From the NCBI GenBank assembly GCA_029263415.1, contig JAJCXN010000044.1, positions 248,001 to 312,000 of the forward strand: a stretch of DNA of 64,000 nt, read 5' to 3'. Below are positions 1-64,000 of this stretch, piece by piece (the first letter of the stretch is position 1; each line of letters opens with the position of its first letter). The stretch comes from Acidobacteriota bacterium (GTDB lineage Bacteria; Acidobacteriota; Thermoanaerobaculia; Multivoradales; Multivoraceae). The notes under the pieces are model-generated. The model did no database searches, had not been told where the DNA came from, and was given only the letters and a program-made list of their open reading frames with translations. The translations under genes were made by a program, and so were the position numbers.

Positions 1-557
1 GGCTGTCCGTTGAGCTGTTCGAGAGCCAGGTAGCGACCGTCCGCCCCGGAACAAGAGCCGAGATTGCACTGTCGTACTTCCCTGGCGAAGCCTTCAGCGG
101 CAGAGTTCGTTTTCTCGAACCAGAGGTGTCCGCGCAGACCCGCACTATTCGGGCGATGGTCGAGGTCCCGAACCCAGGTGGACGGCTACGCAAAGGCATG
201 TACGCGACCGTGCGGCTGGAACCCGTCGCAGCTCGAAATGCCATCGCCGTGCCGGTGCAGGCGGTGTTGCGAACCGGCCAGCGGAACTTGGTGGTCTTAG
301 CTCTCGGCGAGGGACGGTTCGTACCACAGGAGATCACTCTCGGCTTCGAGGCCGAGGGTTTCGTCGAGGTGCTCGATGGCCTCGAAGAAGGAAGCACTGT
401 GGTGACCTCCGCTCAGTTCCTGCTCGACTCCGAGTCGCAGCTCCAAGAGGCCGTGCAGAAGGTGATCGATGGTCGAACCAAGGGTCAGCGGGACGACACG
501 CCTGGCCTAGCAGAACCATCGACGTCTAGCTCAACCGATCACTCAGGTCACTCATAG
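1..557 (+). CDS. cusB: Heavy-metal RND efflux periplasmic adaptor (CusB-type), C-terminal part
   Basis: The reading frame is open from base 3, so the gene begins before the window; only about 184 C-terminal residues are present. They cover the beta-barrel and membrane-proximal domains of a membrane-fusion protein: 'RPGTRAEIALSYFPGE', 'GMYATVRLEP', 'AIAVPVQAVLRTG', and near the end 'QFLLDSESQLQEAV', which is typical of CusB C-termini. Such adaptors link an inner-membrane RND pump to an outer-membrane channel and hand periplasmic Cu(I)/Ag(I) to the pump. The cusA-type gene starts 11 bases after the stop, so the two belong to one operon. CusB rather than CzcB is inferred from the neighbouring pump and copper genes. 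Confidence 0.85.
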   Translation, partial: LSVELFESQVATVRPGTRAEIALSYFPGEAFSGRVRFLEPEVSAQTRTIRAMVEVPNPGGRLRKGMYATVRLEPVAARNAIAVPVQAVLRTGQRNLVVLALGEGRFVPQEITLGFEAEGFVEVLDGLEEGSTVVTSAQFLLDSESQLQEAVQKVIDGRTKGQRDDTPGLAEPSTSSSTDHSGHS

Positions 558-568
558 GACGCCGGGCA

Positions 569-3500
569 ATGTTGAACCGTCTCATTGAATGGTCTCTTAA
601 GAACCAGCTGCTGGTTCTGGTTGGAGTGGCGCTCGTCGTCCTGGGCGGTGTCTGGTCCATTCGACAAACTCGCGTCGACGCGATCCCTGACCTCTCCGAC
701 GTTCAAGTCATCATCTTCTCTGAGTTTGCTGGACAAGCACCGCAAGTCATTGAAGACCAGGTCACCTACCCCATCACCTCGAAGATGCTGGCCGTGCCCT
801 TTGCCAAAACCGTGCGCGGTTACTCTTTCTTCGGCCTGTCTTTCGTGTACGTCATCTTCGAGGACGGAACTGATCTCTACTGGGCTCGCTCCCGGGTGCT
901 GGAGTACCTCTCGGGGCTCTCGAGTGATCTCCCAGACGGCGTCACGCCTCAGCTTGGACCGGACGCCACCGGAGTCGGCTGGGCTTTTGTGTATGTGCTC
1001 AACTCGCCGGAGCGCTCCTTAGCCGAGCTGCGTAGCTATCAGGATTGGTACCTCAAGTACGGACTTTCTTCTGTTGAGGGTGTCGCCGAGGTGGCGTCTA
1101 TCGGTGGCTTCGTTCGGCAGTATCAAGTCGAGATCGACCCAGTTCGCTTGCGCGCGTACGGTGTTTCGTTGAAGGTGGTCAAGCAGGCCATCCAAGAATC
1201 CAATCTCGACGTCGGCGGACGCTTGGTTGAGCTTGCCGAGCGCGAATACATGGTGCGCGGACGAGGCTACATCGAGAGCGTTTCTGATCTCGAGGCGATC
1301 GTTCTCAACGCAGCCCCTGGCGGTGTGCCCGTGCTTCTCAAGGATGTCGCCACCGTCACCATTGGACCCGACATCAGGCGCGGGCTCGCTGACTGGAATG
1401 GTGAGGGTGAAACCGTCGGTGGCATCGTCGTGGTGCGCGCCGGCGCGGACACGCGCTCGACCATCGAACGGGTGAAGGCCCAGCTCAAAGAACTCGAGGC
1501 GGGACTGCCCGATGACGTAACCATTGAAGTGGCCTACGACCGAACCGGCCTGATCGAACGCTCGATCGAGACCTTGACCAACACCCTGCTCGAAGAGCTG
1601 ATCGTGGTCTCCTTGGTTTGCATCTTCTTCCTCTTCCACTTCAGGTCCGCGCTGGTCGCGATCATCTCGATTCCTTTATCGATCTTGCTGGCCTTCATCA
1701 TCATGAACCTGCAAGGCCTCGGCGCCAACATCATGTCGCTGGGCGGGATCGCGATCTCGATCGGAGTTCTTGTCGACGCGGCCATCATCATGGTGGAGAA
1801 CGCGCACAAGCACTACGAGAAGTGGCAAGGCAAGCGCTCGCACTTCGAGATCATCCTGAAGTCAGCCCAAGAGGTGGGGCCGACCCTCTTCTTTACGCTG
1901 TTGATCATCACGGTCTCCTTCTTGCCCGTCTTTACGCTGCAGGCCCAAGAAGGAAGGTTGTTCAAGCCTCTGGCCTTCACCAAGACCTATGCCATGGGCA
2001 TGGCGTCGATCTTGGCGGTAACGGTCGTCCCGGTGCTCATGTTCTGGTTCGTGCGGGGACGGATCCGCAGCGAAACCACCAACCCCGTGTCCCGGGTTCT
2101 AGCCTTCCTGTATACCCCGGTCCTCAATCTCGCTCTCCGTTGGCGCTGGGCGGTGGTCATTGCGATGGTCTTAGTGCTCTTGGTCACCGTTGTTCCTTTC
2201 AATCGGCTTGGCTCTGAGTTCATGCCGCCGCTGTGGGAAGGCGATCTGCTCTACATGCCCACCACGTTTCCGGGCATCTCGATCACCAAGGCCCGCGAGG
2301 TGCTACAGCAGACCGACAAGATCATTCGCACCTTCCCCGAGGTGGAATCCGTTTTCGGAAAGGTGGGCAGAGCAGAAACCGCCACTGACCCTGCCCCCCT
2401 GTCGATGATCGAGACCACGATCATGCTCAAGGATCCAAGCGAGTGGCGTCCTGGCCTAACCCGCGACCAACTGATCAAAGAGATGAACGACGCCGTTCAG
2501 ATGCCAGGCCTGACCAACGCCTGGACGATGCCCATCAAGACGCGCATCGACATGTTGTCGACCGGTATCAAGACCCCAGTGGGCATCAAGATCGGCGGAC
2601 CTGACCTGGCGACCCTTGATGTGATCGCGCAACAGGTTGAGGCCGTCGTCAAACCACTGCCGGGCACACTGTCCGCGTACGCGGAACGCGTCATGGGTGG
2701 CAGCTACCTGGACTTCGACATCGATCGCGAGGCAGCCGCTCGGTTTGGGCTGCGGATCGGCGACATCCAAGACGTCATTCGCTCAGCGGTGGGTGGCATG
2801 AACGTGTCGTGGACTGTCGAGGGGCTCGAGAGATATCCGATCAACGTTCGCTATCCGCGCGAACTACGCAACAACCTCAAGGCCCTCGAGGAAGTTCTAG
2901 TTGCCACCCCCAGCGGCGGCCACATTCCGCTCAGGCAGGTTGCGAGCATTGAGATCCGCGAAGGCCCCCCTGGGATCAAGTCGGAGGGAGCCCGCCCGAA
3001 CGCTTGGATCTACGTCGACCTGCGCGGAGTCGACATTGGCACGTGGGTGGAGCAAGCCAAACAGAAGGTCGCCGCATCCGTAGAGCTGCCGCCGGGCTAC
3101 ACCATCTTCTGGTCAGGCCAGTACGAGTACATGGAGCGCGCGAAGAAGCGCCTCGCGATCATCGTGCCGATCACGCTGCTGCTCATTTTGCTGATTCTCT
3201 ACTTTCACACCCAGTCCATCATCAAGACCGCAATCGTCCTGTCCGCCATCCCCTTATCGTTGGTTGGCTCCATCTGGCTGATGGACTTCCTCGACTACAA
3301 CTGGTCGGTGGCAGTGGTCGTCGGCATCATCGCACTCGCGGGGCTCGCAACCGAGAACGGCGTGGTCATGCTGCTCTACCTCGACCTCGCGTATGACTCT
3401 TGGAAGAGCGAAGGGCGCATGCTGACGTACTCCGACCTGCGCGAGGCGGTGGACCATGGTGCCGTTCGAAGGATACGGCCGAAGATGATGACCGTCGCCG

Positions 3501-3757
3501 CCACCTTCTTCTCCTTGGTCCCGATCCTTTGGTCAACCGGCACCGGCTCCGACGTCATGCGCCGGATTGCAGCACCCATGGTCGGCGGTGTCTTCACTTC
3601 GTTCGTCGCCATTCTCATCGTCTTCCCATCCATCTATTTCATCTGGCGCGGCGCCGGACTCGAGCGAACTTCATTGTTCTCTGGAAGTTCGGTCGCGGAC
3701 GCTAACCCAATCTCTGACTTTGACTCTGAAACCAATCAAACCGAATCCTCGCGTTGA
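569..3757 (+). CDS. cusA: CusA-type Cu(I)/Ag(I) RND efflux pump
   Basis: A 1062-residue protein, normal size for heavy-metal RND transporters, using the proton gradient to expel Cu(I)/Ag(I) from the periplasm. The N-terminus has the family signature (one TM helix, then 'VDAIPDLSDVQV'), followed by two large periplasmic loops and two blocks of TM helices; the TM4 region reads 'GLGANIMSLGGIAISIGVLVD'. Features matching CusA rather than CzcA are 'RIDMLSTGIKTPVGIKI' and 'GGMNVSWTVEGLERYPINVRY', which carry methionines placed like the CusA methionine relay. It sits between the adaptor fragment and a DUF3347 gene whose upstream ATG overlaps this stop. No frame damage is seen. Confidence 0.93.
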   Translation: MLNRLIEWSLKNQLLVLVGVALVVLGGVWSIRQTRVDAIPDLSDVQVIIFSEFAGQAPQVIEDQVTYPITSKMLAVPFAKTVRGYSFFGLSFVYVIFEDGTDLYWARSRVLEYLSGLSSDLPDGVTPQLGPDATGVGWAFVYVLNSPERSLAELRSYQDWYLKYGLSSVEGVAEVASIGGFVRQYQVEIDPVRLRAYGVSLKVVKQAIQESNLDVGGRLVELAEREYMVRGRGYIESVSDLEAIVLNAAPGGVPVLLKDVATVTIGPDIRRGLADWNGEGETVGGIVVVRAGADTRSTIERVKAQLKELEAGLPDDVTIEVAYDRTGLIERSIETLTNTLLEELIVVSLVCIFFLFHFRSALVAIISIPLSILLAFIIMNLQGLGANIMSLGGIAISIGVLVDAAIIMVENAHKHYEKWQGKRSHFEIILKSAQEVGPTLFFTLLIITVSFLPVFTLQAQEGRLFKPLAFTKTYAMGMASILAVTVVPVLMFWFVRGRIRSETTNPVSRVLAFLYTPVLNLALRWRWAVVIAMVLVLLVTVVPFNRLGSEFMPPLWEGDLLYMPTTFPGISITKAREVLQQTDKIIRTFPEVESVFGKVGRAETATDPAPLSMIETTIMLKDPSEWRPGLTRDQLIKEMNDAVQMPGLTNAWTMPIKTRIDMLSTGIKTPVGIKIGGPDLATLDVIAQQVEAVVKPLPGTLSAYAERVMGGSYLDFDIDREAAARFGLRIGDIQDVIRSAVGGMNVSWTVEGLERYPINVRYPRELRNNLKALEEVLVATPSGGHIPLRQVASIEIREGPPGIKSEGARPNAWIYVDLRGVDIGTWVEQAKQKVAASVELPPGYTIFWSGQYEYMERAKKRLAIIVPITLLLILLILYFHTQSIIKTAIVLSAIPLSLVGSIWLMDFLDYNWSVAVVVGIIALAGLATENGVVMLLYLDLAYDSWKSEGRMLTYSDLREAVDHGAVRRIRPKMMTVAATFFSLVPILWSTGTGSDVMRRIAAPMVGGVFTSFVAILIVFPSIYFIWRGAGLERTSLFSGSSVADANPISDFDSETNQTESSR

Positions 3758-3786
3758 CGCGACGGCTCTCGAGCAAAAGGAAAGAT

Positions 3787-4320
3787 ATGTTGAATCTCAA
3801 AAGAAACCGCCTCGTTGGCCTTGGACTTCTGGCCCTCGTTGCCCTGTCGTTGCCAGCCTTGTCGTCCCCCGCGATCGCCCAAGAATCCGAAGAGGTGGAG
3901 TTTCGCCACTTCTTAGAGCACTACGAGATGGTGCGATTGGAACTACTCAACGACACGTTTCAGGCAACATCCGGGCACGGGCGCGAGATGCTGCAAGTGC
4001 TGACGGGCCTAGCGGGGAACTGGTCTGCAGATCGAGCTGGGGTTGCACCCGAGAACGGGAAAGCCGCTCAAGAGCTACTGCCGGAACTCACGGCGGCAGC
4101 CACCGAGCTATCCTCGGCAAAGGACATCAAGGCGGTACGCGACGCTTTCTATTCACTCTCCAAACCGCTGGTGCGCTACCGCAGCTTGCTGTCCGGAGAC
4201 CAGCCGGCAGTGGCCTATTGTCCGATGGCGAAACGCTCGTGGCTGCAGCCCGGAACGAAGCTCGGGAACCCCTACTACGGTCAGTCGATGCCCACCTGCG
4301 GCGAGGTCGTGGAGGGATGA
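3787..4320 (+). CDS. DUF3347-type periplasmic copper-binding protein
   Basis: A 177-residue secreted protein. The ATG at 3787 is preferred over the one at 3754 because an AGGAAAG ribosome site lies just before it and it begins directly with the signal peptide ('LALVALSLPALSSPAIAQ'). The mature part has the DUF3347 layout: an alpha-helical segment, 'RDAFYSLSKPLVRY', then 'YCPMAKRSWLQPGTKLGNPYYG' split around the conserved CPMA and NPYYG motifs, and a final 'MPTCG'. This domain is found alone or fused to the C-terminus of CusB-type adaptors and in copper chaperone-like proteins, so a copper-handling role beside cusA is likely. The exact function is unproven. Confidence 0.8.
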   Translation: MLNLKRNRLVGLGLLALVALSLPALSSPAIAQESEEVEFRHFLEHYEMVRLELLNDTFQATSGHGREMLQVLTGLAGNWSADRAGVAPENGKAAQELLPELTAAATELSSAKDIKAVRDAFYSLSKPLVRYRSLLSGDQPAVAYCPMAKRSWLQPGTKLGNPYYGQSMPTCGEVVEG

Positions 4321-4410
4321 GCGTTTGGTGTGCACTGACCCGATCGCGCGTATCGTCGCTCCGCAGCAGAAGCAGCAACTCTGCACTGCTACATCAACCC
4401 TGGAAGCACC

Positions 4411-6597
4411 ATGAAAGCCAATAGCAAAGCGTCCTCACCCATCAGTCGCCGCGCACTGACCCGGCGAACGCTCTTGCGCACCGCAGGCGCACTCGGCGCC
4501 GTCGCCGGCTTCGACACCCTCTTGCCGGCCTGGGCTAGGCCCGGGATCGACGGGCTCGCTGCACGCAATGAGCTCACCGGCACGAACTTCGACCTTGAGA
4601 TCGCGGACACTCCATTCCTCGTCGACGGCAAGCGCGGCAGCGCAGTGACCATCAATGGGACGGTGCCCGGCCCCATCCTCCGCTGGCGTGAGGGCGACCA
4701 GGTCACTCTGAATGTGACCAATCGGCTCAACGAAGACACATCGATTCACTGGCACGGCATTCTGCTGCCACCAACCATGGACGGTGTTCCCGGCATCAGC
4801 TTCCCGGGTATCAAGCCGGGGCAAACCTTCCGTTACCAGTTTCCCCTGAAACAAGCAGGGACTTACTGGTACCACAGTCACTCGAATCTCCAAGAGCCGG
4901 TCGGCCACTATGGCCCACTGGTGATCGACCCCAAGGGCATAGACCCGGTGAGCTTCGATCGCGAGTATGTGGTGGTGCTCTCGGATTGGTCCTTCGTGAG
5001 CCCTCACCGCATTTTCGCGAAGCTAAAGAAGATGGGCGACTCCTTCAACTTTCAACAGCGCACAGTGGGTGACTTCCTGCGCCGCGCCTCCAAGCAAGGC
5101 TTAGGAGAGGCGGCCAAGGATCGAAGGATGTGGGGGCAGATGAGAATGGCGCCCACCGATATTGCAGATGTCACCGGCGCCACCTTCACCTACTTAGTGA
5201 ACGGCCTGGGACCTGAAGACAACTGGACTGGACTCTTCGAGCCCGGACAGCGCATCAGGTTGCGCTTCATCAACGCCTCCGCCATGTCGATCTTTAACGT
5301 CCGGATTCCGGGACTGCCAATGACCGTTGTGCAGGCTGACGGGCTAAATGTCCGTCCGGTGGAAACCGATGAGTTCCAGATCGGCACCGCGGAGACCTAC
5401 GACGTGATCGTTCAGCCGGAAGAACATCGAGCGTTCACGCTGGTCTCGGAGTCGATCGATCGGATGGGCATGGGTCGCGCGACATTAGCGCCAGAATTGG
5501 GAATGCTGGCGCCGGTGCCGGCGCTCAGAGAGCGACCTCTCCTGACCATGAAGGACATGGGTATGTCGCACGATGCCATGGGCCATGGAGCGATGGACAG
5601 CGGCGTCCAGGATCCGTCGCCAGACCACAGCAAGATGGATCATGCTCGGGCATCAGCTGACAAAGCGGACTCTGGAGCAGTGGACCATGCAGCGATGGGT
5701 CACGGGTCGATGGACACCAAGACCACCGAAACCAAGGTCGATCACACAGCCATGGACCACGGCGCAATGAAACACGAAGAGTCCGTTGCGCCAACGCCAG
5801 AAGTCGACCACAGCACCATCGACCACGGTGCAATGGACCACTCCAAGATGGATCACGGATCCAAGGATTCTCCCAGGGTAGAGCAGGAGGCCGCGGATCT
5901 CGATCACAGCACCATGAACCACGGTGCTCAAAGCGACGGCATGAGCGGCGATCACTCCATGGATCCGACGAGTACCCACGAGCACCCGAAGGGGCCAGGA
6001 GTCGCCAACACCGCCATGGATCCGAGCGATCGCCTTGGTGAACGCGGTGTCGGGCTCGAGGATGTACCGCACCGGGTGCTGGTCTATACCGATCTCGTCG
6101 CGCTCGACGAGAATCCAGATCTGCGCCATCCCGAACGCGAGATCGAGCTGCATCTGACCAGCAACATGGAACGGTACATGTGGTCGTTCGACGGAGTGAA
6201 GTTCTCAGAAGTCTCGGGGCCGATTGTTTTCCACCAGGATGAACGCCTGCGCTTAACGATGGTCAACGACACCATGATGCCGCACCCAATTCACCTGCAC
6301 GGCATGTTCTTTGACGTAGTGAACGGCCAGACAAATCACAAGCCGCGCAAGCACACGATCGTCGTCAAGCCCGGCGAGAAACTCGCTGTCGACATCACCG
6401 CGGACGCAGTTGGGGACTGGGCCTTTCACTGCCATCTGGTGTACCACATGGAAGCAGGCATGTTTCGGGTGGTCTCGGTCAAGCCACGCCCGAACGGCAA
6501 CGGCCATGAACAGCATCGAATGCAACAAGATCACAGCGACCATGGACAACACGACGGCCACGGTGCCGTCGGTGCCGTTGGGACCGTGATCCGATGA
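4411..6597 (+). CDS. pcoA: Multicopper oxidase, CopA/PcoA copper-resistance family
   Basis: 728 residues. The N-terminus carries a Tat signal ('TRRTLLRTAGALGAVAGF'), as expected for an enzyme exported with copper loaded. Type 1/2/3 copper ligands are visible: 'IHWHG' and 'YWYHSHS' in the first cupredoxin domain, and 'HPIHLHGMFF' plus 'FHCHLVYHMEAGM' in the last. Between domains 2 and 3, about residues 375-530 are a Met/His/Asp-rich insert with many copies of a DHxxMDHGxM-like repeat, likely a copper-storage segment. The enzyme oxidises Cu(I) to less toxic Cu(II) in the periplasm. The insert is longer than in plasmid PcoA. The stop overlaps the pcoB-like start by 4 bases. Confidence 0.93.
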   Translation: MKANSKASSPISRRALTRRTLLRTAGALGAVAGFDTLLPAWARPGIDGLAARNELTGTNFDLEIADTPFLVDGKRGSAVTINGTVPGPILRWREGDQVTLNVTNRLNEDTSIHWHGILLPPTMDGVPGISFPGIKPGQTFRYQFPLKQAGTYWYHSHSNLQEPVGHYGPLVIDPKGIDPVSFDREYVVVLSDWSFVSPHRIFAKLKKMGDSFNFQQRTVGDFLRRASKQGLGEAAKDRRMWGQMRMAPTDIADVTGATFTYLVNGLGPEDNWTGLFEPGQRIRLRFINASAMSIFNVRIPGLPMTVVQADGLNVRPVETDEFQIGTAETYDVIVQPEEHRAFTLVSESIDRMGMGRATLAPELGMLAPVPALRERPLLTMKDMGMSHDAMGHGAMDSGVQDPSPDHSKMDHARASADKADSGAVDHAAMGHGSMDTKTTETKVDHTAMDHGAMKHEESVAPTPEVDHSTIDHGAMDHSKMDHGSKDSPRVEQEAADLDHSTMNHGAQSDGMSGDHSMDPTSTHEHPKGPGVANTAMDPSDRLGERGVGLEDVPHRVLVYTDLVALDENPDLRHPEREIELHLTSNMERYMWSFDGVKFSEVSGPIVFHQDERLRLTMVNDTMMPHPIHLHGMFFDVVNGQTNHKPRKHTIVVKPGEKLAVDITADAVGDWAFHCHLVYHMEAGMFRVVSVKPRPNGNGHEQHRMQQDHSDHGQHDGHGAVGAVGTVIR

Positions 6598-7415
6598 GGT
6601 CTCATCAAAGGGCTTTCGCCGTGGGAGCGTTGCGGCGTTGTCTTGTCCTCCTTCTAGTCGGCCAGTTCAGCTTGGTCCTTGGCGCCTGGGGCCAGGACTC
6701 CGCTCCACAAACACCTGATGAGGTCTACGGTGCAGATGAGATGGAGCGCGCCCGCAAGCAGCTACGGCACCACGTCGGTGGGCAGGGCCAATGGATGTTC
6801 ATGGCAGACCGGTTCGAGTTCCGGGACGCGGATCATGAGGACCTCGGACTCTTCGACATGCAAGGCTGGATCGGCGGCGACATCGAGAAGCTCTGGTTCA
6901 AGACCGAGGGCGAGTACTCTTTCGACGGCAACGAGTTCGAGGAGCTGGAACTGCAGGCCCTCTACAGTCGCGCCATTTCGCCGTATTTCAACTTCAACGC
7001 GGGTGTGCGGCACGACTTCGAACCTGGATCAGGACGGACCTTTGCCGTCATCGGCTTGCAGGGGCTCGCACCGTACTGGTTCGAACTCGACAACGAGCTG
7101 TTTATCAGCGACGACGGAGATGTTGAAGCGCGCATTGAGGCCGAGTATGAGCTTTTATTCACTCAACGCTTGGTGGGCCAGGTCCGAGCGGAGGTTGGGT
7201 TCTCAGCACAGGACATTCCCGAACTTGGGATCGGCTCGGGGCTCGGCAGTATTGAAGCTGGCTTTCGTTTGCGCTACGAGGTGGTCCGAGAGTTCGCACC
7301 CTATGTCGGCATCGAATGGCTTCGCCAGTTCGGCGCGACGGCTGACTTCGCCCGGGCGGCCGGGCGGGATGCCACCTCCAGTTCGGTCGTCGCCGGTTTG
7401 CGATTCTGGTACTGA
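6594..7415 (+). CDS. pcoB: Copper-resistance outer-membrane protein CopB/PcoB
   Basis: 273 residues with an N-terminal signal peptide ('LVLLLVGQFSLVLGAWGQ'). The mature part shows the CopB pattern: 'FMADRFEFRDADHEDLGLFD', 'WIGGDIEKLWFKTEGEY', alternating amphipathic beta strands ('GVRHDFEPGSGRTF', 'APYVGIEWLRQFG') and a C-terminal aromatic strand ending 'GLRFWY', typical of outer-membrane barrels. CopB/PcoB works with the multicopper oxidase and is thought to bind or sequester copper at the outer membrane. The usual Met-rich N-terminal extension is short here; that metal-binding role may be carried by the insert in the oxidase. ATGA overlap with the upstream gene implies coupled translation. 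Confidence 0.88.
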   Translation: MRSHQRAFAVGALRRCLVLLLVGQFSLVLGAWGQDSAPQTPDEVYGADEMERARKQLRHHVGGQGQWMFMADRFEFRDADHEDLGLFDMQGWIGGDIEKLWFKTEGEYSFDGNEFEELELQALYSRAISPYFNFNAGVRHDFEPGSGRTFAVIGLQGLAPYWFELDNELFISDDGDVEARIEAEYELLFTQRLVGQVRAEVGFSAQDIPELGIGSGLGSIEAGFRLRYEVVREFAPYVGIEWLRQFGATADFARAAGRDATSSSVVAGLRFWY

Positions 7416-7472
7416 GGACTGGCCTACACGACGTTAGGAACGACTGGCTTTCAATAGACCCTGGAGTCTCCA

Positions 7473-9839
7473 ATGAACGAACATCAACCAGAACACACAT
7501 GCGCCGGCGGCGACCACGGTGGGGCCACCGATGGGCACCGGCACGAGTCGCACTCCGCGACGGCGAGATCTGCTCATGGGGAAGGTCGCACCTACGTCTG
7601 TCCGATGCATACCGAAGTGGAGCAGTCGGAGCCCGGTAGCTGTCCCAAATGTGGCATGGCCTTGGAGCTGTCGAGGCCGACACTCTCTCAGCGTGGCCCA
7701 ACCCAATGGACTTGTCCCATGCACCCAGAGGTCGTTCGTTCCGAGCCAGGTGCGTGTCCAGTCTGCGGCATGGCGCTGGAGCCCATGACGCCCACTCTCG
7801 AGGAAGAAGACGACACCGAGCTGCGCGACATGAGTCGCCGCTTCTGGTTCGCTACGGCGTTGGCTCTACCAATTTTCGCTTTGACGATGGGCGACATGCT
7901 TCCAGGTCGGCCGGTCTCGGACCTCTTCGGCCACCAAACAAGGATTTGGTTGGAGATGCTGCTCGCGACGCCAGTCTGTTTGTGGAGTGCTTGGCCGTTC
8001 TACCAGCGAGCTGTTCAGTCCGTGCGCAATCGAAGCCTCAACATGTTCACGCTCATCGGCCTAGGGGTGGCGACGGCCTATGCCTACAGCGTCGTCGCAA
8101 CTGTATTCCCCTCTATCTTCCCGGACGCATTTCGGAGCGATGGGCAGGTCGCCGTGTACTTCGAGGCGGCGGCGGTGATCGTTGCGTTGGTGCTGCTGGG
8201 ACAGGTGCTAGAGCTGCGAGCTCGCAGTCAAACGGGAGCTGCGATCTCCAAGCTCCTCGGCCTTCAAGCCCAGACGGCGTTGAAGATCGACGACGACGGG
8301 ACCGAGCAAGAAATTCCGCTCGAACACGTGGTGCAAGGTGACCTCTTGAGAGTTCGGCCCGGCGAGAAGATCCCTGTGGACGGAGTCGTGGTTCGGGGCG
8401 AAAGTACAGTCGATCAGTCGATGGTCACTGGCGAACCGATCCCCGTGCGGAAAACGGAGCCTGACGAGGTGATCGGCGCAACCGTCAACGGCACCGGCAG
8501 CCTCGTGATTCAGGCACAGCGCGTTGGTGAAGAGACCTTGTTGGCGCGCATCGTACAGATGGTCGCCGACGCTCAACGGAGCCGCGCGCCAATTCAGAAG
8601 CTGGTCGACACCGTCGCGAGCTATTTCGTGCCTGCAGTCATTGTCTCTGCCATCGCCACATTTGTGATTTGGACGCTCTTCGGTCCAGATCCGGCGATGG
8701 CCTACGCCTTACTCAATGCGATCGCTGTTCTCATCATTGCGTGCCCGTGCGCTTTGGGATTGGCGACGCCGATGTCGATCATGGTGGCAACCGGCAGGGG
8801 TGCCGCTCACGGGGTTCTGTTTAAGAACGCCGAGGCCATTGAGGCGCTGCGTGATGTGGACACGTTGATCGTTGACAAGACTGGCACCCTCACCGAAGGG
8901 CGACCCAAGTTGGCAACGATCGAGATTGCGGCCCAAGTGGAAGGCGGGATCGATGAGGTGCGGCTGCTTCAACTGGCTGCATCGCTCGAACGCGGCAGTG
9001 AGCATCCGCTGGCCGAGGCAATCGTTCAGGGTGCCACTGAACGCTCTATCGAGTTGCTCGAGGTCGGTGAGTTTCAGTCGGTCACGGGCAAGGGTGTGGA
9101 AGGGACCGTGGACGGTTATCGGGTCGCTCTGGGCAATGCGGCAATGATGGACGCAATTGGCGCTCAGACCGCCTCAACACTGGAACGTGCCGAAGCTCTC
9201 CGCAGTACGGGGCAAACCGTAATGTTCACAGCTGTGGACAGCACCTTTGCCGGGCTCCTGTCAGTGGCGGACCCAATCAAGTCGACGACCCAAGCAGCGC
9301 TCGCCGAGATCCGAGATCTTGGACTCGAGATCGTCATGATCACTGGAGACAGTCGCACCACTGCTGAGGCGGTGGCGAAAGAACTTGGCATCACCAAGGT
9401 CCACGCCGACGTGCTGCCGGAGGACAAAGCGGAGGCCGTTCGCACGCTAGAGGCGGCCGGGAAGGTCGTGGCGATGGCTGGCGACGGCATCAACGACGCC
9501 CCGGCCCTAGCGCTAGCGAAGGTCGGTATCGCGATGGGAACGGGCACCGATGTCGCCATGGAAACCGCAGGTGTGACCCTGATCAGGGGCGATCTCCGCG
9601 GCATTGCAGAAGCAATCCGACTGTCCAAGGCGACCATGGCCAACATCAAGCAGAACCTGATCTTTGCCTTCGGTTACAACGCTCTGGGAATACCGGTCGC
9701 CGCCGGCGTTCTCTACCCCGCATTCGGGCTATTGCTCAGTCCAATGATCGCCGCAGCGGCGATGAGCGCTAGTTCGGTCTCGGTGATCGTCAACGCCTTG
9801 CGGCTGCGCAAAGCGAAGCTGTCATCGGGATCTGGTTGA
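7473..9839 (+). CDS. copA: Copper-translocating P1B-1 ATPase with two HMBD zinc-ribbon-like domains
   Basis: 788 residues. A His-rich leader is followed by two heavy-metal-binding (YHS-like) domains, '[20 protein letters not shown]' and '[20 protein letters not shown]', instead of classical CxxC HMA domains. The core has all P-type ATPase elements: actuator loop 'VTGEPIPV', the TM metal site CPC in '[12 protein letters not shown]' (about residue 424), the phosphorylation site DKTGT (about 468), the HP motif in 'SEHPLAEA', and 'GDGINDAP'. The last TM helices have 'YNALGIP' and '[17 protein letters not shown]', the N/Y/M/SS residues of the Cu(I)-specific P1B-1 group. It pumps Cu(I) from cytoplasm to periplasm, where oxidase and CusA can act on it. 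Confidence 0.94.
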
Positions 9840-9894
9840 TGAACACGCTCTCGCACTACGCCCAACGACCAACCAATTCGCGGAGGAATCTCAA

Positions 9895-11058
9895 ATGTTT
9901 GAAAGCCTAGTCAACGCCACCGCCCTTCCTAATCTGCATCCAGCGGTGGTGCACCTACCGATCGTGCTTATCCCGTTGGCACTCATTTTCGATGCGGTGG
10001 GAACGGCGCTCTTTGGGCAAAAGTGGATCCGACCTGCCGCGACCTCAATATGGACTCTAGCTGCGTTCTCGGCCTGGTTCGCGGTATGGGCAGGAGAGCA
10101 AGCTGCGGACGGCCTGACAAATGTTCTGCCACAGGTGCAGCCCCGCATTGGAGAACACAGCGACTGGGCCCACTACACTCTGTACGCGGTCGCCCTCTTG
10201 GCCTTGGCCAGACTGCTGCTGCACTTTCATCCCAGGCTCAAGGAGGTCCGATCGGCCTACCTCGGCTTCGTTCTGGTAGGAGCGGCCGCTCTCTTTCCGT
10301 TGGTGCAGGCTGCAGATTTGGGCGGCGAACTGGTGTACAAGCATGGTCTCGGAGTCGGTCTCTCGCCGGAACCCTCGCATTCCGCTGACGCGGATGCGGA
10401 GACGGTCGCCGAGACACAGGGCTCCGATCAGAACTCGGAGCACGCTGATCACGAAGCGACTGAGAGCGTCAACGGATCGCCTGCCGGAGTCCCCCAACCA
10501 GTGGTGGTCGCCGATGAGGACGGCACCCTCACATGGATGCCAAAGGCCGGCGAAGGAAGCATGCTCAGCACGCTGTTTACGTCGCTTCCGGGCCAAGACC
10601 TTTCTGCGGTGAGAGAAGTGGAAGGAGACGAAGAGGAAGGACTGCTTCTGGAGGTCAGCGGCAAGGCGACTCTGCTCTTCGCAGGACCGTTCTCGGACGT
10701 CCAGGTCGAGGCCGTGCTCGACGTTCTCGACTTCCAAGGAGAAATCAGCCTCGTTCATCATGCGGACGGAGTAGGCGGCGGGTTCCTCACGCTCTCGAGC
10801 GACAACGTCGGCAAACTCGTCGACGTGCGCGACGGCAAGGTGAATCAGCTTGCTCGCGAGACCATCGCGATTCCCGAAGGGACTTTCGAAGTCGCCGTGT
10901 CCTCCGCTGGCCGGCACCTCAAAGGTTTGCTGAACGGCGCCACAGTGCTGCATGGTCACATCGCACCAGGCCCGGGCCAAGGCGCGGGCTTCTCGTTCGA
11001 CGGACAAGGGTCCGTCCGCGTGCTGAGAGTTAGCGCAATTTCGCTGGGCGGAGACTGA
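9895..11058 (+). CDS. DUF2231-type four-helix membrane protein with extra C-terminal domain
   Basis: 387 residues, preceded by a GGAGG site. The first 150 residues match the DUF2231 pattern: 'LHPAVVHLPIVLIPLALIFD' with the conserved HP..VHLP motif, then TM helices including 'LYAVALLALARLLLHF' and 'GFVLVGAAALFPLVQ'. After an acidic, His/Asp/Glu-rich linker (about residues 160-200) comes a soluble domain of about 190 residues with a beta-rich appearance ('GFLTLSSDNVGKLVDVRDG', 'GSVRVLRVSAISL') that I do not recognise. DUF2231 proteins are common beside copper ATPases and cytochromes; function is unknown. The long tail is an unusual extension and could be a periplasmic sensor or binding domain. 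Confidence 0.65.
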   Translation: MFESLVNATALPNLHPAVVHLPIVLIPLALIFDAVGTALFGQKWIRPAATSIWTLAAFSAWFAVWAGEQAADGLTNVLPQVQPRIGEHSDWAHYTLYAVALLALARLLLHFHPRLKEVRSAYLGFVLVGAAALFPLVQAADLGGELVYKHGLGVGLSPEPSHSADADAETVAETQGSDQNSEHADHEATESVNGSPAGVPQPVVVADEDGTLTWMPKAGEGSMLSTLFTSLPGQDLSAVREVEGDEEEGLLLEVSGKATLLFAGPFSDVQVEAVLDVLDFQGEISLVHHADGVGGGFLTLSSDNVGKLVDVRDGKVNQLARETIAIPEGTFEVAVSSAGRHLKGLLNGATVLHGHIAPGPGQGAGFSFDGQGSVRVLRVSAISLGGD

Positions 11059-11103
11059 CGCCGCCACTCGTCCGTAGAGTCAATATTTACAAAGGAGAAA
11101 GTG

Positions 11104-11580
11104 ATGAAAGCATTTGCAGTCTTGGTCTTGTTAGCCGGAAGTTGGTCTCCACTGGGAGCCCAAGATCATTCAGCGCATACCGTCGGACCCACACCAACAG
11201 CAGTTGCCCGCGCCTACTTCGAGGCGATGGACCAGAAGGACTTGGACGCCGCTGAGGCGCTCTTTGCTGAGAGCTCTTCGATCTTCGAATCAGGCGGCGT
11301 CGAGGGAGCATGGGAACACTACCGTGCTCACCACATCGGTGCCGAGCTGGACGCCTTCAAGACCTTCGAAACCACACTAGGTGAAGCCGAAGAGGAACTG
11401 AGCGCGGACCGCAGCATGGCGATGGTTGCCTGGCCAATCGAGTACCACATCGTGCTCAACGACGGTCGTGAGATCGACAGCAAAGGGACCGTCACCTTTA
11501 TCTTGTTGCACCAGGCTGGCGGCTTCAAGATCCGCCACATGCATTGGTCGTCAAGACCGAAGAAGAAGGATGGCGCTTGA
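11104..11580 (+). CDS. Secreted NTF2-like (SnoaL/DUF4440-type) protein
   Basis: 158 residues with a short signal peptide ('FAVLVLLAGSWSPLGAQ') and an AAAGGAGAAA ribosome site. The fold signature is 'VARAYFEAMDQKDLDAAEAL' followed by 'ESSSIFESGGVEGAWEHYRA' and a final beta sheet ending 'GGFKIRHMHWSSRPKKK', as in nuclear-transport-factor-2-like proteins where a cone-shaped pocket binds small ligands. No catalytic residues can be assigned. It is the penultimate gene of the copper operon, and its TGA overlaps the next ATG (ATGA). A periplasmic accessory role in copper stress is a guess from context only. Confidence 0.7.
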   Translation: MKAFAVLVLLAGSWSPLGAQDHSAHTVGPTPTAVARAYFEAMDQKDLDAAEALFAESSSIFESGGVEGAWEHYRAHHIGAELDAFKTFETTLGEAEEELSADRSMAMVAWPIEYHIVLNDGREIDSKGTVTFILLHQAGGFKIRHMHWSSRPKKKDGA

Positions 11581-12833
11581 TGACGATCTCCAAGTCCTCC
11601 GGTCGAAGCAAACTTGCTCCGAAAGAGATCATCGCCCGAGCCTTATCGACCGTTGCGCTCGCCGCGATTTGCCAGCCGCTCATCGCTCAGGAACCGAGTA
11701 CCACCACCGAGAAAGAGAGCCCGCCAGCTGTCGAATCTCTCGATCCACCGGCACCGGCCAGTAGTACCGCCCACAACCTTGTGGCCACAGACGACGCTCT
11801 GCTTCTGACCTGGCTACAGCCGGACGGCGAGGGTCATGTCCTGGCATTTTCCGCGTTCAATGGACAGAAGTGGACTCCGCCAAGAGAAATCACGAAGGGC
11901 GCTGGTTTCATCTCTAGCTGGGCAGACCTGCCGGAGATCTCCAAGGCGCGAGACGGCACTTTGTATGCCCACTGGCTCGAAGCCATAGAGGGCGACGGAC
12001 ACGCCTACGGTGCGGTGATCGCCAAGTCGTCAGACGGAGGAGATCACTGGCAGAACCTTGGTTTCTTGCACGATGATCGTTCTGCCGTAGAGCACGGATT
12101 CGTGTCCTACGCCCAGCGTGCGGATGGCGCAGTTCAAGCCTTTTGGCTCGATGGACGCAAGATGACCGATGGCGGCGACACAGAATTGCGCACAGCGATT
12201 CCGGGCGGCGCCCAGCCGCCAAGCAGCACCGTCTTAGACGCGCGCGTCTGCGAGTGCTGCGCTACCGATGCCGCGACCACAGCAGAGGGACCGCTGATTG
12301 TCTACCGAGACCGCAGCGACAACGAGACCCGTGACATTGCCGCAGTGCGCGCGACCGCAGACGGCTGGAGTGAGCCCGTGGTCATTCACGACGATGGTTG
12401 GCAAATCAACGGTTGCCCGGTCAACGGGCCGGCGGTGGACGCTCATGGCGAGTACGTCGTCGTAGCCTGGTACACGGCGGCGGACGCGTCCGCGAACGTT
12501 CTCGCAGCGTTCTCCCGTGATTCTGGGAAGAGCTTCTCGACACCAATCGTCGTGGACGAAGCGAAGCCTCGAGGCCGGGTCGATGTTGCGATCAACCCAA
12601 ACGGAACCGCGGTGGTCACCTGGGTCAGTCGGACCAACGGAGAAACCAAGGTCGCTTGGCGCGAGGTGGCTCGAAGCGGGGTCTCAGGAGCGGTCCAGAT
12701 TCTGGGCCCAAGTGCCGGACAGAAACTGACGGGGATGCCGCGCATTGCGCGGTGGAACGAGCGGGTCCTGGTGGTTTGGGGTGAAGGAGGAGAATCCTCC
12801 CAGCTGCGCGGCGCGCTAGTCCGAGTCCCTTGA
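11580..12833 (+). CDS. Secreted BNR/sialidase-like beta-propeller protein with CxCC motif
   Basis: 417 residues. The ATG at 11580 overlaps the previous stop and is chosen over the upstream start. After an N-terminal export signal the protein shows repeated propeller blades with BNR/Asp-box-like turns ('SSDGGDHWQNLGF', 'SRDSGKSFSTPIVVDEA'). A cysteine cluster 'DARVCECCATDAATTAEGP' occurs mid-protein and is characteristic of a family annotated as exo-alpha-sialidase-like; true sialidase activity is doubtful because a full set of catalytic Arg/Tyr residues is not evident. The CxCC cluster could bind copper, which would fit its position as last gene of the copper operon. That role is inference. 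Confidence 0.65.
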   Translation: MTISKSSGRSKLAPKEIIARALSTVALAAICQPLIAQEPSTTTEKESPPAVESLDPPAPASSTAHNLVATDDALLLTWLQPDGEGHVLAFSAFNGQKWTPPREITKGAGFISSWADLPEISKARDGTLYAHWLEAIEGDGHAYGAVIAKSSDGGDHWQNLGFLHDDRSAVEHGFVSYAQRADGAVQAFWLDGRKMTDGGDTELRTAIPGGAQPPSSTVLDARVCECCATDAATTAEGPLIVYRDRSDNETRDIAAVRATADGWSEPVVIHDDGWQINGCPVNGPAVDAHGEYVVVAWYTAADASANVLAAFSRDSGKSFSTPIVVDEAKPRGRVDVAINPNGTAVVTWVSRTNGETKVAWREVARSGVSGAVQILGPSAGQKLTGMPRIARWNERVLVVWGEGGESSQLRGALVRVP

Positions 12834-12932
12834 CTGGCTCGCTGCCGCTGTCCTGAGGGTCGCTGAGCAAGAAGGCTGCGAGGAAGCGCGAGATTCTTTC
12901 CCCGCATAGCACCTGACTGCTGGACCCGACGG

Positions 12933-15900
12933 TCATCGACCTCTTCCCAGATAGAGCGCCGGAACGACGATCAGGTTCAAGGCTGTCGACGTGACCAGCC
13001 CCCCCAGGATGACCTGCGCCATGGGACTCTGGATTTCATTGCCAGGGGCGCCACCGGAGAGCACTAGCGGCAGCAGAGCGAAACCTGCGGTAAGAGCAGT
13101 CATCAGTATCGGTGCAAGGCGCTCCTGTGAGCCACGCCTGATCGCCTCCGCCCTCTCGACCCCACTCAGCATGAGTCGCTGATAGTTGTTCACCAGAAGC
13201 ACACCATTGCGTGTGGCGATCCCGAACAAGGTCACGAAGCCAACGAGGGTTGCGATTGACAGGACCCCGCCACCAATCACAACAGCAACGATGCCGCCGA
13301 TCAAGGCGAGCGGTAGGTTAACTAGGACCACCATAGTGTCTCGGTGGCTGCCGAAAGCAGCGTAGAGCAGGCCGTAGACGCCCAGCAGGAGTAGTGCTGC
13401 TAAGAGTGCAAGTGAGCGAACACCGCGTTCCGCCTCTTCGAACTGCCCACCAAAGGTGATGAGGTAACCGGAAGGAAGGCTAATTGCCTCATCCACCGCT
13501 GCCCGCGCGATGTCCACGACCCCGGCGAGATCTGCGGATGAGACGTTTGCGGTGATCATCGCCACACGTTGGACGTCCTCGCGGCGAATCATCGATGGGC
13601 CCAGAGTCCGGCGAATGTCGGCCACGGAACTCAGGTCTAGGATTGCGCCCGACGGTGTGGTGACCGGCAAAGACGCCAATCGTTCGGGTGAAGCTCTTAG
13701 CGTGGGCGCGTAACGGACGACGACATTGGCAGCCAACCCGTCTTCCAGGATCTCGCCGGCGTCGGTGCCTTGAAAGAGAGCCTCCACGGTCGTGCCTAAA
13801 TCGTCCGGCGAGATCCCCCACCGGGCCAAGGCCTGTCGATCAAAGTCGATCAGCAACTGGGGGATTGCAGCCTGTTCTTGGTTGGACAGATCGACGATTC
13901 CAGGGACGGTGCCAAGCACCTGTTCAACTTGGGAGGCCAACGACCTGAGCACAGCCAGGTCGGGCCCAAACACCTTCACCGCCAAATTGGTCTTGGACCC
14001 GGAAATCATGTGGTCGATCCGGTGGCTGATGGGTTGGCCGAAGGAAACGGCGACTCCCGGAATCGTCGAGACCCCTCGCCGCATCTCTTCGACCAGCTCG
14101 ACCTTGGAGCGACCGCTTACTAACGGGCCTAGGACTACTTCCATCTCGGACGCGTTGACGCCCTGCACGTGCTCGTCTTTTTCAGCGCGCCCAGTCCTGC
14201 GACTCGTTGAAATCACTTCGGGAAAGGAAAGCAGAACCTGCTCGACCTGGCTGCCCAAGTGGTCACTATCCCTCAGCGGGATGCCCGGAGAGCTGACCAC
14301 CGAAACGGTGAGCGAGCCTTCATTGAACGGCGGCAAGAAGCTGCGGCCGAGTGTCGGCAAAAGCGACACGGCAAGAACCACCATCACGATCGATGAGATG
14401 ATCACCAACCTTCGGTGCTGCAGTGCCCACGCGAGGGTTGGCCCGTACAGGCGCTGCGCCATGCGCGCCAACCAAGTGTCACGACCGCTCACCGAGTGCG
14501 CACTTCCTAGCAACAAGCGGCAGAGAACCGGAGTCACGGTTAACGCCACAACAAGCGAGGCGCCCAGGGCGGCAACGAAAGCAAATCCCAGCGGTCTCAG
14601 CAATCTGCCCTCGATACCCGGAAGGAAAAAGATCGGAACGAAGACCAAGGCAATGATCAAGGTCGCGAAGAAGATCGGACTCACAACTTCGGTCGTCGCA
14701 GCCCCAACGACGTCCTGAGTCGTTCGGCGTTCTTTCTCGGGAAGGGAGCTCTCCTCCTTGAGCCGACGAAAGACGTTCTCCACCGCAATGATCGCGTCGT
14801 CCACCAACAGTCCGATGGCGATCGTCAGCCCACCCAGAGTCATGGTGTCGATGGTGAGCCCAAAGGCTGAAATCACCAGCACCCCAGCCACTAGGCTGAG
14901 TGGAATCGCCGCCGCCGAGATCACAGTGGTGCGAAGGCTGCCAAGAAAAAGGAGCAGCACGAGAACGACGAGCACTGCGCCGTCACGCAGGGCCTTGGAG
15001 ACATTGCCAATGGCTATTTCGATGAAGTCTGCTTGCCGAAAATTCTCAGTCTCGATGACAACGCCCACCGGCAGGCTGGCTTGTAGCAACTCGAGCCGTT
15101 GATCGATGACTTGGGTCAGCTCCAGAGTGTTGGCTCCAGGCTGCTTTTGTACCGACAGGATCACCGCGTCGCGATCTCGGTACGACGCCGTTCCCCTTGC
15201 TGGCTCCGCGCCCCAGTCGACTGAAGCCACATCGCCGACGCGTATGGGCACGCCTTCAACCGACCGAACCGCTGCTGAGGCCACATCAGCAGGACTGCGT
15301 GCTCGCCCTAGTCCACGAACCAACAACTCCTGTCCTCCTTCGACATGGAATCCCGCCGCAGGACTGCGGCTCGCGTCCTTGACCGCGTCGACGACCTGGC
15401 TGAGCGCGACCTGGTTCTGCGCCATGGCCGCGGGATTGGCTGTGACCTGGAGCTGCCGTCGGTCACCACCCAAGGGCGAGACCTGTGACACTCCAGGGAT
15501 GGAGAGTAGGTTGCGCTGGACGACGGTCTCGGCGAGGCGGCGCAGGTCCATTGGCGACACTGTGTCGGACGTGATGGCGATGAAAGTGATCTCGCCCATG
15601 ATGGACGAGATTGGACCCAGCTCTGGTCGTTCCGCCTGCTTAGGCAGATTCACTCGCTGGAGACGTTCGGCGACCACCTGTCGCGCTTGGTAAATGTCTG
15701 TCCCCCAGCGGAACTCCACCCACACGACTGAGATGCCATCGGCCGACACCGAACGCAGCCTACGGACCCCCGGTGCACCATTGACCGCTGACTCCACGGG
15801 GAAGGTGACCAGCAGCTCGAGTTCTTCCGGCGCCATTCCCGGCGCTTCGGTGATGACGGTCACCGTTGGTGCTGATAGATCCGGGAAAATGTCGACCGGA

Positions 15901-16025
15901 AGTCCTGCGATCCAGACGCCACCAGCGAGCGTTACTAGACTCGCAATGCCGAGAACGAACCACGGATGGCTAACGGCAGAATGGATAAGGCGACCCAGCA
16001 AGTTCACAGGTCTATCAGTGGACAT
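12933..16025 (-). CDS. Heavy-metal RND efflux pump (CusA/CzcA family)
   Basis: 1030 residues from the preferred ATG at 16025; an ATG at 16043 would overlap the adaptor gene by 29 bases instead of 11. The pump has the family N-terminus 'VDIFPDLSAPTVTVITEAPG', two periplasmic porter domains and twelve TM helices, including 'GGLTIAIGLLVDDAIIAVEN' in TM4 and 'FVTLFGIATRNGVLLVNNYQ' near the C-terminus. It would drive metal/proton antiport across the cell envelope with the adaptor encoded upstream. It lacks the CusA methionine signatures, so the substrate is not clear; CzcA-like or a divergent copper pump are both possible. It is convergent with the copper operon and ends 99 bases from it. Confidence 0.88.
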   Translation of the reverse strand: MSTDRPVNLLGRLIHSAVSHPWFVLGIASLVTLAGGVWIAGLPVDIFPDLSAPTVTVITEAPGMAPEELELLVTFPVESAVNGAPGVRRLRSVSADGISVVWVEFRWGTDIYQARQVVAERLQRVNLPKQAERPELGPISSIMGEITFIAITSDTVSPMDLRRLAETVVQRNLLSIPGVSQVSPLGGDRRQLQVTANPAAMAQNQVALSQVVDAVKDASRSPAAGFHVEGGQELLVRGLGRARSPADVASAAVRSVEGVPIRVGDVASVDWGAEPARGTASYRDRDAVILSVQKQPGANTLELTQVIDQRLELLQASLPVGVVIETENFRQADFIEIAIGNVSKALRDGAVLVVLVLLLFLGSLRTTVISAAAIPLSLVAGVLVISAFGLTIDTMTLGGLTIAIGLLVDDAIIAVENVFRRLKEESSLPEKERRTTQDVVGAATTEVVSPIFFATLIIALVFVPIFFLPGIEGRLLRPLGFAFVAALGASLVVALTVTPVLCRLLLGSAHSVSGRDTWLARMAQRLYGPTLAWALQHRRLVIISSIVMVVLAVSLLPTLGRSFLPPFNEGSLTVSVVSSPGIPLRDSDHLGSQVEQVLLSFPEVISTSRRTGRAEKDEHVQGVNASEMEVVLGPLVSGRSKVELVEEMRRGVSTIPGVAVSFGQPISHRIDHMISGSKTNLAVKVFGPDLAVLRSLASQVEQVLGTVPGIVDLSNQEQAAIPQLLIDFDRQALARWGISPDDLGTTVEALFQGTDAGEILEDGLAANVVVRYAPTLRASPERLASLPVTTPSGAILDLSSVADIRRTLGPSMIRREDVQRVAMITANVSSADLAGVVDIARAAVDEAISLPSGYLITFGGQFEEAERGVRSLALLAALLLLGVYGLLYAAFGSHRDTMVVLVNLPLALIGGIVAVVIGGGVLSIATLVGFVTLFGIATRNGVLLVNNYQRLMLSGVERAEAIRRGSQERLAPILMTALTAGFALLPLVLSGGAPGNEIQSPMAQVILGGLVTSTALNLIVVPALYLGRGR

Positions 16026-17586
16026 GGCCTTGCGCCTCCCCACTCGACATCAGCGACGCGCGCCGAATGGATTCGCCACCTGTGGTTACCAGCCGATGGC
16101 CAGGCAAGAGGCCTTCGATGAGGACAAGGTCTCCTTGGCGCTCAACGACGTCGACTTCTTGGCGCGCGAAGCTCTCGCCTGAGAGCTGCAGATAGGCGAC
16201 CGAGACGCCGCCGTCATCAATGATGGCGCTCGACGCTACGACGATTCCCTCTTGACTCCGTTGCAACAGCACTCGCGCTGAGGCCGTTGTGCCCAGGCTG
16301 AGACCCGGCACGGCCGGTGCTTCGATCAGCACAATGACTTTTCCTGTCCTTAAAGAGAGTTCCGGGGCAATCGCGACCAAGCGAAGTCCCTCCTCTAGGC
16401 GGACGGGATCTCCACCAAGGCCTTCGATCACAACCCCCTGAACTCCGTCCTCCTGCAGTCTGCGAGCGTCAGATGGTGCGATTGCGAGCTGGAGCCAGAT
16501 CGAATCGGTACGGACGACACGGGCTAGCGCGTCTCCAGCTGAGACTGTTGTTCCCGGCGTTGCCAGAACCTCCAAGATGGATCCTGTGAAGGGAGCCTCA
16601 AGACGTACACCCGAGGTCGTACGACTTCCCGTCCGAGCGGCTTTGGCGGCCTCAAGATTCACTGACGCCGCTTGTCTCTTGATCTCGAGGGTTCGGGTCA
16701 GAGTGCGAGCGGCTTCCACTTCCCTCAGGCTGACAGCGTCGAGGGTGAGCAAGTTCTCGAGTCGGTCTTCGCGGCCACGTGCCAGGTCGAATTCTGCCGT
16801 CAGCGCGGACACTTCGGACTCGAGAGTCGACAGGCTGCGTTCGGGAGTGACCAGCGGCAAGACTCTAAATACCAGCTGCCCGGCCTGCACCTTGCGACCG
16901 GGAAAGGGCCAATCACCGCCAGTGCCGGAGAGAATCACGCCATTCATTGGAGCCGTGATTGTCGTCTGGCCACCAGCTGGTGGACCAAGCGTTGCTACTG
17001 CTCTGACGCTGCTGGCAAAGGCCCTCTCGCGCACCCACTCGGTGCCGAAGTCACCTCGCCACTGCTCTTCTTTAAGGAACGACTGAGGCGCACCGCCGTC
17101 AGAGCCAGCTCTCGGCGCAGGAGCCCGGAGGAGCCGGGCATCAGCCGCTGTTGCTCCAATCCGTACCCGACCGCCGCGAATCTGCTCCGTTCCCTTCAGG
17201 TCACGAATGCGGAACGAGACATCGAAGTCGCCCGCCCGCTCCGGTCGTATCTCAACCGAGAAGATCCCAGGCCGCACTGCCTGATCTGATGCAAAGACCT
17301 GCTCTCCGTCCTGTTCCGAAAGAACGATCTCGACCAGCCCTTCGGTCAACGGAAGGAATCCGTCAAGGACCGTAACGTGGGTGTGTGCGACAGCGGTCTG
17401 CCCCACGACAAGAGCATCAACCTCGGGGAAGATCTCGAAGCGTTCGCCCCACGCTGTCACCGACCAGCTCTCCGGCTCTGCTTCGGGAGTCTCGACTGGT
17501 TCGCTGCAGGCCGCCACCAAGGAACTCAGCATCACGGCTGCCAGCCGGCTGCAATAACTCAGGTTTTTAGTGACCGTCAGTGCCAT
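16015..17586 (-). CDS. RND efflux periplasmic adaptor lipoprotein
   Basis: 523 residues from the ATG at 17586, chosen because a GAGGACGGA ribosome site precedes it; longer starts at 17604 and 17628 are possible. A lipobox 'SSLVAAC' follows the hydrophobic N-terminus, so the protein is probably inner-membrane anchored by lipid. An unusual extra N-terminal domain (about residues 35-140, beta-rich, 'VGQTAVAHTHVTVLDGF') precedes the normal adaptor core: barrel-sandwich 'GDWPFPGRKVQAGQLVFRVL', a helical hairpin rich in Leu/Glu, and 'VRLEAPFTGSILEVLATPG'. The extra domain resembles domains in copper-type adaptors that bind metal, but I cannot name it. It overlaps the lipoprotein gene upstream and the pump gene downstream. 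Confidence 0.82.
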   Translation of the reverse strand: MALTVTKNLSYCSRLAAVMLSSLVAACSEPVETPEAEPESWSVTAWGERFEIFPEVDALVVGQTAVAHTHVTVLDGFLPLTEGLVEIVLSEQDGEQVFASDQAVRPGIFSVEIRPERAGDFDVSFRIRDLKGTEQIRGGRVRIGATAADARLLRAPAPRAGSDGGAPQSFLKEEQWRGDFGTEWVRERAFASSVRAVATLGPPAGGQTTITAPMNGVILSGTGGDWPFPGRKVQAGQLVFRVLPLVTPERSLSTLESEVSALTAEFDLARGREDRLENLLTLDAVSLREVEAARTLTRTLEIKRQAASVNLEAAKAARTGSRTTSGVRLEAPFTGSILEVLATPGTTVSAGDALARVVRTDSIWLQLAIAPSDARRLQEDGVQGVVIEGLGGDPVRLEEGLRLVAIAPELSLRTGKVIVLIEAPAVPGLSLGTTASARVLLQRSQEGIVVASSAIIDDGGVSVAYLQLSGESFARQEVDVVERQGDLVLIEGLLPGHRLVTTGGESIRRASLMSSGEAQGHVH

Positions 17587-17869
17587 GATTTCCGTCCTCT
17601 TCATCTGAGTGAGCATGGGACTGGCCACCGTGGGAATGGCTCTCTTGCTGCTGCTCTACATCTTCGGTCCTCAGAGGTTCGGCGCTCACCTCGGTTGGGA
17701 AGGCAGGCTCATATTCGACTTGGTCGGCTGGCGCGGCGGCGCCAGAATCCGCTGCGTCGCCGGTGGTGGTATCGGCAGGTGGCTCGGAAGCCTTGGTTGT
17801 CTCAGCTGCGCAGCCGACGAGGCCGAACACGGTGATAGCGAGGAGAAGGAAGCGGCTGATTGAGTTCAT
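17567..17869 (-). CDS. Small His-rich lipoprotein, first gene of the minus-strand RND operon
   Basis: 100 residues. The N-terminal signal ends in a clear lipobox ('TVFGLVGC'), with a GGAG ribosome site upstream. The mature chain is acidic and low-complexity, and the last 25 residues hold six to seven histidines ('SHSHGGQSHAHSDEEDG'), a likely cation-binding tail. The stop overlaps the adaptor start by 20 bases, so the two are co-translated. No known family is recognised. A role as periplasmic metal buffer or chaperone feeding the adaptor and pump is inferred from composition and operon position, in parallel with the small proteins opening the other two RND operons here. Confidence 0.68.
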   Translation of the reverse strand: MNSISRFLLLAITVFGLVGCAAETTKASEPPADTTTGDAADSGAAAPADQVEYEPAFPTEVSAEPLRTEDVEQQQESHSHGGQSHAHSDEEDGNHGTDGH

Positions 17870-18017
17870 TGCGAAGTCTCCAGATGGGTGGAAGAGAATG
17901 CGGACAACACGTGATCGGGGACCCCCGCCAGGTGTTCGAGGTCGCGATGTGTGGATAGCAGGCTCTCGAGCAAGCCGAGACGAGCGAGGTGCGCGGCCCT
18001 ATATGAGCGATGCGTTT

Positions 18018-18061
18018 CTCTCACGCCGGTAACACGGGTTCGAATCCCGTACGGGCTACCA
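18018..18061 (+). other. 3' half of a tRNA-Glu (CUC) gene, attachment-site-like
   Basis: Bases 18018-18024 read as a tRNA-Glu anticodon loop (CTCTCAC, anticodon CUC). They are followed by the 3' anticodon strand GCCGG, variable loop TAAC, a perfect T-arm (ACGGG-TTCGAAT-CCCGT), seven acceptor bases, discriminator A and an encoded CCA. The 5' anticodon strand does not pair, and no matching 5' acceptor (AGCCCGT), D-arm or permuted 5' half occurs nearby, so this is not a functional tRNA. Such 3' halves are the usual core of tRNA-targeting integrase attachment sites. It is the first of three different halves in tandem. Confidence 0.75.
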
Positions 18062-18131
18062 TCGAGTTCTCCAGTGTTTTCAAGGGATTCCGGCCACTCG
18101 GCGAACTTCGCCAGAGCGCCGGACAGCAGGC

Positions 18132-18154
18132 TGGGGGTAACTTTGGGGTAACTT
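18132..18154. repeat. Direct repeat pair TGGGG(G)TAACTT after the tRNA-Glu half
   Basis: Two adjacent copies (18132-18143 with five Gs and 18144-18154 with four) give a 12-base period. They lie 70 bases after the encoded CCA of the tRNA-Glu half. Paired short repeats beside a tRNA core resemble arm-type binding sites of tyrosine integrases. A small hairpin, CGGAG-TGA-CTCCG, follows directly. Function is inferred; no integrase gene is seen. Confidence 0.55.
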
Positions 18155-18274
18155 CGGAGTGACTCCGAGCCCCTCAGAACAGCCTTGAGGCTCTCATCCC
18201 GCACCAGCGAACTAGGGGTGTTCCGGGCCAGTGTTTGCCGGCTTAGGACGCGAAAACGCTCGCCCTCGGGTTGC

Positions 18275-18324
18275 CGTGACTACGGATCAGGAGCTTAGGG
18301 GTTCGAATCCCTTCGGGTGCACCA
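18275..18324 (+). other. 3' half of a tRNA-Arg (ACG) gene, attachment-site-like
   Basis: The anticodon loop at 18280-18286 is CTACGGA (anticodon ACG). The 3' stem strand is TCAGG, the variable loop AGCTT, the T-arm AGGGG-TTCGAAT-CCCTT, then acceptor CGGGTGC, discriminator A and CCA at 18322-18324. Four of five anticodon-stem pairs are possible with CGTGA at 18275-18279, but no D-arm or complementary acceptor (GCACCCG) precedes or follows. It is therefore a partial gene, consistent with an integrase crossover core. It lies 257 bases after the start of the Glu half. Confidence 0.75.
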
Positions 18325-18369
18325 CGCGCGGCAAGGGTTTGGCTCAAAACGCCGGCCCGGACAAAGCTT

Positions 18370-18389
18370 CGGGGGCACACCGGGGGCAC
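18370..18389. repeat. Direct repeat pair CGGGGGCAC after the tRNA-Arg half
   Basis: Two perfect nine-base copies at 18370-18378 and 18381-18389, an 11-base period, begin 46 bases after the CCA of the tRNA-Arg half. The arrangement parallels the pair after the Glu half although the sequence differs. Likely arm-type integrase sites, by analogy. Confidence 0.55.
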
Positions 18390-18483
18390 GGCCGACACGA
18401 CCTCGCGGTGGAAGCCAAGGCAGCATGGACCGGCAACGCCTTCGGTCGTCGGCTAGCCAAGCCGTCCATTCTTATGCCGAGAC

Positions 18484-18533
18484 CCCGACTGAAAATCAGG
18501 GTGTCCGCGGTTCAAACCCGCATCTGGGCACCA
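18484..18533 (+). other. 3' half of a tRNA-Phe (GAA) gene, attachment-site-like
   Basis: The anticodon loop at 18489-18495 is CTGAAAA (anticodon GAA). It is followed by TCAGG, variable loop GTGTC as in classical tRNA-Phe, T-arm CGCGG-TTCAAAC-CCGCA (four of five pairs), acceptor TCTGGGC, A and CCA at 18531-18533. Upstream bases CCCGA pair at four of five positions, but no D-arm or 5' acceptor is present. This is the third different tRNA half in 520 bases. Confidence 0.75.
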
Positions 18534-18581
18534 ATAGAATCAAGGCTTTACGGTGATTCCTCGAGAACGGCAGACAGTTCC

Positions 18582-18599
18582 GGCAATCGCCTGGCAATC
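18582..18599. repeat. Direct repeat pair GGCAATC after the tRNA-Phe half
   Basis: Two perfect seven-base copies at 18582-18588 and 18593-18599 again have an 11-base period and begin 49 bases after the CCA. The recurrence of the same layout behind all three tRNA halves is the reason for listing them. Confidence 0.5.
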
Positions 18600-18964
18600 A
18601 GGAAAAATCATCGGTAGGGCTGTGACAGTGCTAGTGAGAGCGGAATAGCGGCCCGGACCGTTGCAGGCCAGGTCAGACTACAGGGACGATACTGAGTGGC
18701 TCAGATGGCTGGTTGTTGGCGCCATCTGGTTCTTGGTTTTGGTTCGGTGGTCATGGGGATTCGAGAACAAACTCGAATTCCTGGCACGACGCCTTAGTCG
18801 CGGACCGTAGTCGCTGGCAACTTGTTGAATAGCCAGCGACTTCGGTTGTGACTTCCCATTTTCCCTTGCGCCGATGGGTATCTGGATCGAACTGACTTTT
18901 GTCGATGTCGACTGAAACTCCGTTGGCCGACGATAGACCAATGATCTATGAGGATCTGCCCGCC
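18600..18964. other. Non-coding stretch with inverted repeats
   Basis: No convincing gene is seen between the tRNA-half array and the EamA pseudogene. It contains a perfect 10-base inverted repeat (18809-18818 AGTCGCTGGC and 18832-18841, 13-base loop) without a T-run, and a weaker ATTCGAG...CTCGAAT hairpin near 18755-18775. Either could be an operator, a recombination site or a weak terminator. Confidence 0.4.
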
Positions 18965-19994
18965 TCAGTGATCGTGGCGATGATGAAGATCGGGTGCATG
19001 GGGGTGGGAGTGAGTGGTTGGCTCGTGGACGTGCTCATGCGTGTGCCACGTCCCGGGCGGGATGTCCTCGTGATCGTGCTCATGGTGGCCATCGTCGTGC
19101 CGATGGCTGTGCGTATGCCCGAGCCGCTCGTGAGTGTGTTCGTGGTCGTGACGCTCGCTGGCCAGTATAAGAAGCGCGGCTCCCATGCACACCGCCGCCG
19201 CCACCTGCTCAAGTTGAATGCTCTCGCCCAGGAACAGCCAGGAAATAGCGGTCCCCAGGAATGGCGCGGTGCCGAAGATAAGTTGCGAACGGCTGGCGCC
19301 GATCTGTTGCGCCCCGGTGATGTAGAGAGTGATGGAGGCTCCGCAGCTCAACGCACCCACCCCGAGGGCAAGCCCCAGTGGGGCCAACCCTGCGCCGCGC
19401 CCAGCTCCTTCGAATATCACGGCGAGCACCAGAGTCAGCGCCTCCCACGAGGCCCTTCACTAGCGTGGTCTGGGCCGGAGTGAACCCAGAAATCAGTGCG
19501 GTGAGGTTGTTGTCGAGTCCCCAGCAAACGCAGGCGGCCGCGACCAGCATCGCGGCCTCCAGGTTGGCGAATCCTCCCGGAATGGCAAGCACGATGCCGC
19601 CCGCCAGAGAGAGGGCCGCAGCCAGCCACGTGCGGGCTCCGACATGCTCACGAAATACCGCCCAGGCCAACAGCGTCGTGGCGACCGTTTCCAAGTTGAG
19701 CCACAGTGAGACCGACGAGGAGGGCGCAGCGGACAAACCCAGCATCAGCAAGACTGGGCCGATCACCCCGCCGAATACCACGGCCCCAGCCAACAGCAGC
19801 CGCTCTCTCGCTTTTTTGGGTAACCCGGCCGAACCACCGCGCCTGGACCATGGCAGCACGCCCAACGCGCCGCCGATGTACAAGAGCCCGGCCAACCGGA
19901 GCGGGCCAAGCCCGTCCAGCAGTGCCTTCGCGGCGGGTGTCGATGCCCCGAAAAGGACCGCTGCGAAGAGGCAGAGAACGACCGGGCGCTTCAC
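18965..19994 (-). pseudogene. EamA/DMT-family transporter with His-rich tail, frameshifted
   Basis: The first part (19994 down to about 19446) encodes a typical EamA domain: 'LFGASTPAAKALLDGLGPLR', several TM helices and 'CVCWGLDNNLTALISGFTP'. Translation then runs out of frame, and the second EamA half ('GASITLYITGAQQIGASRSQ', 'GTAISWLFLGESIQLEQVAA') continues in another frame to 18965. A single-base change near 19440-19446 would restore one chain of about 342 residues. After the last TM helix comes an exceptional tail with roughly 20 histidines in the last 65 residues ('HDHEHTHERLGHTHSHRHDD'), suggesting a metal substrate or sensor. Broken gene, sequencing error and true programmed shift cannot be told apart here. 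Confidence 0.72.
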
Positions 19995-20345
19995 GAACTC
20001 AGCTTTCGCGGGGTCGAGAGCGTCGTAGCATACAGGTGGCGGAATGCGCCAATCCTCGCGATCATCGTGCTCCTACTCTTTCCCGGCAACATGGGGAGAC
20101 GACTCGACCATTGCGGGACAGTGGCAGCATCTCTCAAATGCATCTCTGACGTGAAGAGCCGGGGCTGACTGGTGAACGCCCGATGCTCCATCTTCCGGCA
20201 CTGAATCGCCTCCGCTGCTTGATCTGCTTTCTTGGACATCTCGGATCCTTGTCTCCGTCCTCTTGTCTTTGCGGATCGACTCGGTGGCTCAGGGATGTTG
20301 TCAGACAGAGACCGCTCTAGGCCTTGAACCGACAGCCGTGGCGCC
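19995..20345. other. Intergenic stretch, no gene recognised
   Basis: Only short open frames without ribosome sites or recognisable products occur between the EamA pseudogene and the czc-type operon. The promoter of that operon begins at 20346. Confidence 0.4.
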
Positions 20346-20374
20346 TTGACAATGCCCGGCGTCTACCAGATACT
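20346..20374 (+). promoter_or_regulatory. Sigma-70-like promoter of the 20.4-28.3 kb czc-type operon
   Basis: TTGACA at 20346-20351 and GATACT at 20369-20374 are separated by 17 bases. The expected start of transcription (about 20381-20383) coincides with the ATG of the first gene, so the mRNA would be leaderless. Confidence 0.5.
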
Positions 20375-20382
20375 CCGCCACT

Positions 20383-20811
20383 ATGTCGCCTTCGTTCCTC
20401 CGCCTGACCTGTCTTTTGCTCCTCTCGCTATGGGTAGCGCCCGGGTCCATCGCGCTTGGACTCGCCGCCCATGAGCGGATCGATGACATGCACGTCCGTT
20501 CAGCGCTAGCCGATCATGACGGCGACCACCACAGCCACAGCGTCCAATCCCAACAGGCCTTCAACACGGCGCTCCACGGTCACCACCACAGTGGTGATCT
20601 GCCGGACCACGACCACGAGGTGAATCGTTCCCACCTCCGAGCTGGCCTCTCAATTGCTCCCACTGTCCATGATGCGGCCGCGACAGGCCCAGGCTACAGA
20701 GGCGCTAGCGTTGAGCTGACCCCGGTCGCACCCCGGAACGAACACCCGAGCATCGCTCGGCCTGGCCCCTACCTACCTCCTTATACGGCCAACTGCTCTC
20801 TGCTGCTCTGA
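20383..20811 (+). CDS. Small secreted His-rich protein preceding czcCBA
   Basis: 142 residues. A signal peptide ('LTCLLLLSLWVAPGSIALGL') is followed by a mature part with clustered histidines ('HDGDHHSHSVQSQ', 'HGHHHSGDLPDHDHEV') and no recognisable fold. There is no ribosome site, but a good promoter ends 8 bases before the ATG, which would make the transcript leaderless. Small periplasmic metal-binding proteins open several czc/cnr/cus operons (CzcI-type position), where they are proposed to bind or sense the cation. It ends 67 bases before the outer-membrane factor gene. Function is inferred from position and composition. Confidence 0.65.
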   Translation: MSPSFLRLTCLLLLSLWVAPGSIALGLAAHERIDDMHVRSALADHDGDHHSHSVQSQQAFNTALHGHHHSGDLPDHDHEVNRSHLRAGLSIAPTVHDAAATGPGYRGASVELTPVAPRNEHPSIARPGPYLPPYTANCSLLL

Positions 20812-20878
20812 TTCCTAAGATCGTGACGCGGACTCCATCCGGAGTTCGAACCTCAGATCTTTCGGAAAAGGAGTCAGC

Positions 20879-22287
20879 ATGTTTCGTAGCACCATTGGAT
20901 GCGTGCGTGGAATCGGAGTGTTTCCGATCTCGTCCGCTGCCCCGATCAAGGGGACTTGGAAGGCCGATGGCCGATCCGAGCGAGTCAGTTCCGCCGGCAT
21001 TGTCTTGGCGGTGGCCTGCACCGTCGCCTCTGGCACCGTCACTCTTGCGCAGTCTCACTCGGATCCCTGTGAGAGCTCAGCGCCTTCGGTCGAGATTGTT
21101 TCTCTGGATCGCGCCACCGAGCTCGCTCTCGCCGGCGACAGACGGTCCGATCTCGCACAGGCCCTAATCGAGGCGGCGCGCACCGAACGCGCCATCGCTG
21201 GCTTGCGCCCAGCGGATTCGATCCAACTGGACGTCGAGGACTTTCCAGGAATCGGTCTTGGCAGCGACGTCGACAATCTACAAGTGACCTCGCGGTTGTA
21301 CCGCGTCTGGGAGCGGGGTGGCAAACTCGAAGCGCGGCGGAACGTCGCCGACAGCGCCGTCGCGGTCGCCGAAACAGCCTTGGCGGGGGCTCGCTACGAA
21401 ATCAGGGAAGAGGTCGAGACCCTCTACATCGAAATCGTTCTCGCCGAACAGCGCGTCCGCCTGGCCTGCGACCGGGTTACCGTCGCTCGGGAGCTCGAGT
21501 CGGTCATCACCAAGCGGGTCGACGCCGCACGGGACCCACTCCTGGCGGGAGCACGCGCTTCAACCGCCAGATTGCAAGCCGAAGCCGATGCCCGCCATCA
21601 CGCCGCGAGAAGGAGCAACCTTGAAGCAGCTTTGGGGGGCTATCTGGGCCTCGTAATGAGGGTTCGTACCGAACCCGGTTTTCTCGAACGTCTAATCTCG
21701 CCACACTCCATCGACCCTTCCTCGACCAAGCCGATCGGGTTGTATTCGCCAGATCTGAAGCGCCTCGAAGCTAAGCGATTGGAGGCGGCAGCACGCACCG
21801 AATTGGAGGCGCGAAACGCGGTTCCCAATCTCACCTGGAACCTTGGAGTTCGCAAGTTCGGTATCGAAGACGATCTCGCGGTAGTCGGTGGTGTCTCCGT
21901 CCTTCTGGGTTCTGCCGGTCGGAGCAAAGCCGCCGTCGACAAAACTGAGGCGGAACGACGCCGGATAGAAACCGAAACCGTGGTACTGCGCCAGCAGCTC
22001 GAGCGCAGAGCAAATGTTTATCGCCGGAACTCGGTGACCGCTCTCGACGAGATTCAAGAGATCGAGACGGAGCTACTTCCCGCTGCGGCTCGGGCGGCGG
22101 CCCTGGCCGCCGATGGCTATGACCGTGGTGCGTTTTCGTACCTCGATGTCATCGACGCTCAGCGAACGCTCGCAATTCTGCGCGAAGAGAGACTCGATCA
22201 CCTACGTGTCCACCTTTTGAATCAAGCCGCCCTGGCGAGACTCACCACCACCCATAACCAATCGATCGCTACCGAGGAGCCCGAGGA

Positions 22288-22291
<4 letters not shown>
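20879..22291 (+). CDS. czcC: TolC/CzcC-type outer-membrane efflux channel
   Basis: 470 residues with an AGGAG site before the ATG. After a longish N-terminal region with one hydrophobic export segment, the protein has the outer-membrane-factor pattern of two alpha-helical repeats: 'LGSDVDNLQVTSRLYRVWER' then long Ala/Glu/Arg-rich coiled coils ('ETALAGARYEIREEVETLYI' and 'AARAAALAADGYDRGAFSYL'). The last motif, followed by 'DVIDAQRTLAILREER', is the classic C-terminal helical signature. The trimeric product would form the exit duct for the adaptor and pump encoded just downstream. Its stop overlaps the next ATG by 4 bases. Confidence 0.85.
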
Positions 22292-26704
<4,413 letters not shown>

Positions 26705-26796
26705 TTCGCGGGAGGCACAGACCGCGGAGGCCCTTAAACAACTTGTCTCATTCTTTGGACGCACATACACCATGCTTTTTCAGAAAGGAAATCCGT

Positions 26797-26955
26797 ATGC
26801 AAGTAGCGCCTAACGTCGCAGTCTCGTCTCAGCAAGGCCAGCGAATGCTGGCATGTTGGTGGCAAGAGCACTCACTCTTCCGTCATCCGCCTTTGGGGAG
26901 CGTTCGGATCCTCAACCGAACTTCAACGGCGCCCAATTCGTTCGATGCGAGGTAG
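26797..26955 (+). CDS. Possible 52-residue leader-type ORF overlapping hupE
   Basis: The ATG at 26797 follows a good ribosome site (AGAAAGGAAAT), and the frame runs to 26955, overlapping the next start by 11 bases. The product is Gln/His-containing ('SSQQGQRMLACWWQEHSLF') with no recognised domain. It could couple translation of the hupE-like gene, which lacks its own obvious ribosome site, or be a small structural protein. Evidence is only the ribosome site and the overlap. Confidence 0.35.
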   Translation: MQVAPNVAVSSQQGQRMLACWWQEHSLFRHPPLGSVRILNRTSTAPNSFDAR

Positions 26956-27673
26956 TGCCCTGAGGCAGACACTGCGTTCCCTCGTTGGTTGGCGCCCTCT
27001 ACCGGTTGTAGCGTTCTTGCTGTTGGCATTCGCGTTCTCTGGTGAAGCCCTCGCTCATGCGGTGGCGGATGGCGACAAGGGGTACATCCAGGAAATCACC
27101 GGGGTGAATCTGATCGCGTTCGTGTACCTCGGTGCCAAACACATGGTGACCGGGTATGACCACATCCTGTTCCTGCTGGGCGTGGTGTTCTTCCTTTACA
27201 AACTCAAGGACGTGGGCCTCTATGTGAGTCTTTTTGCGATCGGCCACTCAACCACAATGCTTGCGGGGGTGTATTTCAATTTCGGAATCAACAGCTACAT
27301 CATCGATGCGATCATCGGCTTGTCCATCGTGTATAAGGCTCTCGACAACATGGGTGCCTATCAGAGTTGGTTCGGGATGCAGCCGAACACCAAGGCCGCG
27401 ACTCTGATCTTTGGTTTCTGCCACGGCTTCGGCCTGTCCTCGAAAATTCTGGACTACCAGATCTCACCCGATGGACTCTTGCCCAATCTGCTCGCTTTCA
27501 ACGTCGGCGTGGAGGTGGGCCAGTTACTCGCCCTCGCTGCGATCCTGATCGTGATGGGAGTCTGGCGCCGCACCTCGAGTTTCTTCAAGCATGCCTACAC
27601 CGCAAACGTGGTGCTGATGACAGCGGGTTTCATCCTGATCGGCTACCAACTCACCGGCTACTTCGCCTCCTAG
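26945..27673 (+). CDS. HupE/UreJ-type membrane protein
   Basis: 242 residues with a signal-like N-terminus ('AFLLLAFAFSGEALAHAV') and six or so TM helices. The family motifs are visible: 'GAKHMVTGYDHILFLLGVVF' (the HxxxGxDHxxF motif) and 'GFCHGFGLSSKILDY' with the conserved HGFG, and the C-terminal 'AFNVGVEVGQLLALAAILIV'. HupE/UreJ proteins act in nickel uptake or export for hydrogenase or urease. Variants also occur inside czc-type operons, where they presumably handle the same cation as the pump. Here it sits between czcA and the anchor protein, suggesting a divalent-cation role rather than hydrogenase maturation. Confidence 0.82.
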   Translation: MRGSALRQTLRSLVGWRPLPVVAFLLLAFAFSGEALAHAVADGDKGYIQEITGVNLIAFVYLGAKHMVTGYDHILFLLGVVFFLYKLKDVGLYVSLFAIGHSTTMLAGVYFNFGINSYIIDAIIGLSIVYKALDNMGAYQSWFGMQPNTKAATLIFGFCHGFGLSSKILDYQISPDGLLPNLLAFNVGVEVGQLLALAAILIVMGVWRRTSSFFKHAYTANVVLMTAGFILIGYQLTGYFAS

Positions 27674-27684
27674 AGGAATATCCT

Positions 27685-28314
27685 ATGTACAACTCAGACA
27701 TGCCAACCCGTGCAGACCTACCGACCAAGAGGCAGTTGGTCCGTTCCACTCTCATCGCTCTGGCCACATCAGCGGGCCTGTTGCTTGCCGTCGTCCTGCC
27801 CGCCGAATATGGAATCGACCCGACCGGCTTGGGCACAATTCTTAACCTCACCGAGATGGGCGAGATCAAACGACAGCTCGCCGAAGAAACCCAGGCCGAA
27901 ATGACGGCACCCGCGGCGGCGATCTTGGTCGATGCCGCGCCCGCGCACCCTGTAGAGCGATACCCCGCTGGCAGCGAACCAGCTCCTGCCTCTTCTGCCT
28001 GGCGTGACGAGGTCACCTTGACGCTCGCTCCGAGTGAGGGAGCGGAGGTCAAGTTGGTAATGAGGCAAGGGGAAACCGCCACCTACGAGTGGACGATCGA
28101 TCAGGGACATCTGAATTCGGACCTACACGGTGACGGGACCAACGGCGGCAAGGCCAGCTACCGCAAAGGGCGCGCTGAAACCAACGTCGCGGACGAACTT
28201 ACAGCCCAATTCGATGGAGCCCATGGATGGTTCTGGCGCAATCGGAGTGATGTTGATGCCACCGTGACCTTGCGTGTCCGCGGAGACTACAGCGAAGTCA
28301 AACGCGTACTCTGA
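27685..28314 (+). CDS. 'Transmembrane anchor' protein of czc-type operons
   Basis: 209 residues from ATG 27685 with an AGAGGAA ribosome site; longer starts upstream overlap hupE. One N-terminal TM helix ('STLIALATSAGLLLAVVLP') anchors a periplasmic domain beginning 'EYGIDPTGLGTILNLTEMGE', a stretch that I associate with proteins annotated only as transmembrane anchor protein and found beside hupE and RND genes. The C-terminal half is beta-rich with His/Asp/Trp ('DQGHLNSDLHGDGTNGGK', 'FDGAHGWFWRNRSDVDATV') and may bind metal. Function is unknown; it is the last gene of the czcCBA-hupE operon. Confidence 0.68.
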   Translation: MYNSDMPTRADLPTKRQLVRSTLIALATSAGLLLAVVLPAEYGIDPTGLGTILNLTEMGEIKRQLAEETQAEMTAPAAAILVDAAPAHPVERYPAGSEPAPASSAWRDEVTLTLAPSEGAEVKLVMRQGETATYEWTIDQGHLNSDLHGDGTNGGKASYRKGRAETNVADELTAQFDGAHGWFWRNRSDVDATVTLRVRGDYSEVKRVL

Positions 28315-28671
28315 TGTCTCGATTTGCAAGTCCAAACATTCCGACGTTCTTTGGCCACTTGCAAGAAGGGGCGTCCGGAACTCAATCACTCACACAAAAC
28401 GGCGGCAATCCGGACGAGAACTCATCAGCCAGACCCTCCTTGGGGACTGGACCTGGAGCCCTTCGAGCGGAATACTCGAAGCCCTGGAGCACACACTCCA
28501 GACCCGGCCGGCGGTGGACTTTCTTAGCAGTGGTCCCCGTCGGCTTTTTCATTCTCGCAAATCACGCCGTCGAGCAAGATTGATGATGCTGAGAAGAGCA
28601 GAGCTGACCGAGTTAGAAAAACTCGGGAAACGCGGGCAGAGAGCCAATATCCCGCGCTTTGTGAACGCCAT
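28315..28671. other. Intergenic stretch, nothing recognised
   Basis: Between two convergent modules; only short frames of biased composition are open, and no ribosome site, RNA or repeat could be supported. Confidence 0.4.
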
Positions 28672-31047
28672 TCACAATAGCGGTTCTGGCGCAGCAACTC
28701 CATCGTCGGCCGCCGGTTCGACAACCTGCTCGGCCACAGACCAGCGCTCACCAGAGGATCGCCTCACTCTCTCGATGTTCCGAGCGGCGACTTCAGCATC
28801 GACTCTCGGCAGAACTTCCGTTTCGAGATTGAAGTCGTCGCTGCGCGTTCCGACTCGAGCGACCGCCTGGCCAACCCGAAGGCTCATCAGGTCGTCAGCC
28901 GTGAAGTACGAAAAGCCTTTGTCGAGCTGTCTGGCATCGTCGTCGCCAAGGCGAAAACAGATTCGCGAGTATGCGTTCGCCAGGAGAGAGCGTTCCGATC
29001 CGGAGCATTCGGTCGCAGCTGATACAGATCCTGATGGGCAACGGTCAAACCCAGACGGAACTTTCGAGCGCCGGAAAACAAAGAAGCCATCGACGGTGTC
29101 GCGACGTGATGGAACTCATCGATGTAGAGGAAGAACGGTCGCCGATCCTCCTCGCGCATCGCGCTCCGCATAAGACTCACCTGGTGAAATCTCGAAACCA
29201 GAAGAGAGCTTAGAAGAGCCGCGTTGTCTTCACCAACAGAACCCATCGACAGGTTCCCAAGGAAGATCAGACCGCGATCCGTGACTTCTTTGAAGTCGAG
29301 CTTAGGACTCTCTACCGTAAGCACTCGACGGACCGGCTTCGATCTCAAGAAGGCATCGAGCCGCGTGAGAATCGAAGCTTGCGGACGACGGCGTTCGATC
29401 AACGGGAACTCAGTCTCCCAGAACCCGCGCACCAACGGATCGGCGATCGTCTCGACGACTGATCGTCGAAATGCGGCATCGGCAAGGAACCTCCGCAGTT
29501 CAATAAGGGTGCCCCCAATCTCTGGTTCCAAGAACACCATGATCGCGTTGGCGAACACGGCGTTCATCTGATGCCCCCAGGATGTGCTGAGTCGACGAAA
29601 GACTCCGACCAAGTCCGACGTGAGGAGATCGCGCTCTGTGTCCGATCCCGCTTGCAGAACGTTCCAGCCGACAAAGTGGTATCGATCGCTTGGATCAAAG
29701 ATCACCGCGTCCTTCTCTCGGGCTTGCGGAAGCCTCGCGGCAACCTCACGCACCAGATCCCCATGCGGATCAAGAACACCCACCCCGTAGCCCGCTTCGA
29801 TGTCATTGAGGATCATCCGGACCATCAAGGTGGACTTGCCAACGCCGGACGCGCCCAGAAGGTGGACGTGCTTCATGCGCGCCGTTTCGCTGAGCGACAC
29901 CGCTTCCCGTACACCAGTGTGCTCGTTCGTGCCGAGCGCACAGCCTTCGATCCGCACGGTCGGTGGCGCACTCTTCGTGCGATCTGTCGGGCGTACCACC
30001 TGAGGCAAGCGCACGTCTTCACCCGGAAGCTTGATCAACTGAGCAAGCTCCTCGGCCGAGAGAAGCATCCCGGAACGATGGTTTGCTCGGCCGAGGATAT
30101 CTTGAGCGGCCTCTAAGGGGTCGGTCAGTCCCAGCGGAATCAATTCATTCGACTGAACTCCACCTGCGAAGGACATCGCCCCGGCGATGCGCCCAACCAC
30201 CGCCTCACCCTCTCGTCTTTCGTCACAGAACGCCGCACATCGGACCGCAACGGCGAACATGGGCGAACTGACCTTGTCCTGAGCTTGCTTCGTGATTTCA
30301 GGAGCATCCGCGAAGAAGGGTTTTCCAGACGGGGTCTGCACAGCGAGCATGATCTGCTCACGCCATGGTCCGCCTACAGGCTCAAACAAGATCTGAACCA
30401 CAGCGCTGCAATCCGGCCGAAGATCCGAAAGGACAGTGAGTACTGCTAGCAGCGGCCCGCTGACAGTGGACTCTGCAATTGGCACCATGAACTCGGCAGC
30501 CAAACCAAGATCAACCGACGCAAATCCCCGCAGGTGCCATGGAGCGAGTGTTTCGGCCAGTGTCTTCTTGGGCTCCTCGAAGCGACACCTCCGGTAGCAG
30601 CGCCGTTAGTTGGCTCGAAGCATGGGTCAAGTCACCTCGAGTTGCGGCCAGCCGAAGCTCCACTACTCCTTCGTTCGCAACGAGCTCGACGGCCGTTCGG
30701 TCTCGCAAAGTGGACACACCGTGTAGCCACGAAGCGATCGTCGCGAGCGGCAAGTCCTGCTCCTGGGGAACCAGAACTAGCCGCTCTTCAAAGTTGAGCA
30801 GCTCTGCCGCTTCCGGTTGAAGCTCGACCTCCTCCTCGATCTCAACGATCTTCTTCGGTTTCAACCCTTCGAAGAAGTTGGATAGCAACGTCGGGCGCTG
30901 GCCGTCATCTATCGCAGGCGTGTTGACACTCCAGCGGCGCATCCTGCAAAACGGAGGCTCCAAAGGGACCGGATAGTCATAGTGACTCCAGCCGCGCCCT
31001 CGAATCTCCCAGTCATAGAAGGACTGTGTTCGCTCTACGACATCCAC
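28672..31047 (-). pseudogene. TraD/HerA-like conjugation-type ATPase with two frameshifts
   Basis: Three frames join into one protein of about 790 residues. The N-terminal part is 31047 to about 30580 (GTG start). After a frameshift near 30575-30590 the chain continues through 'APWHLRGFASVDLGLAAEFM' into the main frame, with Walker A 'GASGVGKSTLM', 'GVLDPHGDLVREVA' and Walker B 'FFLYIDEFHHV'. Near 28995-29003 one base seems missing, and the C-terminus resumes as 'ERSLLANAYSRICFRLGDDD' to the stop at 28672. This architecture (type IV secretion DNA-binding/TraM-recognition ATPase) belongs to coupling-protein-like motors. With two breaks it is probably a dead remnant of a conjugative element; sequencing error is the alternative. 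Confidence 0.75.
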
Positions 31048-31062
31048 TGTTCAATGTCCGTG

Positions 31063-31740
31063 TTTACTTGAACATGCCCAGGATGGCGCCCAGGTCAAGC
31101 GCTGGCCGTCGTCGGGACGGTCGTCGGTCGTCCGGACCAAGCACCTTTAGTCCTTGCTCAGAGATCTTTCCTTCAACGACCTCAAGGAGGGACTGATGAA
31201 CAGAACGTTCGAACATGACCTGCGTATCAGTCGTGAAATACGTCTCCGGCGCAAAGATGATCCGGTAAAGCCGGCCGACGATCGGGATTCGTAAAGCGTA
31301 GCCTCGTTCAGAACGACCCCAACTTTCATCAAAGTCATGTACAGAAGGGTCAGCGCGAACGGTGCGAGACCAAGCACGATGTAGCCCAGACAGCTATCGC
31401 CAAACGGGTACTGAACGATGACCGTCCCGAGAAGAACCAGGAAGAAGAAGGCAGCAGTCCACAGCGGCGCAAAAGGCAGCGGCGGAATGGCCATCCACCA
31501 GCTGAAGAAGAACGACTTGCCGAATGGTGCAGCACACACATCGAATACGAGGTCCTTCCTTTGGATTCGCAGGTACTCACGCTTGGCAGAGCCAACGCCA
31601 CTCTCCGCGTAGACCACCCTAGAGAACTCAATCTCGGGAACCTCTCGCGCAGCAAGGGCGCCCTGGAGTTCCAAGTACGCATCCTGAGACGACGTCGACA
31701 ATCCCTCGACGAGGGTGGACCAATTCGAAAGGACCGCCAT
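31063..31740 (-). pseudogene. Membrane protein upstream of the conjugation ATPase, frameshifted
   Basis: ATG 31740 has GGAG upstream. The frame encodes about 150 residues with three TM segments ('PLWTAAFFFLVLLGTVIV', 'CLGYIVLGLAPFALTLLYMT'). Near 31288-31295 the frame is lost; shifting by one base continues as 'IPIVGRLYRIIFAPETYFTT', 'QVMFERSVHQSLLEVVEGKI' and ends with 'LDLGAILGMFK' at 31063, 16 bases before the ATPase start. The product is not recognised by family, but such two-gene units (membrane protein plus TraD/HerA-like ATPase) occur in integrative elements. Together with the ATPase this makes three frameshifts in 3.1 kb, in contrast to the intact 3-kb pump genes nearby. Confidence 0.6.
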
Positions 31741-31997
31741 GAACTCTCCGGGCAAATAAAAGGAAACGGTGTTTTAAGAGATAAGACACGAAGAATAGAC
31801 GGACAAGGCGCTCCAATCAACCCTTCGTTACAGAGATCGCAAGCATCGGCGCCCGCAGCGCTCGCTCTGACGTCGACGCCCGCGTTGCCTCGATGACGAC
31901 TTGAGTCGAGTAGTCGCCGGGGGCAAACGTAGGATTGAGAAAGCCCATCACCGCGCCGGAAGAGCCAGACGAAACTGCAATTGGCAAATTCGGCGTG

Positions 31998-32006
31998 TGC
32001 TATTGT
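31998..32006 (+). promoter_or_regulatory. Extended -10 promoter element before the 32-41 kb operon
   Basis: TGCTATTGT at 31998-32006 is an extended -10 element; no good -35 is seen. A transcription start about 7 bases further falls on the GTG at 32013, again implying a leaderless first gene. Confidence 0.35.
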
Positions 32007-32012
32007 GTTTAC

Positions 32013-32345
32013 GTGAGAAACCTAGTTCCACGCCTTCTCGTCTTGAGTCTCGTCTGGCTGATGACTCCCGGTCTCACTGAGGCGACGGAGAATTTGTGGC
32101 ATCTCGCCAAGTCCGGCCACACAGCCCATGCGTCTGACGCTGGCCCCGACCACGCTCCGCAAGGCGACGAGCACGGCTGCTCCGGCACCTTCCACATGTG
32201 CAGCTGTCACCACTCATCGTCCACCACCCTGCCGCAAGCAATCCCCGTCAACGGGCTGCAGGCCACCAGCGAGAGACCGCAGCTGAGCCCTCTCCGCTGC
32301 CAGAGTCCCGACCTCCCCGGCCAGTTCCGCCCTCCTCGGATCTGA
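32013..32345 (+). CDS. Small secreted Cys/His protein preceding the second czcCBA-type operon
   Basis: About 110 residues from the GTG at 32013; an in-frame start at 31935 would add 26 residues before the signal peptide. The signal 'NLVPRLLVLSLVWLMTPGLT' is followed by a mature domain with a Cys/His cluster, 'HGCSGTFHMCSCHHSSS'. This CxxxxHxCxCHH arrangement is a plausible metal site. Its position, first gene before the TolC-like gene, mirrors the His-rich protein at 20383, but the two are not similar in sequence. The likely role is periplasmic metal binding or sensing; this is inference. Confidence 0.58.
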   Translation: MRNLVPRLLVLSLVWLMTPGLTEATENLWHLAKSGHTAHASDAGPDHAPQGDEHGCSGTFHMCSCHHSSSTTLPQAIPVNGLQATSERPQLSPLRCQSPDLPGQFRPPRI

Positions 32346-32488
32346 CTGTCGTTCCTGACTGACTCGGGGCTCCGCGCCCTGAATTCTTGACGCGACGATA
32401 GACGCTCGCGCGGCCATGTCGGCTGCCGCGACAAACAGACTCGGCTCAGCCCTGAGGACTAACCTCGGCTGGGCTAGGAGGCTCTCAG

Positions 32489-33835
32489 ATGCTCGTTTCC
32501 CCGAGCCTGCGGCCCTTGGCGCCTTGGTTGCTGGCAGCATTGCTGTCGTGCCCAATGTCCGCACAGGGTACCGCTGGTGATTCCGTTTCGCATTCTCTCC
32601 AACCGGAGATTTCCCTGGAGCACGCGTTGGCTGAAGCCTTCGCTAGGTCTCCAGCCCTACGCCTTGCCCAGGCTGAGGTCGACGCCGCTCGAAGTCGACT
32701 ATTGGCGGCCCGCACTCTCCCCTACAACCCCGAGTTAGAGGTCGAAGCCGGCGACCGGCGGGGCTTCCAATCCAGTTCCACGGACTTCGGCCTCAGCTTG
32801 AGCCAAGAGTTTGAGATCGGCGGCCAGCGCAACAAGCGCTCGAAGGCAGCCGAATCGGAGCTTGAACACTCACAAGCCCGATTCTTGCGTGAGCACCGAG
32901 TGATCGCCGCCTCGGTGGAGATCGTCTTCGGTGAGTCGGTCGCAGCAAGCGAGCTGGTCGAACTCGCTGCCACGGAAGCGAGTCTCGCCGGTGAGCTGCT
33001 TGGCATCACACAGCGCCGATTCAACGCAGGCGCCGCGACTCAAATAGATCTCAACCTCGCCCAGGCCACGACAGCCCGAGCAGAGCGGCGAGCCGAGATG
33101 GCCGGGGCCTCAGCTCGGGTATTCGCAAGCCTCCTAGCGGAGGTGATCGGCCTCGACCCGGCGGCTCCACCAAGCCCGGTCGGCCCGCTCACACTCTCGG
33201 CCGACCACCTCCCTCCCCTGGAGCAACTAGTCTCGAGCGCGATGGAGCGGCGTGCAGACCTCGAGGCCCTCCAAAAAACGCTCGAAGCTGCCGAGGCGCG
33301 CCTGACCCTCGCAAGAGCGAACCGCCTGCCGAACGTGTCGGTTGGCGGGTTCTATCAGGAAGAAGAGGGAACCGACCGGATCATCGGGGCCAGTTTTCGC
33401 ATCGCGCTGCCATTCTTCAATCGGCGGCGCGGCCAGATCGCCGAGGCCGAGGCATTGGTTAGTAGATCAATCGCAGAGACCGGAATCGGAGATCTTGCTG
33501 TTCGGCGTGAGATTTACTCGGCTCATGCCCGCTATCGGGCCGCACGAGCCTCGGCCGACAAATTGGAGGAACGTGTCGTCGGGAACCTGGCGGACAGCCT
33601 GGGTCTTCTCCAGCGTTCCTTCACGTCCGGGAAGATCGGTCTCTCCGATTTGCTCGTTTTCCGCCGCGAGCTTATCGAAGCACGCCGCGAAGCGATCGAG
33701 GCCAAGACCGCGGCCTGGGTCGCTCGGATAGCCCTCGATCTCGCCTTGGGAAAGAACAGTGCTACAGCCACAACCGCCTTCTCAAACAACGCCATAGAAA
33801 CCCTCGCCACTGCGACCCAGGAGCTGCCCCGATGA
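32489..33835 (+). CDS. czcC: TolC-type outer-membrane channel of an RND metal pump
   Basis: 448 residues, with ribosome site AGGAGG. A signal peptide ('LAPWLLAALLSCPMSAQ') precedes 'ISLEHALAEAFARSPALRLA', the usual beginning of outer-membrane factors. The motifs 'SLSQEFEIGGQRNKRSKAAE' and 'ASFRIALPFFNRRRGQIAEA' are characteristic of CzcC/CusC-like channels and flank the long helical hairpins. The C-terminus contains 'RSFTSGKIGLSDLLVFRREL', the conserved second-repeat motif. It would trimerise in the outer membrane and dock with the adaptor encoded at 33832 (4-base overlap). Confidence 0.88.
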   Translation: MLVSPSLRPLAPWLLAALLSCPMSAQGTAGDSVSHSLQPEISLEHALAEAFARSPALRLAQAEVDAARSRLLAARTLPYNPELEVEAGDRRGFQSSSTDFGLSLSQEFEIGGQRNKRSKAAESELEHSQARFLREHRVIAASVEIVFGESVAASELVELAATEASLAGELLGITQRRFNAGAATQIDLNLAQATTARAERRAEMAGASARVFASLLAEVIGLDPAAPPSPVGPLTLSADHLPPLEQLVSSAMERRADLEALQKTLEAAEARLTLARANRLPNVSVGGFYQEEEGTDRIIGASFRIALPFFNRRRGQIAEAEALVSRSIAETGIGDLAVRREIYSAHARYRAARASADKLEERVVGNLADSLGLLQRSFTSGKIGLSDLLVFRRELIEARREAIEAKTAAWVARIALDLALGKNSATATTAFSNNAIETLATATQELPR

Positions 33836-35058
33836 GTCGATTACTCCTACTCTCTTTTCTCGCAATCGCCTTGTCGTCGTCTTCTTGCTCCCCCAAAACC
33901 GAAACCGCAGAAGGCCACGAAGTGGTTCGCGGCGAGACTGCTACTGCTGAAGAAGAGGATCATCAAGACTCCGAGGAGTCGATCGTCGTGCTGACGGCCG
34001 AGACGGAGGCGGCGGCCTCCCTCGAGACCGCGCTCGCACAGATGCGCTCGCTCGGTAACCAGCTAGAAACTACCGGACTTGTAGGTTTCGATGAGGACCA
34101 GCTGGCCCACGTGGGACCTCGGATTAGCGGACGCGTAGAGAAGGTCCTAGCGTCTCTCGGTGACGAGGTCAAAGCGCAACAGGCTCTTGCCCAGATCGAC
34201 TCGATCGAACTCGGTCGGTCGAAGTCGGAGTATCTTCAAGCGCGGGCCCGGCATCAACTGAGTTCCGAGACCCTTCGAAGGGAAGAGACCCTCTACGCCG
34301 ACCGGATCTCTTCCGAGCAAGAGGTCCTCTCCGCTCGCTCTGCCCTACTCGAGCAAGAGGCAGCCTTTGCCTCCGCCGAAGAAACTCTCCACCTCTACGG
34401 TCTCGGGCAAGACGAGGTCGATCGCTTGAACTACGACGATCCTAAGGCGTCCCTCTTCACACTTCGGGCGCCATTCGGGGGAACCGTCGTCGAGCGGCAC
34501 GTCACTAGAGGAGAACTCGTCGCACCCGGAACCAACTTGTTCACGATCGCCGACCTTTCCCGGGTGTGGGTCTGGATCGATATCTACGAAGGAGACCTCG
34601 CTAACGTGCACCTTGACGACGACGTGGAGGTGCGTGTGGATGCCTTTCCCGCGGAAACCTTCAACGGAAAACTCTCGTTCGTCGCCCACCAGGTCGACCC
34701 GGAGACCCGCGCGGTTCGGGCGCGGCTCGACGTTTCGAACTCGGGTTCTCGTCTGAAGTCCGGGATGTTCGCCCGGATTAGGCTGACCGACCCTCACTCC
34801 GGCGGTGGAGGGCCCATAAGCCTGAGTGTGGTCGTCCCAGAAACGGCGGTGCAACGCGATGGTGACGAGTTCATCGTCTTTGTCGCGCTGGGGAACCACC
34901 AGTTCGTCCGGCGCGAAGTTGAGATCGGAAGTCGAGCGCCCGGATGGACGGAAATTCTCGCTGGCATCGAGGCCGGTGATGAGGTAGTCGTCCAAGGCGC
35001 CTTCATGCTCAAGTCGGAGGCCGCGAAGGGTGAAATGGGCGAAGGCCACTCGCATTGA
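33832..35058 (+). CDS. czcB: CzcB-type periplasmic adaptor lipoprotein
   Basis: 408 residues. A lipobox follows the signal ('IALSSSSC'). Adaptor landmarks are 'VGPRISGRVEKVLASLGDEV', a Glu/Leu/Arg-rich hairpin ('ETLYADRISSEQEVLSARSA'), 'FTLRAPFGGTVVERHVTRGE', 'WVWIDIYEGDLANVHLDDDV', and 'GSRAPGWTEILAGIEAGDEV' with the closing 'GAFMLKSEAAKGEMGEGHSH'. The terminal GHSH and the first 40 acidic residues may contact metal. The gene couples to the outer-membrane factor upstream and precedes the pump by 10 bases, completing a tripartite operon. Confidence 0.9.
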   Translation: MSRLLLLSFLAIALSSSSCSPKTETAEGHEVVRGETATAEEEDHQDSEESIVVLTAETEAAASLETALAQMRSLGNQLETTGLVGFDEDQLAHVGPRISGRVEKVLASLGDEVKAQQALAQIDSIELGRSKSEYLQARARHQLSSETLRREETLYADRISSEQEVLSARSALLEQEAAFASAEETLHLYGLGQDEVDRLNYDDPKASLFTLRAPFGGTVVERHVTRGELVAPGTNLFTIADLSRVWVWIDIYEGDLANVHLDDDVEVRVDAFPAETFNGKLSFVAHQVDPETRAVRARLDVSNSGSRLKSGMFARIRLTDPHSGGGGPISLSVVVPETAVQRDGDEFIVFVALGNHQFVRREVEIGSRAPGWTEILAGIEAGDEVVVQGAFMLKSEAAKGEMGEGHSH

Positions 35059-35068
35059 GAACACAATC

Positions 35069-38000
35069 ATGATCAAACACATCATCAACTTCTCGCTCGA
35101 CAATCGCTTTCTGGTTCTGATTTTCTGGCTCCTTGTCTCCATTACTGGTTTCTGGGCCCTCATGGACTTACCCGTCGACGCCGTACCTGACGTGACCAAC
35201 GTCCAGGTACAGATACTCACGACCAGCGCAGGCTTGGCCCCAGTGGAGGTTGAGCAGTTCATCTCCTTTCCCATCGAGACAGCGATGAGCGGTCTACCTC
35301 GAATTGAAGAGATTCGATCGGTGTCTAAGTTCGGTCTGTCCGCGGTCACCGTGGTCTTCGAGGAAGGGACCGACATCTACTGGGCTCGACAGCTCGTCGC
35401 AGAGCGGCTGACAGCTGCCCGAGAGCAGATCCCTGAGGGTTATGGCGAGCCAGAGCTCGGCCCTATCTCGAGCGGGCTCGGCGAGATCTACCAGTTCGAA
35501 GTCAAGGGGGAGCCCATGTGTCCGGTTGGAGGTGTTGACACTGACACGTGCTTCACGCCGATGGAGCTGCGTACGACTCTCGACTGGTTCGTCAACTACC
35601 AACTACGGTCGGTTCCCGGGATCGTCGAGGTCAACTCATTCGGGGGCGAGCTCAAGACGTACCAGATCACTCTCGATCCGGATCGTCTTGTGGCCTACAA
35701 GCTTTCCGTGGGAGACGTGTTCGAAGCCGTCAGGTCAAACAACCGCAATGTTGGTGGAGGCTATATCGACCATGGCGGCGAGCAATATGTGGTCCGCGGC
35801 GAGGGTCTTGTCACGACTCTCTCCGACCTGGAAAAGATCGTACTTGCTCATGACGAAGGCGGCACGCCGGTGACGATCGCGCAGGTCGGGAAAGCCGAAT
35901 TCGCTCCGATGATCCGTCAAGGAGCGGTCACCCGCGACGGTGAAGGAGAAGCGGTGGTCGGCATCGTCATGATGCTAATGGGCGAGAACTCTCGGGTCGT
36001 CGTCGATCTCGTCAAAGAGAAAATCGCTCAGATTGAGAAGACCCTCCCTCCCGGCGTGACAATCGACACGTTCTACGACCGAACCGAGCTGGTACGTCGA
36101 GCAATGGGAACAGTGGCCAAGAACCTCTCCGAAGGTGGCCTCCTCGTAATCGTCGTCCTCTTGTTGCTACTGGGCAGCTTGAGAGGAGGGTTGGTCGTCT
36201 CCTTGGCTATTCCGCTTTCAATGCTGGCGGCATTTATCGGGATGCGGTATGCAGGTCTATCAGGGAACCTCATGAGCCTCGGAGCGATCGATTTTGGACT
36301 GATTGTCGACGGTTCGGTCGTCATGATTGAGAACATCGTTCGTGTCCTCTACGAGCGACGCGAGGATCGAGAAACATCGCACCTCGACAAGGTACGCCTT
36401 GCAGCCCACCAGGTCGCTCGGCCCGTCGTTTTCGCCGTGGGGATCATCATGATCGTCTACCTTCCGATTCTGGCGCTGCGCGGAATCGAAGGAAAAATGT
36501 TCGGCCCCATGGCGATGACAGTGGTGTTCGCGCTGGCTGCCTCGCTAGTGTGCGCTCTGACCCTAATGCCAGTGTTGGCAAGTCTCTTTCTGAAGAAGGT
36601 CTCAGAGAAAGAGCCGGTGCTCTTCCGGCTCGCTAAGCGAATCTACTTGCCGGCCCTCGGAACGGCCATGAGATTCAAGAAGGCCACCGTCGGCGTCGCG
36701 GTTGGAGTCTTCCTCGCCAGCTTGAGCATCATTCCCTTTCTCGGTGCAGAGTTCATCCCGCGCTTGGACGAGGGGGCCATCGCCATGCAGATCTGGCGGT
36801 TGCCGTCCATCTCTCTCGAGCAATCGAATGCGATCAGCACGCTCGCCGAGAAGGCGATCATGGAGTCGTTTCCGGAGGTCGAAACAGTTGTCTCACGGAC
36901 GGGGCGAGCGGAGATCGCGACGGACCCGATGGGCGTCGAAATCAGCGACAGCTACCTGATCCTAGCCCCTCGCGAGACGTGGCGCTTCGACTCGAAGGAA
37001 AGCCTCGTTGAGGCGATTGACGAGGTCGTCAATCGCCAGGTTCCAGGCGCCATCTTCAGCTACTCCCAACCAATCGAGCTGCGCGTTTCGGAGCTTATCT
37101 CCGGTGTTCGTTCGGACGTTGCCCTCCACATCTACGGTGACGATCTGCAACTCCTCAAACAAAAGGCAGACGAGGTCGTGGCTGTGCTGCGTGACATACC
37201 GGGAGCTGCCGACGTCAAGGCGGAGCAGACGACGGGGCTCCCAATGCTACGGGTCCACATCAACCGAGACGCGATCGCACGATACGGAATCGACGCATCC
37301 GATGTCCTCGACGTGATCGAGACTGTGGGTGGAAAGGGGTTGGGCACCGTTCTCGAAGGTCAGAAGCGGTTTGTGCTGCAGGCCCGATTCGCACCCGACA
37401 TCCGAGAAAATCTTGACCGGATACGCGACTTGCGAGTAGCAGCACCCGAAGCAGGGCGGCTCATCCCCCTGTCTCAGCTCGCTGAGATCACGATAGAGGA
37501 CGGCCCAGCACAGATCAGCCGGGACCGGATCAGTCGACGAATCAACGTCGAGACGAACGTCCGTGGTCGTGACTTGGCATCATTCGTTGCCGAGGCGCAG
37601 GCTGCTGTCGATCGAGAAGTGGAGGTTCCCACGGGCTGGACGATGGAATGGGGTGGGCAATTCGAAAACCTCACGGCGGCCTCAGCGCGGCTCTCGGTGC
37701 TCGTCCCACTCGCTCTAATGCTGATCTTCGTTCTGCTCTATACCACTTTCGGATCGGCCAGGCTGGCCACCTTGATCTTCTTCAACGTTCCGTTGGCGAT
37801 CACCGGGGGCCTGATTTCACTCGCTCTCCGGGGCTACCCGTTCTCCATTTCTGCGGGGGTGGGTTTTATCGCTCTCTTCGGAATCGCGGTACTCAACGGA
37901 GTCGTGCTCGTCTCGTACATCGTCGAGAAACGCCGCGAGGGTCTGGAAGCCGACGAAGCAGCGACCGAGGGTGCGAGAACCAGGCTTCGGCCGGTTTTGA

Positions 38001-38188
38001 TGACGGCTATGGTGGCCTCGTTCGGATTCATTCCGATGGCGCTCGCGACGAGTGCCGGGGCAGAGGTTCAAAGACCGCTCGCAACCGTTGTCATCGGCGG
38101 CCTCGTGACGTCGACCTTGTTGACCCTGCTGGTCTTGCCGGCCATCTACGGTTGGTTTGCCAAGAAAGAACATGATGTCGAACTCTGA
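35069..38188 (+). CDS. czcA: CzcA-type heavy-metal RND efflux pump
   Basis: 1039 residues from ATG 35069, preferred because it starts directly with the cytoplasmic N-terminus 'MIKHIINFSLDNRFLVLIFW'; an earlier ATG would overlap the adaptor. Diagnostic stretches are 'LPVDAVPDVTNVQVQILTTS', 'FGLIVDGSVVMIENIVRVLY' in TM4 and '[20 protein letters not shown]' near the end. A small cysteine-bearing insert ('MCPVGGVDTDTCFTPMELRT') in the first porter domain is unusual. The pump is followed after 18 bases by a PII-like gene, an arrangement known for a PII subgroup linked to metal pumps. Zn/Cd/Co export is likely given the Zn/Cd ATPase downstream. Confidence 0.92.
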   Translation: MIKHIINFSLDNRFLVLIFWLLVSITGFWALMDLPVDAVPDVTNVQVQILTTSAGLAPVEVEQFISFPIETAMSGLPRIEEIRSVSKFGLSAVTVVFEEGTDIYWARQLVAERLTAAREQIPEGYGEPELGPISSGLGEIYQFEVKGEPMCPVGGVDTDTCFTPMELRTTLDWFVNYQLRSVPGIVEVNSFGGELKTYQITLDPDRLVAYKLSVGDVFEAVRSNNRNVGGGYIDHGGEQYVVRGEGLVTTLSDLEKIVLAHDEGGTPVTIAQVGKAEFAPMIRQGAVTRDGEGEAVVGIVMMLMGENSRVVVDLVKEKIAQIEKTLPPGVTIDTFYDRTELVRRAMGTVAKNLSEGGLLVIVVLLLLLGSLRGGLVVSLAIPLSMLAAFIGMRYAGLSGNLMSLGAIDFGLIVDGSVVMIENIVRVLYERREDRETSHLDKVRLAAHQVARPVVFAVGIIMIVYLPILALRGIEGKMFGPMAMTVVFALAASLVCALTLMPVLASLFLKKVSEKEPVLFRLAKRIYLPALGTAMRFKKATVGVAVGVFLASLSIIPFLGAEFIPRLDEGAIAMQIWRLPSISLEQSNAISTLAEKAIMESFPEVETVVSRTGRAEIATDPMGVEISDSYLILAPRETWRFDSKESLVEAIDEVVNRQVPGAIFSYSQPIELRVSELISGVRSDVALHIYGDDLQLLKQKADEVVAVLRDIPGAADVKAEQTTGLPMLRVHINRDAIARYGIDASDVLDVIETVGGKGLGTVLEGQKRFVLQARFAPDIRENLDRIRDLRVAAPEAGRLIPLSQLAEITIEDGPAQISRDRISRRINVETNVRGRDLASFVAEAQAAVDREVEVPTGWTMEWGGQFENLTAASARLSVLVPLALMLIFVLLYTTFGSARLATLIFFNVPLAITGGLISLALRGYPFSISAGVGFIALFGIAVLNGVVLVSYIVEKRREGLEADEAATEGARTRLRPVLMTAMVASFGFIPMALATSAGAEVQRPLATVVIGGLVTSTLLTLLVLPAIYGWFAKKEHDVEL

Positions 38189-38206
38189 GTTCGAAGGAGA
38201 TTCAAA

Positions 38207-38548
38207 ATGAAGGAAATCAAAGCCATCATTCAACCCTTTATGCTCCAGGCGGTTCTCGACTCTCTAGGAGCAGTCGAGGGTCTGCCTGGAGTCACGGTGT
38301 CTGAGGTCATGGGCTGGGGGACGAGCCGAGCCACCGATGCATCGGACACCGCAGAGGAAGCGGGCCACGCACTGGTCAAGAAGACGAAGCTAGAGATCGT
38401 CGTCAGCGACGATCTCGCTCACCGAGTCGAAGAGGCGATCGCGATCGCAGCCCAAACCGGGGGCCCGGGAGACGGAAAAATCTTCGTATACCAAGTGAGT
38501 CGAGCGCTGAAGATCCGCACTGGGGAAACCGGCCACCATGCGCTGTAG
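38207..38548 (+). CDS. PII-like signalling protein associated with metal RND pumps
   Basis: 113 residues with a GAAGGAGA ribosome site. It begins like PII proteins ('MKEIKAIIQPFMLQAVLDSL') and has a B-loop-like 'KTKLEIVVSDDLAHRVEEAI' and C-terminal 'GGPGDGKIFVYQVSRALKIR', close to the GDGKIFV...IRTGE motif of GlnB. The T-loop region ('GWGTSRATDASDTAEEAGHA') lacks the tyrosine uridylylated in GlnB. A PII subgroup (PII-NG) lies beside czcA/cusA-type genes and is thought to respond to metal or nucleotide rather than nitrogen. It may regulate the pump post-translationally; that is inference. Confidence 0.82.
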   Translation: MKEIKAIIQPFMLQAVLDSLGAVEGLPGVTVSEVMGWGTSRATDASDTAEEAGHALVKKTKLEIVVSDDLAHRVEEAIAIAAQTGGPGDGKIFVYQVSRALKIRTGETGHHAL

Positions 38549-38787
38549 TCGCGGGGATTCTCTACTGGACCTCAAAGACCAACCTGACTTGATGCCGCTG
38601 GTGCCAGCGTGGCCAAGCTACCAACGGGGTGGTGCAAGAGCAGCGCGCGTCTCTGAACGCCGGATTTCACCGATCCTGACCGTGCCATGGAATTGCCAAC
38701 CCGAGACCGTGTGCACTCGGTAGTGGCCGCCAAAACTCGAGGATTACATCGCTCAGGTACCGAGCGACGAACAAAGGAGAAAGGCTG

Positions 38788-40956
38788 ATGAGCAAAGGCG
38801 AACGCGTGGACTTGGCGTTTCGGATTCGCGGCATGGACTGCGCCGAGGAGATCACAGCGCTTGAGAAAGAGGTCGGCCCGGTGGTCGGTGGAAAAGGCCA
38901 TCTGAGCTTCAATCTCATCACTCAGAAGATGGTCATCGAGAACGCGGAGGCGGACGCACAGGAGATCATCCGTGCGGTGGCCCGCGCGGGCCTCGTGGCT
39001 CAACCCTGGGGACGCTCGGGACCAAAACCACAGTCGTTTTGGGAGCGACGTGGTCGCACCGTCTTATGCGCAGCGAGCGGTACCCTCGTCGCGCTCGGTC
39101 TCACGGTCGAAGTCGGCCACGACGGAAGCCTGCTCGCCGCCCTCGCGGCAGGGCAAGCCACCGGCCACGACATGTCCCGGCTGGCTGTCGCCTTCTATCT
39201 CGCGGCCGTGATCTCCGGTGTTCGTCATGTCATTCCTAAGGCGGTGAGTGCGGCGCGTGCGCTGCGGCCGGACATGAACATGCTCATGCTCATCGCTGTC
39301 GTTGGGGCCATCGCCATCGGAGAGTGGTTCGAGGCCGCGACAGTTGCGTTCCTCTTCGCGTTTTCGCTTCTGCTAGAGAGTTGGAGCGTAGGGAGAGCCC
39401 GCCGGGCGATCGGGGCCTTGATGGATCTGTCACCCGAAACGGCTCGGTTTCGCCAGCCCGATACAGGGGAAATTCTCGAGGTTGGAATCGAAGACGTGCC
39501 GCTCGGTTCCAACATACTCGTCCGTCCAGGAGAACGGATCCCTCTAGATGGGGAGATCCTTGAGGGCGAGACGGCGATCGACCAATCACCGATCACCGGA
39601 GAGTCGGTCCCAGTCGCGAGAGCCCCGGGCGACGAAGTCTTTGCCGGCACGATCAACGGTGATGGAGCCTTTGAGATGCGGTGCACAAAGCTCGCATCTG
39701 AGAGCACCCTCGCACGCATCATCGCCCTCGTCGAGGATGCGCAAACGCGTCGCGCTCCCAGCGAGCAGTGGGTGGAACGCTTCGCCCGTGTCTATACGCC
39801 GTGTGTGCTGGTACTGGCAATCGCTCTAGCGATCCTCCCACCGCTCTTCATGGACGGTGCCTGGGCATCGTGGCTGTACAAGTCCCTGGTGATGCTGGTA
39901 ATAGCGTGTCCTTGTGCACTGGTCATCTCGACGCCCGTGAGCATTGTCGCAGGGTTGACGTCGGCAGCTCGTTGCGGAGTTCTGGTCAAAGGAGGCGCGT
40001 ATCTAGAAGCCCCCGCACGGTGGAGAGCGTTAGCTCTCGATAAGACCGGGACGCTGACCTACGGCCGCCCCCGGATCCAGCGGGTGATCCCCCTGAATGG
40101 GCATTCCGAGGAGGAGCTGCTGGAGCGAGCCGCCAGCCTCGAGGCCGAGAGTACCCATCCACTTGCAAGAGCGGTTCTCGCAGAGGCAAAAGCTCGGGGT
40201 ATCGCTCCCTCGGCCGTTTCAGGGTTCACCGTTCTTCCTGGGAAAGGTGCCGAGGGAACCATCGAAGGGAGGCACTTCTGGATCGGCAGCCACCGACTTA
40301 TGGAGGAAAGGGGACTCGAGAGCGAGGAGGCACATCGCACCGCCCTCGGACTCGAAGAAAGCGGCTGCTCACTGGTCGCCATCGGCAACGAGGGCCACGT
40401 TTGCGGACTGATCAGTGTCGCCGACGAGGTCCGGCCGGAGGCGGCCGAGACTGTTCGTGCTCTAAAGCAACTCGGCATCTCTCCCATCGTCATGCTCACT
40501 GGCGACAACCAGAGCACCGCCAGTGCAGTTGCTCTGGCCACCGGCATTGATGTTGTGCACGCTGCGCTGCTGCCACAGGAAAAGGTCGATGCGGTCTCTG
40601 CGCTCGCCGCCGAGTTCGGTCAGGTTGCGATGATCGGAGACGGTGTCAACGACGCACCGGCGATGGCTGCCTCCTCTTGCGGTGTCGCGATGGGTGCAGC
40701 TGGCACTGACGCGGCCCTCGAGGCAGCGGACATCGCCCTCATGGCCGACGACCTGTCCCGGCTTCCATGGCTGGTTCGGCACTCACGTAGAACGGTGGCG
40801 ATCGTGCGTCAGAACATCATCTTCGCTCTTGCTGTAAAGGCCGCTTTCGTGTTGCTTGCTGTCCTCGGCCTAGCGACCCTATGGATGGCGATCGCCGCGG
40901 ACATGGGGGCGTCTCTGGTGGTCATATTCAATGGCCTCCGCCTCCTTCGAGCGTGA
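38788..40956 (+). CDS. zntA: Zn/Cd/Pb-type P1B-2 ATPase
   Basis: 722 residues with an AAAGGAGAAAGG ribosome site. The N-terminal HMA domain contains 'RIRGMDCAEEI', where GMDCAEE with acidic residues after one Cys is typical for Zn/Cd-type pumps. The core carries 'ITGESVPV', the CPC site 'IACPCALVISTPVSIVAG' (about residue 374), DKTGT (about 418), 'STHPLARAVL' and 'GDGVNDAPAMAASSCGVAMG'. The last TM helix has 'LWMAIAADMGASLVVIFNGL', with the D-containing MAxDxGxS motif of P1B-2 enzymes. It exports Zn(II), Cd(II) or Pb(II) from the cytoplasm to the periplasm, where the CzcCBA system just upstream could complete export. Confidence 0.92.
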   Translation: MSKGERVDLAFRIRGMDCAEEITALEKEVGPVVGGKGHLSFNLITQKMVIENAEADAQEIIRAVARAGLVAQPWGRSGPKPQSFWERRGRTVLCAASGTLVALGLTVEVGHDGSLLAALAAGQATGHDMSRLAVAFYLAAVISGVRHVIPKAVSAARALRPDMNMLMLIAVVGAIAIGEWFEAATVAFLFAFSLLLESWSVGRARRAIGALMDLSPETARFRQPDTGEILEVGIEDVPLGSNILVRPGERIPLDGEILEGETAIDQSPITGESVPVARAPGDEVFAGTINGDGAFEMRCTKLASESTLARIIALVEDAQTRRAPSEQWVERFARVYTPCVLVLAIALAILPPLFMDGAWASWLYKSLVMLVIACPCALVISTPVSIVAGLTSAARCGVLVKGGAYLEAPARWRALALDKTGTLTYGRPRIQRVIPLNGHSEEELLERAASLEAESTHPLARAVLAEAKARGIAPSAVSGFTVLPGKGAEGTIEGRHFWIGSHRLMEERGLESEEAHRTALGLEESGCSLVAIGNEGHVCGLISVADEVRPEAAETVRALKQLGISPIVMLTGDNQSTASAVALATGIDVVHAALLPQEKVDAVSALAAEFGQVAMIGDGVNDAPAMAASSCGVAMGAAGTDAALEAADIALMADDLSRLPWLVRHSRRTVAIVRQNIIFALAVKAAFVLLAVLGLATLWMAIAADMGASLVVIFNGLRLLRA

Positions 40957-41000
40957 GGTGTGTTCGTAGTTGCGACTCTTCGCCGTGAAGCCGTGTCCTG

Positions 41001-41444
41001 TCAACGTCGAGCTGTAGAGGCAGATTGAAGAGGTGTAGAGGTTCCAAGGGCTTCAAGGATGGGGCATTCGCCCGTCGGTCCGATTGTGTCTTCGCATTTT
41101 GCAGTCAGGCGCTGCAGGGCTCTCTTGATCTGGCGAAGAGACCGCATCTTTGCGTCGATGTCCCTTAGTTTGTCCTGTGCACGCACCTTGATGTCGCTGC
41201 ACGTAGTTTCGGGATCTACCCGGAGAGTCAGAAGTTCACGAATTTCCTTGAGTGAAAACCCGAGCTCCTTGGCTCGCCTGATGAAATGAATTCGCGCTAC
41301 GGTTTCTTGAGAGTACTCACGGTATCCGGAGGTGCGACGGGGAGGATCTGGGATCAGCCCCTCACGTTCGTAAAAGCGGATTGCTTCGACCCCGAGCCCG
41401 CATCTCTTGGCAACTTGGCCGATCGTCATGGTGGCTGTGCTCAT
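41001..41444 (-). CDS. merR: MerR mercury-responsive transcriptional regulator
   Basis: 147 residues. The N-terminal winged helix-turn-helix is typical ('MTIGQVAKRCGLGVEAIRFY', then 'EREGLIPDPPRRTSGYREYS'). The effector region has the three cysteines that coordinate Hg(II): one in 'DPETTCSDIKVRAQDKL' and two in 'KCEDTIGPTGECPI', separated by eight residues exactly as in Tn501 MerR. It is divergent from the mer genes, and two MerR-type operators lie between. MerR represses and, with Hg(II), untwists the 19-base promoter spacer to activate. Hg sensing is supported by the cysteines and by merA/merT/merP next door. Confidence 0.92.
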   Translation of the reverse strand: MSTATMTIGQVAKRCGLGVEAIRFYEREGLIPDPPRRTSGYREYSQETVARIHFIRRAKELGFSLKEIRELLTLRVDPETTCSDIKVRAQDKLRDIDAKMRSLRQIKRALQRLTAKCEDTIGPTGECPILEALGTSTPLQSASTARR

Positions 41445-41468
41445 AGGTCCTCATAGTGGTCGAGAGCA

Positions 41469-41499
41469 AAATGAACTCTGTACCAGAGTACGGGGTCAA
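41469..41499 (-). promoter_or_regulatory. merR promoter with MerR-type operator
   Basis: Read on the minus strand: -35 TTGACC (41494-41499), a 19-base spacer holding a GTAC-TCTG-GTAC dyad, and -10 TCATTT (41469-41474). The long 19-base spacer with a central dyad is the MerR signature. Transcription would start about 18 bases before the merR ATG. Confidence 0.6.
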
Positions 41500-41556
41500 A
41501 CCCCATTTCGGCATGCTGCATTTCCATCGTGCTGCAATACGAGGACTTCTCGGCAC

Positions 41557-41587
41557 TTGACTCTGTACCCAAGTACAGGGTCTACAC
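41557..41587 (+). promoter_or_regulatory. mer operon promoter/operator (merOP)
   Basis: -35 TTGACT (41557-41562), a 19-base spacer (41563-41581) with the perfect dyad CTGTAC-CCAA-GTACAG, and -10 CTACAC (41582-41587). It resembles the Tn501/Tn21 merOP closely. The predicted start is at or one base before the ATG at 41595. Confidence 0.8.
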
Positions 41588-41594
41588 TTCAACC

Positions 41595-42158
41595 ATGAGT
41601 GCACCATCAACAAAGAACCGAGATGGAGGTCGGGTCGCAAAGATCCCGCCAGCAAGCATCTCGGGACGCGTCCTGAAGTTGATCACCGGAGCGATTCAAG
41701 TTTGGTACGCGGTCGAGTGCATCCGATACTTCAAAGTCTTGGCCCACCCGTCTCTCGAGACCAGCATCTGGCTGTTCGTCCTCGTGGCGCTGGTGTTGTT
41801 CCCTTTGGCCATCAATCTCGGGTTTCGCCGAGTGCTGAAGCTTGGACGTCGACCTCTTTGGCTCGCTCTGGGGCTCGCCGCGCTTCTAGCGGTGTGGGAC
41901 TGGACTCAGGTCGGCACGCCCTGGGGGCCCACGGTCGCTATGGGGCTGTTGGCCCTTACGATCTATACGCATCTCCATGTTGGCGTCAGCCATCTACTGT
42001 CAGCTCTCAGCGGAGTCAAAGGCTGTGAGATGCGCGTCATTCCCTACTACCTTATCCGGCTCCGCGGTGGAGAAGAAGAAGCAGAGCTCTGCCTATGCCC
42101 GGCGTTCTGGACTCCGATCGACCGGTGGGAGGCAAAGCTGAAAGGAGTCTCACTATGA
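41595..42158 (+). CDS. Four-TM membrane protein, first gene of the mer operon
   Basis: 187 residues. The ATG lies 8 bases after the -10 element, so the transcript would be leaderless; no other Met is close. The hydrophobic profile suggests four helices ('LITGAIQVWYAVECIRYFKV', 'LFVLVALVLFPLAINLGF', 'PLWLALGLAALLAVWDW', 'TVAMGLLALTIYTHLHVG'). The cytoplasmic C-terminus has Cys and charged residues ('GCEMRVIPYYLIRLRGGEEE', then 'LCLCPAFW'), which could bind Hg(II). I do not recognise the family; it is not MerT, MerC, MerF or MerE by sequence. A transport or Hg-handling role is implied by its place under merOP. Confidence 0.65.
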   Translation: MSAPSTKNRDGGRVAKIPPASISGRVLKLITGAIQVWYAVECIRYFKVLAHPSLETSIWLFVLVALVLFPLAINLGFRRVLKLGRRPLWLALGLAALLAVWDWTQVGTPWGPTVAMGLLALTIYTHLHVGVSHLLSALSGVKGCEMRVIPYYLIRLRGGEEEAELCLCPAFWTPIDRWEAKLKGVSL

Positions 42159-42161
42159 ACT

Positions 42162-42370
42162 ATGACTGCCGTGCCACAACCGGCGGCGACCACGAAGGAC
42201 TTCTCCGCCAGAAACAAGGAGCCCTTCCGGTTGGCGTTCGCCGCCTCGGACGATGTCCAAGCGGTGCAGCTGTTTGCTCCTACATTCGGTTCTTCTCGAG
42301 TACGACCCACGTGCCGTTTCCCCGGAAGAGGTTTTGCAAGCTCCAGTTGAAAAGCCGTACACCCTCTAGC
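42162..42370 (+). pseudogene. Short mer-operon gene, apparently frameshifted
   Basis: From ATG 42162 (4 bases after the previous stop) the frame reads 'FSARNKEPFRLAFAASDDVQ' and 'AVQLFAPTF'. At about 42285-42290 another frame continues plausibly as 'VLLEYDPRAVSPEEVLQAPV' to a TAG at 42370. Joined, they would give about 69 residues ending in an HMA-like strand-helix (YDPRAVSPEEVLQA). Other frames across the same stretch have an unnatural composition. This may be a decayed small metal-binding protein; evidence is limited. Confidence 0.35.
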
Positions 42371-42407
42371 TTAAGCAAATAGTGAATCGGAAGAGAGAAA
42401 ATTGAAA

Positions 42408-43844
42408 ATGGACTGCTGCCCAACCGAGTCTCCTGAATCGGATCACCTGGTCATTATTGGCGGAGGATCAGCCGCGTTTGCCGCTGCTCTCAAAGCGAGC
42501 GATTTGGGTGCTCAAGTCACGCTAATCAACGCTGGATTGCCCGTCGGTGGCACTTGTGTGAATGTCGGATGTGTACCCTCAAAAACACTGATCCGAGCAG
42601 CCGAAGTCCATCACCGAGCTGGGAACCATGAGTTTGACGGGATCGAATCCGGAAGCAAGATCACTGACTTCAAAGCCATCATGGACCAGCAGCGTGAACT
42701 GGTAGCCGAACTCCGGCAGGCGAAGTACATCGATGTCGTTGCAGGTCTGCCCAACTTCCGTCGTATCGAGGGTAGGGCTCACCTGGTGGCTCCAAATCAG
42801 GTAGAGGTAACCGGTGAAACCATCACGGCCACGCGTATTCTCATCGCCACGGGCGTGACGCCAACGATCTTGCCCATTCCCGGACTGTCTGAGTCCGGCT
42901 ATCGCACCAACGAGTCGGCATTCGAACTGGAAGAGCTACCGGAATCCTTGATCGTCCTCGGCGGTAGCTACGTGGCTTTGGAAAGTGCCCAGATGTTTGC
43001 CCGCTTGGGCAGCAAGGTCACGATCCTCCAGCGTTCTTCCCGCATTCTGTCTACGGAAACATCCGACCTGACCGAGGCCTTGACTGAGTCTTTCTCGAAT
43101 GAGGGAATCGAAGTGATCACGGGCGTTTCCCTGAACCGAGTCACGCGCACCGGTGGTGAAGTCGTGGTCGCGACGGATGTCGCTGGTGTTCCTCGGACTT
43201 TCCGCGGCACCCAAATCCTCTTGGCCGCCGGACGGACCCCCAATACCAAAAGCATGGGGCTGGAAGATGTAGGAGTCGAACTGGATTCCCGAGGATTTGT
43301 GGTGGTCGATGAGTCTCTCTGCAGCACCGTTCCGGGTATCTATGCCGCTGGCGATGTGCTGGGTGATCAGATGTTCGTCTACGCCGCCGCCTACGAAGGG
43401 GCATTGGCAGCTGCGAACGCCTTCGCAACTGAGAAGAGCCCTCCGAAACCCCGCGATTACACTGCTCTTCCGTGGGTGGTCTTCACTGATCCACAGGTGG
43501 CTGGAGTAGGTCTCGACGAAGAGCAAGCGGCCAAGGCTGGCATCGACGCTGAGGTCTCAGTCCTTCCCCTTTCCTATGTGCCTCGAGCTTTGGCGGCCCG
43601 CGATACTCGTGGTTTCGTAAAGCTGATTCGAGATCGAGACACCGATCTCCTGGTGGGAGCTCGAATTCTGGCTCCGGAGGGGTCTGAGTTGCTCATGGAA
43701 ATCAGCTTGGCGATCAAGTACGGCATCACTTCAAGGGAACTGGCTACTTCCTTCCATCCGTATCTGACGATGAGTGAAGCGGTGAAACTCGCCGCAATTT
43801 CATTCGGTAAGTCCGTCGAGAAACTCAGCTGTTGCGCAGCTTGA
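42408..43844 (+). CDS. merA: Mercuric reductase
   Basis: About 478 residues; ATG 42408 is used, with a TTG two codons earlier as alternative. FAD-binding 'HLVIIGGGSAAFAAALKASD' is followed by the redox-active pair in 'GGTCVNVGCVPSKTLIRAAE', then the NADPH-binding 'LIVLGGSYVALESAQMFARL' and 'GIYAAGDVLGDQMFVYAAAY'. The C-terminus ends 'KLSCCAA', the vicinal Cys pair that takes Hg(II) at the dimer interface and separates MerA from other pyridine-nucleotide disulfide reductases. It lacks the N-terminal HMA domain of Tn501 MerA; only a short CC-containing leader remains. It reduces Hg(II) to volatile Hg(0) in the cytoplasm using NADPH. Confidence 0.95.
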   Translation: MDCCPTESPESDHLVIIGGGSAAFAAALKASDLGAQVTLINAGLPVGGTCVNVGCVPSKTLIRAAEVHHRAGNHEFDGIESGSKITDFKAIMDQQRELVAELRQAKYIDVVAGLPNFRRIEGRAHLVAPNQVEVTGETITATRILIATGVTPTILPIPGLSESGYRTNESAFELEELPESLIVLGGSYVALESAQMFARLGSKVTILQRSSRILSTETSDLTEALTESFSNEGIEVITGVSLNRVTRTGGEVVVATDVAGVPRTFRGTQILLAAGRTPNTKSMGLEDVGVELDSRGFVVVDESLCSTVPGIYAAGDVLGDQMFVYAAAYEGALAAANAFATEKSPPKPRDYTALPWVVFTDPQVAGVGLDEEQAAKAGIDAEVSVLPLSYVPRALAARDTRGFVKLIRDRDTDLLVGARILAPEGSELLMEISLAIKYGITSRELATSFHPYLTMSEAVKLAAISFGKSVEKLSCCAA

Positions 43845-43861
43845 ACTCGGAGGGAGGAATC

Positions 43862-44209
43862 ATGGAAACAACAAGCCGGAAGACTTGGCTGAATGTCGGA
43901 ACGGTGCTCGCCGCTTTCGGTGCATCTCTCTGCTGCATCCTCCCCGTGGCTGTGGCCTTTTTGGGAGTGGGTTCAGCGGCGTTAGGAGCGCAGCTCGAGC
44001 CATACCGGCCCTATTTCTTGGGCCTCACGGTCGTATTTCTTGGTTTCGCTTTTTTTCAGGCCTACAAACCGGTGAAGTCAGACTGTGCGCCTGGCGAAGT
44101 CTGCGCAGTACCTGCTAGTCGTCGTCGTCAACGCCTGCTGCTCTGGAGCATTGCCATTGCTGCCCTGGCGCTCATGACTTTCCCGTACTACATCGGATCG
44201 ATTCTGTAA
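43862..44209 (+). CDS. merT: MerT mercuric ion transporter
   Basis: 115 residues from ATG 43862 with GGAGGAAT upstream. Three TM helices are visible. The first contains the conserved adjacent pair in 'GASLCCILPVAVAFLGVGSA', and a second Cys pair lies in the loop after TM2 ('VKSDCAPGEVCAVPASRRRQ'), the two Hg(II) transfer sites of MerT. The protein brings Hg(II) from MerP across the inner membrane to MerA. It lies 17 bases after merA and 16 before merP. Confidence 0.93.
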   Translation: METTSRKTWLNVGTVLAAFGASLCCILPVAVAFLGVGSAALGAQLEPYRPYFLGLTVVFLGFAFFQAYKPVKSDCAPGEVCAVPASRRRQRLLLWSIAIAALALMTFPYYIGSIL

Positions 44210-44225
44210 AAACAAGGAGCATCAA

Positions 44226-44579
44226 ATGAAAAGGATTGCGTTTGTCGGAGGTTTGATCGTTTTGGTTGTCATGGGGGCAGTCGTGTTGCGAGTAATGTCG
44301 TCTCCCGTGTCGGCGGATGAAGCAGCGTCTGACTCTTCTTCTGAAACCATCACCTCCGCGTTCCTGGTGGAGGGGATGACCTGCGGCGGTTGCGAGACGG
44401 GCGTGCGAATGGCAGTCAAAAAGCTGGATGGAGTCGAAGATGTCAAAGCTTCCTATGAGCAGGGACGAGCTGAAGTCACCTACGAGGCGACCAAAGTCAC
44501 AACCGACCAAATAATCGCTGCCATCGGGACATTGGGCTACAAGTCGACACTGGCTCCACCAACTGAGCACGCCGGATGA
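44226..44579 (+). CDS. merP: MerP-type periplasmic mercury-binding protein
   Basis: 117 residues with ribosome site AAGGAG. The signal or membrane helix 'RIAFVGGLIVLVVMGAVVL' is followed by an acidic linker and one HMA domain: 'FLVEGMTCGGCETGVRMAVK' with GMTCGGC, then 'GVEDVKASYEQGRAEVTYEA' and 'IIAAIGTLGYKSTL'. MerP scavenges periplasmic Hg(II) through CxxC and passes it to MerT. Here the CxxC is ordinary cysteine, unlike the Sec-containing HMA domain encoded at 54386. Confidence 0.9.
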   Translation: MKRIAFVGGLIVLVVMGAVVLRVMSSPVSADEAASDSSSETITSAFLVEGMTCGGCETGVRMAVKKLDGVEDVKASYEQGRAEVTYEATKVTTDQIIAAIGTLGYKSTLAPPTEHAG

Positions 44580-44700
44580 AGATGGTGCGGATCCAAAAAG
44601 AGAGAGTCTGTGCTTGCGAGGTCGGGAATCCGACAGACAAGCGCTGTCTCCGGGACGTTCAACGAATCGTCGAGCAAACCTCGACGAAAGGACTCGCCTG

Positions 44701-44799
44701 ATGATGAAACCACTCGCGCTGATCTGCAAAGGCGTTTGTGCCGTTTGCTGCCTTCTCGGCTGTGCGGTGTGCGCGCTTTTCACCATTTCATTGTTATAG
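44701..44799 (+). CDS. 32-residue Cys-rich membrane microprotein of the mer operon
   Basis: ATG at 44701 with AAAGGA nine bases before. The 32-residue product is one hydrophobic helix with six cysteines ('LICKGVCAVCCLLGCAVCAL'), spaced so that several fall on one helix face. It lies between merP and the truncated gene at 44814. Known small mer membrane proteins (MerE, MerF, MerC) are longer and differ. The composition suggests a membrane Hg(II)-binding or relay peptide; this is inference, and a chance ORF is possible but unlikely given the ribosome site and cysteine density. Confidence 0.5.
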   Translation: MMKPLALICKGVCAVCCLLGCAVCALFTISLL

Positions 44800-44813
44800 G
44801 TCTGTTCTAGGCA

Positions 44814-44933
44814 ATGACAAAAGAGCGAAACCTTGGTGCTTGGACCGCCGCCACTACCGGAGCGGGAGCAGCAGCCCTCGCCACGCCCGCGACGGCCTGC
44901 TGCGTGCCCATTCTCGCACCGCTCCTGGTTAGC
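44814..44933 (+). pseudogene. Truncated Cys-Cys membrane protein of the mer operon
   Basis: The first 40 codons (ATG 44814) encode 'NLGAWTAATTGAGAAALATP' followed by 'ACCVPILAPLLVS', a helix with adjacent cysteines like those at metal sites of MerT/MerF-type carriers. At 44934 the sequence changes abruptly, in frame, into a group II intron reverse transcriptase. The rest of the carrier gene is absent downstream, so this is a 3'-truncated gene created by intron-associated rearrangement. Confidence 0.6.
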
Positions 44934-46142
44934 ATGGAACCGATCTTCGAGGCGGATTTCTATCCGAACTCGTACGGCTTTAGGCCTTGTCGCGGTGCGC
45001 ATGCGGCACTGGAGCATCTTCGGGTGCTCTTGATGCCAAAGCCCCCGAACCTGCCGAAAGCTGATCGGTCTTGTATGTTTCAAGTGGCTATCGAAGGCGA
45101 CATCAAAGGATGCTTCGACAACATCAGCCATCACGGTTTGATGGAGCGAATTCGGCGGAAGGTCAACGACCGGAAGCTGAATCGTTTGGTCGTCGCATTC
45201 CTGAAAGCCGGGGTCTTGTCCGAGGGGAGGTTTCTTCGGACTGAGACGGGCTCTCCTCAAGGTGGAATTCTCTCTCCTCTGCTCGCCAACATTGTGTTGA
45301 GCGCGATCGAGGAGCGCTATGAGCGTCATTGCTGGCCTCGCCATCAACCGACGCTTATGTGCGACAAGAAGAGGATTCGTCAGCGGGCGTACAACGCCCG
45401 CAGCCGAGACCGCCGCAAGGGAAAGCCGGTCATCATCCCGGTGCGATATGCCGACGATTTCATCCTGCTCGTCAGCGTGGCTCAAGGAGAGAATCGCCTC
45501 AAGCGGGCACTCGACCTTGCGCTGCGCGAGAAGGAGGGACTTGCACGAATGCTGAAGGACAGTCTCGGTCTCGAGCTGTCTGCGGAGAAGACACTGATCA
45601 CTCCGGTGACCCTGCCTCTCCGCTTCTTGGGACACCGCGTCCGCTACCAACGCCACCGCTACTACGGCTGGCTGAGCAACGCGGTGATTCCCAAACATCG
45701 GAGCCAACGACTACGAGAAATGATCAAACAGATTCTGCATCGCAGCACCTGTCGCTCGTCTCTCGGAGAACGGCTGAAACTGATCTATCGAATGCTCTGA
45801 GGCTGGGGAGAGTTTCTACCGCTCCGCGCGCGGCGCCAAACAGGTCTTTTCCGATCTGGATCGCTACGTGTGGATGTCGGTGCGGCTTGGCTGCGCAAGA
45901 AGCATCCTCGGTCGAACCTGCGTGAGATCAACGCTCGGTATGGATGGCGAACTCCAGCTCGGAAGTCCCTTCGGTGGAGGGATGGCTCTGTCCATCTCTT
46001 CCGTCTCGAACTGTACCCCGTGCGTCGATTCGACCTCCGCTGGCTTCGCTCGCCACACTTCGCGGAAACATCTATGGAAAGCCCGGTGCGGAACGAAAGT
46101 CGCGCGCCGGGTTTGGAAGAGGGGGCCTTGCAAACCGCGCGG
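44934..46142 (+). pseudogene. Group II intron reverse transcriptase/maturase, decayed
   Basis: RT motifs are clear: 'PIFEADFYPNSYGFRPCRGA', 'AIEGDIKGCFDNISHHGLME', 'TGSPQGGILSPLLANIVLSA' and the catalytic 'VRYADDFILL'. The chain stops at TGA 45798-45800, where homologous maturases have Arg (CGA to TGA). The thumb region continues as 'GWGEF', an extra base shifts it ('YRSARGAKQVFSDLDRYVW' in another frame), and the original frame returns for 'WLRKKHPRSNLREINARYGW' and 'ESPVRNESRAPG'. One nonsense mutation plus two compensating frameshifts show long decay. The N-terminal fingers are missing. Confidence 0.8.
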
Positions 46143-46178
46143 TGAAAACCGTGTAGGCGGCAGGGTCCCCACTCTTAC
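44934..46178 (+). mobile_element. 5'-truncated group II intron
   Basis: The left end lies inside the reverse-transcriptase coding region: intron RNA domains I-III and the N-terminus of the intron protein are missing, fused to the truncated mer gene. The right end retains domain V at 46079-46114, a stem AAGCCCGGTGCGG...CGCGCCGGGTTT capped by a GAAA tetraloop with a bulge on the 3' side, and domain VI-like pairing (CCGCGCGGTGAAAACCGTG). The 3' boundary is about 46178, where a Y1 transposase fragment on the other strand begins. It cannot splice or move on its own. Confidence 0.75.
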
Positions 46179-46180
46179 CC

Positions 46181-46367
46181 TAAGAAAGGCGTGAGCATAG
46201 ATGTTAGTTCCGGTGTTGGCCTTGGCTCGCGCAAGGACTCCCGCGAGGATAGCGTTGACCTCTTCGTCAGGCTTGAGCAGGAAGTGGCCCCCGGCGGTAC
46301 GTGCTGTGATCTCTACAGTGGCTTGGTTGCCCAGAGATGGGTTGATGAGATGTCTGAGGCGGCGCAT
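46181..46367 (-). pseudogene. Truncated Y1 (REP-associated type) transposase
   Basis: ATG 46367 with AGGAG upstream. The first 62 residues ('NQATVEITARTAGGHFLLKP' then 'ILAGVLARAKANTGTNIYAH', 'AFL') match the start of TnpA_REP/Y1 HUH transposases, which normally continue with the catalytic HxH just after 'FL'. The group II intron end interrupts the gene exactly there, so the catalytic histidines and tyrosine are lost. It marks the original insertion point of the intron 3' end. Confidence 0.6.
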
Positions 46368-46703
46368 GGAGTCTCCTGGTTGGTTTCGGCCTAAAGGGCC
46401 TCACCAATAGAAGACGCTAACGGCTGCGCGGCTCGCTCAACAACATTGCCCCGGCACCTTTTGCACCTTGACCGCTTGTGTTCTTCTTGAACGACGAGCA
46501 GGAGCAAGGAGTGACTTTGCACGTTCAGTCTTGGCAGACCGTCAATCCGTAGGAACGGGGTGCAGAAGGAGCTGTCCTATACGTGGGCTGCCAGTGTTGC
46601 GGAACCTTAGGAAAGCAGTCCGCTATTTCGTCGGCAGACGAAGCCCTTCGGGCCCATTGCTTTTCGGCGGCCGTCCTTCCCCAATTGGCGTCAGAACTTC
46701 TGG
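46368..46703. other. Intergenic remnant between transposase fragment and arsA
   Basis: No gene is supported. The stretch looks like a junction of unrelated pieces; no terminal inverted repeats or target duplications could be recognised by eye. Confidence 0.35.
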
Positions 46704-48440
46704 CTAGCAAGGTTCGGTGCCAGTCGGTTCTTCTGCCTGCATCGGCACCAAAGCGACACGTTTGGTGTAGCGGGTGCGGACCGCCTCGATCTGGGGCAGC
46801 TCAAACGCAGCACGCTGTTTCAGCAAGGGTGAGGCGGTTTGTGCGGCGGATAAGCTGCTGTTGATCAGCCAGGCCCAGGGCTCGATGCCAGCGCGGCGCA
46901 GGTCTTCTTGCAAATTTGCCGCTTCCAGCACCGGAGTGGTTTCCGCCAAGGTCACAATCATCACCTTTGTTCGCGCCGGGTCTTGCAACTGCATCATCGG
47001 CGTGGCGTTGTGTACGTCCGGCTCGGCATGACGGACCACTTCGCGGTGATAAGCCCCGGTGGCATCGAGAAGGAGCAGGGTGTGGCCGGTTGGTGCGGTG
47101 TCCATGACCACAAACTTCGAATCGGCCTCGCGGATGCGGCGCGAGAATGCCTGGAACACCGCGATTTCTTCTGTGCAGGGCGAACGCAGGTCTTCTTCCA
47201 GGATGGCACGGCCTTCGGTATCGAGATCTTTGCCTTTGGTAGCCAGAACATGCTGGCGATAACGTGCGGTCTCTGCCTGAGGATCGATGCGGCTGACTTC
47301 CAAGTTGTCCAGGGGACCGACCAGCGTGTCGGTCAGGTGAGTGGCAGGGTCTGAGGTTGTTAGATGTGTGTGGAGGCCCCGTTCGGCGAGCGTCCGCGCC
47401 ACCATAGTCGCCAGAGTGGTTTTGCCGACGCCGCCCTTGCCCATCATCATTATCAGGCCACGACCCGTTTCAGCGAGTTCATCAATCAACGACGACAACG
47501 GTGCAAGGTCCACTGGTTTGGCAAGCGCATCGGCTACGACGTGCGTGACCTCGTCCTTTTCGCTGAAAAGGCTGGTTAGAGCCTGGACGCCGATCAGGTT
47601 GAATGCCTTGAGCGGCAGTTGGTCGAGGGGCAGATCGCACAGCGCGGCGGGCATGCTGGCGATGGCTGACTGCTCACGGCGATAGATGGCCGTTGCCAAC
47701 GCGTCATTGACTGCCTCGCTTTCTGGCAGCACACCGTTGACAACCAGGTTCTGCCTAGTGAGACCGATAGCGGACAATTCCTCGTGCGTGCGTGCAACCT
47801 CGTCCAGTGCAATTTTCTGCGCGCGGGCGACCAAAATCAGGCGCGTGCGCTCTGGGTCGGAAAGTGCGTTGACCGCTTCAGCGTAACGCTGGCGTTGCTT
47901 TTCAAGGCCTGCCAGCGGGCCAAGGCACGAGGCTCCCTCCGGGTTCTTCTCGATGAAGCCGCTCCACGCGCCCGGAAGTTGCAGCAGACGGATGGTGTGA
48001 CCGGTCGGTGCCGTGTCAAAGATGATGTGATCGTAGTCGGCGATCAAGCGCGAGTCTGTCAGCAACGCGGTGAACTCGTCGAAGGCCGCGATTTCGGTGG
48101 TGCAGGCTCCGGAGAGCTGTTCTTCGATTCCTTTAACAATGTCTTCAGGCAGGGCGCCGCGCACCGGGCCGACTATGCGTTCGCGGTACTGTTCCGCTGC
48201 CTGTTGTGGATCGATTTCTAGGCCTGATAGCCGAGCTACGGCGGAAATGGTTGTGATTTTGTTGCCGATGTCCTGGCTGAATACCTGACCGACATTGGAC
48301 GCCGGGTCAGTGCTGACCAGTAGTACTTTCTTCCCCTGCCCGGCCAGGTAGATGGCGGTGGCGCAGGACAATGAGGTCTTGCCAACGCCGCCTTTTCCAG
48401 TGAAGAAGAGGAACGCGGGTGGGTCTTGAAGAAACAGCAT
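46704..48440 (-). CDS. arsA: ArsA arsenite-stimulated ATPase
   Basis: 578 residues, the normal size of the duplicated bacterial ArsA. Each half has a deviant Walker A, 'FTGKGGVGKTSLSCATA' and 'MMGKGGVGKTTLATMVA', and a switch II-like 'DTAPTGHTIRLLQLPGAWSG' / 'DTAPTGHTLLLLDATGAYHR'. ArsA accepts As(III) from ArsD and energises an ArsB-type membrane channel. No arsB or acr3 is present in the window, so either the partner is elsewhere or the pump is incomplete. It lies 143 bases after arsD in the minus-strand arsRDA order seen on R773-like plasmids. Confidence 0.94.
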   Translation of the reverse strand: MLFLQDPPAFLFFTGKGGVGKTSLSCATAIYLAGQGKKVLLVSTDPASNVGQVFSQDIGNKITTISAVARLSGLEIDPQQAAEQYRERIVGPVRGALPEDIVKGIEEQLSGACTTEIAAFDEFTALLTDSRLIADYDHIIFDTAPTGHTIRLLQLPGAWSGFIEKNPEGASCLGPLAGLEKQRQRYAEAVNALSDPERTRLILVARAQKIALDEVARTHEELSAIGLTRQNLVVNGVLPESEAVNDALATAIYRREQSAIASMPAALCDLPLDQLPLKAFNLIGVQALTSLFSEKDEVTHVVADALAKPVDLAPLSSLIDELAETGRGLIMMMGKGGVGKTTLATMVARTLAERGLHTHLTTSDPATHLTDTLVGPLDNLEVSRIDPQAETARYRQHVLATKGKDLDTEGRAILEEDLRSPCTEEIAVFQAFSRRIREADSKFVVMDTAPTGHTLLLLDATGAYHREVVRHAEPDVHNATPMMQLQDPARTKVMIVTLAETTPVLEAANLQEDLRRAGIEPWAWLINSSLSAAQTASPLLKQRAAFELPQIEAVRTRYTKRVALVPMQAEEPTGTEPC

Positions 48441-48583
48441 GGTGAAGCCTTTTCAATGAATGAGCGATGGCAGCAGGTGCCGTTGCCGTCCGGCGACAAG
48501 GCCGGTAGTGAAGGCGAACTTCCGGCGCACTACTCAGCCAGCGGGCCGGCGATATCCGCGGGATTCAGGGTCCTACCCGTGAC

Positions 48584-48901
48584 CTACGATGCTGCGGTAG
48601 GAACACCGATCCAGGCGGCCAGTTCATCGCGGGTGGGGTAACGCCCGCTTAGCAATACGTCGCCCCCCACGAGGATCATAGGGAGCGATTCCTGCCCGGA
48701 ACGCTGCAGGACCCCGTTCACCGTAACGTTTTCGGTAAACGCCAGCGGCTGCTGCCCGAGGTTAAAACGTGTTATGTGAGCACCTTGTTGCTTGGCCCAG
48801 TCCACATCGGCGGCAAAGGTAACCAATTGCTGATCTACGTCCATACCGCACACACCAGTGCCGCAACACATAGCCGGGTCAAATATCTCGATGGTTTTCA
48901 T
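48584..48901 (-). CDS. arsD: ArsD arsenic metallochaperone
   Basis: 105 residues from ATG 48901, with TTGGAG before it; the longer frame from 48955 adds no homologous sequence. It has the conserved beginning 'MKTIEIFDPAMCCGTGVCGM', with three cysteines equivalent to C12, C13 and C18 that bind As(III) and pass it to ArsA. The rest is the thioredoxin-like fold ('VDWAKQQGAHITRFNLGQQP', 'LPMILVGGDVLLSGRYPTRD'). The extra C-terminal Cys pairs of R773 ArsD are absent, as in many chromosomal forms. It also can act as a weak repressor. Confidence 0.92.
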   Translation of the reverse strand: MKTIEIFDPAMCCGTGVCGMDVDQQLVTFAADVDWAKQQGAHITRFNLGQQPLAFTENVTVNGVLQRSGQESLPMILVGGDVLLSGRYPTRDELAAWIGVPTAAS

Positions 48902-49085
48902 TTCGATACTCCAAGTAGGGTTGAAAAAGGATAGTTGGGATGTCTGCTCTCTCACTGGCCTGAAGAAGGATGCGAATCGCGATGCGCTTGCGTTGAACGA
49001 GCGCGTTCGGGAGTGCCGCTGGTCGCAGGCGATCTGGGAGCACCGATTGAGAGAGCCTGGTGGTTACGTACTGCGTCAGGGCGGA

Positions 49086-49433
49086 TCACAGCGCTGCGAC
49101 CAAGACTTTTGCCCGTCGCAATGCACTTTCTGCGAGGCAATAGCAGACTCGAGGCCCATCCACAGTACCCCGCACGAGGCCGGCCTTCTTGAGAGTCTTG
49201 AGGTGTTGAGAGACTGTCGACTGCGCAAGAGAGAGATCGTGGACGAGATCGCCACAAAGACATTCTCGCTGCCGAGCGAGGATACGGAGAATCTTCACGC
49301 GGGCCGGATGTCCGAGAGCTTTTGCGAGCGCAGCGAGCTCTTCATCGGCTTCGTTGCCTTCGACCGGCCGTAAATCTGGGCTCTTGTCTTCGGGAGGGCA
49401 GTCGTTGGTCACTGGAATTGCTTCATCGTTCAT
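49086..49433 (-). CDS. arsR: ArsR arsenic-responsive repressor
   Basis: 115 residues from ATG 49433; the ORF extension to 49586 would overlap arsC antisense and is rejected. The winged helix-turn-helix core is '[20 protein letters not shown]', '[20 protein letters not shown]' and 'GPRVCYCL'. The helix-3 metal-binding motif is 'RECLCGDLV', the ArsR CxC pair that binds As(III) and releases DNA. It is divergent from arsC with an 83-base gap between them, so it probably controls both arsRDA and arsC-aquaporin. Confidence 0.9.
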
Positions 49434-49516
49434 CGTCGATATACGATAGCATAGCCACCTCCTGGAGGCGCCCGCGAAAGCGCTTCTTGGTCCCCAGAAA
49501 TTGAAGGAGTGCTTTG
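49434..49516. promoter_or_regulatory. arsR/arsC divergent control region
   Basis: The 83-base gap between divergent starts contains two CGATA boxes (49437-49441 and 49444-49448) in an AT-rich patch just upstream of arsR, a candidate ArsR operator overlapping the arsR promoter, and the arsC ribosome site AAGGAG at 49504-49509. No unique -35/-10 pair could be fixed. Confidence 0.4.
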
Positions 49517-49953
49517 GTGAACCCCGCAAGACCACGTTCCATCCTTGTTCTGTGCACCGGAAATTCCGCTCGAAGCCAGATGGCACAGAGCTATCTTGGT
49601 CGCCATCTCGGCGACAGAGTTCGCGTCTATAGTGCCGGTACCGAGCCCGCGAGTCAGGTGCATCCCATGGCCCGAACTGTTCTTGAAGAGGCCGGGTTCG
49701 ACATTGGTGACCGCAGGCCCACTCACTACAGTGAGTACCTCGGGCACCTCGACGTCCACACGCTCGTCACCGTTTGTGATGGTGCAGCAACGTCTTGCCC
49801 TTCTGTTTGGCCAGGTCTCGTCGAGCGGCTGGCGTGGCCATTCGACGATCCAGCAGCATTCGAGGGTTCCGAAGCCGAGCAACTCGGCAAGTTTCGCAGC
49901 ATTCGCGATGCAATTGAGATGAAGTCCAAAGAGTACGCCAAGCAGCAGCTCGG

Positions 49954-49957
<4 letters not shown>
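49517..49957 (+). CDS. arsC: ArsC arsenate reductase, LMW phosphatase/thioredoxin type
   Basis: 146 residues from GTG 49517, seven bases after AAGGAG. The phosphatase-like P-loop is '[19 protein letters not shown]', and two further cysteines follow in '[18 protein letters not shown]', the Cys82/Cys89 relay of thioredoxin-coupled ArsC. The enzyme reduces As(V) to As(III) for export. Its stop overlaps the aquaporin start by 4 bases, so As(III) formed here was probably meant to leave through that channel in the original operon. Confidence 0.92.
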
Positions 49958-50654
<697 letters not shown>

Positions 50655-50703
50655 AAACTCCGATGCTCGTTGTTAGCTCGGCCAATCAGTGCGGGCTGAA
50701 CTC

Positions 50704-52260
50704 ATGACGGAGAAACTGACTCTGGAGTTGCGCCCTGTCCTTCCCGAGGCTGTAGGGACACAGGATGCCTGCATTCAACGCCTCACAGACCTACTTCGTG
50801 CCAAGGAAGGAATTGGCAACGCGCATGTACTTGCGGATAGCTCGCCCGATCGAATCTGCGTTCACTACGACCCTGGGCGAGTTTCAACCGGTCAGGTCCG
50901 ACAACTAGCGCAGCGGGCCGGGGCTGATCTGGCTTCTCGGTATGGCCATGCGTCCTTCTCCACCGCTCCCATGACAGCTCGCCGAGCACGATGCGTCTCG
51001 TCTCGCGCAAGCAGGGTGCCTGGCGCTATCGAGGCCATTGCCTCACCCAGTGGCAGTCTGCGGATCGAATTCGATCGACGGCAAACTGACCAGGATGCCA
51101 TCTTGAGGGATGTTGGCGAAATCGTTCAGCTCAGTAGAACAACAAGCACCACAACCCACGATTCGTCGCCACGGACCAAGGGCACCCACGATGCCGATGA
51201 CCATAGTCCTCTCGGCGGGACGGTTGAGCTTGCGTTCACTCTTGCTTGCGGCACTCTACTCTTGGCGGGATGGCTCCTGTCCTTTCTGGCCGGTGTCCAT
51301 CCGTGGGTTTCGACCAGCCTGTTTGGTGCGGCCTCCTTTTTTGGCGGTTTCTTTCCTGCGCGCGAAGCAATCGAGAATCTTCGAACGGGGACCCTAGAGA
51401 TCGATTCCTTGATGCTGGTCGCCGCAGCGGGCGCCGCATCTCTCGGGGAGCTAGCAGAAGGGGCTCTGCTTCTGTTCCTGTTTAGTCTTGGTCACGCACT
51501 CGAGCACTTTGCGATGGGTCGCGCGAAGAGGTCTATCGAAGCACTCGCCGACATAGCGCCCACATCAGCTGAAGTTCGTCGGGGCAACTTCTTGGAGACC
51601 GTGCAAATCGACCGGCTTGTCGTCGGCGACGTTGTTGTGATCAAACCAAACACACGGGTTCCCGTGGACGGCCTGGTCATTATGGGGGAAAGCAATGTCG
51701 ATCAGGCTCCGATCACCGGCGAAAGTGTTCCCGTGGCGAAGCTGGCACTGGCCAACCCTCCCAACACTGGTGAGCAGGCTGAGCGCGTCGATTCACAGCA
51801 TCGCGTGTTCGCGGGAACGATCAATCAAGATGGTGTGCTTGAAGTCATGGCAACCAAGTTGTCGAGCGAATCCACTCTGTCGCGCGTGGTTGAACTGGTC
51901 CGCGAAGCTGAGACCTCCAGATCGCCAACACAGCAATTCACCGACAGGTTTGAGCGCTACTTCGTGCGGGCCATCTTGGTATCGGTGTTTTTGCTGCTGT
52001 TCGCCTGGGTCGTCAGGTCCGAGTCGTTCAGCACATCTTTCTACCGAGCGATGGCCGTACTGGTGGCTGCCAGTCCCTGTGCGCTGGCGATCGCCACTCC
52101 CAGTGCGGTTCTGAGCGGCATAGCGCGAGCCGCAAAGGGAGGAGTGTTGGTCAAGGAGAGATTGAGCAGTGGGATCAAGGAAGCGCTCGACGAGTTTCCG
52201 ATTGGCGCTTTCATTCCGACGCGGACCCACTTTGCTTCTGCGAGGCCACCACCGATGTAA
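50704..52260 (+). pseudogene. P1B-4-type (SPC) metal ATPase lacking the catalytic domains
   Basis: From ATG 50704 (a GTG at 50689 is an alternative) there is a divergent, possibly doubled ferredoxin-like N-terminus, a His/Asp-containing linker, then TM helices, the actuator 'APITGESVPVAKLALANPPN' and the membrane metal site 'VAASPCALAIATPSAVLSGI' (SPC, about residue 457), diagnostic of P1B-4 Co/Zn/Cd pumps. After 'AAKGGVLVK' (about 52155) the family sequence ends and 34 unrelated codons follow. DKTGT, the nucleotide domain and the last helices are lost, so no ATPase activity is possible. Confidence 0.85.
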
Positions 52261-52523
52261 CGGCCTGGCGAGGGCTACCCGCCGGGAATCAACCCAAGGA
52301 CAGCCGCATGAGACCACCGCGGATCGACAAAGGTGGAGGGCGGAGCTGTGTCTTGCCGGCGTCCCCTGAATGTTCACGGGTGGGTCTCGGACCGCGGAAG
52401 ATCACAGGTTAAAGCCTCGGGATTCTGGCCGAAACTGGGCGCCCATCGATCTCCGTCACGTTGAAAGAAGGACCATGCGAATCTTCTGCGGGGTTGCCCG
52501 GCGACTATTACTAGAAACCAGAT
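52261..52523. other. Breakpoint region after the truncated ATPase
   Basis: The stretch from about 52155 to 52520 has no supported gene. It looks like leftover of an inserted element that cut the ATPase, but no inverted repeats or transposase motifs could be identified by eye. Confidence 0.35.
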
Positions 52524-53171
52524 TCACCAAGCCGTGGTATCACCACTCTCGAACCCATCGGCGAAGATCGGCTCTTCTACGATAGCGCGGATGATCAGGT
52601 CGCCGGTGATGCCAAGGCTGCTGGCCTCCACCCAACCGATCCCATCGATTTCCAAGTAATTCAGATTGGCTTGGATCCCATCGGCGTCCACGCCGACTGT
52701 CGGCAGACCGTCGTGCGGCAATTCTAGTCCTACCCGCACGGTTCCGCTGACCGTGGGTGCATTGTCGAAAACGATCTCTTGAAGAGCAGCATCACTGCCA
52801 AAGAGTTGAAACTCCTGGCTCTGAAATAGCAGCGGACCTGGGCTGTCGGTCCCGGCGCTGTCATCCCAAATCAACACACTGATGAATTGGCTTACGGGGC
52901 TACCGCCGAACAGTAGTCGAACGGCTGACAGTCGGTAATCAGTCGTTGGGCTGGGAAGAATGAGGCGTGCCGCAACCGTGTCCCCGGTAACGAAGCCCGC
53001 AGGAAAAGTCGCAGCCCCGCTAGTCGGCCAGGAATCATTACCCACCTCCTGGGCGGCGACAGTTTTTGGGTGAAGGCCGCCGATTACCCAAGCAAGGAGT
53101 ACCAGGAGGACGAATCGGTGTAGTTCGCGATGTCCCACAGCAATCGTGGAGACACGAATAGAGCTTTGCAA
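52524..53171 (-). CDS. Secreted protein with DGFESGDTTAW C-terminal tail
   Basis: 215 residues with a basic N-terminus and hydrophobic signal ('FVLLVLLAWVIGGLHPKTVA'). The mature part is beta-rich ('DYRLSAVRLLFGGSPVSQFI', 'SGTVRVGLELPHDGLPTVGV') without recognised domain. It ends 'FADGFESGDTTAW', the same tail as the protein at 56458. Such DGFESGDxxAW endings recur on secreted proteins of Acidobacteriota and some other bacteria and are probably a sorting or short structural signature. Function unknown. It marks the return to chromosome-like sequence on the right of the resistance genes. Confidence 0.65.
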   Translation of the reverse strand: MQSSIRVSTIAVGHRELHRFVLLVLLAWVIGGLHPKTVAAQEVGNDSWPTSGAATFPAGFVTGDTVAARLILPSPTTDYRLSAVRLLFGGSPVSQFISVLIWDDSAGTDSPGPLLFQSQEFQLFGSDAALQEIVFDNAPTVSGTVRVGLELPHDGLPTVGVDADGIQANLNYLEIDGIGWVEASSLGITGDLIIRAIVEEPIFADGFESGDTTAW

Positions 53172-53352
53172 AGCCTACCTCCAGCCAAATCAACCAACAG
53201 GATTGTGCCAAAAAGGGTAGCACACAGGATCAAAGCGATCTTCGATCGCGCTGGAGTACTACCAGCTACCTGCTCGTGAGATCGAACAGGAGACGCCGAG
53301 AACCAGCGCCGAGGGGCTCAACCGACTGTGTTCTTTTTCGTAGCTGTCACGT

Positions 53353-53668
53353 TGCTTGCCGAGTAGGCCGGCACAGTTTGTTGACGGCGGTCGCCGCAGC
53401 TTCTCGGGAGTTCCGGGTCTTGGGAGGGAGTGCCGGTGGAGGCTAGGCCCTTGAGCGACTCCGAGCTTCTGGTCGTGCTCGGAGTGGCCCTCGGGACGCC
53501 CTCGTTTTGCGGAACCCGACTCTAGCTGTCCCGGTTCCAGATCTCGGTATGGATCTTCCACCCCTCGGGGGTGCGCTGCATGATGTTCAGCCATTTGCCA
53601 CCGTCTTCGGAGACCTCGCCGGTCGCCTTGTCGGTCGGCCGATCGGCCCAGGTACCCCACAAGAAGGC
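53353..53668. repeat. Partial duplicate of the 3' end of the 61994-62929 gene
   Basis: This stretch is nearly identical to 61810-62140. From 53510 to 53668 the match is almost base for base at an offset of 8472, covering the last ~145 coding bases of the two-domain lipoprotein gene (minus strand, TAG at 53522-53524). The left half matches with small indels. Identity stops sharply at 'AAGAAGGC' (53668). It is a pseudogene fragment and one arm of a long direct repeat. Confidence 0.85.
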
Positions 53669-54385
53669 GCGGTTGGGCGAGCGGCGGGGACCGGTCTTCG
53701 AGGGCCAGAGCTACACCAATTGAGAGCTGCTCGACCTGAACGGGTCTCTGAGGGGGCCCGCCACGAGCAATGCAACTCGACCTCACCCCGCTCCGTCACG
53801 ACCACGGATTCTACGCAGCACTTCCAGACAAGCCAGCCGTTCTCCCGGCCCAAAGTGTCGACGCAGGCGGCTTCCTGCCAGTAGGTTCCGGCTCGCACTG
53901 CCGGCGTCTGTGCCTCTGCGGTGGGGATGACGCCCCCGGCGCGTACTCTCTCCGATTCGTTCAACACCCCTGTCTCACCCCTGTCTCCCCTTGTCTCGCT
54001 GGCGCCTCATCGAAGGATCCACCACGTGGTTTGGGGCAAGCAAACCCCGGGCCAAACTCAGCCGGAAGCACGGGTCAGACAACTCTCAGAACGAAGTAAC
54101 CCGAAGTGGGTTTGCAGGACCGGTTCAGACGCTAGACCCACGTACGGGCCTGAAGCCGAAGGGCATGCCTCGCTTTGCGCTATCGACCAATGGGATGTTG
54201 CCTTTGGAGTGAAGGAGCACAGTCCTCTCAACTTCGTAGCGCTGGTGCAAGTCCGTTAGAATTGTGCCGCTAGAAGTGTGGGAGTTCTCGATCTTCAGCG
54301 GCACCACAGGTCGAAAACGTAGCGACGCACGTACGTGTAGTCAGCTGCCATCTAACTATAGCTAGCATCAACGAGGAGTCTGCAA
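53669..54385. other. Gene-poor stretch before the selenoprotein operon
   Basis: No gene is supported. A minus-strand frame from 53967 encodes an unrecognised sequence ('GTYWQEAACVDTLGRENGWL', 'WKCCVESVVVTERGEVELHC') that runs into the repeat and may be a fragment of an older gene. Tandem 11-base repeats ACCCCTGTCTC lie at 53966-53987 with a third degenerate copy to 53997. The promoter for the downstream operon should be between 54250 and 54370, but I cannot define it. Confidence 0.4.
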
Positions 54386-55093
54386 GTGAGAGAGTCTAAG
54401 TGGTATCTTGGACGGTGGATGTTGGGCCTCTGCTTGGCCGTCTCCGCGACGCCGGCGGCTATGGCCGAACAAATCGAGTTGTCACTACGAGGGCTCACTT
54501 GACAGAGCTGTGGCGCGGCGGTCGTCGCGCACGTTCAAGAACTCGAGGGAGTTAGCTCTGCATCCTTTGCGCTGCTGGAGGCGGAGGTTGCAATCGACTT
54601 TGATGCCGATTTACTTTCGGTAGATCGGCTCCTGGAGGAAGCGCAAAGCGCGGCGACCCAGGAGGTCACGGTGGTTGTGGGGGCTGGCCAAGGGTTCTAT
54701 CTACCGGCAGAAACCTTTCCTCCCGGCCTCGACGTAGCGTGGTTGACGCGCGACGGCTCCTCCAAGCCTTTGGAACCGGAGGTGCTCGCGGGCAAAGTAA
54801 CTGTGTTCGATTTTTGGGCCAGCTGGTGCGGACCCTGTCGCGACCTCGATCGCGCGTTGCTCGAACGGCTCGAACGGAACCCCAGCCTTGTGGTGAGAAA
54901 GTTCAACGTCGTCGACTGGAACTCAGACGTAGCGAAGCAGTATCTGCGAAATGCAAATGGTCTTCCATACGTGGAAGTTTGGCGTTTCGACTCGAAGAAG
55001 GGGCCGCGCAAGGTTGGCTCGGTCAACGGGCTCGATCTTGAGCGACTCGATCGCCTGATCGAACGCGCCGGCAGCTATGAAACCCACAAGTAG
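54386..55093 (+). CDS. Candidate selenoprotein: HMA (UxxC) plus thioredoxin domain
   Basis: GTG 54386 follows GAGGAG by seven bases. The frame runs 235 residues to TAG 55091 with one internal stop, TGA at 54500-54502 (residue 39). Layout: signal peptide ('GLCLAVSATPAAMA'), HMA domain 'IELSLRGLT-U-QSCGAAVV' continuing 'ELEGVSSASFALLEAEVAID', then a thioredoxin-like domain with 'VFDFWASWCGPCRDLDRALL' and cis-Pro 'NGLPYVEVW'. The TGA stands exactly where HMA domains have the first Cys of CxxC. A hairpin with GGUC loop starts 10 bases after it. Standard gene calling would report only 54671-55093. The likely role is a periplasmic metal-binding redox protein; substrate unknown. Assembly error TGT/TGC to TGA is the alternative. 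Confidence 0.8.
54508..54534 (+). promoter_or_regulatory. Bacterial SECIS-like hairpin for UGA 54500
   Basis: Stem GCGCGGC (54513-54519) pairs fully with GTCGCGC (54524-54530), including one G-U, around the four-base loop GGTC (54520-54523). Extra pairs below a bulged G512 extend it. The loop begins 18 bases after the UGA, within the 16-37 base window for bacterial SECIS, and GGUC equals the SelB-recognised loop of E. coli fdhF. Confidence 0.75.
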
Positions 55094-56162
55094 ACAACAT
55101 CAGGCCGTTCAGCCGCTGGTCGGCCGCGGTGCGATCTTCGTGCTGGTGGCCTTAGCGCTGCTCATGCTCATCCCCGCAGCCTGGGCCTCCACAGGCTGAA
55201 CGGCCTGAACGAATCCAAACCTCCGGGCCGGAGGTACGCACTTACAAGTCGAACTCCAACCGGGCTCGTTTCGGCTCGACTTCAATTGGATCGGGACGTC
55301 AGTCGAAACCTCCCATGACGTCGAAGCCTCGCAGTATGAACCTGGGGTACCACTAGAGGCTCAGCCTCGAGCACACCATGTGGACCTGCAGCTCAACACG
55401 CTGGTCACGCGGGTCAGCTACGCGCTCACCCGTCGCATAGCGCTTGAACTGGAAGCGCCCGTTCGGAGCGTAAAGACCAGGGCTGCCTTCGAGGACGCAC
55501 GCGGGACGCTTCGAGATGATTTCTCAAGCATTCATCACCGAAATCAGACCATAGACGGTATCGGAGATCTCACGCTCGCCACCCGTTGGAGAGTCTCACC
55601 TGTTTCTGCAGCGGCGGAACCTACATCCGGGTCCACGCCGCGCCGCTGGCTCGCTGATCTCGTTATCGGGGTGTCAGTCCCAACCGGGAAGACCGAGGAG
55701 GACCCCTTTGCACTCGGTGCTCAAGGACTCGAACACGAGCATGTCTTTTTCGGCTCTGGGACCGTTGATCCAAGCTTGCGGCTGGAGCTGCATCGGAGCG
55801 GTCAGCGGGCCGACATCTACTCCTGGGCAGGAGGCTCGGCAGCTCTTAAGAGCAACAGCAAAGGGTATCGCCGCGGCTTGTCGGGCTCAGCGGGAATCGG
55901 CGCCTCGACCACGTTCGGAATGCTGCGCACCTCATTTCAGGTACAGCTCGAGCTGCAGTACGCCGAGCCTTCGAGGTGGCGCTCCCAAGCCGCTCGGAAC
56001 AGTGGCGGCACGGATGTCGTCGCGGCACTCGGCATTGCCCATCGGCTTCTCGGCGGGTTAGTTCTACGCGGTCAGCTTCGAATCCCAAAGAACATCGCCG
56101 CAAAGAGCGGGGTCCTCGAACCCAAGACTGTGGCGCTTCTGGGGCTCAGCTATTCAAGGTGA
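55077..56162 (+). CDS. Candidate selenoprotein with UxxU motif: secreted barrel-like protein
   Basis: ATG 55077 overlaps the upstream gene by 17 bases. The frame stays open to 56162 (361 residues) except for TGA at 55197-55199 and 55206-55208 (residues 41 and 44), giving 'AAWASTG-U-TA-U-TNPNL'. A clear signal peptide ('AIFVLVALALLMLIPAAWA') ends just before the first TGA, so the long frame, not the GTG at 55380, is the real gene. The mature chain is beta-barrel-like ('GTHLQVELQPGSFRLDFNWI', 'WLADLVIGVSVPTGKTEEDP', 'VALLGLSYSR' ending). A hairpin with a GGGCC loop follows both UGAs within SECIS range. UxxU would replace a CxxC at the mature N-terminus and likely binds metal or does redox. No non-TGA stop occurs. 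Confidence 0.68.
55219..55235 (+). promoter_or_regulatory. SECIS-like hairpin shared by the two UGAs of the UxxU gene
   Basis: ACCTCC (55219-55224) pairs perfectly with GGAGGT (55230-55235) around the loop GGGCC (55225-55229). The loop begins 26 bases after the first UGA and 17 after the second, so one element could serve both. The loop starts with GG as bacterial SECIS require. Weaker than the upstream one because the stem is only six pairs. Confidence 0.5.
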
Positions 56163-56457
56163 CGCCAGTGCTCGCACGCCAATGAACTCCCACCGCGTCG
56201 CCTCACGACACTGCACTTGCTCATTCGAGGAGCCCGGCCCAAGCTCGTTGTCTTGGCCGGGGTCCCGCCGGCCTCACCACCTCCTCGAAACCGCTGGTCA
56301 TCTCTTCTGTCGGGACGTTGCTTCTCCCTGAGGTCGCGGCCGTCTTCGTCGGTGGCCAGAACCCGACGAGCCACTCGGGTTGATCCAGCCAGGGACCTGC
56401 GCACCCGACCGTCCACAACCCTAGGCGCCAGGGGCGCCAGGCCTCCTGGTCGAAGAC
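56163..56457. other. Spacer between convergent genes
   Basis: No supported gene; a short minus-strand frame (56418-56221) gives an unrecognised product. GC-rich, without a clear terminator. Confidence 0.3.
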
Positions 56458-58146
56458 TCATGGGCTGGTTCCGGACCAGGCCGTCGTGTCACCGCTCTCA
56501 AAGCCATCGCAGAACAAACCACAGAGCCGGACCGTTCTGGCCATGATCGAGTGAATTCCGGAACCATCAGCGAAGGTACCCTGCCAGGTGATGGTCGCCC
56601 GGTCGCCAAAGGCGCCGACGCCAACTTCGTCGTGGCGCAGACTCGGCGCGTCGTAGGTGTTGACTTGGAAAGCCGGCCCGTCGAAAGAATCGTGACCAGT
56701 CACGACTCGGGCCTCCACGTCCCAATCATCCTCTTCACGCTCCCAGGCCACGACGAAGTGTTCCGCGCCTCCTCCAACGTGGGGAAACTGCTGCTTAACG
56801 TCGGTGCGCGAGGAGATGAGAAAGTCGTCGCCGATCGGGACCACGTCGGCATCGAAGAGCCGGCCCCGGATGGTTCGCGGGGTCGAACCGTGCTCCCACA
56901 CGACCAGGAGTTCGCCCTCGCCGTTCGCTGCCACGCGGGGCTCATGCTGGCCGCCGGTGGTGTCCGTCTCAATCCGAAACTCATCCCCGTCGGGCGTTCC
57001 GTCGGCGGCGTACCGACGCCCCCTAATCTGGTAGCCATCAGACATGTAGGAACCCCACACAGCGAGAAATCCACCATCGGCCGTCGGACCGACGTCGGCC
57101 TCGGTCTGCCGGTTGGAGTTGACTAAGTTGTTGACGTGGAACTGGGGCGTGGCCGACACCACTCCGGTGCTGTTAATGGTGCGACCCTGTATGTCATCGG
57201 CGGTGCCCGGATCAGGCGTCCCGTGGGTTTGTCTGCTCGACCAAACCGACGCAAAACCTCCGCCACCCAGCGCGGCCAAACCGCCAGATTCGAGGCCGTT
57301 GTGAGTCGTCGGATCTGGCAGATCGTTGACCAGTGAGTCCGCCGCATCGAGGCCATCGGCGGTGCTGAAGAACCGGCCACGGATCTGTCGATCCACGTCT
57401 TCTTCGTTCTCCTCGTCGCTACGCCAGGCAGCGTAGAACGAGCCGTCGGGGCGAACTCCGATGTCCGAGGACTCCTGGACACTGGGCGTCGTCGAGAGAG
57501 GAGACGCCGGAGTCACCACTGACTCTTGGGCTTCGACAACCGTCCAATAAATCGTGTCGGTGTCGGTATCGGTGTAGACGAAAGTGGAGCGACCCATGGC
57601 GTCGACTCCAACGCGTGGGTCCCTTGCGGTGTCACTCTCGACGACGACGTAGTCTTCGCCCAAGCGCGCCATCATTGGCAACGAGCCGGCGCCCACGCAG
57701 GGAATCGCGCTCGCAGCAACCACTTCCACCGCCGCGAGGGCCACCTGCGAACCGTTTCTCGTGGCGATCGCCTCGGCACAACTCGTCGCGACGGTGAGGT
57801 TAACCATCGATACCAGCGTTTCGGACCCCTCAACAACGATCCGACCCTCGATCGCTACGACCGTTCCTGAGGCACCTGCGATGGTTACTGATCGGTCGAT
57901 GACTAGCGTTTCTCGATAGCGACCACCCATGATCTGGACTTGACGGCAGCCAGGATCGTCAACTGCACGTTGAATGGTTGAGTGGACCTCCGGGACCGCA
58001 CAGAGACGGCCTGGGATCTGGCCTCCATCCGGCGTTCCACCGAGTGATGTTCCCGCTGCTCCCGCGGCGCTGGCGAGGGCCAAGAGGGGGCTGGTCGATG
58101 CTGCGAGCAGCGCGATCGAGACGGCGGTGAGGAGTGAGTACTTCAT
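56458..58146 (-). CDS. Large secreted repeat protein with DGFESGDTTAW tail
   Basis: 562 residues from ATG 58146, which has AAGGAA upstream; a longer start lacks a signal peptide. After 'LLTAVSIALLAASTSPLLAL' comes a pectate-lyase/right-handed-helix-like region ('TIQRAVDDPGCRQVQIMGGR'), then repeated segments of about 50 residues like 'RVAANGEGELLVVWEHGSTP' and 'DVGPTADGGFLAVWGSYMSD', reminiscent of beta-propeller 'vWs/vWE' repeats in secreted proteins. It ends 'CDGFESGDTTAWSGTSP', like the protein at 52524. Likely extracellular; ligand and function unknown. It is the first gene after the kinase on this strand but separated by 285 bases. Confidence 0.65.
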   Translation of the reverse strand: MKYSLLTAVSIALLAASTSPLLALASAAGAAGTSLGGTPDGGQIPGRLCAVPEVHSTIQRAVDDPGCRQVQIMGGRYRETLVIDRSVTIAGASGTVVAIEGRIVVEGSETLVSMVNLTVATSCAEAIATRNGSQVALAAVEVVAASAIPCVGAGSLPMMARLGEDYVVVESDTARDPRVGVDAMGRSTFVYTDTDTDTIYWTVVEAQESVVTPASPLSTTPSVQESSDIGVRPDGSFYAAWRSDEENEEDVDRQIRGRFFSTADGLDAADSLVNDLPDPTTHNGLESGGLAALGGGGFASVWSSRQTHGTPDPGTADDIQGRTINSTGVVSATPQFHVNNLVNSNRQTEADVGPTADGGFLAVWGSYMSDGYQIRGRRYAADGTPDGDEFRIETDTTGGQHEPRVAANGEGELLVVWEHGSTPRTIRGRLFDADVVPIGDDFLISSRTDVKQQFPHVGGGAEHFVVAWEREEDDWDVEARVVTGHDSFDGPAFQVNTYDAPSLRHDEVGVGAFGDRATITWQGTFADGSGIHSIMARTVRLCGLFCDGFESGDTTAWSGTSP

Positions 58147-58431
58147 AGCGGTTCCTTCCGTTGAAATCAGAATGAAAGTGGTCGTTCTGGGTTCAACAGC
58201 GCAGAGCGACCGCTCCACCTGCCATGCGTTTTCGATTCCGTAGCACTTTTCTCCGCGCACAAGCCTCAGCCACACCAGATACCACCCGGGCCCCTAGGCG
58301 CCAGTGACTCGAAACCCGGCCTTCGGCAGCTAACACGGAGCGCGTTCGAGGGTGCCCGCCGTGCGGTCGCTGCGGTCGGGCACTCGGGCCGCGTTCAGCC
58401 TGAGGCGTTCAACCCGAGGCTGGGCTTGCCG

Positions 58432-61101
58432 CTACTCCAGCGACTCCCGAAGCTGGGTCTCGGCTGGTGGTTCCTCACCCCAACTGCGGTAGGCGCGGTC
58501 AACCAAGTCACGGTATCGCTCGTCGTCGCGAACGCCATCCCACGTCTCAGGGTAAAGGTGATGGATTGCAAGCGAGGGCCAGTGGCCGAGTCCCTCCACC
58601 CGATCGAACGCGGCGAACGCCCCGTCGACCTCTCCGAAGCCCAGGCGAGCCAGGCCAACGGCGAACGGGTCGGTGTCGATATCGAGGGTTTCTAGGACCT
58701 GCGTGGCTGCCTCGCGGTCTCCCATTTCGAGGAGAATGAGTAGCAAAGTGACCTCGGTCCCAAGTCCCGTCCACGCTACCTTAAGGTCGCTGAGTTGGTT
58801 CCGCGCTTCCTCCAGCCGACCGAGGTTACGCAGCGCAAGGGCGCGATAGAAGCCGGTAGTACCGAAGCTGGTAGACAACTCCAACATCCGCTCGGTTTCC
58901 GCGAGAGCTTGCAACGGCTCACCGTGGATCAAGTAAGACATGGCTAGGTTCCCCAGCGCTTCGATCGAGACCGGGTTGAGTTCGACTGCCCGTTGGGCGT
59001 ACTCGAGATCGCCCTCGCCGTTGACCAACTGCAGGCCGTAGGCCCGCCAATTGAATGCGTCGGCATAGCTTGGCTTAAGCTGCATCGCGCGGTCGAGATA
59101 GGCCTGAGCCTTGGGCCTCTCACGAAGAGCAGAGTAGTAGCCACCAAGCGCGGCATTGGCTTCTGCCAAGTTGGGATCGGCAGCGACAGCGCGGCGAGCC
59201 GCCTGTCCACACTCCTCGATGGTTGCAGAGTCCCCGAAGCCATAGGCAAAAAGCATGTGCAGGGTCTGGGCCAGCCCAGCCCACGCGAGACCGTAGTCCG
59301 GATCTCCAGCCACAGCCGCCTCGAAGTGTTGGCGAGCCCGACGCAAGCCATCTTCCGTTCGTCGCTCGAACTGAACGAGCCCCATGTTGTAGCTGCGGTA
59401 CGCCTCCAGGCTTTTGGTCCTCTGTCGCGACTCGGGTACTTCGAAGTCGATGCCCAGCTCCGCCTCCAGGGCATCGACGACTTGGCCCACCACCTCGTTC
59501 TGCAGGTCGAACAGACTTCTTGCTTCGAGATCACCGTCATAGCGAGCGGTCCAGCGCTGAGTGTCGGTCGACCCGTCAACCAGTTGGAGAGTCAACCTCA
59601 AGTGATTGCTGTCGCTCTGCAACGCCCCTTCCAACAGCGTACCCGCCCCTAGCGTCTGCGCGAGCTCGGGCAACGATCGGTTCTCGGTCGCTGCGGCTTG
59701 GACTGACGTGCGACTGATGACCGAGAGTCCGGCGATCCGAGAAAGCTCGTTGAGCAAGTCGTTGTGGAGCCCGGTCGCGAGCAGTTGGACCTCAGGGGAA
59801 GAGCCGACCGTGGCGAAGGGCAGTACCGCCAGGGTGCGAGGGGATAGGACATTCAACGACGAGTTTGGGCTCTGCGAGGCTGTCGGAGCGATCTCCCTGG
59901 ATGCCGATTTCACAGCGCTCGAATCCCGCGAACTCAACTGCCACCAAGCGAGTCCAGCGACCAGAACCACCGCTCCTGCTGCAACGAACCACTGACGGCG
60001 TTGCCGCACCACGCGCGGCGACGCCAGCGGTGTATGGCGATCTGTCAAAGCCAGCAGCACGTCGCCGGGGCTTTGGAACCGGTCGCCGGGAGACCGCTCC
60101 AAGCAGCGTCGGATCACACGATCCCAGCGAGGAGCGAGGTCGGCGTTACGCTCACCGGCCGAGGGCGCCGGTCGCTCCAGTCGATCCCTAGCGACGGCGT
60201 AGACCGTCGCCCCATCTACGGGGCGAGTCCCCGTGACCATTTCGAAGAGAAGAAGGCCCAGGGCATAGACGTCGGTCGCGGGCCCAACATCACTCGCGAC
60301 CAACTGCTCCGGAGCCATATAGGCGGGCGTGCCCATGGCGTGCCCGGTCTGCGTCAGACCACCCTTGGTGGCAGCCGCCAACGACGGTTTGCGAGTGGCG
60401 ATGCCGAAGTCGGTCACCACCACCCGTAGGCCGCCGGAGTCCTCAACCAGGATGATGTTGTCTGGCTTGAGGTCGCGATGGACAATCCCGGCCGCGTGGC
60501 AGGTGTCAAGAGCCTCCACGATCTGAGCAACGATCGGCTTGCACTCCTCGCTGGTAAGCGGTCCCCTGCGCGCCAAGTAATGAGCCAACGACTCGCCGTC
60601 GAGAAGTTCCATGGTGACAAACGAACGATCTCCGTCACGCACCAAGTCGAACACCCGGCAAACGTTGCGATGCGTCACCTGCTGCGCAAGGTGGATCTCT
60701 CGCAGAAACCGCGCTCGCACAGTACTGTCCTCATCACCCCCGGCATGCAGCGACTTGACCGCAACGCGTCGACCCAGTTCGTGATCGATCGCTTCGTAGA
60801 CCTCTCCTCCCCCTCCTCGACCGAGGACACCAACGATTTCGAAACGGCCGGCCAGAACCGATCGAGCCTCAAGCGACGGAGTCGGGTTGGCTCCTGGCCC
60901 AGCTATCGGAGAACGATCAACAATCGAAAGGCCGGCCTGATCGGCAGCCAACAACTCCTCGACCTCTCGCCCCAACTCGGAGTCGCGGTCCGAAAGTTCT
61001 CGCAACCGTTCGGTGCGTTCGTCTGGCGTCGCATCCAGCAGCTCTTCGAAAAGGGACCACAACTGTTGCCAACGCTCAGACGGCTGTTGTGGCTCATGCA
61101 T
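58432..61101 (-). CDS. Ser/Thr protein kinase with TM helix and TPR domain
   Basis: 889 residues from ATG 61101, overlapping the sigma-factor stop by 8 bases. The Hanks-type kinase domain has the glycine loop 'GVLGRGGGGEVYEAIDHELG', Lys in 'VAVKSL', catalytic 'GIVHRDLKPDNIILVEDSGG', 'VTDFGIATR' and 'TPAYMAPEQL'. A single TM helix ('WFVAAGAVVLVAGLAWW') leads to an extracytoplasmic part with a FlgO/TolB-like segment ('RTLAVLPFATVGSSPEVQLL') and many TPR repeats ('NPVSIEALGNLAMSYLIHGE'). Kinase genes downstream of ECF-type sigma factors are typical of Acidobacteriota and Planctomycetes; the kinase may control the sigma factor. Confidence 0.9.
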   Translation of the reverse strand: MHEPQQPSERWQQLWSLFEELLDATPDERTERLRELSDRDSELGREVEELLAADQAGLSIVDRSPIAGPGANPTPSLEARSVLAGRFEIVGVLGRGGGGEVYEAIDHELGRRVAVKSLHAGGDEDSTVRARFLREIHLAQQVTHRNVCRVFDLVRDGDRSFVTMELLDGESLAHYLARRGPLTSEECKPIVAQIVEALDTCHAAGIVHRDLKPDNIILVEDSGGLRVVVTDFGIATRKPSLAAATKGGLTQTGHAMGTPAYMAPEQLVASDVGPATDVYALGLLLFEMVTGTRPVDGATVYAVARDRLERPAPSAGERNADLAPRWDRVIRRCLERSPGDRFQSPGDVLLALTDRHTPLASPRVVRQRRQWFVAAGAVVLVAGLAWWQLSSRDSSAVKSASREIAPTASQSPNSSLNVLSPRTLAVLPFATVGSSPEVQLLATGLHNDLLNELSRIAGLSVISRTSVQAAATENRSLPELAQTLGAGTLLEGALQSDSNHLRLTLQLVDGSTDTQRWTARYDGDLEARSLFDLQNEVVGQVVDALEAELGIDFEVPESRQRTKSLEAYRSYNMGLVQFERRTEDGLRRARQHFEAAVAGDPDYGLAWAGLAQTLHMLFAYGFGDSATIEECGQAARRAVAADPNLAEANAALGGYYSALRERPKAQAYLDRAMQLKPSYADAFNWRAYGLQLVNGEGDLEYAQRAVELNPVSIEALGNLAMSYLIHGEPLQALAETERMLELSTSFGTTGFYRALALRNLGRLEEARNQLSDLKVAWTGLGTEVTLLLILLEMGDREAATQVLETLDIDTDPFAVGLARLGFGEVDGAFAAFDRVEGLGHWPSLAIHHLYPETWDGVRDDERYRDLVDRAYRSWGEEPPAETQLRESLE

Positions 61102-61699
61102 TGGAAGCGTCAAGGGCGGGTGCAGAGGCGTCTTGGCTGAGATCGAGTTCCCGACGCAACCATGCCTTGGCGGCGCGCCACGAGCGGTACACACTGCGTT
61201 CCGAGATCTGGAGCGCCCGAGCCGTCTCCTCGACTTCGAGTCCTGCGAAGTAGCGGAGTTCCACGATCTCGGCCATCCTCGAGTCTTGCCGGCCGAGCTT
61301 GCTGAGAATCTCGCTCATCCAGATCACCTCCTCGGGTCGGAAGTCGGGACTCACTAGTTCTACCGAATGCACTGGAAGCCAGTCGGCTCCTCGCTTCTGG
61401 CTCCCCTTGCTGCGGGCGTGATCCACCAGGATGCGCCGCATGGCCCGCGCCGCAGTACGGAAGTAGTGCGTTCGATCCCGCCACTGCGGGTCCGCAGAAC
61501 CAATGAGACGGAGGTAGGCCTCATGCACCAAGCCAGTCGGCTGCAAGGTGTGATCGGGTCGCTCCCCCGCCATCAGCGCTGCCGCCAGCCCTCGAAGTTC
61601 GGAGTAGACCACGACAAACAGCTCCTCACGCGCAGACTCATCGCCGTTCGACACCGCGACCAGCAGCTGAGAGACGTCCTGCCTCAGTTCTTCGACCAT
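61094..61699 (-). CDS. ECF-subfamily RNA polymerase sigma factor ('ECF-like', TIGR02999 type)
   Basis: 201 residues. Region 2 is 'ELFVVVYSELRGLAAALMAG' with 'TLQPTGLVHEAYLRLIGSAD' and 'THYFRTAARAMRRILVDHAR', a wording characteristic of the subfamily expanded in Acidobacteriota and Planctomycetes. Region 4 is 'RMAEIVELRYFAGLEVEETA' and 'LQISERSVYRSWRAAKAWLR'. No anti-sigma gene is adjacent; instead the start of the Ser/Thr kinase overlaps its end, implying control by phosphorylation. It supports the taxonomic guess. Confidence 0.9.
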   Translation of the reverse strand: MVEELRQDVSQLLVAVSNGDESAREELFVVVYSELRGLAAALMAGERPDHTLQPTGLVHEAYLRLIGSADPQWRDRTHYFRTAARAMRRILVDHARSKGSQKRGADWLPVHSVELVSPDFRPEEVIWMSEILSKLGRQDSRMAEIVELRYFAGLEVEETARALQISERSVYRSWRAAKAWLRRELDLSQDASAPALDASNA

Positions 61700-61809
61700 T
61701 GAACAACACAGATTAGCACGCGCACCGACGCCGCAAAGCTGGTGGTCACGGCCAGAAGATACCGCCCAGTAGGATCACCGTTCACGCAGTTCAACGCGGG
61801 CCTGGTCAC

Positions 61810-62140
61810 CTTGCCTACCGAGCTGGCCGGCACAGTTGTTGGCAGCGTTCTCCGCAGCTTCTCGGGAGTTTCGGGTCTTGGGAGAGAGCGCCGGCGGACT
61901 CTACGGCCAGGGGAGATGGACCCTGGAGCGACTCCGAGCTGCTGGTCGTGCTCGGAGTCGCCCCAGGACGCCCTCGTTTTGCGGAACCCGACTCTAGCTG
62001 TCCCGGTTCCAGATCTCGGTATGGATCTTCCACCCAGCGGGGGTGCGCTGCATGATGTTCAGCCATTTGCCACCGTCTTCGGAGACCTCGCCGGTCGTCT
62101 TGTCGGTCGGCCGATCGGCCCAGGTACCCCACAAGAAGGC
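61810..62140. repeat. Source copy of the 53353-53668 repeat
   Basis: It contains the 3' end and downstream sequence of the lipoprotein gene at 61994-62929 and matches 53353-53668 in the same orientation. Identity ends at 62140. The two copies bracket 8.1 kb that includes the selenoprotein operon, the kinase and the sigma factor. Confidence 0.85.
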
Positions 62141-62929
62141 CCAATCTCCCTCGACCTCGAGCCCCAGGGTCGGGCCGGATCCGTCGGGCTTCTGGGTGGC
62201 CCAACTGTCTTCGAAGTGCTGGCGAAGGGCCTCTGTGCCCTGGACCGTCGGCGCGTCGGCGGGCATCCGGATGCCGTCCTCGGCGTAAAGTGCTACCAGC
62301 GCGTCGGCATCTTCCGCGTTGTTCGCCGCGTCCCAGCCCGAAGCGGCAGCCAGGGCCGCTTCTTCGTCGGGGCTTGACGGCATGAATTCTCCCGGGAGCT
62401 CGCCCCGGTCGAAGTCGGCGGCTGCGCTCGTCGAGGGCGCGTCGTTGTTCCAGACGTCGATCGCGTACTTCCACCCATCGTCGGTCTTGCGCACGATGCT
62501 GACCCATTTGCCCCTCGCTTCGGTGGTCTCGTCCGAATCCGAGGTGGTCTTGTCAGTGAAGGTTCCTCGAACCCAGGCCCAGTTGCCCGCCACAGCCAGG
62601 TCGTCGATCGGGTTGTAGCCTTCACTGTCGCCGGCCGCCCAGCCGGCCTCGAAGCCCGCGCGACAGGCTGCCGCGCCGATCATGGCAGGCTGGCCCGCGC
62701 CGAGACGGATCGCGTCGGCTGTGAACATTCCCATCATGCCGTCGATATCTTCGACATTGGCGATCCCGTCCCAGGACTCGGCCAGAGCCCGGACGGCCGC
62801 TACCTCGTCGACCCCCACGTCGGCTGCCGGTGCGGCGTCTTCTGCGGCCTCGGAAGAGGCTTCTTCGGCTTGACTACAGCCGAACAGAACGAGACTCGTC
62901 AAGAGTGCGAAACCAAGTACTTTCTTCAT
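61994..62929 (-). CDS. Lipoprotein with two DUF4440/SnoaL-like domains
   Basis: 311 residues, with AAAGGAGT before the ATG. The lipobox is 'LVLFGC'. After an acidic Ala/Glu linker come two related NTF2-like domains: 'VAAVRALAESWDGIANVEDI', ending 'GWKYAIDVWNNDAP', and 'AALAAASGWDAANNAEDADA', ending 'GWKIHTEIWNRDS'. Each has the DUF4440 outline (helical start, DADAL/GMM, 'W..IV/IMQRT..GWK'). The internal duplication is old since identity between halves is modest. Function unknown; ligand binding at the envelope is possible. Part of its 3' end is duplicated at 53.4-53.7 kb. Confidence 0.75.
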   Translation of the reverse strand: MKKVLGFALLTSLVLFGCSQAEEASSEAAEDAAPAADVGVDEVAAVRALAESWDGIANVEDIDGMMGMFTADAIRLGAGQPAMIGAAACRAGFEAGWAAGDSEGYNPIDDLAVAGNWAWVRGTFTDKTTSDSDETTEARGKWVSIVRKTDDGWKYAIDVWNNDAPSTSAAADFDRGELPGEFMPSSPDEEAALAAASGWDAANNAEDADALVALYAEDGIRMPADAPTVQGTEALRQHFEDSWATQKPDGSGPTLGLEVEGDWAFLWGTWADRPTDKTTGEVSEDGGKWLNIMQRTPAGWKIHTEIWNRDS

Positions 62930-63119
62930 TGGGACTCCTTTGTAACTTCATCGTATGGAGCCGGAGAGTGGAAGGCACACAGGTAGCGCTGGACGTTGCC
63001 GTCATGCCCCGACTCGAACTCCAACGGATTGGCCGCAGATTGATTCACCTGATGGTAGCAGTCGAGGCCCTTTGGCCCTCCGGGACGTAGAGCAAAGGAA
63101 GCGGGTGTCGCCCTGCGTG

Positions 63120-63395
63120 CTATTTTGTGAGCCGACGAATTTTGCCCGCTCTCAAGGTAGCTCGATGGCCCGGCTTCGAGCACTTCGTAGCGCGCTTGCC
63201 CACTTGCGCCGAGGCTCCCCTCAGCTCTTCTAGGAGCTGCTGAAGGGCCGGTGTCAACGGTACATCTGGTACGGCGTTCAGGTCCTCGTCGTCTTCGAAC
63301 TCCGCGGCGGAGATTGAGCACACATCACCAGCCGGCTCCAAGATTACGCCCTTGCTTGGTCGCCGCCTTTGCGACACTTGAGCCCCGTGTTTCAT
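63120..63395 (-). CDS. Small hypothetical protein coupled to the EamA transporter
   Basis: 91 residues, starting at 63395 with a 4-base overlap of the transporter stop, which suggests translational coupling. Basic at both ends with an acidic middle ('AEFEDDEDLNAVPDVPLTPA'), no TM helix and no recognised motif. The C-terminal half is Lys/Arg-rich. Weak evidence; could be non-coding. Confidence 0.4.
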   Translation of the reverse strand: MKHGAQVSQRRRPSKGVILEPAGDVCSISAAEFEDDEDLNAVPDVPLTPALQQLLEELRGASAQVGKRATKCSKPGHRATLRAGKIRRLTK

Positions 63396-64000
63396 TCGCT
63401 CACCTGAGGACGAAGCGCAACGTTAGGGACTCTCGCCTTGAGACACCTCGGGACTCTCACTGCGGTGGGAGCACCGACTTTCTGTGTCAACAGGGCAACC
63501 GCTGCCAGGCTCAGCAGGCACGAGAGCATGACCGAGAGCGACAACACTTCGCCCGCCAGAACGACTCCGAGCGCCAGCGCCACGATCGGGTTGAAGTAGG
63601 AATGAGAAGCAGCAACTGCAACAGATGCGTGGCGGACCAACCACTCATACGCACTGAACACAACGATTGAACCAAACAACACTAGGTACAGAACCGCTGC
63701 AAATCCAGCAGCATCCGCGTCGCTGGGGTTCCAGCCTCGGTAATCACCCTGCACCAAACAGATCCCTCCAAGTAGCGCTCCCCCAACGATCGAGAACAGG
63801 CCCGTCGCCGCTAGCGGAGGCAACTCAGATTGGAGGTACCTCGCCAACACCGACCCGATGGCCCATGAGAGGCCACCCGCAGCGAGAACCGCGGTAACCA
63901 GATTCGTCTCGGGGCTGGCGATCGAGTTGAGATCGAGCAGGACGAGGCAAGCTGCAACTCCAAGCCCAACCCCCACGCTCACGCGTACCGACAGCATTCG
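63392..64000 (-). CDS. EamA/DMT-family transporter, partial at the window end
   Basis: About 202 C-terminal residues are visible; the start lies beyond 64000. It shows the end of the first EamA domain and a full second one: 'LVTAVLAAGGLSWAIGSVLA' then 'GFAAVLYLVLFGSIVVFSAY' and 'HSYFNPIVALALGVVLAGEV', the last being the classic EamA C-terminal motif. Proteins of this shape export amino acids, metabolites or cations (RhaT/YdcZ-type superfamily). The sequence is not closely like the His-tailed EamA pseudogene at 18965. Confidence 0.8.
   Translation of the reverse strand, partial: RMLSVRVSVGVGLGVAACLVLLDLNSIASPETNLVTAVLAAGGLSWAIGSVLARYLQSELPPLAATGLFSIVGGALLGGICLVQGDYRGWNPSDADAAGFAAVLYLVLFGSIVVFSAYEWLVRHASVAVAASHSYFNPIVALALGVVLAGEVLSLSVMLSCLLSLAAVALLTQKVGAPTAVRVPRCLKARVPNVALRPQVSE

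Follow-up and report, generated by a model that had tools for sequence, protein, structure and literature searches.

Whether a reading frame that is interrupted by two closely spaced TGA codons encodes a secreted protein with two selenocysteines, and what such a protein might do at the cell surface, is the question raised by a locus in a 64,000-nucleotide stretch of DNA from an Acidobacteriota bacterium (hereafter, the window). The frame extends from an ATG at 55077 to a terminal TGA at 56160-56162 without any internal TAA or TAG; a signal peptide, the motif U-T-A-U, and a barrel follow one another within 55077-56162, and the two putative selenocysteines (Sec), residues 41 and 44, lie a few residues from the predicted signal-peptide cleavage site (Table 1). 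A previous sequence-only reading had described a frame of 361 codons, broken by two TGAs nine bases apart and by no TAA or TAG, and an overlap with a preceding Sec gene; the frame was recovered at exactly these coordinates, and the overlap amounts to 17 bases (TAG at 55091-55093, ATG at 55077).

Table 1. Features of the two-gene locus, in window coordinates
Feature	Position	Strand	Remarks
Putative double-selenocysteine outer-membrane barrel gene	55077..56162	+	361 residues; 17-base overlap with partner gene
Signal peptide region, residues 1-40	55077..55196	+	Cleavage site judged by eye, no predictor program
First putative Sec UGA, residue 41	55197..55199	+	
Second putative Sec UGA, residue 44	55206..55208	+	
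SECIS-like hairpin	55219..55235	+	Loop starts 29 nt past UGA 1 and 20 nt past UGA 2 (first bases)
Predicted 12-stranded beta-barrel, residues 65-361	55269..56159	+	AlphaFold2 pLDDT 84.9, pTM 0.81
His80, invariant	55314..55316	+	
His100, nearly invariant	55374..55376	+	
His153-His154, invariant pair	55533..55538	+	
His220-x-His222, invariant HxH	55734..55742	+	
Partner gene: signal peptide, HMA, thioredoxin (WCGPC)	54386..55093	+	Start GTG 54386 assumed; stop TAG 55091-55093
Partner in-frame UGA, putative Sec residue 39	54500..54502	+	Motif L-T-U-Q-S-C
Partner SECIS-like hairpin	54510..54532	+	Apical loop GGTC 54520-54523

The two TGAs are not a product of chance, because they are conserved: a scan of a public genome collection yielded 24 related loci, which are spread over Myxococcota, Acidobacteriota, Planctomycetota, and unnamed bacteria, and the aligned positions read TGA..TGA in 21 of them, TGC..TGA in one, and Cys..Cys in two. 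When 396 genomes of the window's phylum were searched at the protein level, 10 had matches, with two TGAs in three genomes (G000, G137, and G278) and one in a fourth (G066), and a profile search of this phylum (E up to 1e-8) gave matches in 32 of 396, of which only the four known ones exceeded 300 bits, the rest being distant forms without TGA. A profile search around a planctomycete found 28 places in 27 of 392 genomes, which partly overlap those of the 24-locus scan, with two TGAs at 23 places, one at 1, and none at 4 (several of these partial); its counterpart around a myxobacterium found 66 places in 62 of 377 genomes, with two TGAs at 51, one at 3, and none at 12. Homologs with TGA..TGA are hosted by Acidobacteriota, Myxococcota, and Planctomycetota, and a tblastn search of viral contigs detected no relative.

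The motif itself could be read in 75 distinct homologous ORFs, 14 of 108 profile matches having been dropped from the counts because they fell short of it. UxxU is represented by 63 of these ORFs, CxxU by 3, UxxC by 1, and CxxC by 8, and the codons at both positions are exclusively TGA, TGC, or TGT. Removal of near-duplicates (>80% identical over the first 100 residues past the motif) left 61 nonredundant members, i.e., 49 UxxU, 3 CxxU, 1 UxxC, and 8 CxxC, so that Cys or Sec occupies both position 41 and position 44 in 61 of 61. The placement of the pair right after a signal peptide, as proposed from the sequence, also holds for the homologs, which start further upstream than the region near 55380 and carry a signal peptide. 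On a tree of 59 members with the motif positions masked, the UxxU, CxxU, and CxxC states need 6 changes compared with 10.7 in shuffles, and Sec and Cys have therefore been exchanged repeatedly.

The genome from which the window derives has a complete Sec machinery: it encodes SelA (457.7 bits), SelB (329 bits), and SelD (249.2 bits, in a single frame including the neighbour) and carries a tRNA-Sec (71.1 bits; called tRNA-SeC with the anticodon tca by ARAGORN). Among the 67 host genomes, SelB scored above its cut-off in 51 of the 59 that have a Sec form versus 1 of 8 with CxxC (G1064; Fisher p 5e-5). The 8 of 59 Sec-form genomes in which it stayed below, many of them MAGs of unstated completeness, gave partial or fragment matches (G948, G1020, G547, and G1168) or matches at the level of elongation factors only (G914, G1086, G913, and G742).

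Two readings dispense with selenocysteine altogether. The presence of an open table-11 ORF at 55380-56162 would fit TGAs that are true stops or artefacts, with translation beginning at an internal start such as GTG 55380; this start would, however, delete the first barrel strand (residues 65-81), and the reading was rejected because the part upstream of it, with its signal peptide and [UC]xx[UC] motif, is kept across three phyla while Cys and Sec are exchanged, which makes it highly improbable. A variant code with TGA as tryptophan would keep the frame open, as any sense reading of TGA does, but TGG was encountered at neither motif position, TGA also terminates the window ORF and many homologs, and the Sec machinery of the genome is complete; this explanation was rejected as well and has next to no chance of being correct. 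A real double-Sec translation, in which both stop codons are read as Sec, is almost certain.

With respect to the recoding signal, a perfect ACCTCC/GGAGGT hairpin within SECIS distance of both UGAs had been claimed. The inverted repeat exists (arms 55219-55226 and 55228-55235) and can form a stem of 7 bp (ACCTCCG/CGGAGGT) capped by the loop GGC or, alternatively, one of 6 bp capped by GGGCC. In the bacterial SECIS model, as set out in PMC13188914, the apical loop follows the UGA at 16 to 37 nt and has a G in its first two positions; the window hairpin agrees with this model in its GGC loop and in its distances of 29 and 20 nt, so that the claimed spacing was right for both UGAs. The strength of the claim lies in the family rather than in the individual fold. 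Free folds of 55180-55260 and 55197-55245 favour a different pairing, and the shuffle z-scores of the three stretches folded (-0.76 to -1.08) are not significant; it is only across homologs that the element becomes significant and qualifies as a SECIS candidate.

A stem of at least 6 bp with an apical loop that starts at +27 to +31 from UGA 1 was found in 39 of 53 nonredundant Sec members (15 of 22 from planctomycetes and 24 of 31 others), the remaining 14 lacking a 6-bp stem at this fixed place. The same stem occurred in a mean of 9.5 and a maximum of 17 of 53 members in 400 synonymous shuffles, in 1 to 6 of 53 at eight control places of the same genes, and in 0 of 8 CxxC homologs at the same place. 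A G is located within the first two loop positions of 32 of the 39 hairpins, and the commonest loop is GGTC (13 cases); the SECIS of Escherichia coli fdhF has a GGUC-type loop. An unconstrained scan for the best hairpin scatters, with loop starts from +25 to +48.8 (10th to 90th percentile) and the G rule obeyed in 29 of 53. When 40-nt windows of the 53 members were compared with synonymous shuffles, fold stability peaked directly past UGA 1 (combined z of -6.4, -5.6, and -4.5 at offsets 0, 6, and 12) and dropped to -2.6 and -2.0 at offsets 18 and 24, the lowest value at any other offset from -30 to +180 being -3.7, at +126. Stem pairs covary within each register, e.g., +26:+35 with GC in 8, TA in 2, CG in 2, and GT in 1; the covariation table comprises 35 of the 53 Sec members, 5 of which have a stem shorter than 5 bp in all registers tried, and in the aligned group the loop lies 28 to 30 nt after UGA 1 and 19 to 21 nt after UGA 2. 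Since the hairpin keeps its place in Sec members, is missing from it in CxxC homologs, and fits both UGAs by distance, a single element seems to recode both of them.

The overlapping upstream gene, in whose product Pfam recognizes, above its cut-offs, one HMA (35.5 bits) and one thioredoxin (28.6 bits) domain, most likely specifies a selenoprotein as well, because its in-frame TGA stands in for the first HMA cysteine and is followed at 20 nt by a hairpin with a GGTC loop. Cys is found at this position in the partners of loci L146, L152, L154, and L178. The fold of the partner hairpin has an energy of -13.5 kcal/mol (54509-54534), and its shuffle z is -2.53 for 54501-54560 but only -0.22 for 54490-54550.

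Linkage to thioredoxin is a frequent property of the family: a thioredoxin gene or domain on the same strand within 600 nt accompanies 29 of 61 oriented loci (22 upstream, 7 downstream or fused), namely, 22 of 29 in Myxococcota, 6 of 8 in Acidobacteriota, and 1 of 24 in Planctomycetota, and an additional partner, in L038, is cut by the end of the contig. Judged by eye, the partners have an HMA domain, have a Cys/His-rich stretch, or are fused behind a His-rich linker. Seven partners without HMA (L028, L032, L039, L143, L145, L151, and L158) show a Cys/His-rich pattern, C-x-H-x-(V/I)-P ... HxVxESQC, and in L142 and L150 the thioredoxin is fused behind the barrel and followed by a domain that looks cupredoxin-like by eye. 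The HMA domain of the planctomycete partner in L166 contains two in-frame TGAs (T-U-P-S-G-U, at about 1135-1170 of the oriented frame), and this protein, whose gene neighbours one for a UxxU barrel, may have two Sec as well.

Metal-related genes are present at several loci. At L146, MerR-like (133 bits, cut-off 150.85), MerTP-like (127 bits, cut-off 180), and P-type ATPase genes make up a mercury-type cassette, and a DF-family (seleno)protein is encoded next to the first two, upstream of the UxxU barrel (3935-4669, minus strand; 104 bits, cut-off 70). CusA/CzcA-type genes occur in 7 and MerR-type genes in 6 of the 61 loci; as raw counts, taken without a genomic background, these neighbours are no more than suggestive of a metal role.

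The window itself contains further features of this kind and others. A putative arsenic cluster, judged by eye, lies at 46704-50433 (ArsA-like ATPase, ArsD-like, ArsR-like, arsenate reductase-like, and channel genes). A P-type ATPase ORF in which an E1-E2 domain is recognized (50689-52260, plus strand) ends ahead of the usual phosphorylation motif and looks truncated; no DKTG-type motif was found in any frame of 51501-54400. The segments 53346-53668 and 61805-62140 are 88.8% identical over 338 columns, the latter being situated at the end of an ORF on the minus strand (61994-62929) and the former resembling a decayed partial copy.

The C-terminal part of the protein had been described as barrel-like, and AlphaFold2 indeed predicts a 12-stranded barrel for residues 65-361, with a pLDDT of 82.4 from 27 sequences and 84.9 from 53. 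The best structural match of the model is the COG4313 channel 4rl8 (Z 24.7, rmsd 2.7 over 250 residues), followed by FapF (5o65, Z 23.8), and Foldseek also ranks these two on top. COG4313 corresponds to a Pfam family of phenol-degradation channels. At the sequence level, the window barrel matches no Pfam family at E up to 1 and no NCBIfam model, the barrel part of 27 members has no Pfam or NCBIfam match at E up to 0.01 (thioredoxin-type models do hit the fused thioredoxin domain of two members), and a sequence-profile search of PDB chains revealed no relative at E up to 0.1. As no Pfam match exists, the modelled barrel is classed as a fold-alike of COG4313 channels and not as a member. The fold match to the copper outer-membrane protein PcoB was dropped as evidence, its score (Z 13.1) being no better than that of unrelated barrels.

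Six histidines stand out in the barrel. Among 53 aligned members, invariance is complete for His 80, 153, 154, 220, and 222 and nearly so for His100, and the full set of six occurs in 48 of the 50 Sec members whose sequence spans these positions, as well as in the 5 nearer of the 8 CxxC members. The eight include the own-phylum matches L005 to L010, a distant CxxC barrel group. In the distant barrels L005, L008, and L062, CxxC is followed by further Cys, and TGA is absent; since they also lack the six His, they were excluded from the same functional family. The strand order, with both ends periplasmic, places the six His of the predicted model within or beside the first three loops that face outward, which are well defined (pLDDT 91 to 94). 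Confidence is low for the Sec segment, with a pLDDT of about 66 for residues 41-60, a range that includes residue 51, with which residue 1 of 4rl8 aligns, and below 50 for residues 31-41. Within this model the Sec pair may meet the barrel His.

We consider the protein, with a probability of about 0.6, to be an outer-membrane barrel that binds or transports soft metals and whose Sec pair is upkept by thioredoxin. The two-gene unit would provide two selenoproteins, the HMA-thioredoxin in the periplasm and the barrel in the outer membrane, both UGAs of the latter being recoded by the one SECIS hairpin just downstream. The Sec pair would be carried by an N-terminal segment reaching into the barrel lumen in the manner of COG4313 channels and would bind, together with the invariant His, a soft metal such as Cu, Hg, or Ag; the thioredoxin domain would maintain the selenols in the reduced state, and the HMA or His/Cys-rich domain would exchange the metal. 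The soft-metal reading is based on the six conserved His, the linkage to thioredoxins with HMA or Cys/His-rich parts (29/61), the L146 cassette, and the CusA/CzcA and MerR neighbours. Metal binding, the identity of the metal, the lumen position of the Sec pair, the direction of transport, and the redox partnership are inferred. The scarcity of thioredoxin neighbours in Planctomycetota (only 1/24 loci) counts against the thioredoxin-partner model. The fully specified version, a metal gate made of a diselenol plug and six His, serviced by a dedicated HMA-thioredoxin protein that is sometimes a selenoprotein too and encoded with one SECIS for two Sec, is offered tentatively and at somewhat less than even odds.

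The Sec pair might also be a redox centre whose selenol/diselenide relays electrons from the periplasmic thioredoxin to an outer-membrane substrate, e.g., peroxide, selenite, an organometal, or a protein disulfide. UxxU stands in for CxxC, the usual redox motif, a WCxxC thioredoxin is linked more often than any other gene, in several loci as a fusion, and most uncharacterized selenoproteins are probably redox proteins according to a review (PMC13188914); yet the invariant His and the HMA domains and His-rich linkers of the partners indicate a metal, and neither Pfam nor NCBIfam recognizes a catalytic domain in the barrel, so that we regard a pure redox function as rather unlikely. A conventional COG4313-type channel that passes small hydrophobic molecules, in which the Sec pair merely gates or anchors the N-terminal plug, would suit the closest fold, whose family is tied to the uptake of hydrophobic molecules in the structural report (PMC4493636), but it leaves the invariant His and the HMA-thioredoxin partners without explanation and is improbable. 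If the soft-metal reading is true, selenium chemistry would serve to capture or expel soft metals at the cell surface.

Irrespective of the substrate, a widespread double-Sec family would be added in phyla that, judging by the literature searched, have seen little selenoprotein study, and in the outer membrane, for which few selenoproteins have been listed so far. Because both UGAs are located just past the signal peptide, such genes would be annotated without their N-terminus. The conserved hairpin makes the recoding of two UGAs, nine bases apart, by one SECIS directly testable.

The UxxU motif had been called very rare and without a described example in this kind of outer-membrane protein. 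The rarity stands, although UxxU has already been listed for three families, i.e., Prx-like PF00578, the metal-binding NF041115, and FmdB (PMC13188914). With regard to the second statement, two Sec-bearing outer-membrane barrels are listed in the same source, the GSU2204/MtrB-PioB type NF041027 and the FCYXU TonB-dependent receptor NF049945, neither of which corresponds to the window barrel: they have a single Sec and different motifs, and their models matched none of 27 barrel members at E up to 0.01. The 119-entry catalogue of 2026 (PMC13188914) contains neither the window barrel nor a UxxU-NP motif; other papers, preprints, or database entries may describe the family. NF041115, MerT_CopZ_Se (NF045683), and further selenoproteins of metal resistance share with it Sec in a metal-resistance setting, and NF041115 also shares UxxU, but they are HMA or MerT-type proteins that the window barrel does not match; the HMA part of the partner reaches 35.3 bits against NF041115, below the cut-off of 95.

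Among structurally characterized proteins, the COG4313 channels (Pput2725, 4rl8) and FapF (5o65) resemble the window protein in the predicted 12-stranded barrel, and 4rl8 also has a segment ahead of the first strand, the N-terminal 14 residues of which fold into the lumen and occlude it (PMC4493636). The described channels of both types lack Sec, in contrast to the window family with its conserved Sec/Cys pair and His set. A parallel for the combination of UxxU and HxH is provided by the copper transporter OprC, in which a plug thiol and a barrel-wall HxM form an outer-membrane metal site (CxxxM-HxM; PMC8610252); OprC is a 22-stranded TonB-dependent receptor without Sec, and the likeness is one of analogy only. 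The double-Sec barrel looks like a new selenoprotein family that has been assembled from known kinds of parts.
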